Shown here: one piece after another, positions 1 through 44,233 of the stretch
Layout: each line of letters opens with the position of its first letter
Numbering within the stretch: the stretch's first letter is position 1
Origin: Bacteroidales bacterium
GTDB taxonomy: Bacteria; Bacteroidota; Bacteroidia; Bacteroidales; UBA932
Assembly: GCA_017477465.1 (NCBI GenBank)
Contig: JAFUVU010000003.1
Span: 1-44,233 of the forward strand
Length of the DNA stretch: 44,233 nt
Reading direction: 5' to 3'
The notes under the pieces: model-generated
The model's input: only the letters and a program-made list of their open reading frames with translations
The model's database searches: none
What the model was told of the DNA's origin: nothing
Program-made: the position numbers and the translations under genes

Positions 1-266
1 TCCTTGGTAAAATAGGGTTACAGGCAATTGTCAATCTGTTTGAACTCATACATGCCAAATGCAGAATCATCAATGGATATGCAGATGCAGAGTCTGCAAT
101 CCGTGATATAAAGGACTTATATCTTCTGTCAATGGCTGAAAGCATCCCGGCAGATTATCTTGTGACAGGTGACCAGGACTTACTTGTTCTCAAAAATCAC
201 CTAGGGACAAAGATTATAACATTTGCTGAATTTGTTTTGATAGTTCAAGGGAACCAGACCCACTAA
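1..266 (+). CDS. PIN-domain toxin, 3' end only (COG1569-like)
   Basis: The reading frame is open from the window edge (first codon at 3) to TAA at 264-266 and encodes about 87 C-terminal residues. The sequence contains IRDIKDLYLLSMAE, then ADYLVTGDQDLLVL, then TKIITFAEF. This is the C-terminal half of the 'putative toxin-antitoxin system toxin component, PIN family', where the D-x-KD and TGD-x-DLL acidic residues form part of the Mg-dependent RNase site. The family normally pairs with a small upstream antitoxin, which would lie outside the window. Base composition is visibly AT-richer than the genes after 1500, consistent with acquired accessory DNA. Family call from motifs; 5' part not visible. 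Confidence 0.8.
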   Translation, partial: LGKIGLQAIVNLFELIHAKCRIINGYADAESAIRDIKDLYLLSMAESIPADYLVTGDQDLLVLKNHLGTKIITFAEFVLIVQGNQTH

Positions 267-268
267 AA

Positions 269-304
269 TCTGGTGCATTTTTTACATCAAAAAGTTGCAC
301 CAGA
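269..304. repeat. Hairpin just after the PIN gene
   Basis: A perfect 9-bp inverted repeat, TCTGGTGCA (269-277) and TGCACCAGA (296-304), surrounds a loop of T and A runs that could pair further. It begins 3 bp after the PIN stop codon. It could end transcription, although no T-run follows the right arm on the + strand. It could also be a remnant of a mobile element end. The rest of the gap up to 488 shows no gene. Confidence 0.5.
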
Positions 305-488
305 ATAAGAATAGTAGTGATTTTTGCAAAAGCCCTCACAGGGTTACCCCTTGCCATCTAATTGCTTAAAGTGCAATAAATCATTTCCTGACTTTGACAC
401 CCTCCTCAAGCTTCTTTTGTAACTAACTGATAATCAGGCGCTCTAAAATTAGGCTCGGTGACGCGGGTGACGCAAGCCCCAAAAATCG

Positions 489-920
489 CTATATTTGGGG
501 TATGTTTATCCGCAAGAGGAATCTCCTCATTGCCACAAATGCTTCAACAACCTTTACGCTTGCCTTAGCTGCAATTTCACTCTTCAGTATTGCGGCAGCC
601 ATGATAACGCCATGCTCGGTGAAGGCATAGGGTAAGGAGCGACGTTTGTTCAAATTTGTGACCGCATTTTGCGACCGCAAATATTCAAACTCCCTCCTTG
701 GTAAGCTGGAACATGAACGTAGTTGGAAACCTATTGATATTACGCTGAACCTGCTATTTAATCGTTTAGTGACAGTGCCATACAGCATTGCAATGTCACT
801 ATCTAAAATGACTTGTTCTCCGCGAACTGTAAAAATACGGTTTTCAACCTCACCCCCGCTAAGCCTATCGCAATTTGCGATAGGTTCCTGGCGGATAGCA
901 ATCATTTCCTTCTTTTCCAT
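489..920 (-). pseudogene. ORF6N (KilA-N-like) DNA-binding protein, frameshifted
   Basis: The 143-residue frame starts like an ORF6N-domain protein (FTVRGEQVILDSDIAMLYG, residues 30-48) and ends like one (RRSLPYAFTEHGVIMAAAIL, EAFVAMRRFL). The middle, about residues 56-76, does not fit. Reading the next frame there recovers the missing family segment, QVQRNINRFPTTFMFQLTKE. So one base was lost near 754 and one gained near 693 in a run of C (G on the coding strand), and together they restore the frame. The C-terminus is short: the protein stops soon after VAMRRFL, where relatives continue with a coiled coil. ORF6N proteins are typical of phages and mobile islands. I call it decayed; a sequencing error at both sites is the alternative. 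Confidence 0.75.
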
Positions 921-1018
921 AGCCTCAAATCATTTTTTGCCAAAGATAATCAAAGGAAATAATTCCGCCTACACCTCATCAAACTATTTCATGGACTCTT
1001 TCTTTACCTTGTCGGCAC

Positions 1019-1068
1019 GCCTCCTGGGCCGATTTCAGGCACCGCTTCCTGGGCCGATTTCAGGAGCC
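1019..1068. repeat. 25-bp tandem duplication
   Basis: Two 25-bp units, 1019-1043 and 1044-1068, share the core TCCTGGGCCGATTTCAGG. Because 25 is not a multiple of three, the duplication shifts the reading frame of the gene fragment ending at 1388: both units encode ASWADFR, but in different frames. Confidence 0.85.
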
Positions 1069-1388
1069 GCCTCAAGGCCGAAACGCCCCGCGAGTCGGAA
1101 GAGTTCGCTGCCGATGGAATCGTTACTTCATCCCTTGCTCCCGGGGCTGAGCTTCTGCTCGGCTGGCTGCCGGACCGTCGCATCATAGTTAAATACCTGG
1201 GCGAGAACCGTTTCGAGGTCGTTTCGTCGGAGAATTCGTCCCTGCAGCCCGGCGACAGCTTCTCCTGCCTCCAGTTCCAGCAAGGACACCCTCTCTACCT
1301 GGACCGCTTCCGCCGGGCCGGCTCCACGCACGAAGCCCGCTACGTCGCCGGCGAGCGCAGCGGCCTAACCCTCCTGCAGCAGCAATAA
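1044..1388 (+). pseudogene. 3' end of an unknown gene, 5' end lost
   Basis: This frame ends in TAA at 1386-1388 and reads as real protein: ASWADFRSRLKAETPRESEE, then a stretch with LLLGWLPDRRIIVKYLGENR, then HPLYLDRFRRAGSTHEARYVAGERSGLTLL. No start codon exists in this frame back to the stop at 960. The matching upstream residues lie in another frame on the far side of the 25-bp tandem duplication, which suggests that duplication broke the gene. The composition is GC-rich like the main genome and unlike the PIN/ORF6N stretch before it. I do not recognise the family. The 109-bp repeat begins immediately after its stop codon. Confidence 0.55.
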
Positions 1389-1497
1389 CCTCGACAAGCA
1401 ACTCCCTGATACTCAGCGACTTGTGAAAATCAAGTGTGGCAAAAAGTCACACTTGATTTCAGCATCTGGCTGATACTCAGGCGTTTGTGTGTCGAGG
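1389..1497 (+). repeat. 109-bp palindromic element, copy A
   Basis: The element is bounded by CCTCGACA (1389-1396) and TGTCGAGG (1490-1497). It has sub-terminal CTGATACTCAG motifs on both sides and a central perfect 12-bp hairpin, AAATCAAGTGTG (1427-1438) and CACACTTGATTT (1448-1459), with loop GCAAAAAGT. It starts on the base after a stop codon. Copies B (4660-4768) and C (20258-20366, inverted) have exactly the same length. It encodes no protein. A/T runs flank the central stem, so it could act as a bidirectional terminator. Confidence 0.9.
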
Positions 1498-1543
1498 TTG
1501 GGCGCAGCCCGCAGTAGAACCATAGCATCTTTGATAATTATTG

Positions 1544-1551
1544 TATATTTG
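1544..1551 (+). promoter_or_regulatory. -7 box of sstT
   Basis: TATATTTG matches the Bacteroidetes -7 consensus TAnnTTTG. It ends only 5 bp before the ATG at 1557, so the transcript would start at or next to the start codon. No clear TTG -33 box lies 19-21 bp upstream. Confidence 0.5.
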
Positions 1552-1556
1552 CAGCT

Positions 1557-2762
1557 ATGAAAAAACTCTTTAAGTGGTGGACATCGACCTCCCTGGTGCT
1601 TAGAATATTGGGAGGCGTAATTATAGGCGCAGCCTTGGGGCTTCTGATCCCGGGCGTGAGCGCCATCGGCATCTTCGGAACAGTGTTCGTAAGTGCCCTC
1701 AAGGCGCTTGCCCCCGTCCTTGTGGCGCTGCTTGTGATGTCGTCAATTGCCAAGGCCGGCAAAGGCCTCGGGCCCCGGTTCAGAACCGTCATCCTCCTGT
1801 ACATCGGCGCCACTTTTTCGGCCGCGCTTGTTGCCGTGTCCGCCTCTTACCTTTTCCCCGTGCCGATGGAGCTAAAAGACATGCCCGAAGCTGCCGCAGC
1901 TCCCGGAACGCTGGCCGATGTCTTCAACACCCTCCTCAGCAACATGGTCTTCAATCCGCTCATGGCGGTGTCCACGGCGAACTATATCGGCATACTTTTC
2001 TGGTCGATCGTCATCGGCCTGGCTATGAAAGTGAAGGCCGGCGAGACTACCATCAAAGTGATAAGCGATTTTGCCGATGTCCTCTCCCTCACGGTGACCT
2101 GGGTGATCCAGTTCGCCCCCTTCGGCATCCTGGGACTGGTGTTTTCGTCGGTCTCCGAGGCCGGCCTTGAGATATTCACCACCTACGGAAAACTGCTCCT
2201 GGTGCTTGTCGGAAGCATGCTTTTCACATGGGCGGTGGTCAACCCGCTCATCCACTTCCTGCTTCTTCGGAGGAATCCCTATCCGCTGCTGTGGCAGTGC
2301 TTCAAGGAAAGCGGCATCAACGCCTTTTTCACGCGCTCATCGGCCGCAAATATTCCGGTGAACATGGCCCTTTGCAAAAAACTCGGCCTTGACAAGGAGT
2401 TCTATTCGGTGAGCATTCCGCTGGGGGCCACCATAAATATGAGCGGAGCGGCAGTGACAATAACTGTCCTGTCGCTCTCAGTGGCTCATACTTTAGGTAT
2501 TGAGGTAAGTTTCGGCGCCGCGCTGCTTCTTAGCTTCGTGGCCACCCTTGGCGCATGTGGAGCGTCCGGTGTCGCCGGCGGCTCGCTCCTGCTGGTGCCA
2601 ATGGCCTGCTCCTTCTTCGGCATTTCGGCCGATATCGCCATGCAGGCCGTTGCCGTCGGCTTTATCATCGGCGTTGTGCAAGACTCGGTGGAAACCGCCC
2701 TCAACTCGTCGAGCGACGTCTTCTTCACCGCCACCGCCGAAATGAAAAATCTCCGCAGCTAA
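1557..2762 (+). CDS. sstT: Serine/threonine:Na+ symporter SstT
   Basis: A 401-residue inner-membrane protein of the dicarboxylate/amino acid:cation symporter (DAACS) family. It is predicted to bring in serine and threonine with sodium. It has about eight hydrophobic segments plus re-entrant loops. The SstT-type signature FFTRSSAANIPVNMALC lies near residues 260-276, followed by the cation-site helix IPLGATINMSGAA and the second hairpin VVQDSVETALNSSSD near the C-terminus. Length matches E. coli SstT (about 414). The ATG at 1557 begins MKKLFKWW, right at the first membrane segment. The gene stands alone and converges with the next gene, with a 5-bp gap and no obvious terminator between them. 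Confidence 0.92.
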   Translation: MKKLFKWWTSTSLVLRILGGVIIGAALGLLIPGVSAIGIFGTVFVSALKALAPVLVALLVMSSIAKAGKGLGPRFRTVILLYIGATFSAALVAVSASYLFPVPMELKDMPEAAAAPGTLADVFNTLLSNMVFNPLMAVSTANYIGILFWSIVIGLAMKVKAGETTIKVISDFADVLSLTVTWVIQFAPFGILGLVFSSVSEAGLEIFTTYGKLLLVLVGSMLFTWAVVNPLIHFLLLRRNPYPLLWQCFKESGINAFFTRSSAANIPVNMALCKKLGLDKEFYSVSIPLGATINMSGAAVTITVLSLSVAHTLGIEVSFGAALLLSFVATLGACGASGVAGGSLLLVPMACSFFGISADIAMQAVAVGFIIGVVQDSVETALNSSSDVFFTATAEMKNLRS

Positions 2763-2767
2763 TCAGC

Positions 2768-3208
2768 TTAGCGCTCGGCTTTTTTGAACAGGTCGCCTGT
2801 GAAGCCCTTCTTCACCATTGTGGAGATGGCCGAGTTGGTGGCGCGGAAGCCGTTGAACATGGTGGCGTCGGCCTTGTAGGTCTTTCCTTCCCAGAGGACT
2901 TTTCCGTCCAAATCGAGCACGGAGGGAGTAAGCCAGGTGCGGGGGCTGTTGAAAACCATCTTTTTCTTGGCGACGATGGAAAGGACGAACGAGGCGTCTT
3001 CCTTGTCGGAAACGGCTTCCCACTGCCCTGCGGCGGCGGATTCACGGATAAGGTCTTCGATTTCGTCGGCCGGGAGGGGATGCTCGGCATCGTTGACGAT
3101 TTCTACATAAACCTTGTTGCCGGGGGCGACGGCCTCCTTAAGCGAAGTCTGGGCAAACAGGCCGATACCCATAAGGCAGAGGGCTAGCGATGCAATAAGT
3201 TTTTTCAT
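2768..3208 (-). CDS. Secreted protein of unknown function
   Basis: A 146-residue protein with a signal peptide (MKKLIASLALCLMGIGLFAQ) and a mixed alpha/beta mature part. VYVEIVNDAEHPLPADEIED, ASFVLSIVAKKKM and PSVLDLDGKVLWEGKTYKAD resemble small periplasmic lipid- or ligand-binding folds, but I recognise no named family. It starts 4 bp after the AraC-type regulator gene and is almost certainly co-transcribed with it, so it falls under the same direct-repeat promoter at 3800-3869. It may be the regulator's sensor partner or its target; neither is shown. Confidence 0.75.
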   Translation of the reverse strand: MKKLIASLALCLMGIGLFAQTSLKEAVAPGNKVYVEIVNDAEHPLPADEIEDLIRESAAAGQWEAVSDKEDASFVLSIVAKKKMVFNSPRTWLTPSVLDLDGKVLWEGKTYKADATMFNGFRATNSAISTMVKKGFTGDLFKKAER

Positions 3209-3212
3209 TGTT

Positions 3213-3782
3213 CTATAATTGATTATTGATGTTTTTCACTTGAATCCTGTATTCCGACGGGGTTACGCCAAGGCGCTGCTTGAACATGTTCTGGAATGTG
3301 CGGCGCGAGCGGAATCCCGCCTCCTGCGAAATGGCCTCGATGGTGATTTCATGTCGGGCCGACAGCAGCTTGCAAGCACGCGCGATGCGTTTTTCGGCCA
3401 GCCATGCAGCGATTGAGCCGGGGGCGTTTTCAAGTTTCATGGTCCGGAGAATGCGCCGCTGCGATATGCCGAATTCATCGGAAATCTTTTTGGCGTCCAG
3501 ATCCGGGTCCGTGTATAGAAGCGTCTGGTCCATTTTCGCGTCAAGCCAGCGCAGGAGTTCGGCGTCTGTCATGCGGGCAGGATTATCCGTTGCCGACAAA
3601 TCTTCGCGTATCTTCTCAAGGGAACTTGTCGCCTCACTATTCTTTTCCTGAATCCGGAGCGTCAGCTCATTGTTCTTGTCTATGACTTTGCGCGTGTTAT
3701 AAATAAGAAGTATGCAGACAATGGACACTGCAAGCAGGGTAAGCGCAATTACCAGAAAAGATATTAACGAAGGACCAGTCAT
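3213..3782 (-). CDS. Membrane-anchored AraC-family regulator
   Basis: A 189-residue protein in three parts. Residues 5-28 form one transmembrane helix (LISFLVIALTLLAVSIVCILLIY). Residues 30-65 form a short charged coiled coil. Residues 75-189 form a complete AraC/HTH_18 DNA-binding domain with two helix-turn-helix units (KISDEFGISQRRILRTM; TIEAISQEAGFRSRRTFQNMFKQRLGVTPSEYR). No sensor domain is present, so it would need a partner to receive a signal. Its promoter carries two tandem copies of a GGCAAA direct repeat with 20-bp spacing, the typical architecture for AraC dimers. The neighbouring lipoprotein gene has the same site, so it probably regulates itself and that gene. Domain call is firm; targets are inferred. 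Confidence 0.88.
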   Translation of the reverse strand: MTGPSLISFLVIALTLLAVSIVCILLIYNTRKVIDKNNELTLRIQEKNSEATSSLEKIREDLSATDNPARMTDAELLRWLDAKMDQTLLYTDPDLDAKKISDEFGISQRRILRTMKLENAPGSIAAWLAEKRIARACKLLSARHEITIEAISQEAGFRSRRTFQNMFKQRLGVTPSEYRIQVKNINNQL

Positions 3783-3799
3783 GGTTTATTTGTTCGCTG

Positions 3800-3807
3800 C
3801 AAAAATA
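3800..3807 (-). promoter_or_regulatory. -7 box of the AraC regulator operon
   Basis: On the minus strand TATTTTTG matches TAnnTTTG, 17 bp upstream of the start codon. No -33 TTTG sits at the right distance. The operator begins 34 bp upstream of the end of the box, as expected for a promoter that needs an activator. Confidence 0.55.
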
Positions 3808-3840
3808 CGCTTTAAGTATGGTATTCCGTTAATTAATTAT

Positions 3841-3919
3841 TGGCAAAAGCGCGCGCATGTCGGCAAATTAGGATAAAATCGTGGTCAAAAGCTGCGACAT
3901 TATCGCAAATCCGCGCAAA
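3841..3919. promoter_or_regulatory. Tandem direct-repeat operators (sites 1 and 2)
   Basis: Site 1 (3841-3869) has GGCAAA at 3842 and 3862. Site 2 (3882-3912) has GTCAAA at 3884 and CGCAAA at 3904, with a further CGCAAA at 3914. The half-sites start 20, 22 and 20 bp apart, so all lie on one face of the helix. Between half-sites both copies keep a GC-rich spacer ending in CAT. The same unit occurs at 4593-4620. AraC-family dimers usually bind such two-turn direct repeats. Confidence 0.65.
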
Positions 3920-3956
3920 TTGTGTGTATTTGTTATACTAGCCATACTTGACGACA

Positions 3957-4103
3957 ATGAAAACAAATCAAGATGATGATGGAGGCATATGTGATTTCAA
4001 AAAAACCCCCTGGATAATTCTCCAGGAGGTGATAACAATCGGGGTAGAGCTAATCTACGTCTGGGCTCTGAGAAGGACTTTGATTAGTCGAGAGCGGCAA
4101 TAG
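3957..4103 (+). CDS. Possible 48-residue ORF in the 359-bp gap
   Basis: The gap 3783-4141 holds the regulator promoter, the operators and a minus-strand terminator. It also contains a + strand frame, ATG 3957 to TAG 4103: MKTNQDDDGGICDFKKTPW, then a hydrophobic stretch (IILQEVITIGVELIYVWAL), then RRTLISRERQ. It looks like a small single-span membrane protein, and site 2 lies about 45 bp upstream. Against it, the frame runs straight through the terminator hairpin of the opposite gene, I recognise no family and there is no clear -7 box. Treat as unproven. Confidence 0.22.
   Translation: MKTNQDDDGGICDFKKTPWIILQEVITIGVELIYVWALRRTLISRERQ
3999..4028 (-). terminator. Rho-independent terminator of the small lipoprotein gene
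   Basis: Read on the minus strand, the stem CCTGGA/TCCAGG (4021-4026 and 4009-4014) with a 6-nt loop is followed by GGG and a run of seven T (A on the + strand, 3999-4005). It lies about 115 bp past the stop of the gene at 4142-4525, leaving a long 3' UTR in which I see nothing else. Confidence 0.65.
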
Positions 4104-4141
4104 AGTAGTTCTTAATAGTCCAAGGATTTTGCCGATTTTCT

Positions 4142-4525
4142 TTATTTTGAAGCTTTTGTTTTGTAGGTCTTGATAGTCTGCTTGGGACGGTCTCCTTCTC
4201 CAAGTCCAGAGTTTTCGCGCCAGAACAGGGTGATGGTGTACTCCTTGGAAACTACATCGGAGTAGGCGGCGAAGGCTTTGTCGGCAGCGGCGATGGCTTT
4301 CTTGTCCAGAGCGGAAGATCTGTAGATAAGGCCGTCTGTATTGACAGCTTCGCGGACAGCTTTGGCCATTTGGTCAACAAGCGCTTTGTCTTCATACGTT
4401 TCAAGCTCCTGGTTGCAGGATACACCGTAAACACCGCTTTCTCCGCTTGACTTTGTGCATGACGAGCTCATAAAGAGAGCCAGGCAAAGTGCCAGAATAG
4501 AGGTTAAAACTTTTGCAATCTTCAT
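4142..4525 (-). CDS. Small lipoprotein, unknown function
   Basis: 127 residues with a lipoprotein signal: hydrophobic ILALCLALFM, then SSSC at 20-23 with Cys23 as the lipid anchor. The mature part is mostly helical (EDKALVDQMAKAVREAVN; KKAIAAADKAFAAYSDVVSK) and ends in a beta segment (EYTITLFWREN) and a basic tail. I recognise no family. It is a single gene with its own promoter (TATCTTTG, 4552-4559), operator (4593-4620) and terminator (3999-4028). The operator and its 34-bp distance to the -7 box match those of the AraC regulator gene exactly, so this lipoprotein is probably the regulator's main target. Confidence 0.8.
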   Translation of the reverse strand: MKIAKVLTSILALCLALFMSSSCTKSSGESGVYGVSCNQELETYEDKALVDQMAKAVREAVNTDGLIYRSSALDKKAIAAADKAFAAYSDVVSKEYTITLFWRENSGLGEGDRPKQTIKTYKTKASK

Positions 4526-4551
4526 TTCAATAAATATTAAAACTTACTTTG

Positions 4552-4559
4552 CAAAGATA
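4552..4559 (-). promoter_or_regulatory. -7 box of the small lipoprotein gene
   Basis: TATCTTTG on the minus strand matches TAnnTTTG, 26 bp upstream of the start codon. No TTTG is found 19-21 bp further upstream; the operator at 4593 takes the upstream position. Confidence 0.6.
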
Positions 4560-4592
4560 TGTATTCTAGAAGGCATTGACGCCGTCAAGTTT

Positions 4593-4620
4593 TGGCAAAA
4601 ACAGCCGCATTTCGGCAAAT
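4593..4620. promoter_or_regulatory. Direct-repeat operator (site 3)
   Basis: GGCAAA at 4594 and GGCAAA at 4614, 20 bp apart, with the spacer containing CCGCATTTC. The unit matches site 1 (3841-3869) at most positions and has the same orientation relative to its gene. It begins 34 bp from the -7 box, as site 1 does. Confidence 0.65.
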
Positions 4621-4659
4621 CCCCGCTCAATCCAACAACCATTTTCTCTCTCCCAACAC

Positions 4660-4768
4660 CCTCGATACGTAACTCCCTGACACTCAGCGAAATCCTGAAA
4701 TCAAGTGTGACTTTTTGCCACACTTGATTTTAGCATCTTGTTGATACTCAGGCGTTTGTGTGTCGAGG
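4660..4768 (+). repeat. 109-bp palindromic element, copy B
   Basis: The ends are CCTCGATA (4660-4667) and TGTCGAGG (4761-4768). Its flanks align with copy A without gaps and in the same orientation. The central hairpin (4698-4709 and 4719-4730) is conserved, but its loop reads ACTTTTTGC, the reverse complement of the loop in copy A. It lies about 50 bp past the ybaK stop codon. Confidence 0.9.
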
Positions 4769-4778
4769 TCGAGGCCCC

Positions 4779-4802
4779 GAGGCCGAAGCCGAGGCCGAAG
4801 CC
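4779..4802. repeat. 12-bp tandem repeat
   Basis: Two exact copies of GAGGCCGAAGCC, with degenerate GAGGCC/AAGGCC units on both sides, fill the space between element B and the ybaK stop codon. This is probably slippage-prone filler. Confidence 0.75.
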
Positions 4803-4820
4803 AAGGCCAAAGGCCGCAAC

Positions 4821-5297
4821 TTACAGCGGATAAATCTCTGCGCCGATGTAGTTTATAAGGTCGGTGGGGGAGATTTGGAGCTGGAGGCCTCTTTGGCCGG
4901 CGCTGATGAAAATGCTGTCGTACAGAAGGGCGCTTTCGTGGATAAAAGTAGGCAGAGGCTTTTTCATGCCGATAGGCGAGCACCCGCCGCGGATGTACCC
5001 TGTAAGCGGCAGAAGCTCTTTGACATGAATCATTTCGCAGCTTTTATTTTCCGAAATCCGGGCCGCAACTTTAAGATCCACCTCCATCGAGCCGGGCATC
5101 ACGCAGACAAACAGCCCGCTGCGGTCGCCTCGCAGCACCAGCGTCTTAAACACAGTGTCGATGTCCTCTCCCAGCTGCTCGGCAACATGCGATGCCTCCA
5201 GATGGTCCTCGTCCACCTCGTAGGGGACAAGCTTGTACTGAATGCCGGCGGCATCGAGCAGCCTCGCTGCGTTAGTCTTCTGTATCACCTTATTCAA
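4821..5297 (-). CDS. ybaK: Cys-tRNA(Pro)/Cys-tRNA(Cys) deacylase YbaK
   Basis: A 158-residue cytoplasmic protein of the YbaK/EbsC family. It hydrolyses cysteine wrongly attached to tRNA-Pro and so corrects a known error of prolyl-tRNA synthetase. Visible family features are the N-terminal TNAARLLDAAGIQYKLVPYE, the core TVFKTLVLRGDRSGLFVCVMPG with the conserved Lys, and KELLPLTGYIRGGCSPIGMKKPLPTFIHE. Length equals E. coli YbaK (159). Its start overlaps the end of the GH125 gene by 8 bp, so it is the last gene of the leftward pheS operon. A second translation-fidelity gene after pheS is fitting. Confidence 0.92.
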   Translation of the reverse strand: MNKVIQKTNAARLLDAAGIQYKLVPYEVDEDHLEASHVAEQLGEDIDTVFKTLVLRGDRSGLFVCVMPGSMEVDLKVAARISENKSCEMIHVKELLPLTGYIRGGCSPIGMKKPLPTFIHESALLYDSIFISAGQRGLQLQISPTDLINYIGAEIYPL

Positions 5298-6675
5298 TTG
5301 AGTTAAGAAGCTCCAGCTTCCCGTCGCGGATAAGCTTCAGGATAAGCTCTCCGAACAGGGAATTCTGCCAGGCGAACCATTCGCGCGTAAATGAAGACGC
5401 ATCGTCCTTGTGGAAACTTTCGTGGATAAAGCCCGTCCCGGCGTCGGTGTTCAGCAGCGAAACCACGCAGGCCTTAATCTCTTCATCGTCGCTGGCAGTG
5501 AAAGCGCGCATCATAATGCTCATCGGCCAAATATTTTCTATGCCGATATGAGGACCGCCGATCCCTTCCCCGGCCTTTCCCCGGAAGAAATAGGGGTTGT
5601 CTTCGCTCCAGACGAAGCGGCGGGTGTTCCGCCACACCGGGTCGTCGGCCATTGCGGGGTCCAGATAGGCAAGCGACAGCAGCGAAGGGATATTTGCATC
5701 GTCCATCAGGAAAGCGCTGCCGAAGCCGTCCACCTCGTAGGCGTAGATGGGCCCGTATTTGGGGTGCTGGACGATGGCGTGCTCCTTCAAGGCGGCGGCC
5801 ACTTCATCGGCCAAAGCTGTGCAGCGGGAGGCTAAATCCAGGCGGCCGTTAACGGTGGACAGAATCTCCGCAGCTTTGCGTAAACAATTCACCGCCATGA
5901 AGTTAGATGGCACCAAGAACTCAAAGGTGGTAGCGTCGTCAGAAGGGCGGAAGGCCGATGCGATGAGCCCGCAGGGCTTCACCGGATTCCCGCGTCCCAC
6001 AACGCACTTGGTGTCAAGCTGGCGGTCCGTCGTGCGAAGGAAGGTATAGCCGCCGGGGCCGTCGAAGCGCTGCTGCTCCCGGAAAACCTCCAGTGTCAGG
6101 CCGATAGCCTTGAGCCATCCGTCGCCGAAAACCGAAGTGTCTCCGGTCGCCTTCCAATAGGCATAGGCGAGGCGTATGGGATAGCAGTGCGAGTCGATTT
6201 CCCATTTCCGCTCGAATACGTACGGATCGGCCTTAGGAACGTCGCTCTTATCGGCCGCGCCCTTTGGCTCCATGTTGAAAGCATTGGCGTAAGGGTCGAT
6301 GGCTATAAGCTTGAATTGCCGATTTATCACCCCAGCGATCATGCGTGCAAGCGCCGGGTCGTCGGCACAAAGGGGGACGTAAGGCCAGACCTGTGCGCCC
6401 GAATCCCGCAGCCACATGGCGGGGATGTCGCCGGTCCAGACGTAGGTGTCGGGCTGGCCGTCGGAGTCTTCCATCAGGTGCACCGTGGTGTCCAGCGTAT
6501 TGGGGAAGCAATTTACGAACATCTGCCGCAGCTTGGGATTCTCAAGCCGGGCAGACGTCTGTTTGATGGTTTTTTCAACGGCCTTGGAAACGAACAGCCT
6601 GTTTTCCGGAGCGGGCCGACGGTCCGGCACGCCGCAGGTGGCCGCCAGGGCCAAGGCGATGAGGAACGTTTTCAT
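5290..6675 (-). CDS. GH125 exo-alpha-1,6-mannosidase
   Basis: A 461-residue protein with a short signal sequence (MKTFLIALALAATC); the Cys at 14 may be a non-canonical lipid anchor. The body is a glycoside hydrolase family 125 alpha/alpha-barrel: TYVWTGDIPAMWLRDSGAQVWPY near residues 76-98, WEIDSHCYPIRLAYAYWKATGD, the repeated beta-turn segment GGPHIGIENIWPMSIMMRAF, and the C-terminal TGFIHESFHKDDASSFTREWFAWQNSLFGEL. GH125 enzymes remove non-reducing alpha-1,6-linked mannose from mannans or N-glycans with inversion. The gene begins 3 bp after pheS, an odd partner for a glycosidase. Its usual SusC/D context is absent here, so it may serve housekeeping glycan turnover. Confidence 0.9.
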   Translation of the reverse strand: MKTFLIALALAATCGVPDRRPAPENRLFVSKAVEKTIKQTSARLENPKLRQMFVNCFPNTLDTTVHLMEDSDGQPDTYVWTGDIPAMWLRDSGAQVWPYVPLCADDPALARMIAGVINRQFKLIAIDPYANAFNMEPKGAADKSDVPKADPYVFERKWEIDSHCYPIRLAYAYWKATGDTSVFGDGWLKAIGLTLEVFREQQRFDGPGGYTFLRTTDRQLDTKCVVGRGNPVKPCGLIASAFRPSDDATTFEFLVPSNFMAVNCLRKAAEILSTVNGRLDLASRCTALADEVAAALKEHAIVQHPKYGPIYAYEVDGFGSAFLMDDANIPSLLSLAYLDPAMADDPVWRNTRRFVWSEDNPYFFRGKAGEGIGGPHIGIENIWPMSIMMRAFTASDDEEIKACVVSLLNTDAGTGFIHESFHKDDASSFTREWFAWQNSLFGELILKLIRDGKLELLNSIE

Positions 6676-6678
6676 GGC

Positions 6679-7713
6679 TTAGACTTCCGTTGCGGTGGCG
6701 AACTCGCTGAGGAAGCGCATGTCGTTTTCGAAGTAGTGGCGCAGGTCGTTCACTTGCCACTTGAGCATGGCGATACGCTCCACGCCCATGCCGAAGGCGA
6801 AGCCTGAATACTGCTCAGGGTCGATTCCGCTGGCCTTGAGGACGTTCGGATCCACCATGCCGCAGCCCATGATCTCCAGCCAGCCGGTGCCTTTGCAGAT
6901 ATTGCAGCCCTTTCCGTGGCAGATGTTGCAGCTTACGTCAACCTCGGCCGAAGGTTCGGTGAAGGGGAAGTAAGAAGGGCGCATGCGAATCTGAGTGTCC
7001 GGGCCGAACATCTCACGTGCGAAGAGGAGGATGGCCTGCTTGAGGTCGGCAAAAGTTACGTCCTTATCAATATAAAGGCCTTCCACCTGGTGGAAAATGC
7101 AGTGTGCACGGGCCGATATGGCCTCGTTGCGGAAGACGCGTCCGGGGCAGACCACGCGGATGGGCAGCGGCTGAGTCTCCATGGTGCGAACCTGCACGGA
7201 AGAGGTGTGGGTGCGCAGCAGCAGGGGATTCAGGTGACCGGTGCTTATGAAGAAAGTGTCCTGCATTTCGCGGGCGGGGTGGTTCGGAGGGAAGTTGAGG
7301 GCCTCGAAGACGTGATAATCGTCCTCGATCTCGGGTCCTTCGGCCACGTCGTATCCAAATTTGCGGAAGATGTCCACAATCTGCTGCCTCACTATTGAAA
7401 CAGGGTGGCGCGACCCTAGGGGCATAGCGTCGCCGGGCATTGTAAGGTCTTCCTTAGGAGCCTGGGCCACGGCAGCTTCCTGGGCCGATGATTTCAGCTC
7501 CTCTATCTTGGCTACTGCGGCTTTCTTCAGTTCGTTCAGCTTCTGGCCGTATTCTCTCTTAAGCTCCGGAGCGATGCTGCGGAACTGTTCCATGAGGGCT
7601 GTCACCTCGCCTTTTTTGCCCAGAAAACGTACGCGGGCTTCCTCTGCTTCTTTCTGGGTTGAAGCTTTGAGTTCTGCCAGCTCTTTGAAGATTTGTTCTA
7701 TAGCTTCTTTCAT
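6679..7713 (-). CDS. pheS: Phenylalanyl-tRNA synthetase alpha subunit
   Basis: 344 residues counted from the ATG at 7713 (MKEAIEQIFKELAEL). An upstream in-frame ATG at 7791 would overlap the preceding gene, while 7713 is 5 bp after that gene's stop. The N-terminal coiled coil (1-85) binds tRNA. The class II catalytic core follows: motif 2 FRNEAISARAHCIFHQVEG and motif 3 GMGVERIAML. Between them sits a Cys-rich insert, CNICHGKGCNICKGTGWLEI, with two CxxC pairs that look able to bind zinc and occur in many pheS sequences. The partner pheT is not in the window, so the subunits are encoded apart, as in other Bacteroidetes. Confidence 0.95.
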   Translation of the reverse strand: MKEAIEQIFKELAELKASTQKEAEEARVRFLGKKGEVTALMEQFRSIAPELKREYGQKLNELKKAAVAKIEELKSSAQEAAVAQAPKEDLTMPGDAMPLGSRHPVSIVRQQIVDIFRKFGYDVAEGPEIEDDYHVFEALNFPPNHPAREMQDTFFISTGHLNPLLLRTHTSSVQVRTMETQPLPIRVVCPGRVFRNEAISARAHCIFHQVEGLYIDKDVTFADLKQAILLFAREMFGPDTQIRMRPSYFPFTEPSAEVDVSCNICHGKGCNICKGTGWLEIMGCGMVDPNVLKASGIDPEQYSGFAFGMGVERIAMLKWQVNDLRHYFENDMRFLSEFATATEV

Positions 7714-7718
7714 TGGAT

Positions 7719-8132
7719 TTAGTTTTTCTTGTTTCGTTTGTCCCTTGCCGCCTGTGCGCGTTTTCCGCCGGATTTCCAGTACTTTTTCCACTGCTCTTCC
7801 GTGAAATAACGCTTATAGCTGTCGTCTATCTTTTGCATCCATCTGTCCTGGATGGCTACGTACAAGTCGCGGTTTTCTACTTTTGCGCTTTGCATTTCCT
7901 CCAGCTCCGTGGTCATGGCTTTGTAGTCGTGCGTGAGGGTGGAGTCCACATAGAATTCCTGCCAGTATTCCAGATCAAGCAGTGACGAAAGGCGCTGAAC
8001 CTCTTTATCTACGAACTCCAGGAGCTGTTTTTCCTTCTCCTCCGGTGTCTGGGGCTGCTGGTTCTGGGCCGAAGCCACAAAAACAGAACAGCATATAGCG
8101 GCGAGAACGTTCAATAAACGATAAAATTTCAT
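7719..8132 (-). CDS. Periplasmic Spy/DUF4890-like helical protein
   Basis: 137 residues from ATG 8132 (MKFYRLLNVLAAICCSVFVASAQ, a clear signal peptide). The upstream ATG at 8156 would fall on the expected transcription start. The mature protein is almost wholly helical and charged: EEKEKQLLEFVDKEVQRLSSLLDL, MTTELEEMQSAKVENRDLYVAIQDRWMQ, RYFTEEQWKKYWKSG, and a basic tail KRAQAARDKRNKKN. This layout recalls the Spy/CpxP-like periplasmic chaperones of Bacteroidetes, where 'LTxEQ' repeats give the family its name (here FTEEQ). It is the first gene of the operon with pheS. Family assignment is tentative. Confidence 0.7.
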   Translation of the reverse strand: MKFYRLLNVLAAICCSVFVASAQNQQPQTPEEKEKQLLEFVDKEVQRLSSLLDLEYWQEFYVDSTLTHDYKAMTTELEEMQSAKVENRDLYVAIQDRWMQKIDDSYKRYFTEEQWKKYWKSGGKRAQAARDKRNKKN

Positions 8133-8139
8133 ACCTTTG
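8132..8139 (+). promoter_or_regulatory. -7 box of the C69 dipeptidase gene
   Basis: TACCTTTG matches TAnnTTTG and would give a leader of about 50 nt before the ATG at 8197. No good -33 box is visible. It lies back to back with the promoter of the pheS operon. Confidence 0.45.
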
Positions 8140-8160
8140 TAAACTGATGTCATCAAGACG

Positions 8161-8192
8161 CAAAATTACGCAATTAATCGAAAAAGCCCAAA
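8161..8192 (-). promoter_or_regulatory. Promoter of the spy-like/pheS/GH125/ybaK operon
   Basis: Read on the minus strand: -33 TTTG at 8189-8192, a 20-bp spacer, and -7 TAATTTTG at 8161-8168. Both boxes and the spacing fit the Bacteroidetes primary sigma consensus. Transcription would start near 8155, giving a 23-nt leader to the ATG at 8132. Confidence 0.7.
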
Positions 8193-8196
8193 TACA

Positions 8197-9987
8197 ATGA
8201 GAAAAACCCTTCTCAAAATCCTCTCCCTGGGGCTTGCCATCGTGGCAGGCACCGTGGAAGGCAGCACCTGCACCAATGTCATAGTAACCCGCGGCGCCTC
8301 CCGCGACGGCTCGGTCCTGGTATCATACGCAGCGGATTCGCACTACCTTTTCGGCGAGCTGTACTATCACCCCGCAGCGGACTGGAAGGCAGGCACAATG
8401 CTTAAAATCTATGACTGGGACTCAAACCGCTACTTAGGCGAAATCGAACAGGTCCCCCATACCTACCAGACAGTCGGCAATATGAATGAGCATCAGGTGA
8501 TTATCACCGAGACCACCTGGGGCGGCCGTCCGGAGCTGGAAGACAAGAAAGGCGGCATCGACTACGGCTCCCTCATCTACATCGCTCTCCAGAGGGCCAA
8601 GACAGCCCGCGAAGCCATCGACGTAATAGTGGACCTTGCCAACACCTACGGCTACGCCTCCGAAGGCGAAACCTTCTCAATTGCCGACAAGAACGAAGCC
8701 TGGATCATGGAACTCATCGGCAAGGGAATGAATATAAAGAATGGTGTCAATACGCAAAAAGGCATTGTCTGGGTGGCCATGCGCATCCCCGACGGTGCCA
8801 TTTGCGCACATGCCAACCAGGCACGCATCGGCAAGTTCCCTATGAACGACCCCGACAACTGCCTCTACGCGCCCGATGTGATAAACTTCGCACGCAAAAA
8901 AGGCTATTTCGACGGTCTGGACAGCGAGTTCAGCTTCAAAAAGGCTTACTGCCCCGTTGACTTCGGCACCGTCCGCGGCTGCGACGCCCGTGCCTGGGCC
9001 GCCTTCAATATCCTCACCGACGGCTGGTTCTCCTTCTACGACGAAAACGGCAACGCAGTAACCCGCGACGCCTACGCCTACCTCGACTACGTAATGGGCA
9101 ACGACCTTAATGCCGATATGCCCCTGTACGTCTTCCCCCGCAAAAAAGCCGGCGTCAAAGAAGTTGCCGACGTAATGCGCGACCATTTCGAAGGCACCCC
9201 CATGGACATGACGCAGGATATCGGAGCAGGCGGAAACGCCCTCCCGTACCGCTGGCGCCCGATGGAGTTTGAGTTCGACGGCAAAACCTATGTCAATGAG
9301 CGTGCAATCGCCACCCAGCAGACCGGTTTCTGGATGGTGGGCCAGGCCCGCAACTACGTTCCCGACGTGGTGGGCGGCATCCTCTGGTTCGGCACCGACG
9401 ATGCGGCAACCTCTTATCTTACACCTATTTACACCAGCACTACAAAGGTGCCGGAGTGCTTCCGCCAAGGCAACGGGGATCTTCTCCACTACTCCGACAA
9501 GGCCTCGTTCTGGATTAACAACCGCATCTCCAACGCATGCTACAAGATGTACAACGTAATGGCCCCCTACGTGCGCCTCAAGGCCGATTTGTTTGAACTG
9601 GACCAGATGGAGCGCCGTACTCATTCCGTTGACAGCATGGCTGTGGTAATGTATAACGAGGTGGCAATCAAGCTGCAGAAAAAGCTCTCATCCAAGGGCG
9701 ACGTGATGGTTTCCCGCCGTCCTTTCGCCAAGGTTACAAAGTATTTGACGGACTATACGGTGAAAACCGCGCAGGACCAGTTCCAGGCTTGGAAAGACCT
9801 GGAAGTAGAGCTTCTGGTGAAATTCATGGACGGTAACGTGAAGCCCCAGGATGCCGACGGAAACTTCCGCCACTCCGAATACTCGGAAGGCATTCCGGAA
9901 AAAGTAGAGTGGCCCGGATACACCGAGCTTTGGAAGGAAACAGTGGCTCAGGAGCATGGCGAAGTGATACGCGTACCGGAGCAATAA
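8197..9987 (+). CDS. Dipeptidase of peptidase family C69 (PepD-like)
   Basis: A 596-residue secreted N-terminal-nucleophile hydrolase. A signal peptide (1-22) precedes Cys25 in STCTNVIV; C69 enzymes use this cysteine as nucleophile once it becomes the first residue, so processing must leave it exposed. Family segments follow: GELYYHPA, NEHQVIITETTWGGRPEL, GSLIYIALQRAKTAREAI, YGYASEGETFSIADKNEAWIMELIGKG and VAMRIPDGAICAHANQARI. The last two line the Ntn active site. It is expected to cleave dipeptides in the periplasm and so help peptide use. It is transcribed alone and ends at the bidirectional hairpin at 10008-10043. Confidence 0.92.
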   Translation: MRKTLLKILSLGLAIVAGTVEGSTCTNVIVTRGASRDGSVLVSYAADSHYLFGELYYHPAADWKAGTMLKIYDWDSNRYLGEIEQVPHTYQTVGNMNEHQVIITETTWGGRPELEDKKGGIDYGSLIYIALQRAKTAREAIDVIVDLANTYGYASEGETFSIADKNEAWIMELIGKGMNIKNGVNTQKGIVWVAMRIPDGAICAHANQARIGKFPMNDPDNCLYAPDVINFARKKGYFDGLDSEFSFKKAYCPVDFGTVRGCDARAWAAFNILTDGWFSFYDENGNAVTRDAYAYLDYVMGNDLNADMPLYVFPRKKAGVKEVADVMRDHFEGTPMDMTQDIGAGGNALPYRWRPMEFEFDGKTYVNERAIATQQTGFWMVGQARNYVPDVVGGILWFGTDDAATSYLTPIYTSTTKVPECFRQGNGDLLHYSDKASFWINNRISNACYKMYNVMAPYVRLKADLFELDQMERRTHSVDSMAVVMYNEVAIKLQKKLSSKGDVMVSRRPFAKVTKYLTDYTVKTAQDQFQAWKDLEVELLVKFMDGNVKPQDADGNFRHSEYSEGIPEKVEWPGYTELWKETVAQEHGEVIRVPEQ

Positions 9988-10007
9988 TTGCACTACAAAG
10001 CATTTTC

Positions 10008-10043
10008 AAAACGGCTTGCAATAACATGCAGGCCGTTTTTGAT
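10008..10043 (+). terminator. Terminator after the C69 dipeptidase gene
   Basis: AAAACGGC-t-TGCA (10008-10020) pairs with TGCA-g-GCCGTTTT (10027-10039) around a 6-nt loop and is followed by TTGATTTTT. A-run on the left and T-run on the right could make it work in both directions. It insulates the phosphate operon that follows. Confidence 0.8.
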
Positions 10044-10049
10044 TTTTAA

Positions 10050-10105
10050 AAAACTCTACAAAAACCCAGCAATCGGCCTGTGGTGTTTGTAGAGTTTTAA
10101 ACTCT
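10050..10105. promoter_or_regulatory. Inverted-repeat operator array of the phosphate operon
   Basis: Three AAACTCT sites. AAAACTCTACAAA (10050-10062) has its exact reverse complement TTTGTAGAGTTTT at 10086-10098. The right arm then forms the start of a 15-bp palindrome, AGAGTTTTAAACTCT (10091-10105). The array covers the -33 box and the spacer of the promoter, so a bound protein would control it directly. Candidate binder: the PiT-HTH fusion encoded second in the operon (inference). Confidence 0.65.
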
Positions 10106-10117
10106 TTACTATATTTG
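10086..10117 (+). promoter_or_regulatory. Promoter of the phosphate/pyrophosphate operon
   Basis: -33 TTTG at 10086-10089, a 20-bp spacer, and -7 TATATTTG at 10110-10117, an excellent match to the Bacteroidetes consensus. Transcription would start near 10123, about 19 nt before the first ATG. The palindrome fills most of the spacer. Confidence 0.75.
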
Positions 10118-10141
10118 ACTCAACGAAACTAACCACAGCAC

Positions 10142-10804
10142 ATGAAACTGTTTGAGATATTCTCTACAAAGCGTTCGAAACTGTTCGCAGAGTCAGTGGA
10201 TAAACTCCTCAACACTGTAGATACTGCGCTGATACTCTTTAAAGAGGGAGTGCGCAGCTATCTCTACAATGACCAAGTGAGCTTCTCCGAAACGCTGTCA
10301 GCCATGGCCACGGCGGAAACAGAGGCCGGCGTCCTGCGCAGGGATATTGAAAATATGCTCTATTCCCGCGGTTCGCTCATCCGCTATAGGGGAGACATCA
10401 TGCGCCTTCTGGAAAGATACGACCACATCCTCTCCATAATCTCCAACGACCTTATCCAGTTCGAGATTGAGTCCCCCAATGTTCCTGTGGCCATCAAGAA
10501 AGAGTTCGTAAAACTGTCAGAGCTGGCGACAATGGCCGCCGAAACCACAATCCCCGGTACAAAAGCCTATTTTTCCCAGCCCGACCAAGTGGCCGAAAAC
10601 ATTCATCGCGTGTACCTTTATGACAAGCAGGCAGTCAAGCTCTCGCAATCGATAAAGCGCAGCGTCTTCCACGAAATGAACCAACTCAAGCTGAGTGAAA
10701 AGTTCCACCTGCGCTACTTTGCCCTTCATATCGAAGACCTCTCCACTGCAGCTGTAAAGGTGGCTGAGCAGCTGCAGGTAATGGCCATCAAACGCAGTCT
10801 GTAG
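10142..10804 (+). CDS. DUF47 family (PhoU-like) protein
   Basis: A 220-residue all-helical cytoplasmic protein of the DUF47/TIGR00153 family, distant relatives of PhoU. It begins KLFEIFSTKRSKLFAESVDKLLNTVDTALILFKEG and contains the charged pairs TAETEAGVLRRDIENML and IMRLLERYDHILSIISNDLIQFEIE typical of the two three-helix bundles; the E/D positions bind metal in PhoU-fold proteins. DUF47 genes are very often next to PiT phosphate permease genes and are thought to control them. Here it stands directly before the PiT-like fusion (2-bp gap). It is therefore likely the phosphate-state partner of that protein. Confidence 0.9.
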   Translation: MKLFEIFSTKRSKLFAESVDKLLNTVDTALILFKEGVRSYLYNDQVSFSETLSAMATAETEAGVLRRDIENMLYSRGSLIRYRGDIMRLLERYDHILSIISNDLIQFEIESPNVPVAIKKEFVKLSELATMAAETTIPGTKAYFSQPDQVAENIHRVYLYDKQAVKLSQSIKRSVFHEMNQLKLSEKFHLRYFALHIEDLSTAAVKVAEQLQVMAIKRSL

Positions 10805-10806
10805 CA

Positions 10807-12438
10807 ATGCTGAATGAGGAAATCATACTGGTTTTGGCCTTCTGCCTGGTATGTTTGCCCATGCTCAGGTTAGAGTTCCCGGTTGTCCTCAGCCCGGTTC
10901 AAGCTTCAGGAGCCGGCGAGCGTTGGAGCGTCAAGATTCTTATCCCGCTCCTCAGCCTTGCCGGTTTCGCCTCGCCGTTTTTCCTCCCGGAAGAATATTG
11001 CAACAAGCTTTCTTATTTAATTCCGTCATCGGATATCGAGACGCTTGCGGCCATTGCCATGGGCGCCGCTGCCGCTATTCTCATAAGCTCCGTCATACAT
11101 CGCGGCCCGGGCGTCCCGTACGCTGTGCTTGGTGCCGTTTTCGGCTGTCAGCTAATGCTAAACGGCTCCATAGACTGGTCTCTGGCCATCCCGGTGGTTG
11201 TCGGCTGGCTGGTAGCACCTCTTCTGTGCTGCGGCCTTTCCGCCCTGCTCACGCGCCTTTTCCTCGCCTATAGCAGCAAAGCAGGCCGCCACCTGGCAAT
11301 ATCGGATCATAGATTGCTGGTCGGCTGCGTCTTCGGCTCCATATTCCTGATAGAGGCATTCGCCTGGAACGCAGGACAGCTTATCACCTTGTTCCCTCTG
11401 GAAATGTTGGGCGAAAGCCCCGTCCCCGCAGCCGTCGCTGTCGGCATAGTCCTCCTGCTATATGCTTTCTCGGCCAAAAATATAAGGACAAATCTTGGCA
11501 TTATTGCCGATAAGGACCTTGACATGGGCTCAGGCCATGTTTTGGCGGTGATTTGGTCGATTACCATCACATTTGCGTTGTTTTCCATTCCGCAAATACG
11601 TTTTGTGGGCTTGGTTCCCACTCCGCTTTCGGCCTGTTCACTCCTGCTGGCGGCACTTGTCGGCTGCAGCCTGGCCCGAAAGCAGTCAACATTAAGTTCC
11701 GAGGATATCCTTAAAAACACTGCGGCAATCGCCGTCGCCCCCGTCCTGGGAATTCTTATCACCTATTGCATCAGCCTGATTCTCGGAGTAGGGGCGGCGG
11801 GCTCGAGTCTTCTTCCCGTCATCATTCTGGTGGCAATTGCAGCCATTGTTGCGGGAATGTACTTATTCATCAGAGCAGGACGCCTGGAGGCCCGCCGCCA
11901 GCAGATACTCCGTTCGAGGGAAGAGCAGGTTTATTCCACGCAGAAGTCCCTCAGCGCCCTGGAAGTGAGGGTTGAAACCAACGAAAAAGACCTGCTTAAC
12001 AAACTGGAAATCAAGCGTAAAGAACTTGTGGACTTTGCAGTAGGCGTAAGCGACCAGAAAGCCTTCATGGAAACTGTGTACAGCCGCCTGGCCCAGGCGC
12101 GCGCCCTTCCGGACGGGGATGAAAAGGACGCAGCCCTTGAGGACATCCTCAGGGACCTTCGCGACCGCATGTATTTCACCCACGAAATGAACGATTTCTA
12201 CGCCCGTACGGAGGTTCTCCACAAAGACTTCAACATGCACCTGAAGCAGGCCTATCCGAATCTTACGGAAGGCGAGCGGAAACTTGCCAACCTGCTGCGC
12301 CAAGGCTTCTCTACCAAATATATTGCATCCCTTATGAACATAACGCCAAAAAGTGTCGAAATAAGCCGATACAGGCTCCGTAACAAACTGGGCCTCAGCC
12401 GTTCCGACAATCTGGTACAATTTATCAAATCCATCTAA
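10807..12438 (+). CDS. PiT-permease-like membrane protein fused to LuxR-type HTH
   Basis: 543 residues. Residues 1-355 hold about 11 membrane helices in a PiT-like order; the segment VIHRGPGVPYAVLGAVFGCQLM...SLAIPVVVGWLVAPLLCCGL resembles the middle of a PiT repeat (glycine-rich 'thalvG' turn, then the W-x-x-x-P helix). The two PiT signatures GANDxAN are gone; the corresponding places read like QASGAGERWS and FAWNAGQL. Residues 358-415 form a coiled coil, then a helical linker, and 486-543 a LuxR/GerE-type helix-turn-helix (GERKLANLLRQGFSTKYIA, ITPKSVEISRYRLRNKLGL) as in Bacteroidetes one-component regulators. It is probably a phosphate-sensing membrane transcription factor rather than a transporter. 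The fold match is from residue patterns only; the HTH is clear. Confidence 0.7.
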   Translation: MLNEEIILVLAFCLVCLPMLRLEFPVVLSPVQASGAGERWSVKILIPLLSLAGFASPFFLPEEYCNKLSYLIPSSDIETLAAIAMGAAAAILISSVIHRGPGVPYAVLGAVFGCQLMLNGSIDWSLAIPVVVGWLVAPLLCCGLSALLTRLFLAYSSKAGRHLAISDHRLLVGCVFGSIFLIEAFAWNAGQLITLFPLEMLGESPVPAAVAVGIVLLLYAFSAKNIRTNLGIIADKDLDMGSGHVLAVIWSITITFALFSIPQIRFVGLVPTPLSACSLLLAALVGCSLARKQSTLSSEDILKNTAAIAVAPVLGILITYCISLILGVGAAGSSLLPVIILVAIAAIVAGMYLFIRAGRLEARRQQILRSREEQVYSTQKSLSALEVRVETNEKDLLNKLEIKRKELVDFAVGVSDQKAFMETVYSRLAQARALPDGDEKDAALEDILRDLRDRMYFTHEMNDFYARTEVLHKDFNMHLKQAYPNLTEGERKLANLLRQGFSTKYIASLMNITPKSVEISRYRLRNKLGLSRSDNLVQFIKSI

Positions 12439-12457
12439 CCTTTAATTTATAAACACT

Positions 12458-13828
12458 ATGCGTAAACTAATCTCTGTATTAGCACTTGCTCTGGTCGCCA
12501 TCACGGCGGCCTACGCGCAGAAGGCCCCCGCCAAGTACAATCAGTACGGCGTGGCAGTTCAGTCCGACGTTCTGGACGTTGAGGCTCAGGACGGTATTCT
12601 GGTGATGGCCTCCCCTACCACCAAGTATAAACTCTGGTTCGACGTCCGTGCACAGGCCGACGGCGCCGTCTTCTTCGGCGCCCCCGACTATGCCGACCCC
12701 ATCGGCAACGGCGTCCAGATTCGCCGCGCCCGTTTCGCTGTCAAGGGCCAGGTCGATGAAAACTGGTACGGCGAGTTCGACATGGACCTCGCAAACGGCC
12801 TGGTTGAGCTTAAGGATGCCATCATCCGTTACACCGGTCTTAGGAATTGGGAATTTCAGGTAGGTAACTTCAAGGAGAACTTCTCCATCCAGCGCAACAC
12901 CACCTCCCGTTACCTCCAGTTCATTGAGCGTCCGATGGTCTGCTCCGCTCTCACCCCGTCACGTCACCTTGGCTTCAATGTGAAGTACGCAAAAGACTGG
13001 CTCTGGGCTTCCGCTGGCATTTTCGGTCCCGAAATGGCCGGTGCCGAGGAATGGGGGTACATGGCCGACAACAACAAGGACTACGGCCGTCCCTGCGGCT
13101 ACTCCCTCACCGGGAAGTTGGTTTTCCGTCCCCTGTTCAAGTCTGAGACGGCTTCCCTGCACATCGGCGGCGCAGCTTCCTACCGCACTCCCAAGACCAG
13201 CGTAGATCCCAAGGAATACGGCATGTACCGCGCCAGCGCCCGCAACTCCACCTCCATTAACCGCAAGAAATACATGGATACCGACAATCTGGCAGGCTAC
13301 GACCACAACCTGGTATGGACGGCAGAATTGGCCGGTCACTGGAAAGGCCTCCGCTATGAAGGGGCTTTCGTAATGGACCATGTGTTCTTCAAGAAAGACG
13401 CTGTTGATCCTACTCCCAAGCAGTTCTGGGGCTGGTATGCCCAGGCGGGCTACCTCCTTTTCGGCGGCTCTCAGCGCTACGATGCAAACGGTGGCAAGTA
13501 CACCAAGATCAAACCCGGCAAGAAGTGGGGAGATGTGGAACTCTGCGCCCGTTACGAGTTCCTCAACCTGAACAACAACAATGTGTATGGCGGCTGCGCC
13601 GAAGCTTACACCGTAGGTCTCAATTACTGGGTAACCAACAACGTGAAAATGCAGCTGAACTATCAGTTCAACAACAACGACCGCTACGCCAACGGCAAGG
13701 GTAAACTCTTCATCGGCAACGATGCCGACGGCAAACCCACTAAAGACTTTGCAAAGTGCGCCACGCCTGCCGGAAAATCCGGTGTAGACTACCACATGCT
13801 TGCTCTCCGTTTCGAAATTGACTTCTAA
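12458..13828 (+). CDS. OprO/OprP-family phosphate-type porin
   Basis: A 456-residue outer-membrane beta-barrel protein. Signal peptide 1-20 (ends AAYAQ). The mature part shows alternating aromatic beta-strands: YKLWFDVRAQADGAVFFG, GNGVQIRRARFAVKGQVDENWYGEFDMDLANGLVELKDAIIRY and WEFQVGNFKENFSIQRNTTSRYLQFIERP. This is the standard N-terminal half of phosphate-selective porins O and P. It ends in the expected terminal aromatic strand (MLALRFEIDF). In the operon it would admit phosphate or polyphosphate to the periplasm. Pseudomonas OprP/OprO select Pi and PPi through an arginine ladder; selectivity here cannot be read from sequence. Confidence 0.88.
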   Translation: MRKLISVLALALVAITAAYAQKAPAKYNQYGVAVQSDVLDVEAQDGILVMASPTTKYKLWFDVRAQADGAVFFGAPDYADPIGNGVQIRRARFAVKGQVDENWYGEFDMDLANGLVELKDAIIRYTGLRNWEFQVGNFKENFSIQRNTTSRYLQFIERPMVCSALTPSRHLGFNVKYAKDWLWASAGIFGPEMAGAEEWGYMADNNKDYGRPCGYSLTGKLVFRPLFKSETASLHIGGAASYRTPKTSVDPKEYGMYRASARNSTSINRKKYMDTDNLAGYDHNLVWTAELAGHWKGLRYEGAFVMDHVFFKKDAVDPTPKQFWGWYAQAGYLLFGGSQRYDANGGKYTKIKPGKKWGDVELCARYEFLNLNNNNVYGGCAEAYTVGLNYWVTNNVKMQLNYQFNNNDRYANGKGKLFIGNDADGKPTKDFAKCATPAGKSGVDYHMLALRFEIDF

Positions 13829-13842
13829 AATTGCACAGCCTT

Positions 13843-14658
13843 ATGAAAAAGATATTATTTGCAGTTGCAACCCTGCTGGCCTTGTCGGCCTGTGTAAAGG
13901 ATGCTATGTATCCCAATCCTACGGTGTCTAATATTTCCAACACTGTGGCTTATTATGACACCGACGACGTAACAGTTACGGCTACCGTGAGTGCTTTCGT
14001 GGATATCACCAAGGTGAATCTGGTCTATAACATCGGTTCTGCCGCTGCCAAGGAAGTGGCCATGACCGCCGCCGGCAACACTTATACGGGCACCATTCCC
14101 GCCGCTGCCATGGGCACGGAAGTCAAATATTACATTGAGGCTTTCACCGATGGCGGTTCCGCTAAATCTGCCGTAGGAAGCTACAAAGTAGGCGAAGTCC
14201 CCGTCGACTATACCAAGCTCAAACTCAATGAGTTAAACGGTAACGACAAATTCATCGAAATCATCAACACCGGCTCCGATCCCGTCACGCTGCTGGGCGT
14301 GAAGGTGTTCAAGGACACCAAGGATGTATGGACCGGCCCCGCCCGTATCCTGAACCCCGGTGAATTCCTGCTTCTTTACAGCGAAGATGTAGTTGTAGAA
14401 GGCGGTGCCCAGGAAGGATACGACGCTGAACTTGTATTCGCTTCGGGTCTTTCCGCAAAGAAAGCCGTGCGTGTACAGCTTCAGGATCCAAAGGGTAACG
14501 ATGTGGACGACTTCAATCTTGTTACTGTAGCAAAGACTGCTCCGGCCTCCTACAGCCGTGTCCCGGACGGAACCGGTGCGTGGTGCTTCACTGATGCAAC
14601 CCCCGGCTCCAATAACGCTACCGACAGCAGCGACCCTGTGACAGGATTTGCAGAATAA
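13843..14658 (+). CDS. Lipoprotein with lamin-tail (LTD) domain
   Basis: 271 residues from ATG 13843 (MKKILFAVATLLALSAC), with Cys17 as the lipid anchor; a TTG 12 bp upstream is less likely. Residues 25-120 form an Ig-like beta-domain (VTVTATVSAFVDITKVNLVYNIG; YYIEAFTDGGSAKS). Residues 128-270 form a lamin-tail domain: LKLNELNGNDKFIEIINTGSDPV, ARILNPGEFLLLYSED, and the closing SYSRVPDGTGAWCFTDATPGSNN. Secreted LTDs often tether proteins or sit beside nucleases and phosphoesterases. Its place between the porin and cytoplasmic phosphate enzymes suggests an outer-membrane accessory to the porin. Exact role unknown. Confidence 0.82.
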   Translation: MKKILFAVATLLALSACVKDAMYPNPTVSNISNTVAYYDTDDVTVTATVSAFVDITKVNLVYNIGSAAAKEVAMTAAGNTYTGTIPAAAMGTEVKYYIEAFTDGGSAKSAVGSYKVGEVPVDYTKLKLNELNGNDKFIEIINTGSDPVTLLGVKVFKDTKDVWTGPARILNPGEFLLLYSEDVVVEGGAQEGYDAELVFASGLSAKKAVRVQLQDPKGNDVDDFNLVTVAKTAPASYSRVPDGTGAWCFTDATPGSNNATDSSDPVTGFAE

Positions 14659-14679
14659 TAACCTAAAACCAAGTAATTT

Positions 14680-15318
14680 ATGGCAGAACTTAAAATTGGC
14701 GAACAGTCAAAGCCCCGCTTTGAATTCCGCAGCTTCGGACAAAATTTTGACGCCGCAGCAAAACGCATGGCGCGCCTCTCCGTTCCCGTTCCCGAGAAGG
14801 TATGGGAGCGCCAGAGCGACGAGATTTACATCATCAGCGCCAAGAATGATATCAACAATACCAAGATCCGTAACGGCAAGATGGACATCAAAACCTATGT
14901 CCAGACCGTGGATGGCTTCGAGCAGTGGAATCCCCTGATGAAGGGTGAATTCCCCATCTCCAGGGAAGTGCTTGAAAAAGAGGTGTTTCCGGCTTTCATG
15001 GTAGAGATGCCCAAGCTCACCAAGGACACTTACACATTTGAAGAGTTCATCGACATGGTGAAGGCCAACAAGGACCTTGCCGCCGTCCGCGTACACAAAC
15101 AGCGCTTCGGTTACATGGTCAACGATACCATCTGCGAAGTGGGCAACGTCCTCATCAACGGTGCCAAAGTCGTCACCATCAATTCCGAATCCACAGAGAT
15201 CGAAGACATCAAGAAGACAGTTGCCGACTGCGGCCTCGAAGGCGTGGAGAACATCAACTACCTGCAGGCCATCAAGCGCGTTATCGGCATGAGTGACAAA
15301 CCTTTAGCAAACGAGTAA
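14680..15318 (+). CDS. Possible CYTH-like triphosphate-tunnel protein
   Basis: A 212-residue cytoplasmic protein without signal or membrane segments. The N-terminal PRFEFRSFGQNFD has the alternating E-x-R pattern of a CYTH strand. A block then reads SDEIYIISAKNDINNTKIRNGKMDIKTYVQ, followed by GFEQWNPLMKGEFPI, which resembles the 'NxKIRdGxLDIK ... GLExWxPxxKaeFP' region I associate with a CYTH-like family. The C-terminal part (VRVHKQRFGYMVNDTICEVGNVLIN; TINSESTEIEDIKKTV) is strand-rich and would close a tunnel fold. It lies 3 bp before an unmistakable CYTH gene, so the operon may encode two such proteins. Family call tentative. Confidence 0.5.
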   Translation: MAELKIGEQSKPRFEFRSFGQNFDAAAKRMARLSVPVPEKVWERQSDEIYIISAKNDINNTKIRNGKMDIKTYVQTVDGFEQWNPLMKGEFPISREVLEKEVFPAFMVEMPKLTKDTYTFEEFIDMVKANKDLAAVRVHKQRFGYMVNDTICEVGNVLINGAKVVTINSESTEIEDIKKTVADCGLEGVENINYLQAIKRVIGMSDKPLANE

Positions 15319-15321
15319 ACT

Positions 15322-15798
15322 ATGGCACAGGAAATAGAGAAAAAATTCCTCGTAAAGGGTGATTTCAAGGCCGATGCCTTCAAAGCCACCCGCATCACCC
15401 AGGGTTACCTTTCAAGCGTGCCTGAGCGCACCGTCCGCATCCGCGTGAAGGGCGACAAGGGCTTCATCACCGTCAAGGGAATCGGCAACGCTTCCGGCGC
15501 AGCCCGTTTCGAGTGGGAGAAAGAAATCCCCGTGGAAGACGTAAAAGCCCTCCTGGACCTTGCCGAACCCGGCGTGATTGACAAGACCCGCTACCTTGTA
15601 AAGAACACCGACGGCGTGCACACCTGGGAAGTGGACGAATTCTACGGCGACAACGACGGCCTTACAGTGGCCGAAGTTGAACTTGCCGACGAGAACGAAC
15701 CCTTCGACAAACCCGCATGGCTGGGAGAAGAAGTAACCGGCGACCCCAAGTACTTCAACTCCATGCTTATGAAGAACCCTTACAAGAACTGGAAGTAA
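15322..15798 (+). CDS. CYTH domain protein (triphosphate tunnel enzyme)
   Basis: 158 residues forming a single CYTH domain. The defining ExExK motif is at residues 4-8 (EIEKK), followed by QGYLSSVPERTVRIRVKGDKGFITVKG with the basic residues that line the tunnel, FEWEKEIPVEDVKALL, KTRYLV, HTWEVDEFYGDNDGLTVAEVEL and EEVTGDPKYFNSML. The acidic pairs (WEVDEF, VAEVEL) bind the divalent metal. Short bacterial enzymes of this type hydrolyse inorganic triphosphate or related polyphosphates; a few are adenylate cyclases or thiamine triphosphatases. In this operon, tripolyphosphate hydrolysis to PPi and Pi is the natural guess, feeding the pyrophosphatase encoded three genes later. Confidence 0.9.
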   Translation: MAQEIEKKFLVKGDFKADAFKATRITQGYLSSVPERTVRIRVKGDKGFITVKGIGNASGAARFEWEKEIPVEDVKALLDLAEPGVIDKTRYLVKNTDGVHTWEVDEFYGDNDGLTVAEVELADENEPFDKPAWLGEEVTGDPKYFNSMLMKNPYKNWK

Positions 15799-15805
15799 CG
15801 ATATT

Positions 15806-17413
15806 ATGGCAACAGATACAGAAAACAAGGCGGTGCCGTTCGACCCGCTGGACATGAACAATTACAAAGTCGAGAAACTGCCTAAGATGCAGAAATCCAA
15901 GTTTGAGCAGTGGATGGCCCGCTTAGGCGCTCCGCTGGCCCTCATCGCCTTTGTCTGGATCTGTTGGTTCTGCCATATCGGCTTCATCGACAATCTGGAT
16001 ACCAGCCTGCTGGCCGCTTCTGCCCAGAAGCGGCTGGCAGCCCTGGGTCTGGATGGTTTCATAAGGGCCAATTACGCAATGCTGGCCATCTTCGTGGCCA
16101 GTCTTATACTGTGGATGACGGAGGCCCTGCCGAATTACCTCACCTCCCTTATCCTCATGCTTGGCGTGGTCCTTTTCAACGTCACCACGCAAAAAGAAGC
16201 GCTTGCCCAGCTCGGCCATCCCGTGATGTGGCTGAATATCCTCAGTTTCGTGCTGGCCTCGATGCTGGTGAAGACGCGCTTTGCAAAACGCCTGGCGCTG
16301 GCGTTTGTCATTAAATTCGGCAAGAGCGCCAAGGGCGTGCTCTGGAGTTTCCTCCTCATCAACCTTGTGCTCAGCGCTTTCATATCGGCAACAACCGTGA
16401 AGGCTACCATTATGCTGCCCATCTTCATGGTTATCTGCGCCATCTATGGAGCGTCCAACGGAAACCGCAACAACTTTGGCCGTAACCTAGTGATTCAGAA
16501 TTTGTTCCAGGTGAATATCGGCGCAAATGCCTTCTACACAGGCAGCGGTGCGCACCTGCTTGCCATTTCGCTTATCGCCGGCTTCGTGGGCTCATGCGAC
16601 TTCGGCTACAAAGAGTGGCTCATCGCTGTGGGCCCCATGAGCGTAATTATCCTTGTGGTGGGCCTCCTGCTGGGCATGTACGTGTTCTTCCCCATGAAGA
16701 AAGAAGAGCAGGTGCCTCAGATTGAAGGCGGTATCGACCGTCTTAAAGGCGAGCTGGCCACCATGGGCAAAATGTCGGCCGAAGAGTGGAAGGCGGTCAT
16801 CATCTTCCTCATCGTCCTCTTCCTGTGGGTCACGAAAGGCACCTTCCACAACATCGACGAAACCATCGTCGCCCTTATCGGTGCCATCCTGGCCCTTCTG
16901 CCCGGCATCGGCGTAGTAAAGTGGAACGACGTTGACATCCCCTGGCACCTGATGCTTTTCAGCGCCGGCGCGTACGTTCTTGGCAGCGGCCTCAACGCCA
17001 CCGACCTTCCCAACACCATGGTGAACGCCGCTTTTGACTCCATGGGCATCACTTCCAGCACCCCCTTCTGGGTGCTCTACGTGATTCTCACCTTCCTGAT
17101 GATGTACTCCGGCCTTGTGTTCCAGTCGAAGACCATCCGCACAATGGTTTTCGTGCCGATAGCCCTTGGCGTGGAGAAGCGCTTCGACTTCCCGCCCATG
17201 TCGCTGGCGCTGCCTGTGAGCATGCTCATCGAGCACTGCTATGTGCTCCCCTTCAACAGCAAACCCGCGGCCCTGCTGTACACCACCAACCAGTACAGCA
17301 TGACGGACGCATTCAAATACGGAATCACCATGATGACCTTCTCCTGGCTGCTGATTTTGCTGTTCGGGCAGACGGTTTTGAAGTGGCTGGGTATCACTCC
17401 CGGACTTTTTTAG
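15806..17413 (+). CDS. SLC13/DASS-family Na+-coupled anion transporter
   Basis: A 535-residue inner-membrane protein. After a 35-residue cytoplasmic head come about 12-13 hydrophobic segments. Characteristic parts are MTEALPNYLTSLILMLGVVLF, HPVMWLNILSFVLASMLVKTRFAKRLALAFV and FISATTVKATIMLPIFMVICAIYG, plus a second half with ALLPGIGVVKWNDVDIPWHLMLFSAGAYVLGSGL. The usual DASS substrate motif SNT is replaced (ISATTVKAT; QVNIGANAFYTGSGAHL), so the anion is unclear: dicarboxylate, sulfate, phosphate or a phospho-compound are all possible. Being in a phosphate operon next to a cation-pumping pyrophosphatase, it may be the actual phosphate importer that replaces the degenerate PiT domain (inference). 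Confidence 0.82.
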   Translation: MATDTENKAVPFDPLDMNNYKVEKLPKMQKSKFEQWMARLGAPLALIAFVWICWFCHIGFIDNLDTSLLAASAQKRLAALGLDGFIRANYAMLAIFVASLILWMTEALPNYLTSLILMLGVVLFNVTTQKEALAQLGHPVMWLNILSFVLASMLVKTRFAKRLALAFVIKFGKSAKGVLWSFLLINLVLSAFISATTVKATIMLPIFMVICAIYGASNGNRNNFGRNLVIQNLFQVNIGANAFYTGSGAHLLAISLIAGFVGSCDFGYKEWLIAVGPMSVIILVVGLLLGMYVFFPMKKEEQVPQIEGGIDRLKGELATMGKMSAEEWKAVIIFLIVLFLWVTKGTFHNIDETIVALIGAILALLPGIGVVKWNDVDIPWHLMLFSAGAYVLGSGLNATDLPNTMVNAAFDSMGITSSTPFWVLYVILTFLMMYSGLVFQSKTIRTMVFVPIALGVEKRFDFPPMSLALPVSMLIEHCYVLPFNSKPAALLYTTNQYSMTDAFKYGITMMTFSWLLILLFGQTVLKWLGITPGLF

Positions 17414-17426
17414 TTATATTTGTATT

Positions 17427-18053
17427 ATGAACATCGACTGGATACTTATTCTGAGGCTGGTGATAGCCGGCCTGCTGGGCGGGGCAATCGGCCTTGAGCG
17501 GGAAATCCGCGCCAAGGAAGCGGGCGTTCGCACGCATTTCATAGTGGCCCTGGGCAGTGCGCTGTTCATGATTATTTCCCAGTATGCCTTTGAAGGCAGG
17601 CAGCACGACGCGGCGCGCGTGGCGGCCCAGGTCGTATCCGGCATCGGTTTCATCGGTGCGGGTGTCATTATCTTCCAGCGCAACGTGGTGCGCGGTGTCA
17701 CGACGGCCGCCGGCCTTTGGGTAACGGCCGCCGTGGGCATGGCTTCCGGCGGGGGAATGTACCCGGTGGCCGTCACCACAACCCTGCTCACTGTAGGCGT
17801 GCTGGAAATGATGCACTTTGTGAATCTGCATTATACGGAAAAGGTGGTGGACATCACCCTGGTTCCTGAAAAGGCCGCAGACCTGCCAAAACTGCCGGAA
17901 CGTCTGAAGGAATATAAAATGAAGATAGATAACTATTCCATCGCCGGAGGCAAAGTCCATCTTACGCTGAGGTTGCGCCAAAAAGATTATCTGAACACAA
18001 TCCAGAAGATAATGAGCATGCTTCAAGGCTTCTCCGTGGAAGAAATGAATTAA
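17427..18053 (+). CDS. MgtC/SapB family membrane protein
   Basis: 208 residues. The N-terminal half has five hydrophobic helices with the family hallmarks RLVIAGLLGGAIGLEREIRAKEAGVRTHFIVALGSALFMI (residues 8-47), VSGIGFIGAGVIIFQRN and GVTTAAGLWVTAAVGMASGGGMY. The C-terminal half (about 135-208) is a soluble alpha/beta ACT-like domain. MgtC proteins support growth in low Mg2+ and, in Salmonella, limit ATP synthase and phosphate uptake. Its presence in a phosphate/PPi operon fits that known link, because excess phosphate ties up Mg2+ and the M-PPase needs Mg-PPi. Gaps to both neighbours are 12-13 bp. Confidence 0.92.
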   Translation: MNIDWILILRLVIAGLLGGAIGLEREIRAKEAGVRTHFIVALGSALFMIISQYAFEGRQHDAARVAAQVVSGIGFIGAGVIIFQRNVVRGVTTAAGLWVTAAVGMASGGGMYPVAVTTTLLTVGVLEMMHFVNLHYTEKVVDITLVPEKAADLPKLPERLKEYKMKIDNYSIAGGKVHLTLRLRQKDYLNTIQKIMSMLQGFSVEEMN

Positions 18054-18065
18054 TATCCATAAACT

Positions 18066-20255
18066 ATGACCTACCTATTCTATCTGGTGCCGGCAGCGGC
18101 ACTGATTGCGCTCCTTTTTGCCTGGATCTTTTTCAGGCAGATGATGAAGGAAAGTGAAGGAACGCCCACCATGAAAGAAATCGCCCAGTACGTTCGCGAG
18201 GGAGCAATGGCATACCTCAAACAGCAGTACAAGGTGGTTATTATCGTGTTTGTTGTTTTGGCAGCCCTCTTTGCCGTTCTGGCATACGGCTTCGGCGTGC
18301 AGAATCCCTGGGTTCCCTTCGCCTTCCTCACCGGCGGCTTCTTCAGCGGCCTTGCCGGCTTCGTGGGCATGAAAACCGCCACATACGCCAGCGCCCGTAC
18401 GGCCAACGCCACAATGCGCAGCCTCAACAGCGGCCTTAAGATAGCCTTCCGCAGCGGCGCCGTCATGGGCCTCACCGTGGTTGGCCTCGGCCTTCTTGAC
18501 ATATCTATCTGGTGGCTCATCCTCAACGCTTTCGTCGAGGAGGCGACCCCCGCCCAGACCCTTGTCGTCATCACCACCACCATGCTTACCTTCGGCATGG
18601 GTGCTTCCACTCAGGCCCTCTTCGCCCGCGTAGGCGGCGGCATCTACACAAAAGCTGCCGACGTAGGGGCCGATATTGTCGGCAAAGTGGAGCAGGACAT
18701 CCCTGAGGACGACCCCCGCAACCCCGCCACAATCGCCGACAACGTAGGCGACAACGTAGGCGACGTAGCCGGCATGGGTGCCGACCTTTACGAATCCTAT
18801 TGCGGCAGTATCCTGGCCACCATGGCCCTCGGTGCATCGGCCTTCTTTGCCGACGGTACGAATGTGCAGATGCGGGCCATCTTTGCTCCTATGCTCATCG
18901 CCGCCATCGGCGTAGTGCTCTCTATCATAGGTATTTTCGCCGTCCGCACAAAGGAAGGCGCTTCGCTGAAGGACCTGCTTGGATCGCTGTCCGTCGGCAC
19001 CAACCTCAGCGCTATCCTTATCGCCGCCCTGTCCTTCGGCGTTTTCTACCTGCTGGGCTTCCCCAACTGGTGGCAGATGTCCCTGAGCGTCATCAGCGGC
19101 CTCGTTGCCGGCGTCATTATCGGCAAGGTAACTGAGTACTATACCTCCCACTCCTACAAACCCACGCAGAAACTGGCCGAAAGCGCCCAGACCGGTCCCG
19201 CTACCGTGATTATCAACGGTGTCGGCCTTGGCATGATTTCCACCGCCGTCCCCGTGGTCACCATCGCCTGCGCCATCCTCCTGTCCTACGGTTTCGCAAC
19301 GGGCTTCCACTTTGGCGTCGATACCCTGTCCATGGGCCTGTACGGCATTTCCATCGCCGCTGTCGGCATGCTCTCCACCCTTGGAATCACCTTGGCCACA
19401 GACGCTTACGGTCCAATTGCCGATAACGCCGGCGGCAACGCCCAAATGAGCGAACTGGATCCTTCGGTCCGCGAAAAGACCGACATCCTGGACTCCCTCG
19501 GCAACACTACCGCCGCAACAGGCAAGGGCTTCGCCATCGGCTCAGCTGCACTTACCGCCCTGGCTCTTCTGGCATCCTATATCGAGGAGCTGAAGATCGG
19601 CCTCGGGCACATCGGCAAAACCGTTCTGGAAATAGGCGACAAGACGGTCCAGACGGTGAACGCCTCCATCATGGACATCGTCAATTACTACGATATCACC
19701 CTTATGAATCCTAAGGTGCTGGTGGGCATTTTCATCGGCTCCATGATGGCTTTCCTGTTCTGCGGTCTCACTATGAATGCCGTCGGCCGCGCTGCCCAGA
19801 AGATGGTCATCGAGGTTCGCCGCCAGTTCCGCGAGATCGCCGGCATCCTCGAAGGCAAACAGCGTCCCGACTACACCTCTTGCGTGCGCATCTCCACCAA
19901 GGCTGCCCAGCACGAGATGATCTTCCCTTCACTCCTTGCTATCATCGTTCCCATGCTGGTGGGCGTGATTCTCGGCCCTGCCGGTGTTATCGGCCTTCTG
20001 GCTGGCGGACTTGGCGCCGGCTTCGTCCTCGCCATCTTCCTTGCCAATTCCGGCGGCGCCTGGGACAATGCCAAGAAATTCGTTGAGGAAGGCCACTTCG
20101 GCGGCAAGAACTCCTCCTCGCACCACGCTACTGTTGTAGGCGACACCGTCGGCGATCCCTTCAAGGACACCTCAGGCCCGTCGCTCAATATCCTCATCAA
20201 ACTGATGAGCATGGTCTCGATAGTAATGGCCGGCCTGACAGTAATGCTGGCCTAA
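18066..20255 (+). CDS. hppA: Membrane-bound ion-pumping pyrophosphatase
   Basis: A 729-residue membrane pyrophosphatase with about 16 helices. It splits PPi and pumps Na+ and/or H+ outward. The active-site loops are intact: [35 protein letters not shown] from residue 199, and the C-terminal [14 protein letters not shown] plus [28 protein letters not shown] at 480-488 has Ala where K+-independent enzymes have Lys, so this is the K+-dependent type, to which the Na+- and Na+/H+-pumping enzymes belong; the exact ion is not decided by these motifs. It is the last gene of the operon and would recover energy from PPi made by the upstream CYTH enzyme(s) or by biosynthesis. Confidence 0.95.
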
Positions 20256-20257
20256 CT

Positions 20258-20366
20258 CCTCGACACGCAAATAGCTGACAATCAGCCAAAAATGAAAATC
20301 AAGTGTGACTTTTTGCCACACTTGATTTTTATAATCGCCTCAGTGATAGGGACTTACTTGCCAAGG
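20258..20366 (-). repeat. 109-bp palindromic element, copy C (inverted)
   Basis: Read on the minus strand it runs CCTTGGCAAG ... TGTCGAGG and aligns end to end without gaps to copy A, including the loop GCAAAAAGT. It begins 3 bp after the hppA stop codon, and its far end overlaps the last 13 bp of clpB, including its stop. Its stem, with A/T runs, is the only terminator-like structure between the two convergent genes. Confidence 0.88.
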
Positions 20367-22528
20367 CCTGAGAGGAGCACTTCGCCGCCGGCGGCATCCA
20401 CCTGCACCACGGAGTTCTTTTTGACGCGGCCTTCCAGGATGGACTTGGCGAGCATGTTCACAAGCTCCCTCTGCATCAGACGTTTGATGGGGCGGGCGCC
20501 GTAGGCGGGGTCGTAGCCATGGTCCACCATGTGGTCTTCGAAGGCCGGCGTGAACTGCAGCGTAATTCCGCTTTCCGACAGCTTGGCCTGCAGCTCCGTC
20601 TCCTGGATGTGCAGGATGTCGCGGATATCGGCCTTGGTGAGCGGATCGAACATTATAATCTCGTCAATCCTGTTCAGGAATTCGGGCCGAACGGTAGCCT
20701 TGAGCACGTCCAGAACCTTGCCGCGGCATTCGTCCAGCATTTGCCGACGGGTGGCGATGGCCTGCATATCCAGCCCATTCACCTCCGGCAGACGCTCCAT
20801 GTAGCTCTGGATGATGTCGGCCCCGGCGTTGGAGGTCATTATGAGGATGGTGTTCTTGAAATCGACGGTGCGGCCTTTATTGTCGGTGAGCCTGCCGTCG
20901 TCCAGTACCTGCAGGAGCACGTTGAACACGTCCGGGTGGGCTTTTTCAATCTCGTCGAGAAGCACCACCGAGTAGGGTTTGCGGCGCACGGCCTCGGTGA
21001 GCTGGCCGCCCTCGTCGTAGCCTACGTATCCCGGAGGCGCGCCCACCAGCCTCGATACGGTATGACGTTCCTGATACTCAGACATATCGATCCTCGTCAT
21101 CATGTTCTCGTCGTTGAACAGGAAGCCTGCCAGCGCCTTCGCCAGTTCGGTCTTGCCGACGCCGGTAGTACCCATGAACAGGAACGAGCCGATAGGACGC
21201 TTCTCGTTGGAAAGCCCTGCGCGGTTGCGGCGCACTGCATCGGCCACTGCGCGAATCGCTTCATCCTGGCCGACGACACGTTTGTGCAGCTCGCTTTCCA
21301 TGCGCAGCAGCTTGTCTTTTTCGCTTTCCAGCATACGTTTGACGGGGATGCCGGTCCACTTGGCCACCACCTCGGCAATGTCCTCCGGTGTAACGGCCTC
21401 GGTGACAAGCGGTTCTTTGATGGACTCGGCCTTGGCGGTTAGCTGGTCGATGCGCTTCTGTGTGTCGCTCATCTTGCCGTAGCGAATCTCCGCCACCTTG
21501 CCGTAGTCGCCGCTTCTTTCGGCCGATGCCGCCTGCTGCCGCAGGTCTTCCATCTCCTGACGGGCCCCCTGCAGGCTCCCCAGGATGTCCTTCTCCTCAC
21601 CCCAGCGCTTCATCAGCACATCGCGCTTGCCTTGGAGTTCCTTCAGTTCGGCCTCCAGCTTTTCAAGCTTGATGGATACGCCTTCGCGCTTAATCGCTTC
21701 ACGCTCAATTTCTTTCTGCCTTATTGCGCTGTTAAGCTCGTCTATCGGCTCCGGCACCGAATTCATCTCCAGCCTCAGCTTTGATGCCGCCTCGTCCACA
21801 AGGTCGATGGCTTTGTCCGGCAGGAAACGGGAGGTAATGTAGCGGTGCGAAAGGTTCACGGCCGCAATCAGGGCGTCGTCTTCGATACGCACCTTGTGGT
21901 GGTTCTCGTAACGCTCTTTCAGGCCCCTCAGGATGGCTATGCTCTCGGCGGGGGAGGGCTCGTCCACCATTACCATCTGGAATCGGCGTTCCAGAGCCTT
22001 GTCGGCCTCAAAGTACTTCTGGTACTCGTCCAGGGTAGTTGAGCCGATGGTGCGCAGTTCGCCGCGGGCCAGGGCGGGTTTGAGGATGTTGGATGCGTCC
22101 ATTGCACCTGACGAGCGCCCGGCGCCCACCAGCGTGTGGATTTCATCGATGAAAAGGATGATTTCGCCGGCGCTGTCCACTACTTCCTTCACCACTCCCT
22201 TCAGACGCTCTTCGAATTCGCCCTGGTACTTTGCACCGGCGATAAGCGCGCCCATGTCCAGCGAATAAACCTTCTTTGATTTCAGATTCTCAGGCACCTG
22301 CCCGTTTACGATGTTCTGGGCTATGCCTTCGGAGATGGCGGTCTTGCCCACGCCGGGCTCGCCCACCAAGATAGGATTGTTCTTTGTGCGCCGCGAAAGT
22401 ATCTGCAGCACACGGCGGATTTCGTCATCCCTGCCAATCACCGGGTCCAGTTTGCCTTGGGCCGCGCGATCGTTCAGATTGATGGCGAAGCGCTCCAAAA
22501 ATGATTGACTGTTATTGTTCTCTGCCAT
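20354..22528 (-). CDS. clpB: ClpB disaggregase lacking the N-domain
   Basis: A 724-residue Hsp100 ATPase that pulls proteins out of aggregates together with DnaK. It starts at [33 protein letters not shown], that is, directly at the first AAA+ ring. Walker A GEPGVGKT is near 57, Walker [10 protein letters not shown] follows, and the coiled-coil middle domain spans about 270-390 ([20 protein letters not shown]). The second AAA+ ring has GTTGVGKT and [25 protein letters not shown]. Full-length ClpB has about 860 residues; the roughly 140-residue Clp_N substrate domain is missing and no such sequence lies upstream. E. coli makes a similar short form from an internal start; here it is the only form encoded. 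Confidence 0.93.
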
Positions 22529-22551
22529 AGTAATTTCTCCTTTTGAATCAC

Positions 22552-22591
22552 ATTATGGCAATCTCCGTTCCTTACCATAATATTATGACAA
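22552..22591 (-). promoter_or_regulatory. Possible clpB control region
   Basis: ATTATGGCAA (22552-22561) and ATTATGACAA (22582-22591) are direct repeats 30 bp apart; the second overlaps the perfect palindrome CATAATATTATG (22576-22587). No TAnnTTTG box lies in front of clpB, so a stress-type promoter or repressor site is plausible. Nothing here identifies the factor. Confidence 0.35.
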
Positions 22592-22678
22592 AATGGCAGT
22601 GCGTATCCCTATTTGTTGGTATTTTTTAGCTCTAAACTTTGATTTTTAATTAGGGCGTGTTATTTTTATCTTCCGAAT

Positions 22679-22722
22679 ACTTATGCGCGCATAAGTTTTA
22701 TACACGCGCGTTTTTGTGTATA
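22679..22722. promoter_or_regulatory. Two stacked palindromes before susC-1
   Basis: ACTTATGCGCGCATAAGT (22679-22696) is a perfect 18-bp palindrome. It is followed at once by TATACAC (22699-22705) and GTGTATA (22716-22722) with a 10-nt loop. The ATG at 22737 lies 14 bp further on. A weak promoter (TTTG 22612-22615, AAACTTTG 22634-22641, 18-bp spacer) lies upstream, which would place both palindromes in the 5' leader. Confidence 0.5.
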
Positions 22723-22736
22723 ATTATAGTAAGGAT

Positions 22737-25700
22737 ATGAATATTAATGCGTTTGTAAAGGGGGCGCTTATAGCATTAATTCTCCAATTTTCAACTGTTT
22801 CCGTGCTCGAGGCGCAGACGGCCAAGCTCACGGTGCAGGGAAAGATCACCGACACGGACGGAGAACCCCTTCCCGGAGCCAATGTCATGGTAAAAGGCAC
22901 CCGGCAAGGAATAGCGGCCGATGCCGACGGAAATTACGTGCTCACCTTCACCCCGCCCGCATCGGGCAGGAGCGTCCTGCAATTCTCCTTCATCGGCATG
23001 GAAACCCAGGAGCACACGGTGCGCTCCTCCACCACGCTCAACGTCAGGCTTAAGAGCGACACAGACCTGGACGCCGTGATTGTCAACGGCTTCTACGACC
23101 AGAAAAAGGAAACCTTCACCGGTGCCGCCACGGTCATCAGCGGCGAGGAACTGGTGCAGATTTCCCCCACCAACCTTGTAGCCGGCATAGCATCCATGAC
23201 TCCCGGCATGGTGATGGTGGAAAACAACAGCATGGGCTCCAACCCCAATGCCATCCCCTCGCTCCTGATCCGCGGCGCCAACACCCTCATCACCAACGAG
23301 AGCGAGGAAGGCGTAAACAACCCTCTCATCGTGCTGGACGGAGTAGAAATCACCATGGAAGAACTCTACGACCTGGACATCTACGATATAGAAAGGGTAG
23401 ATGTGCTGAAGGATGCGTCGGCCACCATCCTCTATGGTGAGAAGGGCGCAAACGGCGTCATCGTGGTGGAGAGAAAACGCGTAGGAAATGAGAAGCTCAA
23501 GTTCAACTACAACTTCCTCCCGCGCTACAGCTTCCCGGACCTTAGCTCCTTCAATCTAACCAATGCCGAGCAAAAACTGGAACTGGAGCGTCTGAGCGGC
23601 CTCTACGAAAGTGCCGACGGTTCCCTGGACAGGGCCTATGACTACAAGCTCCAACAAGTCCGCAGAGGCGTAAACACAGACTGGCTCAGCGCCCCGCTCC
23701 GTATCCCCTTCGGCCACAGCCACTCCCTCTCCATGAGCTCCCGGGGCGAGAAACTGGATTTCAGGGTAAACGCCTCACTGGGCGACAATTACGGTGTCAT
23801 GAAGGGGGACAACCGCCGGAACGTGGGCCTGAACTTCTCCATCGGCTATCACCTGAGGGACAAGCTCACCCTGTCTTACAGGAACAGTTTTTCCTACACC
23901 ACTACGACGGATTCTCCTTACGGAGCGTTCTCGCAGTATGTGCGGATGAACCCCTATGAGACCATCTATGACGACGAGGGGCAGCTCAAGACCTATATCT
24001 ACTTCGACCCTTACAACACGGCTTCCAACAGGGTGGCCAATCCCCTGTACAACGCCACGCTGTCCAGCTTCACCACGGGTCGGTCGCTCAGTTACACCAA
24101 CTCCCTGAGCGGCCGCTGGAACATCACCAAAGAACTGTATATCAATGCGCAGGCGAACCTGGGCCTGAGCATGGGGTCCGGAGAGAAATACGTTTCGCCG
24201 GATGACACCCAGTATCTGGGCGCCAACTCCGTGACCACCCGGGGCCTTTATACCTTCACCTCCCGCAACGGCCTCAACACTGACGGCAAAATTACGGCCA
24301 ATTACGGCAAAAGCCTGGACACCAAAGGAACCATGTTCCGCATCAGCGTAGGCTCCAACATCAGCTATTCCCACAGCCGCTCGGCATCGGCCGCTGGAGC
24401 CGGTTTCCTCAAGGACGAGCTGTCGGACCTGCGCTTTGCCAGCAATTATCCCGCGACGGGGAGTCCTTCCGGAACGGACAACATCGCCACCAACGTGGGT
24501 TTCTTCATCAACGGCAACTTCTCCCTCTGGAACCGTTACTTCGTGGATGCATCCTACCGCACATCGGGCTCTTCGCGCTTTGGATCGGCCAACAGCTTTG
24601 CTCCTTTCTGGTCCCTCGGCGCCGGCTGGAACATCCACAACGAGCCCTGGGCCAAGCAGTGGTCCTGGCTCAACACCCTTACGCTCCGCCTGTCCACCGG
24701 TTACACGGGCAGCGTGTCTTTCAGCCGCTATCAGGCCAAGACCATCTACGAATACAAGTCTGACTATCAGTACTATTCGGGCATCGGCGCCCTTCCGCGC
24801 CAGATGGGGAACCCGGACCTGAGGTGGCAGCGCACGCTGAACAACAACGTGGGCATCACCGGGGCTTTCCTGGACAGCCGCATAAACCTTAGCCTGGACT
24901 TCTACTCCAACACCACCTACGACGGGCTCATGCCCATCGACCTGCCGCCTTCCGTGGGAACCACCTCCATGCAGGTGAACCTTGGCGTCCTCAACAACAA
25001 GGGCTTCGACTTCAGCCTGTCGGCCCAGATCCTCCGCACCCGCGACTGGTTCTGGTCCATGACCCTCACCGGCGGGCACGTGATGGATCAGATCCGGAAT
25101 ATTTCGGACGCCATGAAATCGCAGGACATCGCCAACCCGGAAGACCCCTCCAAACCCCGCATCCTCTTCCTGGAAGGCGGCTCGCAGAACGACATCTACG
25201 CCATGCGGTCGGCTGGCATCGACCCCGCTACGGGTAAGGAAATCTTCATCAAACGAAACGGCGAGTACACCTATAATTACGACTCAAAGGAACTGGTGGC
25301 CGTGGGCAACACCAACCCCATCCTAAAGGGGTCATGGATGAATACCATCCGCTATAAGGGCCTGTCCCTCAGCGTCTCTACCAGCTACACCTTCGGCAGC
25401 GACTACTACAACAGCACCCTGCAGGACAAGGTTGAGAAGATTGACCCGCACTACAATGTGGACGCCCGCGCGTTCACGGACCGCTGGAAGACACCCGGCG
25501 ACCTCACCCGTTTCCTGGGCTTGAATACAGGGACGGCCACGCAGTACTCGGAGCGCTTTGTTGAGCGGCGCAACGAAATCTATGTTTCCAATATCCAGGT
25601 CACTTACGACTTCCAGCCCGTGGGCTTCATTTCCCGGCTGGGCCTTAAGAAACTGGTCCTGGGCGTGGGCATGTCGGACGTCGGCTACATCTCCACCGTC

Positions 25701-25769
25701 AAATTCGAGCGAGGCACGTCCTACCCGTACTGCCGCAGCTTCAACCTCATTTTCCGTCCCACCTTCTAA
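22737..25769 (+). CDS. SusC/RagA TonB-dependent transporter 1
   Basis: About 1010 residues from ATG 22737 (MNINAFVKGALIALILQF); an upstream GTG at 22716 lies inside a palindrome and is less likely. Order: signal peptide, carboxypeptidase-regulatory-like beta-sandwich (LTVQGKITDTDGEPLPGANVMVKGT), TonB plug (LVQISPTNLVAGIASMTPGM; NNPLIVLDGVEITMEELYDLDIYDIERVDVLKDASATILYG), and a 22-strand barrel ending in FNLIFRPTF. With SusD it forms a lidded pump that takes up large nutrients across the outer membrane using TonB energy. No glycoside hydrolase gene follows; the operon instead carries a protease and a phosphatase, so a protein or phosphorylated substrate is more likely than a polysaccharide (inference). 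Confidence 0.93.
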   Translation: MNINAFVKGALIALILQFSTVSVLEAQTAKLTVQGKITDTDGEPLPGANVMVKGTRQGIAADADGNYVLTFTPPASGRSVLQFSFIGMETQEHTVRSSTTLNVRLKSDTDLDAVIVNGFYDQKKETFTGAATVISGEELVQISPTNLVAGIASMTPGMVMVENNSMGSNPNAIPSLLIRGANTLITNESEEGVNNPLIVLDGVEITMEELYDLDIYDIERVDVLKDASATILYGEKGANGVIVVERKRVGNEKLKFNYNFLPRYSFPDLSSFNLTNAEQKLELERLSGLYESADGSLDRAYDYKLQQVRRGVNTDWLSAPLRIPFGHSHSLSMSSRGEKLDFRVNASLGDNYGVMKGDNRRNVGLNFSIGYHLRDKLTLSYRNSFSYTTTTDSPYGAFSQYVRMNPYETIYDDEGQLKTYIYFDPYNTASNRVANPLYNATLSSFTTGRSLSYTNSLSGRWNITKELYINAQANLGLSMGSGEKYVSPDDTQYLGANSVTTRGLYTFTSRNGLNTDGKITANYGKSLDTKGTMFRISVGSNISYSHSRSASAAGAGFLKDELSDLRFASNYPATGSPSGTDNIATNVGFFINGNFSLWNRYFVDASYRTSGSSRFGSANSFAPFWSLGAGWNIHNEPWAKQWSWLNTLTLRLSTGYTGSVSFSRYQAKTIYEYKSDYQYYSGIGALPRQMGNPDLRWQRTLNNNVGITGAFLDSRINLSLDFYSNTTYDGLMPIDLPPSVGTTSMQVNLGVLNNKGFDFSLSAQILRTRDWFWSMTLTGGHVMDQIRNISDAMKSQDIANPEDPSKPRILFLEGGSQNDIYAMRSAGIDPATGKEIFIKRNGEYTYNYDSKELVAVGNTNPILKGSWMNTIRYKGLSLSVSTSYTFGSDYYNSTLQDKVEKIDPHYNVDARAFTDRWKTPGDLTRFLGLNTGTATQYSERFVERRNEIYVSNIQVTYDFQPVGFISRLGLKKLVLGVGMSDVGYISTVKFERGTSYPYCRSFNLIFRPTF

Positions 25770-25781
25770 ACCCGGAACAAG

Positions 25782-27236
25782 ATGAAAAAAATCACATACA
25801 TACTGATACTCTCCCTGCTTCTTCCCGGATGCGCCAAGTTCCTGGATGTCAATCCCAAGGGAGAAGTCTTTGATGCCGACATGTTTACGTCGGCCGAAGG
25901 GGTGGAGGATGCCTTGTACGGAGTGTACAGCGAACTGGCCAATACGGAAAGCCTCTACGGAGCGTATCTGCACTGGATTCCGGAAGCCTGCTCGCAGAAT
26001 GTCCTGTGCCCCGGAGATTACAAGATGGGCAACATGGCTGCGGCCGACTGGCTGTCCACCGGTCCCGTGAGCATCAGGAAAGACGTCTGGGGCCATGCCT
26101 ATACCGCCATCAACCACCTGAACAACATCATCGCCCACTGCGACGACGCTGCGGTACAGAGCCTTCGGCACTACGGCCTCTACAAGGGAGAAGCCCTCGC
26201 CCTGCGGGCGCTGGTCCACTTCGAACTGGTGAACCTTTTCGCTGTCCCCGACTGGGCCGACGCCTCCGAAAAAGCCAAGGCCATTCCTTATGTGAAGAAT
26301 TACTCCTTCGACATTACGCCCTACAGCTCCCTGGACGGCGTTTATGAAGAAATCGTCGCGGACCTGACAGAAGCCGAGCGCCTGCTCTCCGAGGACGAAA
26401 CGCTCATCAGCGCCGAGCGCACCAACGAAGCCACGGGCTTTACGTCGGCCCGTATCACGCACATGAACCTGTATGCGGTGAAGGCGCTGCTGGCACGCCT
26501 CTACTGGACGCGGAACGACATGGAAAACGCCGCCCGCTATGCGCAGCAGGTGATTGACAGCCACAAGTTCGGCTTCCGCTCCCGCTCCGCTTTCGTGCAG
26601 CCGGACAACGGCACACTGGACCTCAAGGAAACCATTTTCGGCTTATACACGCGCCCCGGCACATCTTCCTACCAGTCTTACAACAGCAACAAATACCGGC
26701 TTTCCGGCACGTCTGCCGACGCCTCCTTTACCCTGGCGCCGGACTGGCAGTCCCTGTACGAAGGTGTCTCCGCCTCCCAGACAGACTACCGCCTGACGGC
26801 TTGGTTCAGCGCCGGCGACGAGACCCTGGTGAAACTTGTGAACCGCATTTTCTATTCCAAGGAAACGACGGCCTCCTATTCGGGAAATTCCATCCTGGGC
26901 TGCAATATTCTCCGCATTCCGGAAATGTACTACATCCTGGCCGAATACTACCTGGACAGCGACAACGACCGCGCCGTGAGCTACTACGACGCCGTCATCA
27001 CCACCCGTGGCGGGGACGCCCTCTCCCAGGACGGGGTACGCCTCACCTATGACATGCTGTTCCGGGAGCGCCGCCGCGAGTTCTACGGCGAAGGCTTCAC
27101 CTGGCATGAAATGCGCCGTAAACAAATGGATATCACCACCTTCAGCGGTCAGGGCCTGCCCGGAAACCAGACCTCCACCTACACCGTCCCCATCCCGGAC
27201 GAAGAAGATGAAACCCGTAAAAACAACGCAAAATGA
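25782..27236 (+). CDS. SusD/RagB nutrient-binding lipoprotein 1
   Basis: 484 residues; lipoprotein signal MKKITYILILSLLLPGC with Cys17. The mature start KFLDVNPKGEVFDADMFTSAEGVEDALYGVY is the classic SusD N-terminus, with TPR-like helices following (YKGEALALRALVHFELVNLFAV) and the conserved C-terminal block MLFRERRREFYGEGFTWHEMRR. It is the surface lid of SusC-1, encoded 12 bp upstream, and defines substrate capture. The stop overlaps the next start by 4 bp (ATGA). Confidence 0.95.
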   Translation: MKKITYILILSLLLPGCAKFLDVNPKGEVFDADMFTSAEGVEDALYGVYSELANTESLYGAYLHWIPEACSQNVLCPGDYKMGNMAAADWLSTGPVSIRKDVWGHAYTAINHLNNIIAHCDDAAVQSLRHYGLYKGEALALRALVHFELVNLFAVPDWADASEKAKAIPYVKNYSFDITPYSSLDGVYEEIVADLTEAERLLSEDETLISAERTNEATGFTSARITHMNLYAVKALLARLYWTRNDMENAARYAQQVIDSHKFGFRSRSAFVQPDNGTLDLKETIFGLYTRPGTSSYQSYNSNKYRLSGTSADASFTLAPDWQSLYEGVSASQTDYRLTAWFSAGDETLVKLVNRIFYSKETTASYSGNSILGCNILRIPEMYYILAEYYLDSDNDRAVSYYDAVITTRGGDALSQDGVRLTYDMLFRERRREFYGEGFTWHEMRRKQMDITTFSGQGLPGNQTSTYTVPIPDEEDETRKNNAK

Positions 27237-28201
27237 TGAAAGGAAGAATTCTTGACGTGCTGCTTCCCGCCGCTTTGCTGGTCACGGGATGTCAGGGAAC
27301 GTGGGTCATGTACGACACGGACCAGACGGACCATATCTATTTCTCCGAAGCCAAGCAAACCCACATTGCCTCGTTCGCCCTGGTTCCGGAAGATGAAATC
27401 ACCATCACCACGAATGTTTTTCTGATGGGCCGGCCCGCCTCTTACGACCGGGAGTGCAAATACCAGTTGCTGGAGGCAGAAGAAGGAGAAACCCTGGAAA
27501 CCGGCGGCGTCAACTATACCGTGAAGACCGCCCGTCCCGGCGTGGATTATGAAGTGGGCGCCGCCATCATTCCGGCCGGCGAGACCTCCTGCCAGGTGGA
27601 CATTACCCTGAAACGCACCCCGGAGATGCTCAAGGAAGGCCAGCTGCTGAAAGTGGGGCTCCGCCTCGTGGACAACGAAAACTTCCTCTCCTGCGCGCCG
27701 GACAGCAGCCGTACCGGCGCCATCCTCACGCCTTACTTCTATGCCTATGTGAGCGACGGAGAGCCCTCCTGCCCGTCCTGGTGGAGAAACACCAGCGGCG
27801 GGGTCCTGGGCTGGCATTTCAACCTGGGAAACTTCTACCCCGACAAGTATCGCCGGATGCTGCAGCTGTTCCATGAGACAGAAAGCACCAACCCCTCCTT
27901 CTTCCAGTGGGCGTCGGCGGCCTACGGCTACTATCTGGACAGTCCCGACCTGGATTATTACGGAGGCTCCAATACCGGCTCGGACGAAGACAAGAAAGTT
28001 GACATGATGAACACCTTCTGGCGCAAGCGCTACGCCAGCGCCTGGGCCAAGTACGTGTTCATGCCCCTGTACAATTACTACAAAGAAAAGTACGAGAACC
28101 ATCCGGACGATCCCAACTGGGAGCGGATGGGGGCCGTCAATCAGAACAACCGCCAGGGCTGGGCCGATCCGTACGATTCCACCTATGGTTTCTTTAATTG
28201 A
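27233..28201 (+). CDS. DUF4843 domain lipoprotein
   Basis: 322 residues; the signal MMKGRILDVLLPAALLVTGC gives Cys20 as anchor. The sequence WVMYDTDQTDHIYFSEAKQTHIASFAL and VNYTVKTARPGVDYEVGAAIIPAGETSCQVDITLKRTPEMLKEGQLLKVGLRLV is typical of DUF4843 proteins, which are found almost only behind SusC/D pairs. It is probably a surface-exposed accessory binding protein. The C-terminal half is rich in Tyr and Trp (YGYYLDSPDLDYYGG; NTFWRKRYASAWAKYVF), suggesting a ligand surface. Confidence 0.82.
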   Translation: MMKGRILDVLLPAALLVTGCQGTWVMYDTDQTDHIYFSEAKQTHIASFALVPEDEITITTNVFLMGRPASYDRECKYQLLEAEEGETLETGGVNYTVKTARPGVDYEVGAAIIPAGETSCQVDITLKRTPEMLKEGQLLKVGLRLVDNENFLSCAPDSSRTGAILTPYFYAYVSDGEPSCPSWWRNTSGGVLGWHFNLGNFYPDKYRRMLQLFHETESTNPSFFQWASAAYGYYLDSPDLDYYGGSNTGSDEDKKVDMMNTFWRKRYASAWAKYVFMPLYNYYKEKYENHPDDPNWERMGAVNQNNRQGWADPYDSTYGFFN

Positions 28202-28208
28202 TGCGCCT

Positions 28209-29714
28209 ATGAAAAAGAGTATATTTTATTCCCTTTTGCTGTTAGCCATCAGCTCCTGCTTCGGCATCAAGCAGGAAGACTATCCGGAGCTGTCTCCCAT
28301 TCAGATAACGGTGCAGTCCGACACCATCAACGCCCAGCTGGGGATTCCCCTCCACTACGAAGGCATCCGGATTCAGAGCGAGCACCCCGTCACGTTGGAG
28401 TGGGCCTACGGGCTTCCGGCCAAGGACACCAATCCGGAGCAAGGCCGCTTCGACACGCGCAAAGTGCTTGAAACCACCTCGGAGACCATCGATTGCAGCT
28501 TTCACGACGTCGGCTCCTTCGTCCTTCGTCTGAAAGCCGACAACGGCGAATCCATCGCCTACCACTATTTCCGACTCAATGTGAATGCCGGTTACGACGA
28601 GGGCGTCACCATCCTGGACCGGGCCGACGACGGCACATCGGCCCTCACCTTCATCAAGACGCTGACGGCCGAAGAGAAGGCCGCCGGCGAGCAGGAGCTC
28701 TTTGTCTTTGACCCGGTGGGCGGGCTCCGCAGCGGCGTTTCCCTCTTCGTGACCAACGCCACTCTCAGCTACGGTGCCGGCAACCAGACTGCCTTCGTCA
28801 TCCTCACGGCCGACGAGGAAGGCTCCATCTATCTGCTGGATGCCAAAACCATGGAGGTTGTACACAGCAGCCGGATGAAGGCGGACTTCGGCACCGTGCC
28901 CAGGGAAGCGGGCGGGGAATATGCCCGCCAGAACGACATGGGCCTGTTTTTCATTTCCGAGGACGGCCGCGTCTTCCGCTACGACATGCTGCTGGGATAT
29001 GTCAACGAGATTGCCTCGCCCTACACGCCGGTGGAACGGGTCTTTCCCGGCCTGACCCGCAGCACGGCGAGCGCCGCATCGGAGCGGTATTCCTTCTATT
29101 TCAACAAGAACACCCTCTTCACCCGCAACTCCTCGTCGGCCGGCATCCATGCCCTCAATGCCGATGCAGGCTACGAGATTGTGAATGCCGCTGTGGCCCG
29201 TACGCAAAGCTCGCAGCAGCTCTACGTTCTCATGGGTTCCACATCGGGCAATGGGGCCTACCGCATCCGCAATGCCCAGAAAGCCTTCTCCTCCTCCATC
29301 AACAACGACAGCTGGGGCTCTTTCGTGAACGATTTCACCGCCACTGACCTCAAGATGGACATGAACTCCATCATGCTGGGACTCAAGAAGTCCAACGACA
29401 TCTACTACACCTACGACAATGCCATCTACCGCTGGGGTCTCACCACGGCGCCGGCCACCGTGCCCGCCATCCGTCTCCCGGAAGGAGAGGAGATCATGGA
29501 CATTGCATCCAACTTCATGGGCGTCGCCGCTGCCGGCGTTTCCGGCCCCGATAACGGAGAGGACAAACTGTACGTGGTAACGTACAATCCTTCCCGCAGC
29601 GGCAACAAGGGCAGCCTGTATGTGTACAATGTCATTGACAACTCCCTGCTGGCTTCGTACGAAGGCATTTGCAACAAGCCGGTTAAAGTAATCTACAAAT
29701 ATAGAATGAACTGA
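28209..29714 (+). CDS. PKD-like family lipoprotein
   Basis: 501 residues from ATG 28209 (MKKSIFYSLLLLAISSC, Cys17). Two PKD-like beta-domains come first (ELSPIQITVQSDTINAQLGIPLHYEG; LEWAYGL; FVLRLKADNGESIAYHYFRLNV), followed by a larger repeat domain with propeller-like strands (GSIYLLDAKTMEVVHSSRMK; YTYDNAIYRWGL; GSLYVYNVIDNSLLASYEGI). Such proteins accompany SusC/D-DUF4843 operons and are thought to help bind substrate at the surface. 7-bp gap from the previous gene, 1-bp gap to the next. Confidence 0.8.
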   Translation: MKKSIFYSLLLLAISSCFGIKQEDYPELSPIQITVQSDTINAQLGIPLHYEGIRIQSEHPVTLEWAYGLPAKDTNPEQGRFDTRKVLETTSETIDCSFHDVGSFVLRLKADNGESIAYHYFRLNVNAGYDEGVTILDRADDGTSALTFIKTLTAEEKAAGEQELFVFDPVGGLRSGVSLFVTNATLSYGAGNQTAFVILTADEEGSIYLLDAKTMEVVHSSRMKADFGTVPREAGGEYARQNDMGLFFISEDGRVFRYDMLLGYVNEIASPYTPVERVFPGLTRSTASAASERYSFYFNKNTLFTRNSSSAGIHALNADAGYEIVNAAVARTQSSQQLYVLMGSTSGNGAYRIRNAQKAFSSSINNDSWGSFVNDFTATDLKMDMNSIMLGLKKSNDIYYTYDNAIYRWGLTTAPATVPAIRLPEGEEIMDIASNFMGVAAAGVSGPDNGEDKLYVVTYNPSRSGNKGSLYVYNVIDNSLLASYEGICNKPVKVIYKYRMN

Positions 29715-29715
29715 T

Positions 29716-30873
29716 ATGAAAAAACTTATGTACGGATTGCTGCTCGCGGCGGCCGTGCTGGCGTCCTGCAAGAAGGGGCCAGCCACAGTGGCAGTCACGG
29801 GCATTGACCTGACGGTCCGCTCCCTGGTCATGGAAATTGACGAGGAAGTGCCCCTGACCGTCAACTTCCGCCCCCAGGACGCCAGCAACAAAAAGCTGAG
29901 CTGGTCGTCCAGCAACGAGGCTGTGGCCACAGTCCGGGAAGGGACGGTGAAAGCCCTGGCGGAAGGGACCGCAACCATCACGGCAACGGCCGAAGACGGC
30001 GGCTTCACGGACGGTATCCTGGTCACGGTACTTGGACGCCGCGTCAGCGGTGTCAGGCTCTCCGAGGAAGAAATCACGATTATCGTAAATAATGAGTACA
30101 CAGGGCTTTACGCCATCGTAGAGCCCGAAGACGCCGCCAACAAGAACGTATCCTGGACAGTGTCGGATCCGGACCTCATCACCCTTACGGAGCAGGCCGA
30201 CGGAAGCGTTACCCTCGTAGGCAAATACGAGGCTGAAGGTTGGGTCAGCGTCCAGACCAAGGACGGGAACCATTCGGCCATCTGCATAGTCAATGTACGG
30301 GACGTCCATGCCGAGAGCGTTTCCATCGAAGGAGGCGACTTCACCCTGGAAACCGGCGCCACGCAGCAGCTGAAGGCGGCCGTGCTTCCGGAAGAAGCGG
30401 TGAACGCAGCTGTAACCTGGAGCAGCTCCGACGCGTCTGTCGCCACGGTGTCAGCGGAAGGCCTGGTTACCGGCGTCAAGGCCGGAACGGCGCAGATTAC
30501 GGTTACCACAGTTGACGGCGGTTTCACCGGCACCGTCACCGTAACGGTGAAAGACGTTCCCGTCAGCAGCGTATCCATCAGCCAGGGAGACGCCGCGTCC
30601 GTCGTAAGGGACAACACCCTGCAGCTCACCGCCGTGGTAGGGCCGGAAAATGCCACCAATAAGGCCGTAACCTGGTCTTCCTCAGTTCCTTCCGTAGCAA
30701 CTGTTGACCAAAACGGCCTGGTAAAAGCCCTGTCCCGCGGTGTAAGCACCATCACGGTCACCACAGTGGATGGCAGCCATACGGCAAGCATCACCATTAC
30801 CGTCACGGTCCCCATCACCGACATCGGCGGGGAAGGCGATTTTGGCGAAAGCGATTATGGAGAATACAATTAA
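29716..30873 (+). CDS. BIG2 (bacterial Ig-like) repeat lipoprotein
   Basis: 385 residues; MKKLMYGLLLAAAVLASC gives Cys18 as anchor. Four BIG2 domains of about 85 residues follow, near 25-110, 110-195, 200-285 and 285-370. Each shows the pattern 'V-x-x-V ... L-x-A-x-V-x-P-x-x-A-x-N-K-x-V-x-W-S-S-S-x-x-x-V-A-T-V' (NKKLSWSSSNEAVATV; VNAAVTWSSSDASVATV; NKAVTWSSSVPSVATV; the second repeat is more diverged). It ends in the acidic tail GEGDFGESDYGEYN. Probably a surface stalk or adhesion module of the SusC-1 system. Confidence 0.88.
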   Translation: MKKLMYGLLLAAAVLASCKKGPATVAVTGIDLTVRSLVMEIDEEVPLTVNFRPQDASNKKLSWSSSNEAVATVREGTVKALAEGTATITATAEDGGFTDGILVTVLGRRVSGVRLSEEEITIIVNNEYTGLYAIVEPEDAANKNVSWTVSDPDLITLTEQADGSVTLVGKYEAEGWVSVQTKDGNHSAICIVNVRDVHAESVSIEGGDFTLETGATQQLKAAVLPEEAVNAAVTWSSSDASVATVSAEGLVTGVKAGTAQITVTTVDGGFTGTVTVTVKDVPVSSVSISQGDAASVVRDNTLQLTAVVGPENATNKAVTWSSSVPSVATVDQNGLVKALSRGVSTITVTTVDGSHTASITITVTVPITDIGGEGDFGESDYGEYN

Positions 30874-30892
30874 ACAATTAACACTTAATATC

Positions 30893-32803
30893 ATGAGAAC
30901 GAACTATTTACTTCTGGCCTCCGCCGCCCTTCTCCTTCTGGGCGCCTGCGCCAAAGAACCCCAAGGCCCCGAAACTCCGGCTGCCAAGGGACGCTACACC
31001 CTGTCTGCATCGGCCTCCGATGCCATGACCAAAGCCTTCTTCAAAGAGGACGAAGCTCCCTCCAAGTTCATCTACTGGGAAGCCGATGACGTCTTTGACT
31101 TCCACAACCTGACGCTGTCGGAAGGCGCCCTCGCGGAAAAGAATGTTACCACCAGTGTGCCTTCCTCCCTTTCCGACGATGCCAAGACCGCCGTTTTCTC
31201 GGTGGACGGCGAGGACTTCGTGGTCCTTACCTATCCGAAGGATGCCGTGACCTTGACCGGACTGGACGCCGCCGGTGTGCAGGCAACCGTAAACGTGCCC
31301 AAGGAGCAGCCCCTGTCCTCCGTCCTTACTCCGGAAGTGGTTCCCATGGCCTCTTATCCCATCGCCCTATCCGATGCCGCCAAGGCCGCCGTGGCCGATG
31401 CTTCTGTCTCTGGCGAATCCCTGGGCGAGGACCCTGTGAAACTGTTCCCGCTCGCCGGTATCGTGAAGATGACCGTGAAGGGCCTTCCTGGGGTCACCAC
31501 TGCCAAGGTAAACAAAATCCAGGTGGGCGTTGGCATATCAAGCCCGTCGGCCGGAAAGCCGCAGGTGGGTGTGATTGGCGACAATGTCTTCGAACTCAAG
31601 AACGAAATCAACTACATGTCGGTCTATGCCGCAGCCGACAACTACCAGCGCCACGAGATTGTCCTCTCAGCCGACACTCCGCTGGATTATTCCGCAGAGA
31701 ATGGCCTCACCGCCTGCTTTGCCGTCAACCACAGCTCCGAGCCGCTCAACTTGCTGTATGTAACCGTTTCCACCGAGGACGGAAAGAGCATCTACAAGAA
31801 ATTCAACCTCTCCGCCAACAAGATTGCCACGGAGAAATCCAAGATCTCTTCCTTTACGTTGGACTTCACCAGCGGCGCCATCACCCAGAGTGACGAGAAC
31901 CTGTTTGCGGTAGAATGGGCCCCCGGCTTCCTGAAGGAAGACGGCGGAAAATATGTTTTCGGCGACAAGTCCGACATTGGTCTGTACTTCCGCTTTGGCA
32001 GCGCCGAGGGTCTGAAACTCTTTGACAATGCCGGTTTCAAAGACGCATACGATAAAGGTGGCGTACAGCGCCTGTACAGCGACTTCGCCATGCAGTTGCA
32101 GGATCAGTGGACCCCCGTCACGCTCTATTATCCGGAAGGCGGCGCCATCAAGTCCAAATCCATGGCCCAGCCCACCGATGTCTATTCCCTGGCGTGGAGC
32201 GAGAAATTCGAAGGCGCCACTGACCCCTGTTCCTACGTTGAGGTAACGGACGGAGGCAACAAGTGGAGAGTTCCTACCAAAGACGAGGTGCAGGATCTGA
32301 TTGACAAGGGCAAGGTTGGCATCAGCTTCGGCACCCTGGACGGCACCCCGATGGCGGCAGGAAACAAAACGCCTGGTTATGTGCAACTTACGGACGGCGA
32401 GCAGGAAGTTTTCGTGCGCGTCACCACCTTCCTCCAGTTCTCCCTTGGCGTATATCAGAGTGCTGCCTACCACCAGCTGAACCTGTACAACGGCTGGACG
32501 GGCGCCTATTTCTGGACCAATACGCTCCATACAAGCTATACCTCGGCCGGCGCTACGGGCGCAACGCAGAGCGCCTATGCCTTCAACAAGGGCAGCCTGG
32601 AAGGAGCCGTGAATCCGTTCGACAACTATCCCAGCATTGTGAACAGCAACATGGATGTGAACAGGACGGTGAACGGGATTACCGATTACACCAAGGGCGC
32701 CTTCCTGAATGTGCGTTGTGTCCGTGACAAGGGCGCCGCCCAGACCAAAGCCAACGCCCTGGGTACGGAGTTTGGAGTGAATGATTACGGCGTAATCGAA
32801 TAA
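30893..32803 (+). CDS. Large surface lipoprotein, FISUMP/fimbrillin-like
   Basis: 636 residues from ATG 30893 (MRTNYLLLASAALLLLGAC, Cys19). The frame runs further upstream into the previous gene, but only this start gives a signal peptide. The N-terminal half (YTLSASASDAMTKAFFKEDEAPSKFIYWEADDVFDF; AVFSVDGEDFVVLTYPKDAVT) resembles fimbrillin-type beta-sandwich proteins. The C-terminal half has NKWRVPTKDEVQDLIDKG and a closing YDYxxFLNVRCVRDKG-like part, as in the Fibrobacter-succinogenes-major-paralogous (FISUMP) domain. Probably a binding or anchoring component; ligand unknown. Confidence 0.7.
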   Translation: MRTNYLLLASAALLLLGACAKEPQGPETPAAKGRYTLSASASDAMTKAFFKEDEAPSKFIYWEADDVFDFHNLTLSEGALAEKNVTTSVPSSLSDDAKTAVFSVDGEDFVVLTYPKDAVTLTGLDAAGVQATVNVPKEQPLSSVLTPEVVPMASYPIALSDAAKAAVADASVSGESLGEDPVKLFPLAGIVKMTVKGLPGVTTAKVNKIQVGVGISSPSAGKPQVGVIGDNVFELKNEINYMSVYAAADNYQRHEIVLSADTPLDYSAENGLTACFAVNHSSEPLNLLYVTVSTEDGKSIYKKFNLSANKIATEKSKISSFTLDFTSGAITQSDENLFAVEWAPGFLKEDGGKYVFGDKSDIGLYFRFGSAEGLKLFDNAGFKDAYDKGGVQRLYSDFAMQLQDQWTPVTLYYPEGGAIKSKSMAQPTDVYSLAWSEKFEGATDPCSYVEVTDGGNKWRVPTKDEVQDLIDKGKVGISFGTLDGTPMAAGNKTPGYVQLTDGEQEVFVRVTTFLQFSLGVYQSAAYHQLNLYNGWTGAYFWTNTLHTSYTSAGATGATQSAYAFNKGSLEGAVNPFDNYPSIVNSNMDVNRTVNGITDYTKGAFLNVRCVRDKGAAQTKANALGTEFGVNDYGVIE

Positions 32804-32814
32804 AAACTGAATAA

Positions 32815-35145
32815 ATGAAGCTGAAAAGAGTAGTTTCCTTGCTGATTATGGCAGGGCTGTCAATCCAGCCCGCCCTGGCACAGAAAGATGTAGTGAAGAA
32901 AGCGGAATGCCCCGGAGGAATGGGGATATACCTCAGTTCCAAGAACAAAGTGTATCTGGGAATTCCGGAAAACCTGTTGGGAAGGAAACTGCTCATAGGC
33001 GGAACCGTAAGCGCAGTGAGCGACCCGGGCGCGGCCAATGTAGGCCAGATGGCGTCCGGGCCGCTGCAGTGCGTCATCCCCACGCTGGAAGATTCCCTGC
33101 TGGTGCTTTCCCGGCCCCAGGTGGCCGGCAGCAGCAGGGCCCGGGGGTTGGAAACGGCCATGGAACGCAATTTCAGCGCCCCCGTCCTCAAAAGGCTGCC
33201 GGTACAGAGAAAAGCCGGCCGGGTGGTCTTTGACATAACGTCTTTTGTTACAAAGGCGGCTCCCAGGGGAAATGATTTCAAGCCCGGGAACGATGACGGG
33301 ACCTCCTGGTACGACGGCCTCAAGGCCTTCGAGGACAATGCTTCCATAAAACTGTATCAGACAATGGAGGCCGGCGGCCTGGGAGGGAAAGCCACGGTGA
33401 GCATGGTGTCCACCGTGTCGCTGATGGCCCTTCCGGAAAAACCCATGCGTCCCCGCGTGCAGGACAGCCGCATAGGCACTTTCTATACAGGGAGTCTGGC
33501 GGGAGGAAACCGCTTTGATATCAATCCCTTACGTGACGGCCTGCAGCCTTATCGCCTGGCCAACCGCTGGCGCATCGAGCCTTCCGACATGGCGGCCTGG
33601 CAAAGGGGCGAAACCGTCCCGGTGCTGAAGCCGGTGGTGTGGTACATAGACGACGCCCTTCCTGATCTTTGGAAGGAACCGGTGCGGGAAGGCATCCTTG
33701 CATGGAATGCCGCCTTCGAAGCCATCGGCCTTAAAGGGGCGCTTGAGGTGCGGGATTTCCCTTCTCAGGACCCTTCCTTCGACCCTGACAACCTCAAATA
33801 CAATTGCGTCCGCTACGTCCCCAACGCCACTTCCAACGCCATGGGCCCCTCCTGGGCCGATCCTGAGACAGGAGAAATAGTATCGGCCACGGTGCTGCTG
33901 TTCAACGACGTGGTGCGCCTGCTGAACAACTGGCGTTTTTTGCAGACTGCGCAGGTGGATCCGCGCGTTCGCAGCCGGAAAATGCCCGACGAGGTGCTCC
34001 AGGAGGCGCTGGTTTACGCGGTCTCACATGAAATCGGCCATACGCTTGGCCTTCTGCATAACATGGCGGGAAGCGCCGCCATCCCGGTGGATTCTCTTCG
34101 CAGCCCTTCCTTTACGGCCGTGCACGGGACCACCGCCTCCATCATGGACTACGCGCGCTTCAATTACGTGGCGCAGCCCTCTGACAGGGGAGTGCGGCTG
34201 GTACCTCCCTCCCTTGGCGTTTACGACAAATACGCCATCGAGTGGCTTTACAAGCCCGTCCCGGATGCGGCCGATCTTTGGGAAGAAACCGCGGCGGCAG
34301 AAGCCGTCATCGACGCCCACGAAGGCGACCCGTTCTACCGTTTCGGCGCCCAGCAGCCCGCTATGGCCCCCGTGCAGTACGATCCTACCGCCCGCACGCA
34401 GGACCTGGGCGACGACCCCCTCAAAGCGGGCGATTATGCCATTTCCAACCTCCGCTACATCCTTCCCAGGCTGAACGAGTGGATAGACGACGACCCGGAT
34501 TATTCCCACCGCCGCCAGCTCTATTCCCAGCTTGCCATCCAGTTCGGCCGATACCTGGACAACGCCCAGGCGCTGATCGGCGGGGTTGTGCTTTACAAAA
34601 CAAAGTCGGGGGATCCCTGCGTCCCCGTTCCGGCCCCGAAACAGCAGGAGGCGCTTCGTTGGGTGGTTTCCCAGGTGGCGGCTTCCGAGTGGCTGGACGA
34701 GCCTTCTGTAACCTCCCGCCTTGGACTGCACGGGTCGGAGAGTGCCAAGGCGGCCGTCGCCGTTGCCAACTACCTCGCCGGCGAGGCTCCCCTTGCAGTG
34801 GCCACCGCCCAATCCAATGGGTCGGCCTATACTTCCAAAGACTACTTTGACGACCTTTTCGCCGCCGTTTTCCACTCGGGGAATTATACGGAGGCCGAAA
34901 GGGTACTCCAACGTTCCCTTATCTCCTACCTTACCCGCCGGGCCACTCCTTCCAAGCCCCAGGAAAGCCGGAGCGCCAGCTTCTGCTTCGGGGAAGACAC
35001 CCTGCCCACCCAGCCTTCGGTGGATGTGTCGGCCCAAAGTGATACGGCCGTTTACAGGCTCGCTTTCCTCCAAAGGGTAAAAAAATGGTGCCGGTCCCGC
35101 CGGAACAATCCCGATTTTGCCTATATTTATTCCTTGATTGACTAA
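32815..35145 (+). CDS. Zinc-dependent metzincin protease
   Basis: 776 residues with a signal peptide (ends ALAQ). The zinc site HEIGHTLGLLHN sits at residues 405-416, with His405, His409 and His415 as ligands and Glu406 as base. A metzincin Met-turn SIMDYARFNY follows about 30 residues later. The long N-terminal part (MGIYLSSKNKVYLGIPENLLGRKLLIGGTVS) and the segment WYIDDALPDLWKEPVREGILAWNAAFEAIGLKGALEV match the DUF5117/DUF4953-type secreted proteases of Bacteroidetes. It would cut protein substrates for the SusC-1 pair. 11 bp after the FISUMP-like gene and 6 bp before the phosphatase. Confidence 0.9.
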   Translation: MKLKRVVSLLIMAGLSIQPALAQKDVVKKAECPGGMGIYLSSKNKVYLGIPENLLGRKLLIGGTVSAVSDPGAANVGQMASGPLQCVIPTLEDSLLVLSRPQVAGSSRARGLETAMERNFSAPVLKRLPVQRKAGRVVFDITSFVTKAAPRGNDFKPGNDDGTSWYDGLKAFEDNASIKLYQTMEAGGLGGKATVSMVSTVSLMALPEKPMRPRVQDSRIGTFYTGSLAGGNRFDINPLRDGLQPYRLANRWRIEPSDMAAWQRGETVPVLKPVVWYIDDALPDLWKEPVREGILAWNAAFEAIGLKGALEVRDFPSQDPSFDPDNLKYNCVRYVPNATSNAMGPSWADPETGEIVSATVLLFNDVVRLLNNWRFLQTAQVDPRVRSRKMPDEVLQEALVYAVSHEIGHTLGLLHNMAGSAAIPVDSLRSPSFTAVHGTTASIMDYARFNYVAQPSDRGVRLVPPSLGVYDKYAIEWLYKPVPDAADLWEETAAAEAVIDAHEGDPFYRFGAQQPAMAPVQYDPTARTQDLGDDPLKAGDYAISNLRYILPRLNEWIDDDPDYSHRRQLYSQLAIQFGRYLDNAQALIGGVVLYKTKSGDPCVPVPAPKQQEALRWVVSQVAASEWLDEPSVTSRLGLHGSESAKAAVAVANYLAGEAPLAVATAQSNGSAYTSKDYFDDLFAAVFHSGNYTEAERVLQRSLISYLTRRATPSKPQESRSASFCFGEDTLPTQPSVDVSAQSDTAVYRLAFLQRVKKWCRSRRNNPDFAYIYSLID

Positions 35146-35151
35146 GAAACT

Positions 35152-37110
35152 ATGAAAAAAATCCACCTCCTTACCCTGCTGTTTTTTGCTGCAATCGGTT
35201 TACAGGCCCAGCCCCTGGGCTTCCTTGCAGAAGATTTGAAAGCCAAGCAGGCGTATGCCGGGGACAGCCCCTATATGGACTTCTACCATGGACTGGCCCT
35301 GAGCCAGGAAGGAGTGGATATCTCTCTAAGCGCCCTTCTGTCGATTGACGGCACCCTCTCTTCCGGCCCCGTTTACGAGGAAGACATCAAGCGGCTCTAT
35401 CCTTTCCCAAATACTCTCACCATCTTGAAGATGACAGGGGAGGAAGTGCGTAAATACCTGGAAGCAAGCTACGAAGGATGGGTGGGGGCCCTCCCCGGAG
35501 AGCATCTTCTCCTGCTGAAACCTTCGGGCAAGTTCCTTAACTCCCCGGCCAATTTCGACAGCGCCGCCGGCATCGACTATACGGTGGACGTGACCCTTCC
35601 CGCCGGCTCCAGAGTTAATATCTCTTCCATGGCCGACGGAAGCCCCTTCGGCCCGGATACCGTGTACAATGTGGCCGTCAACAGCTACCGGGCTTCCGGT
35701 GCCGGGAAACTTCTGCAGGCCGCCGGCATCGACCCTGAAAACATGGAGGATAGGATTGTGTCCCAGGGAAAACCTTTCCGTGAAATCCTGAAAGAGTGCC
35801 TGGCCTCAATGGGGACTCTTACCCCTTCGAAAATGTCCCGCGGAAGCTGGCGCTTTGTCCCGGAGGAGCTGGTAGCCCCCGCTATGGAAAAAGATCTGAT
35901 GCTGGCGTTCTCTATCCCCGGGAAAGCCCCGTACAATGCAAAGGAGGAAATAATGGCCGATATTGAAAAAGCAGGCGGAGTGCATTATATGTATCCTTCT
36001 GACCAGCCCGCCATTACTCCCGCGCCTAAAGGTTACAAGCCGTTTTATATCAGCCATTTGGGCCGGCACGGCGCCCGCTTTGCCCTTGGTGATTCTGTCT
36101 ATGGGGATTTATGGGAGATATGGCAGGAGGGTCACGAAAAGGGCTGGCTAACGGAAGAAGGGGAAGCTATTTACAAAGCCTATTCCAGCTTTTATCCCGA
36201 AGTCCGACACCGGGAGGGAAATCTTACCCGGAAGGGGCAGCAGCAACATCGGTTTATTGCCGAGCAAATGTACAGGAACTACCCTGATGTGTTCAAGGGG
36301 CATACGCGGGCGTCGGCGGTTTCGACCAACTTCCACCGCGTTATAGCCAGTATGTACAGCTTCCTGTCCGAGCTTGACAGTCTTGACAAAGACTTTGTTT
36401 TTGAGGCCGACTACGGCTACCCCTACCAGGCCTACCTTCTGCCGCAGGCGGACAGCCATTCGAGCGAATTGCCGCGGGCGGTGCAAAAGAAGCTGAAGCG
36501 GTTCAGGGAAGACCGTCTTGACCTTGACGGAATGCTTTCTCGCTGGTTTACAATGCCGGATTCACTGGTCGCTGATCCATACAGGTTCTGCTACAACATG
36601 CACACCTTAGTTTCCACTCTTGACAATCTGGATTTCTCTGTTCCGGAGATACTGCATAACATTTTTTCTGATCAGGAGCGTTACCGCCTGTGGGAAGTAT
36701 ACAACTATGGCGGGTATCTTCGTTTCGGTATGTCACCGGAGGTGAAAAACATCCATCCCGAGGCAATGAAACCACTATGCCGGGACTTTGTTGAAAAGGC
36801 CGAGAGCGATTGGAGGGACGGCATAGCCCTGAGGCTGCGTTTCGCCCATGATTACTCGCTCCTTCCGTTGCTTTCCCTGTTGGATGTGAACGGTATGGGC
36901 GTGAAGATGAGCGACCCTTACGAACTGGAAAACTATTGGCGCACTTACGATATTCCCATGGCCTGCAACCTGCAACTGGTGTTCTTCCGCAGTAAACGTA
37001 GCCCTGAGATTCTGGTGCAGGTGCTGCTGAACGGCCGGGAGGCCACCCTCCCTATAAAAATGGCCGCTCCAGGCAGTTTCTACCGCTGGAGCGACCTTAA
37101 GAACATGTAA
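35152..37110 (+). CDS. 5'-nucleotidase C-domain fused to histidine acid phosphatase
   Basis: 652 residues; signal peptide 1-19 (ends LQAQ). Residues 25-250 match the C-terminal, substrate-binding domain of 5'-nucleotidases (LLSIDGTLSSGPVYEEDIKRLYPFPNTLTILKMTGEEVRKYLE; VYNVAVNSYRASGAGKLL), but the metallophosphatase domain that normally precedes it is absent. Residues 275-652 form a histidine phosphatase of the MINPP/phytase branch: GRHGARF with His306 as nucleophile, and HD at 566-567 (RFAHDYSLLPLLSL) as proton donor. It lacks the Pro of RHGxRxP. Likely substrates are phytate, nucleotides or other phosphate esters. It is the last gene of the SusC-1 operon, tail to tail with the next operon. 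Confidence 0.85.
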   Translation: MKKIHLLTLLFFAAIGLQAQPLGFLAEDLKAKQAYAGDSPYMDFYHGLALSQEGVDISLSALLSIDGTLSSGPVYEEDIKRLYPFPNTLTILKMTGEEVRKYLEASYEGWVGALPGEHLLLLKPSGKFLNSPANFDSAAGIDYTVDVTLPAGSRVNISSMADGSPFGPDTVYNVAVNSYRASGAGKLLQAAGIDPENMEDRIVSQGKPFREILKECLASMGTLTPSKMSRGSWRFVPEELVAPAMEKDLMLAFSIPGKAPYNAKEEIMADIEKAGGVHYMYPSDQPAITPAPKGYKPFYISHLGRHGARFALGDSVYGDLWEIWQEGHEKGWLTEEGEAIYKAYSSFYPEVRHREGNLTRKGQQQHRFIAEQMYRNYPDVFKGHTRASAVSTNFHRVIASMYSFLSELDSLDKDFVFEADYGYPYQAYLLPQADSHSSELPRAVQKKLKRFREDRLDLDGMLSRWFTMPDSLVADPYRFCYNMHTLVSTLDNLDFSVPEILHNIFSDQERYRLWEVYNYGGYLRFGMSPEVKNIHPEAMKPLCRDFVEKAESDWRDGIALRLRFAHDYSLLPLLSLLDVNGMGVKMSDPYELENYWRTYDIPMACNLQLVFFRSKRSPEILVQVLLNGREATLPIKMAAPGSFYRWSDLKNM

Positions 37111-37117
37111 TGTGTGC

Positions 37118-37960
37118 CTACTTCCAGGCGATGCTGACTTCGTAGGCTTTTACGCTGCCGGAGAGGACGGAGGATTGGCACCCGTTCACGCTCCAGTAGC
37201 GGGACTGGCCTACAAAGAAGAGGGTGTACTCCGGTCCTTCTTCCAAAGCCTCAACAAAATAGTTGCCACCGATGGTGGACTGTAGGTCGGAAAAAACGCT
37301 TTTCTTGACAGTCCCCACGGCAATCACGTTGTCCGATGCCGGCAGGACGGACGCAGGGAAGGCCTCCCTCACCTGGTCGGCCGTATCGAAGCGGCCGGTG
37401 ATGAAGGTCCGGGTCATGGGAACGGGGGTTGTGCTGATCACTTTGCCGGAGCCGTCGATCTTGCTCGCAACTCCGTTCAAGTCGGCGGAAGTAATGCTGC
37501 GATAGCAGCCACCGGGGAGGGATGTTCCGGCAAAGGAGCGGCTGGGAGTGTTCAGCAGCACGGTATTGCCTTCATAGTTGCCGTCTGATACAATCTTGCT
37601 CATCACGAAGTAAGGGTTGCGATAGGCAGCGCCGGCGATGGTGTTCACGTTCACTATTCCCTTGGAGTCAGTTCTTTCCAGGATGGTGACATCGGCACCG
37701 TTCCTGCCGTTGAGGGTGGTGACAACGTAATTCTTTACGGCCGATGCAATGGCGTCGGAGCTGAAGAGCGTCGTCGAGGAAAGGGTGGAGACTGCCTGGA
37801 TTTTCACTTCTCTCAGGATAGTTTCTTCCGGTTTGGTCTCTCCTTCGGGGGTGGTGCCGCCGGGCGTATTGCCGCCACCGCCGGGATTGTCCTTATTCCC
37901 TCCGCAGGCCGCCAGCATGGAGGCGGCCGCGAGTATCATTAAAACTTTGTGCAAGGTCAT
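37118..37960 (-). CDS. Lipoprotein of unknown function
   Basis: 280 residues; MTLHKVLMILAAASMLAAC gives Cys19 as anchor, then a Gly/Pro/Thr-rich linker (residues 20-45) that would hold the domain off the membrane. The folded part alternates strands and short helices (EVKIQAVSTLSSTTLFSSDAIASAVKNYVV; NTVLLNTPSRSF; VIAVGTVKKSVFSDLQSTIGGNYFVEAL; YTLFFVGQSRYWSVNGCQSSVLSGSVKAYEVSIAWK). I do not recognise it. It follows the EEP enzyme gene by 5 bp and closes the leftward SusC-2 operon, so it may bind the same substrate. Confidence 0.75.
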   Translation of the reverse strand: MTLHKVLMILAAASMLAACGGNKDNPGGGGNTPGGTTPEGETKPEETILREVKIQAVSTLSSTTLFSSDAIASAVKNYVVTTLNGRNGADVTILERTDSKGIVNVNTIAGAAYRNPYFVMSKIVSDGNYEGNTVLLNTPSRSFAGTSLPGGCYRSITSADLNGVASKIDGSGKVISTTPVPMTRTFITGRFDTADQVREAFPASVLPASDNVIAVGTVKKSVFSDLQSTIGGNYFVEALEEGPEYTLFFVGQSRYWSVNGCQSSVLSGSVKAYEVSIAWK

Positions 37961-37965
37961 AAGGC

Positions 37966-38796
37966 TTAATCATTTAAAGTGAGGGTCGCAGCAATGATAG
38001 AGTGGTCCGACAGTTTGCCCTGGTTGTAATACCGGGCCTCGGAAGCCGTCCATTTCCCCTTGGGGAAAGTGTAGATATGGTCCAGGTTGGCATAGCCCTG
38101 GATACCGGAGCGGTTAACGGTGACATAGTCGCCCAGTTCGTTGAACTGGGTCATAGCGGCCGATGTGCCGCCGGTGTTCATGTCTCCGGCCACGATGGTA
38201 GGATAGACAGGCTTGTCCAAAGAGGCTAGTTCTACACAGGACTTTACCTGGTTCTGAAGCACTTGGGTATTGCCCACATGGTCCAGGTGAGTACAGACGA
38301 TGCGGACAGTTTTCCCATTCACAAGGATATCGGCATAACCTACGCTACGCTGATCTTCACCGTACTTGACGCGATAATCACCATTGTTCCCCTGTGTCTT
38401 GCCGGGCGTTTCATTCTCATAAGGATGCAGCTGTGAAGCATAGCTTACAATAGGATACTTGCTCAGAATCACATTCCCATACCACCCTTCATTTTTTACA
38501 TAAGACTCGATGAAGTAGGTAAACATGCCCAGTTCACGGCCCAGATCGGCCATTTTTTCAGAGGTCATGCGGCTGGTGAAAGATTCAAATTCATTCATGA
38601 CGATGACATCTGCACCGGTGGTCTTGATGAGATTCACATGCTCCGTAATGGGGAAGCCGCTTCCGTTGCCGGAATCGTCGGTGCATTCAAAGGACTTGAC
38701 ATTCCAGGTGATGAAACGGATGGACTGGGCTGTCAAGCTGAAAGGCAACAGCGCCAGAAACGCTGTTGCCAAAATGAGTTGTAAGTGTTTACGCAT
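37966..38796 (-). CDS. Secreted endonuclease/exonuclease/phosphatase-fold enzyme
   Basis: 276 residues from ATG 38796 (MRKHLQLILATAFLALLPFSLTAQ); a GTG 12 bp upstream is less likely. The EEP (DNase I-like) active site is complete: TWNVKSFE (Asn), VIVMNEFES (metal-binding Glu), RIVCTHLDH (His), VAGDMNTGG (Asp/Asn) and LSDHSIIAATL (Asp/His). The family cleaves phosphodiester or phosphomonoester bonds in DNA, RNA, sphingomyelin or phosphoinositides; the substrate is not readable here. Lying behind a SusC/D pair, it should act at the cell surface or in the periplasm on an imported phosphate ester. Confidence 0.9.
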   Translation of the reverse strand: MRKHLQLILATAFLALLPFSLTAQSIRFITWNVKSFECTDDSGNGSGFPITEHVNLIKTTGADVIVMNEFESFTSRMTSEKMADLGRELGMFTYFIESYVKNEGWYGNVILSKYPIVSYASQLHPYENETPGKTQGNNGDYRVKYGEDQRSVGYADILVNGKTVRIVCTHLDHVGNTQVLQNQVKSCVELASLDKPVYPTIVAGDMNTGGTSAAMTQFNELGDYVTVNRSGIQGYANLDHIYTFPKGKWTASEARYYNQGKLSDHSIIAATLTLND

Positions 38797-38807
38797 GGCA
38801 GTAACCA

Positions 38808-40478
38808 CTAGTTGTAACCTTCGTTCTGCTTAAGCTGGGTAAGGCCGTCAAAAGCGTAGCTGGGAATGGCAAACACGTGGTTCTTTGTAGGATCGAACTG
38901 AGGACGGCCCTCGTCATAATGCTCAATCCGGTCAATGACGGCCTTGTTCGTAGTCATGTCCACATGCGAGACAATCTTGAGGGTGGGCTGGGAGATGAGT
39001 TCCTTGGCATCACCCCAACGGATGATATCCCTCCAGCGGCTGGGCATGTACTCGTGGGCCAGTTCGCAGCGACGCTCGTTCTTGAGCTGGGCCTTGGTGG
39101 CTCTGCTGTCCTGAGGCAAACCGGCACGCTTGCGGATCTGGTTGAGGAGAGAAATGGCCTCGGAGTCGCCCTCGCCTTTGGTCCAGATGAGCGCTTCGGC
39201 TTTCATCAGGAGTACATCGGCATAACGCATGAGACACTGGCCCAGGGTGTTGGATCCGTAGTTTCCGTCCGAGGCGAATTCAATTCCTTTCCAGGACGCT
39301 TCAGTCCAGGGCCACATGAATTTCCGCCAGGTGAAGCCGGAGTCGGAGCCGACGGCGTAATTGGTGTATCGTCCCGGGCGGTCGGCCCGTTCAAGACGGC
39401 CGCCATAGGGGATGTCCACGCTCATGAAGCGGATGGTTTCGCCGGGCATGACGAAGGTGGCGGCACGGCGTAGGTCGCCCTCTTCGAAAGCCTGATACAG
39501 GTTATAGGAGGGCTGGAACAGGCCCCAGGAGTTGTAGAGGTTGTAACCACCGTTCACGAACGACATGTTGTGGAATTTGGGGCCAGCCTCGGGGCTGCCC
39601 ACCAGAGAGAAGAGGTATTCGCAGCTGTAGTTGTTGGCACGGGTCCAGAGGCTGGCGAAAGGATTGGCGGAAGAATCGGTGTACAGGTCGCGTTTGTCGG
39701 ATCCGGTCATTCCCATAACCTTGTCGCACATGGTGATTACGTCGTTGTAATACTTGCTGTCATATTCGGAGGCATACAGCGCGACGCGGGCGGCAAAAGC
39801 CCAGCAGGCTCCTTTATGCGGCAGTCCCCACTCGTTCTCGGGCAGTTCGGAGAAGTAAGGAAGGAGGTCGGCAGCAGCGGTAAAGTCCTTGTACATCTGG
39901 TCGTAGTTTTCCAGGATGGATGCCGGACGGGGGACGTCGATATAGGCAGGGTTGGTGTCTTCCAGTACAATGGGAATACCGCCGTTGGGACCGTTGTCAC
40001 CATAGTACGGAGCAATCCAAAGCATGGCCAGACCACGCCAGAAGAGGGCCGTACCCATGGCTTTGTTGGCAAAGTTCTGGTCCAGCCCAGGGGTGTTCTT
40101 CACCAGGTTGATGACATTGTTGCACTTGCCGTTCACCCGATACCACTCTCTCCAGACTTCCTTCTGGTCACGGCCGGTGGTTGAAGTCATGGTGAAGTTT
40201 CGGATAGAGAAGGCATCGGCATTGGTGTTGCCGATGGTATAGTTGTCGGAGGCACCTTCGTAATACATGATACCACGGCCGGTAGCAGCTTCGGCATTGG
40301 AGTCGTTGTGGTCATTAGAGGTCTGAGAATAGATACCCAGGACCATTTTCCAAATGTCCTCCTGCGAGGTTAATTCCTCAGTAGGGGCGCCATATTCCGT
40401 AGGGGTCAAGAATTTGTCGCAGCCCGTCATCATGGCAAGGCCGGCAACAACACCCAGAAGCAATATAATCTTTTTCAT
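38808..40478 (-). CDS. SusD/RagB nutrient-binding lipoprotein 2
   Basis: 556 residues; MKKIILLLGVVAGLAMMTGC, Cys20 anchor, then DKFLTPTEYGAPTEELTSQEDIWKMVLGIYSQT. Typical SusD helices follow (NKAMGTALFWRGLAMLWIAPYYGDNG), together with the C-terminal LLNQIRKRAGLP and NERRCELAHEYMPSRWRDIIRWGDAKELI. It partners with SusC-2, 11 bp upstream in the operon. It is much longer than SusD-1 and not closely similar, so the two systems should take different substrates. Confidence 0.95.
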   Translation of the reverse strand: MKKIILLLGVVAGLAMMTGCDKFLTPTEYGAPTEELTSQEDIWKMVLGIYSQTSNDHNDSNAEAATGRGIMYYEGASDNYTIGNTNADAFSIRNFTMTSTTGRDQKEVWREWYRVNGKCNNVINLVKNTPGLDQNFANKAMGTALFWRGLAMLWIAPYYGDNGPNGGIPIVLEDTNPAYIDVPRPASILENYDQMYKDFTAAADLLPYFSELPENEWGLPHKGACWAFAARVALYASEYDSKYYNDVITMCDKVMGMTGSDKRDLYTDSSANPFASLWTRANNYSCEYLFSLVGSPEAGPKFHNMSFVNGGYNLYNSWGLFQPSYNLYQAFEEGDLRRAATFVMPGETIRFMSVDIPYGGRLERADRPGRYTNYAVGSDSGFTWRKFMWPWTEASWKGIEFASDGNYGSNTLGQCLMRYADVLLMKAEALIWTKGEGDSEAISLLNQIRKRAGLPQDSRATKAQLKNERRCELAHEYMPSRWRDIIRWGDAKELISQPTLKIVSHVDMTTNKAVIDRIEHYDEGRPQFDPTKNHVFAIPSYAFDGLTQLKQNEGYN

Positions 40479-40489
40479 CGGGCTATTCT

Positions 40490-43400
40490 TTAAAAGTTAA
40501 TGTTCACACCAAAGTTGTAGAAACGGGTCACCGGATAAACACCGCGGTCCACACCATAGTTGCCTACCTCAGGGTCGTTGCCGCTGTATTTGGTGAAGGT
40601 AAGGAGATTGTCGCCGCTCACATACAGGCGGATGGAACGGATGTACTTTTTGAACACCGGGAGGGTGTAACCAAGCGTGACATTCTTCAGACGCAGATAG
40701 TCCCCTTTCTCGAGGAACAGGTCGGAAGCCTTGGCGTAGTTGCCGTTGTCGTCGGTGTAGAGGCCCAAGCGGGGATATACAGAAGAGTCCGGATTGTAAT
40801 TCCAGGTGTCCAGCACGTCGGTCACCAGGTTGCCGTACTCGCCGCGGCCGGTCATACCGAGCTGCTTGAATCCATTATAAATCACATTGCCGGCAATGCC
40901 TTGGAATAGGATACTGAGGTCAAATCCGAAGCAATTCAGGCTGCCGCCGAAGGAGTAAGTGGTAGTAGGGGCATATGAGCCCATGAACGTGCGGTCCAGA
41001 TTGTTGATGACACCGTCGTCGTTGGTATCCTTGAACTTGAGGTCGCCGGGTTTGGCCGTAGGCTGGATCAGGTTAGTAACGCCGGTTTCGGGATCGGTAT
41101 AGGTATAGGCGTCAATATCTTCCTGGCTGCGGAAAATTCCGTCCGTCTCATAGAGTTTGAAGGAGTACCAGGGTTGACCTGCATCGGAATAGAGGAGAGA
41201 ACCTACCGTATTGAGGGTTGGCGTCTGATGTTCCACGGATTCCTGGCGGGTGCCATATTCCAGTACCTCGTTGTGGTTCAAGGCCAGGTTGCCGAACAGA
41301 CTGTATGTAAGCTTTCTACCCATTGCAGATCCGTTGTACTTGGCGCCGAATTCCCACCCGGTGTTGAGCACTTTGCCCATATTTCCGTAAGGAGGTGTGG
41401 TGATGCCCAGTTGCACGGCTGTGGGAACGCGGTCAATCAGGTCGCGGGTCTCTTTGCGATACCAGTCCACATTCAGTTCGAGAGCGTTGTTGAAGGCATT
41501 CACATCCAAACCGGCGCTGGTCTGCACCGTGGTCTCCCAACGGGCATCGTAGTTAGGAATGGTATCCATGAGGGTACCAGTGAGAATCTGGTCCTGATTC
41601 TTGCCGAAGGTGGACGGATGGTACACGTTGATGATGTTGTAGGAAGCGACATCCTCCGGGAAGAGATCGACATTACCCACCTTCCCCCAGCCGGCGCGGA
41701 ACTTTACCAAATTCAGATAATCCTTGATGGCGGAGTCGCGGAAGAAAGGCTCGGAGGATAGTTTCCAGGAAGCGGAAACGGACGGGAACCAGTCAAAACG
41801 ATGCTCGGACGGGAGACGAGAAGAACCGTCATAGCGGATGCTGCCCACCAGGAAATAGCGGTCGTCATAGGAATAGCCCACACGGCCGATGAAGGAAACC
41901 ATGGTGTAATCCTTGATGGTTTCGTCCATTGTGCGGCCGTTGGGGCCTGCCATGCTCCAGAGGATGCGGTTGGGTTCCTCGTAAGCATAGTCCTGCGAGG
42001 TGAGGCGCCGGGTGTCAAAGTACTTATAGTCAGCCGTAAAGCCACCCATGGCGCTGATATGGTGCTTGCCGAAAACCTCGGCCCAGGTGAGGGTGGTCTC
42101 GGACAGCCAGTGACGGTTGTTGTAGAAGAACTGCTCGCGGCTGTTAGACAGGCGCTGCATGCCCAGTTCTTCCATCTTGGCATTGAAGATATCTGCCTCG
42201 GAACGGTCAAAATCGATGGTGAAGTCCGATCGGAGAGTGAGCGAGGAGATGGGCTTGATTTCAATCCCGGTGGTGGAGAAAACCTTATTCTCAGGATACA
42301 GGCGGTGAAGGCGGGTTAGATAGGCAACCGGGTTGTACACACGCTGGACACCGCTTCCGGGCGTTGCCCAGCGGGGAGAAACGCCGCCGAAGAAAGGATT
42401 CCCTTCATCGTCCAGCGCGAGGGTGCCGTCTTCGTTGGTCTCGTAAACCGTTGCGGAACGAGGATACCACAGAGCTGCGGTGAAAGGCCCTTCGTGGTCA
42501 GTAGCTACATTGCCCTGGCCGTTGGAAATCTGCAGGGTGATTCTCTCATAAGCTTTCAGCCAGCCGGTGATGTTGAAGTTGGTCTGCAGTTTAGTGGTGA
42601 AATTGCGGCTGAAGGTGTTCAGGAGCACACCTTCCCGCGCGTCGTAAGCGGCGCTGAACACGGAATTGATACGCTCGCTGCCACCGGCTACGGAAACTGC
42701 ATAGTGACGGCGGTTGCCGGTGCGGAAAATCTCGTCCATCCAGTTTGTGCGGGTGGTGTTGCCCCAGGCATAGACATCGGGATTCATGGCATCCGGGAGT
42801 GCACGTCCGGCTTCTTCGGAGGCCCGACGCCAGGTTTCGTTAAACTGTTCGGCCGTGGTGGTGGTAATCACATGTCCCACACGCTCGAGACCATAGGAAA
42901 CATTGGCGGAAACGCTTACCTTGCCGGCGACCGGCTTTCGGGTAGTAATGAGGACCACACCGCCGGCACCGACCTGGGCGCCATAAATAGCGGCCGAGGC
43001 GGCATCTTTGAGGACAGTGATAGTCTCAATGTCCTCCACATTGTACGGGGCGTTGGGAACCCCGTCCACTACGAACAGAACGCCATTGCCGGAGTTGTAG
43101 TCTCCGTCTTCACCCTTGGAACCGCGTCCGCGGATGGAATAAGAAGCCGATTGCATCGGGTCGCCAGTCTGCTGGACGGTGACACCGGGCATGGCACCCT
43201 GCAGGACGGTAGCGATGTCACCTGCGCGGCTTTTAAGCGCCTCACCTACATTCATCTGGGTGACTGCCATGGAAAGGTCCTGTTTTCGGGTCGATCCATA
43301 ACCGATGGCGACAGCCTCGTTCAGGATGTCTACATCGGCATTCAGAACCACGTTGATAACGCGACGGGACCCTACGGTCTCTTCCTGGGAGACATAGCCA

Positions 43401-43657
43401 AGGAAAGAGAACTCGAGGACATCCGTTGCGAGTGCAGAAATCTCATAGTTACCGTCCAAGTCGGCATTTACACCAATGGCGGTACCCTTCACAATTACGG
43501 AAGCGCCGGGCAGCGGTTCTCCCGCGTCATCCTTGATGACACCGCGAACCGACACTTTGCCCTGAGCTCCTGCCGTGAAAACGGACATGCACGTTAGTGT
43601 GCACGCGAAAAGAAGCGCCGAAACGCCCTTCACGAGAGTAGACAAATGCATCTTCAT
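40490..43657 (-). CDS. SusC/RagA TonB-dependent transporter 2
   Basis: 1055 residues: signal peptide (ends TAGAQ), carboxypeptidase-regulatory-like domain (VSVRGVIKDDAGEPLPGASVIVKGTAIGVNADLDGNYEI), TonB-box region (NEAVAIGYGSTRKQDLSMAV), plug (SYSIRGRGS; VLFVVDGVPNAPYNVEDIETITVLKDAASAAIYGAQVGAGGVVLITTRK) and barrel ending in RFYNFGVNINF. First gene of the leftward operon SusC-SusD-EEP-lipoprotein. The promoter has a -7 box TACATTTG (43719-43726) but no -33 box, and sits within an inverted repeat beside a XylR-type regulator, so it is probably activator-controlled. Confidence 0.94.
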   Translation of the reverse strand: MKMHLSTLVKGVSALLFACTLTCMSVFTAGAQGKVSVRGVIKDDAGEPLPGASVIVKGTAIGVNADLDGNYEISALATDVLEFSFLGYVSQEETVGSRRVINVVLNADVDILNEAVAIGYGSTRKQDLSMAVTQMNVGEALKSRAGDIATVLQGAMPGVTVQQTGDPMQSASYSIRGRGSKGEDGDYNSGNGVLFVVDGVPNAPYNVEDIETITVLKDAASAAIYGAQVGAGGVVLITTRKPVAGKVSVSANVSYGLERVGHVITTTTAEQFNETWRRASEEAGRALPDAMNPDVYAWGNTTRTNWMDEIFRTGNRRHYAVSVAGGSERINSVFSAAYDAREGVLLNTFSRNFTTKLQTNFNITGWLKAYERITLQISNGQGNVATDHEGPFTAALWYPRSATVYETNEDGTLALDDEGNPFFGGVSPRWATPGSGVQRVYNPVAYLTRLHRLYPENKVFSTTGIEIKPISSLTLRSDFTIDFDRSEADIFNAKMEELGMQRLSNSREQFFYNNRHWLSETTLTWAEVFGKHHISAMGGFTADYKYFDTRRLTSQDYAYEEPNRILWSMAGPNGRTMDETIKDYTMVSFIGRVGYSYDDRYFLVGSIRYDGSSRLPSEHRFDWFPSVSASWKLSSEPFFRDSAIKDYLNLVKFRAGWGKVGNVDLFPEDVASYNIINVYHPSTFGKNQDQILTGTLMDTIPNYDARWETTVQTSAGLDVNAFNNALELNVDWYRKETRDLIDRVPTAVQLGITTPPYGNMGKVLNTGWEFGAKYNGSAMGRKLTYSLFGNLALNHNEVLEYGTRQESVEHQTPTLNTVGSLLYSDAGQPWYSFKLYETDGIFRSQEDIDAYTYTDPETGVTNLIQPTAKPGDLKFKDTNDDGVINNLDRTFMGSYAPTTTYSFGGSLNCFGFDLSILFQGIAGNVIYNGFKQLGMTGRGEYGNLVTDVLDTWNYNPDSSVYPRLGLYTDDNGNYAKASDLFLEKGDYLRLKNVTLGYTLPVFKKYIRSIRLYVSGDNLLTFTKYSGNDPEVGNYGVDRGVYPVTRFYNFGVNINF

Positions 43658-43714
43658 AAATAGGTTAATTGAATTGTTTTATGGTTTTGGGTTTTAGTGC
43701 AGCGACCAATTGTT

Positions 43715-43762
43715 TTCGCAAATGTAATATATTGCGATTCGCGTATTTATGCGTTTTGCGAA
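43715..43762. promoter_or_regulatory. Promoter and inverted repeat before susC-2
   Basis: TTCGCAAA (43715-43722) and TTTGCGAA (43755-43762) are exact inverted repeats 32 bp apart, with further GCGA motifs between them (ATTGCGATTCGCG). The minus-strand -7 box TACATTTG (43719-43726) overlaps the arm nearest the gene. It is a likely control site for the SusC-2 operon. Confidence 0.5.
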
Positions 43763-43764
43763 TT

Positions 43765-44142
43765 TTACTCCTCACTTTGCGCTGCCCGCCTGTATTCCGA
43801 CGGAGATATCCCCTTGATACGGCGAAATACGCGTGAGAGATTCTTAACATCGTAGAACCCTAGTTCATAGGCCGCTTGAGATACATTCCACCCTTCCGAG
43901 AGCAGACGGCACAGCCTCTCTATCTTGGCGTTGAGGATGTATTTGTAGATTGAACTTCCCGTCGCGTTCTTGAAACGCGTTTCCAGCAGCCGTCGGCTCA
44001 GCGGGACCTGGGCTACTACCTCTGAGACGCTGATCGGCTGGTTCATCGAGCGTTCGATGAAATGGAGCGCCCTGGAGATGTGCGGATCCTCGTTTACAAA
44101 TTTATATAAAATCTGGCGATTATAGGCCAGTTTATATAAAAA
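43765..44142 (-). pseudogene. XylR-type AraC-family regulator, DNA-binding part, 5' end broken
   Basis: The recognisable protein runs from about 44118 to 43765: YNRQILYKFVNEDPHISRALHFIERS, then ISVSEVVAQVPLSRRLLETRFKNATGSSIYKYIL, then VSQAAYELGFYDVKNLSRVFRRIKGISPSEYRR. This is the inter-domain link plus the full two-HTH domain of XylR-like regulators, whose 270-residue LacI/PBP-like sensor domain should precede it. The only ATG (44046) lies inside the conserved part, and a TGA at 44143-44145 closes the frame, with no sensor sequence in it. So either the gene is truncated or frameshifted here, or a 93-residue HTH-only protein is made from ATG 44046. It lies 107 bp upstream of susC-2. Confidence 0.6.
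44101..44140. repeat. Duplicated TTTATATAAA flanking an inverted repeat
   Basis: TTTATATAAA, itself a palindrome, occurs at 44101-44110 and 44131-44140. The 20 bp between contain CTGGC...GCCAG. The arrangement lies exactly where the XylR-type reading frame loses homology to its family, so it may mark a rearrangement. Confidence 0.6.
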
Positions 44143-44156
44143 TCAAGACCGCTATC

Positions 44157-44231
44157 TTATCTTTGTTGGCGAGCGGTCGTCGCCATCCGGCGCGCCGTAA
44201 TAGTATAATGTTTAACGGGCTTGGTGTCCCA
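44157..44231 (-). CDS. Possible C-terminus of a gene running in from the right
   Basis: An open frame from the window edge reads WDTKPVKHYTITARRMATTARQQR and then stops (TTA at 44157-44159 on the + strand). It looks protein-like but is too short to assign. If real, this gene ends just before the broken regulator. Confidence 0.25.
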   Translation of the reverse strand, partial: WDTKPVKHYTITARRMATTARQQR

Positions 44232-44233
44232 AA

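What the first reader, a model, noticed from the sequence alone, without database searches (positions are those of the whole stretch)
10807..12438. A phosphate-permease-like membrane domain fused to a LuxR-type DNA-binding domain
About 11 membrane helices in PiT-like order lead through a coiled coil into a clear helix-turn-helix at residues 486-543. The GANDxAN signatures that PiT carriers need are replaced (AWNAGQL, ASGAGERWS). The gene directly follows a DUF47 gene, the usual PiT partner, and precedes a phosphate-type porin. This suggests a transporter that has become a phosphate-sensing transcription factor acting from the membrane. I know of no described regulator with this layout.
Basis: partly seen in the sequence, partly recalled or inferred. 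Interest (0 to 1): 0.82.

Follow-up and report, generated by a model that had tools for sequence, protein, structure and literature searches.

The report
Phosphate transporter turned gene-control switch
A Bacteroidales-type bacterium carries a membrane protein that descends from a phosphate transporter, has lost most of the transporter's signature residues and ends in a DNA-binding domain; relatives range from an intact transporter with the same tail to forms with no membrane part, which would make the step from transporter to sensor open to test.

Summary
The 543-residue ORF is real. Its membrane part is a degenerate PiT phosphate permease, joined through a helical linker to a LuxR HTH. Relatives show this: of 62 distinct full-length members (window included) 5 keep GANDAAN/GANNIAN and carry the same LuxR module; one more intact fusion lies in another family of the class. 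The other 57 have lost the motifs but keep an acidic residue (56/56 covered), one Asn (57/57) and an acidic residue new to them (57/57); ten pairs tested show purifying selection. DUF47 – fusion – porin O/P is the order in all 88 loci examined, apart from four cut by contig ends. In two genomes the membrane part is gone and DUF47 is fused straight to LuxR, which ties DUF47 to the LuxR output. CTCTACAA lies upstream of the operon in 57 of 68 loci, about 33 times denser than in the coding part; in the window it is an inverted pair at the promoter. Best reading: a transporter-derived membrane one-component regulator that works with DUF47 and controls its own operon, probably in response to phosphate. 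Ligand, sign, DNA binding and loss of transport are inferred. The structure model was too poor to use. The paper searches named found no description; Eggerthella 12-TM LuxRs are closest.

The parts
10051..10061 (+). AAACTCTACAA, candidate operator half-site 1
   Evidence: ACTCTACAA: 0.12 expected in window, 2 found, both here; 1 of 100 shuffles reached 2; CTCTACAA upstream of DUF47 in 57 of 68 loci
10087..10097 (-). AAACTCTACAA on the minus strand, candidate operator half-site 2; overlaps the TTTG of the promoter
   Evidence: overlap read directly
10086..10117 (+). Bacteroidota-type promoter: TTTG (10086-10089) and TATATTTG (10110-10117); consensus recalled, not from a call
   Evidence: TAnnTTTG located; TTTG read
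10142..10804 (+). DUF47 (PhoU_div) protein, 220 aa, first gene of the operon
   Evidence: E 6e-5, just below cut-off; DUF47 found in 86 of 88 loci, the 2 misses at contig ends
10807..12438 (+). PiT-derived membrane domain fused to helical linker and LuxR HTH, 543 aa
10807..11796 (+). Residues 1-330: degenerate PiT domain; E23, N188, D239 at conserved positions
11362..11382 (+). Residues 186-192, AWNAGQL: remnant of the second PiT signature, N188 invariant in 57 of 57
11809..11865 (+). Residues 335-353: last membrane segment, between PiT core and linker; intact fusions have one at the same place
   Evidence: hydropathy
11869..12246 (+). Residues 355-480: helical, probably coiled-coil, linker
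   Evidence: secondary structure (low confidence in part); mean top-residue frequency 0.68 over residues 400-479
12259..12417 (+). Residues 485-537: LuxR/GerE helix-turn-helix
   Evidence: E 1.1e-7; 22 of 22 aligned members match GerE
12458..13828 (+). Porin_O_P outer-membrane protein, third gene of the operon
   Evidence: E 2.5e-39; porin found in 86 of 88 loci, the 2 misses at contig ends

Best explanation
A membrane one-component regulator made from a phosphate transporter. A PiT permease with its DUF47 partner and a porin gained a helical-linker/LuxR tail; in most members, the window's included, the PiT core then lost the residues that carriers of this family share and was kept as a sensor. 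Proposed working: the membrane core and DUF47 together read phosphate status (external Pi, or Pi flux signalled through DUF47); the state passes through the last helix and linker to the LuxR HTH, which binds CTCTACAA sites at the operon's promoter and sets expression of DUF47, the sensor and the porin. Shown: PiT ancestry, fusion, operon, conserved upstream motif, purifying selection. Inferred: phosphate as signal, DUF47 contact, HTH binding to the motif, the sign of control, loss of transport, and the order of events.
For: PiT ancestry: 17 degenerate membrane parts against 6 PiTs with no LuxR module, prob. 98.6, E 6.6e-16, collinear 7-322/5-334; reversed-alignment controls at most 0.3. Intact fusions with GANDAAN and GANNIAN: 5 of 62 distinct full-length members, plus L148 in another family of the class, where PHO4, GerE, DUF47 upstream and Porin_O_P downstream all pass Pfam cut-offs. 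Loss of signatures with retained D/E 56/56, N 57/57 and a new acidic position 57/57. dN/dS of the membrane part 0.05-0.28 in the 10 degenerate pairs computed. Same gene order and one strand in all 88 loci (2 lack DUF47 and 2 lack the porin where the contig ends; recheck). DUF47 joined directly to LuxR in L021 and L140, both domains above Pfam cut-off. CTCTACAA upstream in 57 of 68 loci, 6.0 per kb against 0.18 per kb in coding DNA; in the 120 bases before the porin 3 of 66. Where a TAnnTTTG box could be found (32 loci) the spacing falls in few classes; it is 55-57 bp in the window and 7 other loci. Another kind of Na/Pi carrier (Na_Pi_cotrans) is present in 26 of 30 genomes, window genome included.
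Against: No ligand, binding or transport data. The membrane part is missing in two genomes of different genera, so it may only anchor. Intact and degenerate fusions do not form one clade in the membrane trees, though one clade is not rejected (p-AU 0.33; 0.31, and 0.16 with L148), so descent from the intact fusion is not proven. The window membrane part alone scores only 41.2 against the intact fusions and 0.5 against canonical PiTs. CTCTACAA is missing in 11 of 68 loci and from the intact operon of G012. The 11-mer in the window's genome is no commoner than its backwards control, 3 and 3. Porin_O_P is a family name, not proof of phosphate. The window genome is 82.5% complete.
Confidence: 0.58

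Rival explanations
1. DUF47 is the sensor; the PiT remnant is only an anchor or docking platform for DUF47, and the LuxR output follows DUF47. The membrane core is a relic shrinking under relaxed demand.
For: DUF47-LuxR fusions without any membrane segment (L021, L140) and a chain of DUF47 end, 2 segments, linker and LuxR (L136, start cut by the contig; its DUF47 piece is seen by my profile only, not by Pfam); well-supported branches force at least two separate placements, though two of the rows are long.
Against: The full-length members keep 9-11 segments in those counted, dN/dS 0.05-0.28, and near-invariant polar residues at E/D23, N188, D239, more than an anchor needs.
Confidence: 0.2
2. 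The window protein still transports phosphate or another ion and also regulates: a transceptor, not a retired transporter.
For: Intact-motif fusions with the same layout exist; the acidic position of the first signature is kept as D or E in 56/56 and Asn184 of the intact form in 31/57; 9 of 15 genomes with a degenerate fusion show no other clear PiT.
Against: First-signature Asn kept in 4/56 and 1/56, second-signature last Asn in 0/57, Ser/Thr of the PVST site in 28% and 4% and of the PVSST site in 39%, 4% and 21%; D28, D506, E55, E575, S113 and S593 are needed for Pi transport in human PiT2 (PMC3126765, passages; matching them to these positions is mine). Na_Pi_cotrans is present in all 8 of those 9 genomes that were tested.
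Confidence: 0.13
3. Sensor and regulator as proposed, but for a ligand other than phosphate (for example sulfate or a metal-anion complex).
For: The intact fusion L018 gives a sub-threshold match to an NCBIfam sulfate permease model (68.9 bits, cut-off 400).
Against: Constant company of DUF47 (PhoU-related) and of a porin family named for phosphate.
Confidence: 0.07
4. A decaying gene or an assembly artefact.
For: Lost motifs; one relative (G677) has a TAG between the two halves and one (G692) a run of N.
Against: No in-frame stop in 63 of the 64 full-length places I count; purifying selection; two named MAGs (L031, L032) carry the same gene and operon.
Confidence: 0.02

Closest known systems
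10-12-TM LuxR regulators of Coriobacteriia (DadR, HcdR, CadR of Eggerthella lenta; PMC9734109, passages seen)
   Same: N-terminal 10-12 membrane helices, linker, C-terminal LuxR HTH; encoded near what they regulate; activators shown by deletion
   Different: The words MFS and major facilitator do not occur in that text and no phosphate link appears in the passages seen; different phylum. Homology of the membrane domains was not tested
PiT / PHO4 inorganic phosphate transporters (TmPiT 6l85; human PiT2)
   Same: Homologous membrane core; DUF47 neighbour; the PiT part of intact fusion L018 matches TmPiT at E 3.2e-28
   Different: Signatures lost in the window; extra last segment, linker and HTH
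Pst-PhoU-PhoR phosphate signalling of E. coli (PMC6978683, passages)
   Same: Transporter plus PhoU-type protein report phosphate status to transcription
   Different: There an ABC transporter signals through a histidine kinase to PhoB; here the transporter-like protein itself bears the HTH
CadC/ToxR membrane-integrated one-component regulators (starts of abstracts in a listing only)
   Same: Membrane protein that is itself the transcription factor
   Different: CadC is described there as anchored by one helix; here a polytopic transporter core

Membership tests
PiT (PHO4) phosphate transporter family | Sequence homology over the membrane core | tested here: met
   Degenerate set vs PiTs without LuxR prob. 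98.6, E 6.6e-16; 13 of 22 aligned members match PHO4 at E<=0.01. Window alone: no PHO4 match, 98.9 to mid-distance members, 41.2 to intact fusions
PiT (PHO4) phosphate transporter family | Two GANDVANA-type signatures | tested here: not met
   LRLEFPV and AWNAGQL in the window; lost in the 57 degenerate members, kept in 5 intact ones
PiT (PHO4) phosphate transporter family | Phosphate transport | not testable with these tools
   Needs uptake assay
LuxR/GerE regulators | C-terminal GerE HTH | tested here: met
   E 1.1e-7 over cut-off; 22 of 22
LuxR/GerE regulators | Sequence-specific DNA binding | not testable with these tools
   Indirect: CTCTACAA upstream in 57 of 68 loci
10-12-TM LuxRs of Coriobacteriia | 10-12 N-terminal membrane helices plus C-terminal LuxR HTH | tested here: met
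   11 segments by hydropathy, HTH
10-12-TM LuxRs of Coriobacteriia | Homologous membrane domain | not tested
   No Coriobacteriia sequences fetched
DUF47/PiT operons | DUF47 gene directly upstream | tested here: met
   Window DUF47 just under Pfam's cut-off; 86 of 88 loci by a profile trained on these loci; Pfam cut-off passed in L019, L021, L140, L148, L149

The most novel reading that the evidence does not exclude
The path from transporter to transcription factor survives in one operon: working PiT-LuxR transceptors, transport-dead PiT sensors, stubs with 7 or 2 segments, and DUF47-LuxR regulators with no membrane part, all upstream of the same porin gene, with the same CTCTACAA sites in intact and degenerate forms, though mostly not in the reduced ones.
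Probability: 0.45. Interest if true: 0.86.

Novelty: new variant of a known kind. Interest (0 to 1): 0.72.

Why it matters
It is a candidate phosphate-responsive one-component regulator in genomes of which 29 of 30 checked had no pstB match over its cut-off (only this Pst subunit was tested, and all 30 hold sub-cut-off ABC ATPases). It may hold living intermediates for a question usually argued from end points: how a carrier becomes a sensor. The DUF47-LuxR fusions are direct genetic evidence of what DUF47, which Pfam still describes as of unknown function, is wired to.

Tried and rejected
Structure: AlphaFold2 on the window protein with L031 and L032 gave mean pLDDT 49.9, under 50 over most of the membrane part, so no fold search was run and the TmPiT comparison rests on sequence.

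L117 (one 713-residue ORF of DUF47, membrane part and LuxR) looked like a natural triple fusion; a run of N sits at the junction, so it was dropped. L021/L139 (one gene) also hold an N run, but inside DUF47 and not at the DUF47-LuxR junction; L140 has none.

G613 and G623 looked like separate transporter and LuxR genes; all four pieces end at contig ends, so I take them as split genes.

A wider regulon: AAACTCTACAA occurs 3 times in the window's genome, two here and one inside a coding frame that I read as a V-ATPase subunit by recall; the backwards-read control also occurs 3 times. In the 15 carrier genomes it occurs 51 times (backwards control 30); by position 14 copies lie at the operon, in 13 of the 15. 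The remaining 37 against 30 are not clearly above the control, and five genomes without the fusion give 9 against 6, so no regulon is claimed. A two-site pattern hit 2 of 20 genomes.

(48 of 62) wrongly included L016 and L018, whose DUF47 is cut at its start, and left out some genomes; (57 of 68, rechecked) replaces it. One search dropped 17 loci as second fetches, identical copies or cut genes and skipped L136; L168 (G012), read later, has no site. The motif was found and counted on the same related loci.

First tree: the degenerate set sits outside PiTs plus intact fusions; with 25 rows and canonical PiTs as outgroup it falls in an unresolved fork among GANDAAN-type PiTs. Long branches are involved and neither tree proves descent from the intact fusion.

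Papers: ten searches. Searches did not find the TmPiT paper; its binding residues are therefore not used.

Full report
What is there. The ORF at 10807-12438 is open, 543 residues, and starts 2 bases after the stop of a DUF47 gene. Above its cut-off Pfam finds only the LuxR/GerE HTH (485-537, E 1.1e-7); PHO4 does not match the window protein. Hydropathy gives 11 membrane segments. A Porin_O_P gene follows (E 2.5e-39).

Is the membrane part really a PiT? Searching 199 genomes of the same family with the window protein brought 14 further full-length relatives without signatures (L002-L015) and five lower-scoring ones (L016-L020) that turned out to be intact PiT carriers, with GANDAAN and GANNIAN, ending in the same linker and LuxR module. 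Two close relatives came from named Bacteroidales MAGs, one from goat omasum (L031, L032). All 22 align end to end. With the C-terminal 185 residues cut off, the profile of 17 degenerate membrane parts matches six PiTs that carry no LuxR module at prob. 98.6 (E 6.6e-16, collinear) and the five intact fusions at 99.0. Against 30 canonical PiTs of the other subtype the match is weak: 46.3 for all 17, 86.5 for the five mid-distance members (L011-L015), 2.0 for the 12 closest to the window. The window sequence alone gives 98.9 against the mid-distance members, 41.2 against the intact fusions and 0.5 against canonical PiTs. So the link runs stepwise through relatives. Reversed controls reach at most 0.3, an unrelated carrier (DASS) 0.8. 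Scanned one by one, 13 of 22 members match Pfam PHO4 at E 0.01 or better; the five intact ones are over its cut-off, so eight must be degenerate. The PiT part of an intact fusion matches TmPiT (6l85) at E 3.2e-28.

What was lost and kept. Of 62 distinct full-length members, window included, 5 keep the signatures and 57 do not (two identical copies dropped). In the 57, the Asp of the first signature stays acidic in 56 of 56 that cover it (Glu23 in the window); its two Asn are kept in 4 and 1 of 56. The first Asn of the second signature is invariant (N188, 57 of 57), the next is kept in 31 of 57, the last in none. Ser/Thr of the PVST site remains in 28% and 4%, of the PVSST site in 39%, 4% and 21%. 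Position 239 is acidic in 57 of 57 (Asp in 56), where the intact forms have Ala. In human PiT2, D28, D506, E55, E575, S113 and S593 are critical for phosphate transport (PMC3126765, passages); matching them to these positions is my reading of the motifs. So the carrier chemistry is probably gone, while a few polar positions are held more tightly than the rest.

Not decay. Ten degenerate pairs show dN/dS 0.05-0.28 in the membrane part and 0.01-0.17 in the C-terminal module (dS is near saturation in some). Mean top-residue frequency is 0.46 membrane, 0.68 linker, 0.84 HTH. In one search (398 genomes of the family) I count 64 full-length places in 63 genomes; one (G677) has an in-frame TAG and one (G692) holds a run of N.

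The operon. In 88 loci (about 73 distinct genes; some loci are second fetches) DUF47, fusion and porin lie in this order on one strand; DUF47 is missing in 2 and the porin in 2, all at contig ends. DUF47 and porin were recognised there by profiles grown from the window's genes on these same loci. Five loci show shrinkage. L137 and L138 have 7 segments. L136 has the end of DUF47 joined to a 2-segment stub, linker and LuxR; its start is cut by the contig and Pfam does not see the short DUF47 piece. L021 and L140, in different genera, have DUF47 joined to LuxR with no membrane segment, and both domains pass their Pfam cut-offs. In the LuxR-module tree well-supported branches force at least two placements of the DUF47-fused forms, one inside a supported group of degenerate forms; L021 and L140 are long branches, so their exact places are unsure. 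Since domains that fuse usually work together, this links DUF47 to the LuxR output more firmly than neighbourhood alone.

Where else. In 395 genomes sampled from the phylum (E 1e-30 or better), 12 others hold the same PiT subtype; the match ends at profile position 344-354 in 11 and at 416, with stops, in one. Those I printed with longer frames carry a different C-terminal stretch. In 395 genomes of the class one further complete fusion appeared: L148 (another family, 613 aa), with intact signatures, PHO4 and GerE over cut-off, DUF47 upstream and Porin_O_P downstream. The other listed class hits reach only the C-terminal module, shared with ordinary regulators, apart from the window itself and L149, a PiT with DUF47 and no LuxR.

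The DNA site. CTCTACAA is the commonest 8-mer upstream of DUF47 (48 of 62 regions, 0.6 expected after dinucleotide shuffling; best shuffled 8-mer 13 in the 10 of 20 shuffles printed). Recounted on 68 loci: 57 have it, 97 copies forward and 3 reverse, 6.0 per kb against 0.18 per kb in the genes; in the 120 bases before the porin 3 of 66. Loci are related, so these are not independent events. In the window it forms an inverted pair, 10051-10061 and 10087-10097, the second over the upstream TTTG of the promoter. A TAnnTTTG box was found in 32 of the 57 loci; the distance to it is 55-57 bp in the window, five clade mates and the pair L002/L100, and 34, 99, 20 or about 146 bp in other groups. Intact-fusion operons have the site in G192, G111, G174 and G613 but not in G012; G186 was not testable. 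The seven loci with Glu or Cys at one position of the recognition helix (L012, L014, L127, L135, L137, L138, L140) all lack the site, as do L013, L015, L098 and L134; several are related to each other, so this is a hint only.

Phosphate supply. Of the 15 genomes with a degenerate full-length fusion, 6 have another clear PiT and 9 have none, or only a match of E 2e-5 or weaker that I take to be the gene itself. Eight of those nine were checked for Na_Pi_cotrans (PF02690) and all have it; over all 30 genomes tested it is 26. PstB over its cut-off: 1 of 30, with sub-cut-off ABC ATPases in all 30. The retired PiT is therefore not obviously needed for uptake.

How it most likely works. A PiT-derived membrane core with its DUF47 partner senses phosphate status and passes it through the last segment and linker to the HTH at the operon's promoter. 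Sites well upstream of the promoter would fit activation, while the window's second site over TTTG would allow repression; the sign is open.

Known or new. Searches of open full text listed no PiT-LuxR regulator; most subscription papers are not held. The nearest are the 10-12-TM LuxRs of Eggerthella (PMC9734109, passages), whose authors call the layout previously unreported and the mechanism unclear. I file this as a new variant of membrane one-component regulators, not as a PiT transporter, since a defining feature was tested and not met.

Noticed in passing
10008-10047: A GC-rich stem followed by T runs between the C69 peptidase gene and the operon reads like a terminator of the upstream gene, separate from the CTCTACAA pair (read by eye).
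   Followed up: no
13831-17413: Downstream genes: a lamin-tail-domain protein (E 3e-10), a 212-residue protein with no Pfam match, a CYTH-domain protein (E 1e-14) and a Na/sulfate-type symporter; by eye the first three also follow in L031 and L032. CYTH proteins often handle polyphosphate (recalled).
   Followed up: partly
L066, L067, L069, L070, L072, L074 (other families): PiTs of the same subtype in other families carry a different C-terminal extension of very roughly 130-150 residues, not LuxR; its role is unknown.
   Followed up: no
L130 (G677): A TAG separates the membrane half (390 aa) from the LuxR half (186 aa) in an otherwise intact operon: sequencing error, decay or a split into two genes.
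   Followed up: partly
L120 and L123 (G774): One genome holds two copies of the operon with diverged fusion proteins; L123's protein is identical to one from G716, so a mixed assembly is possible.
   Followed up: no
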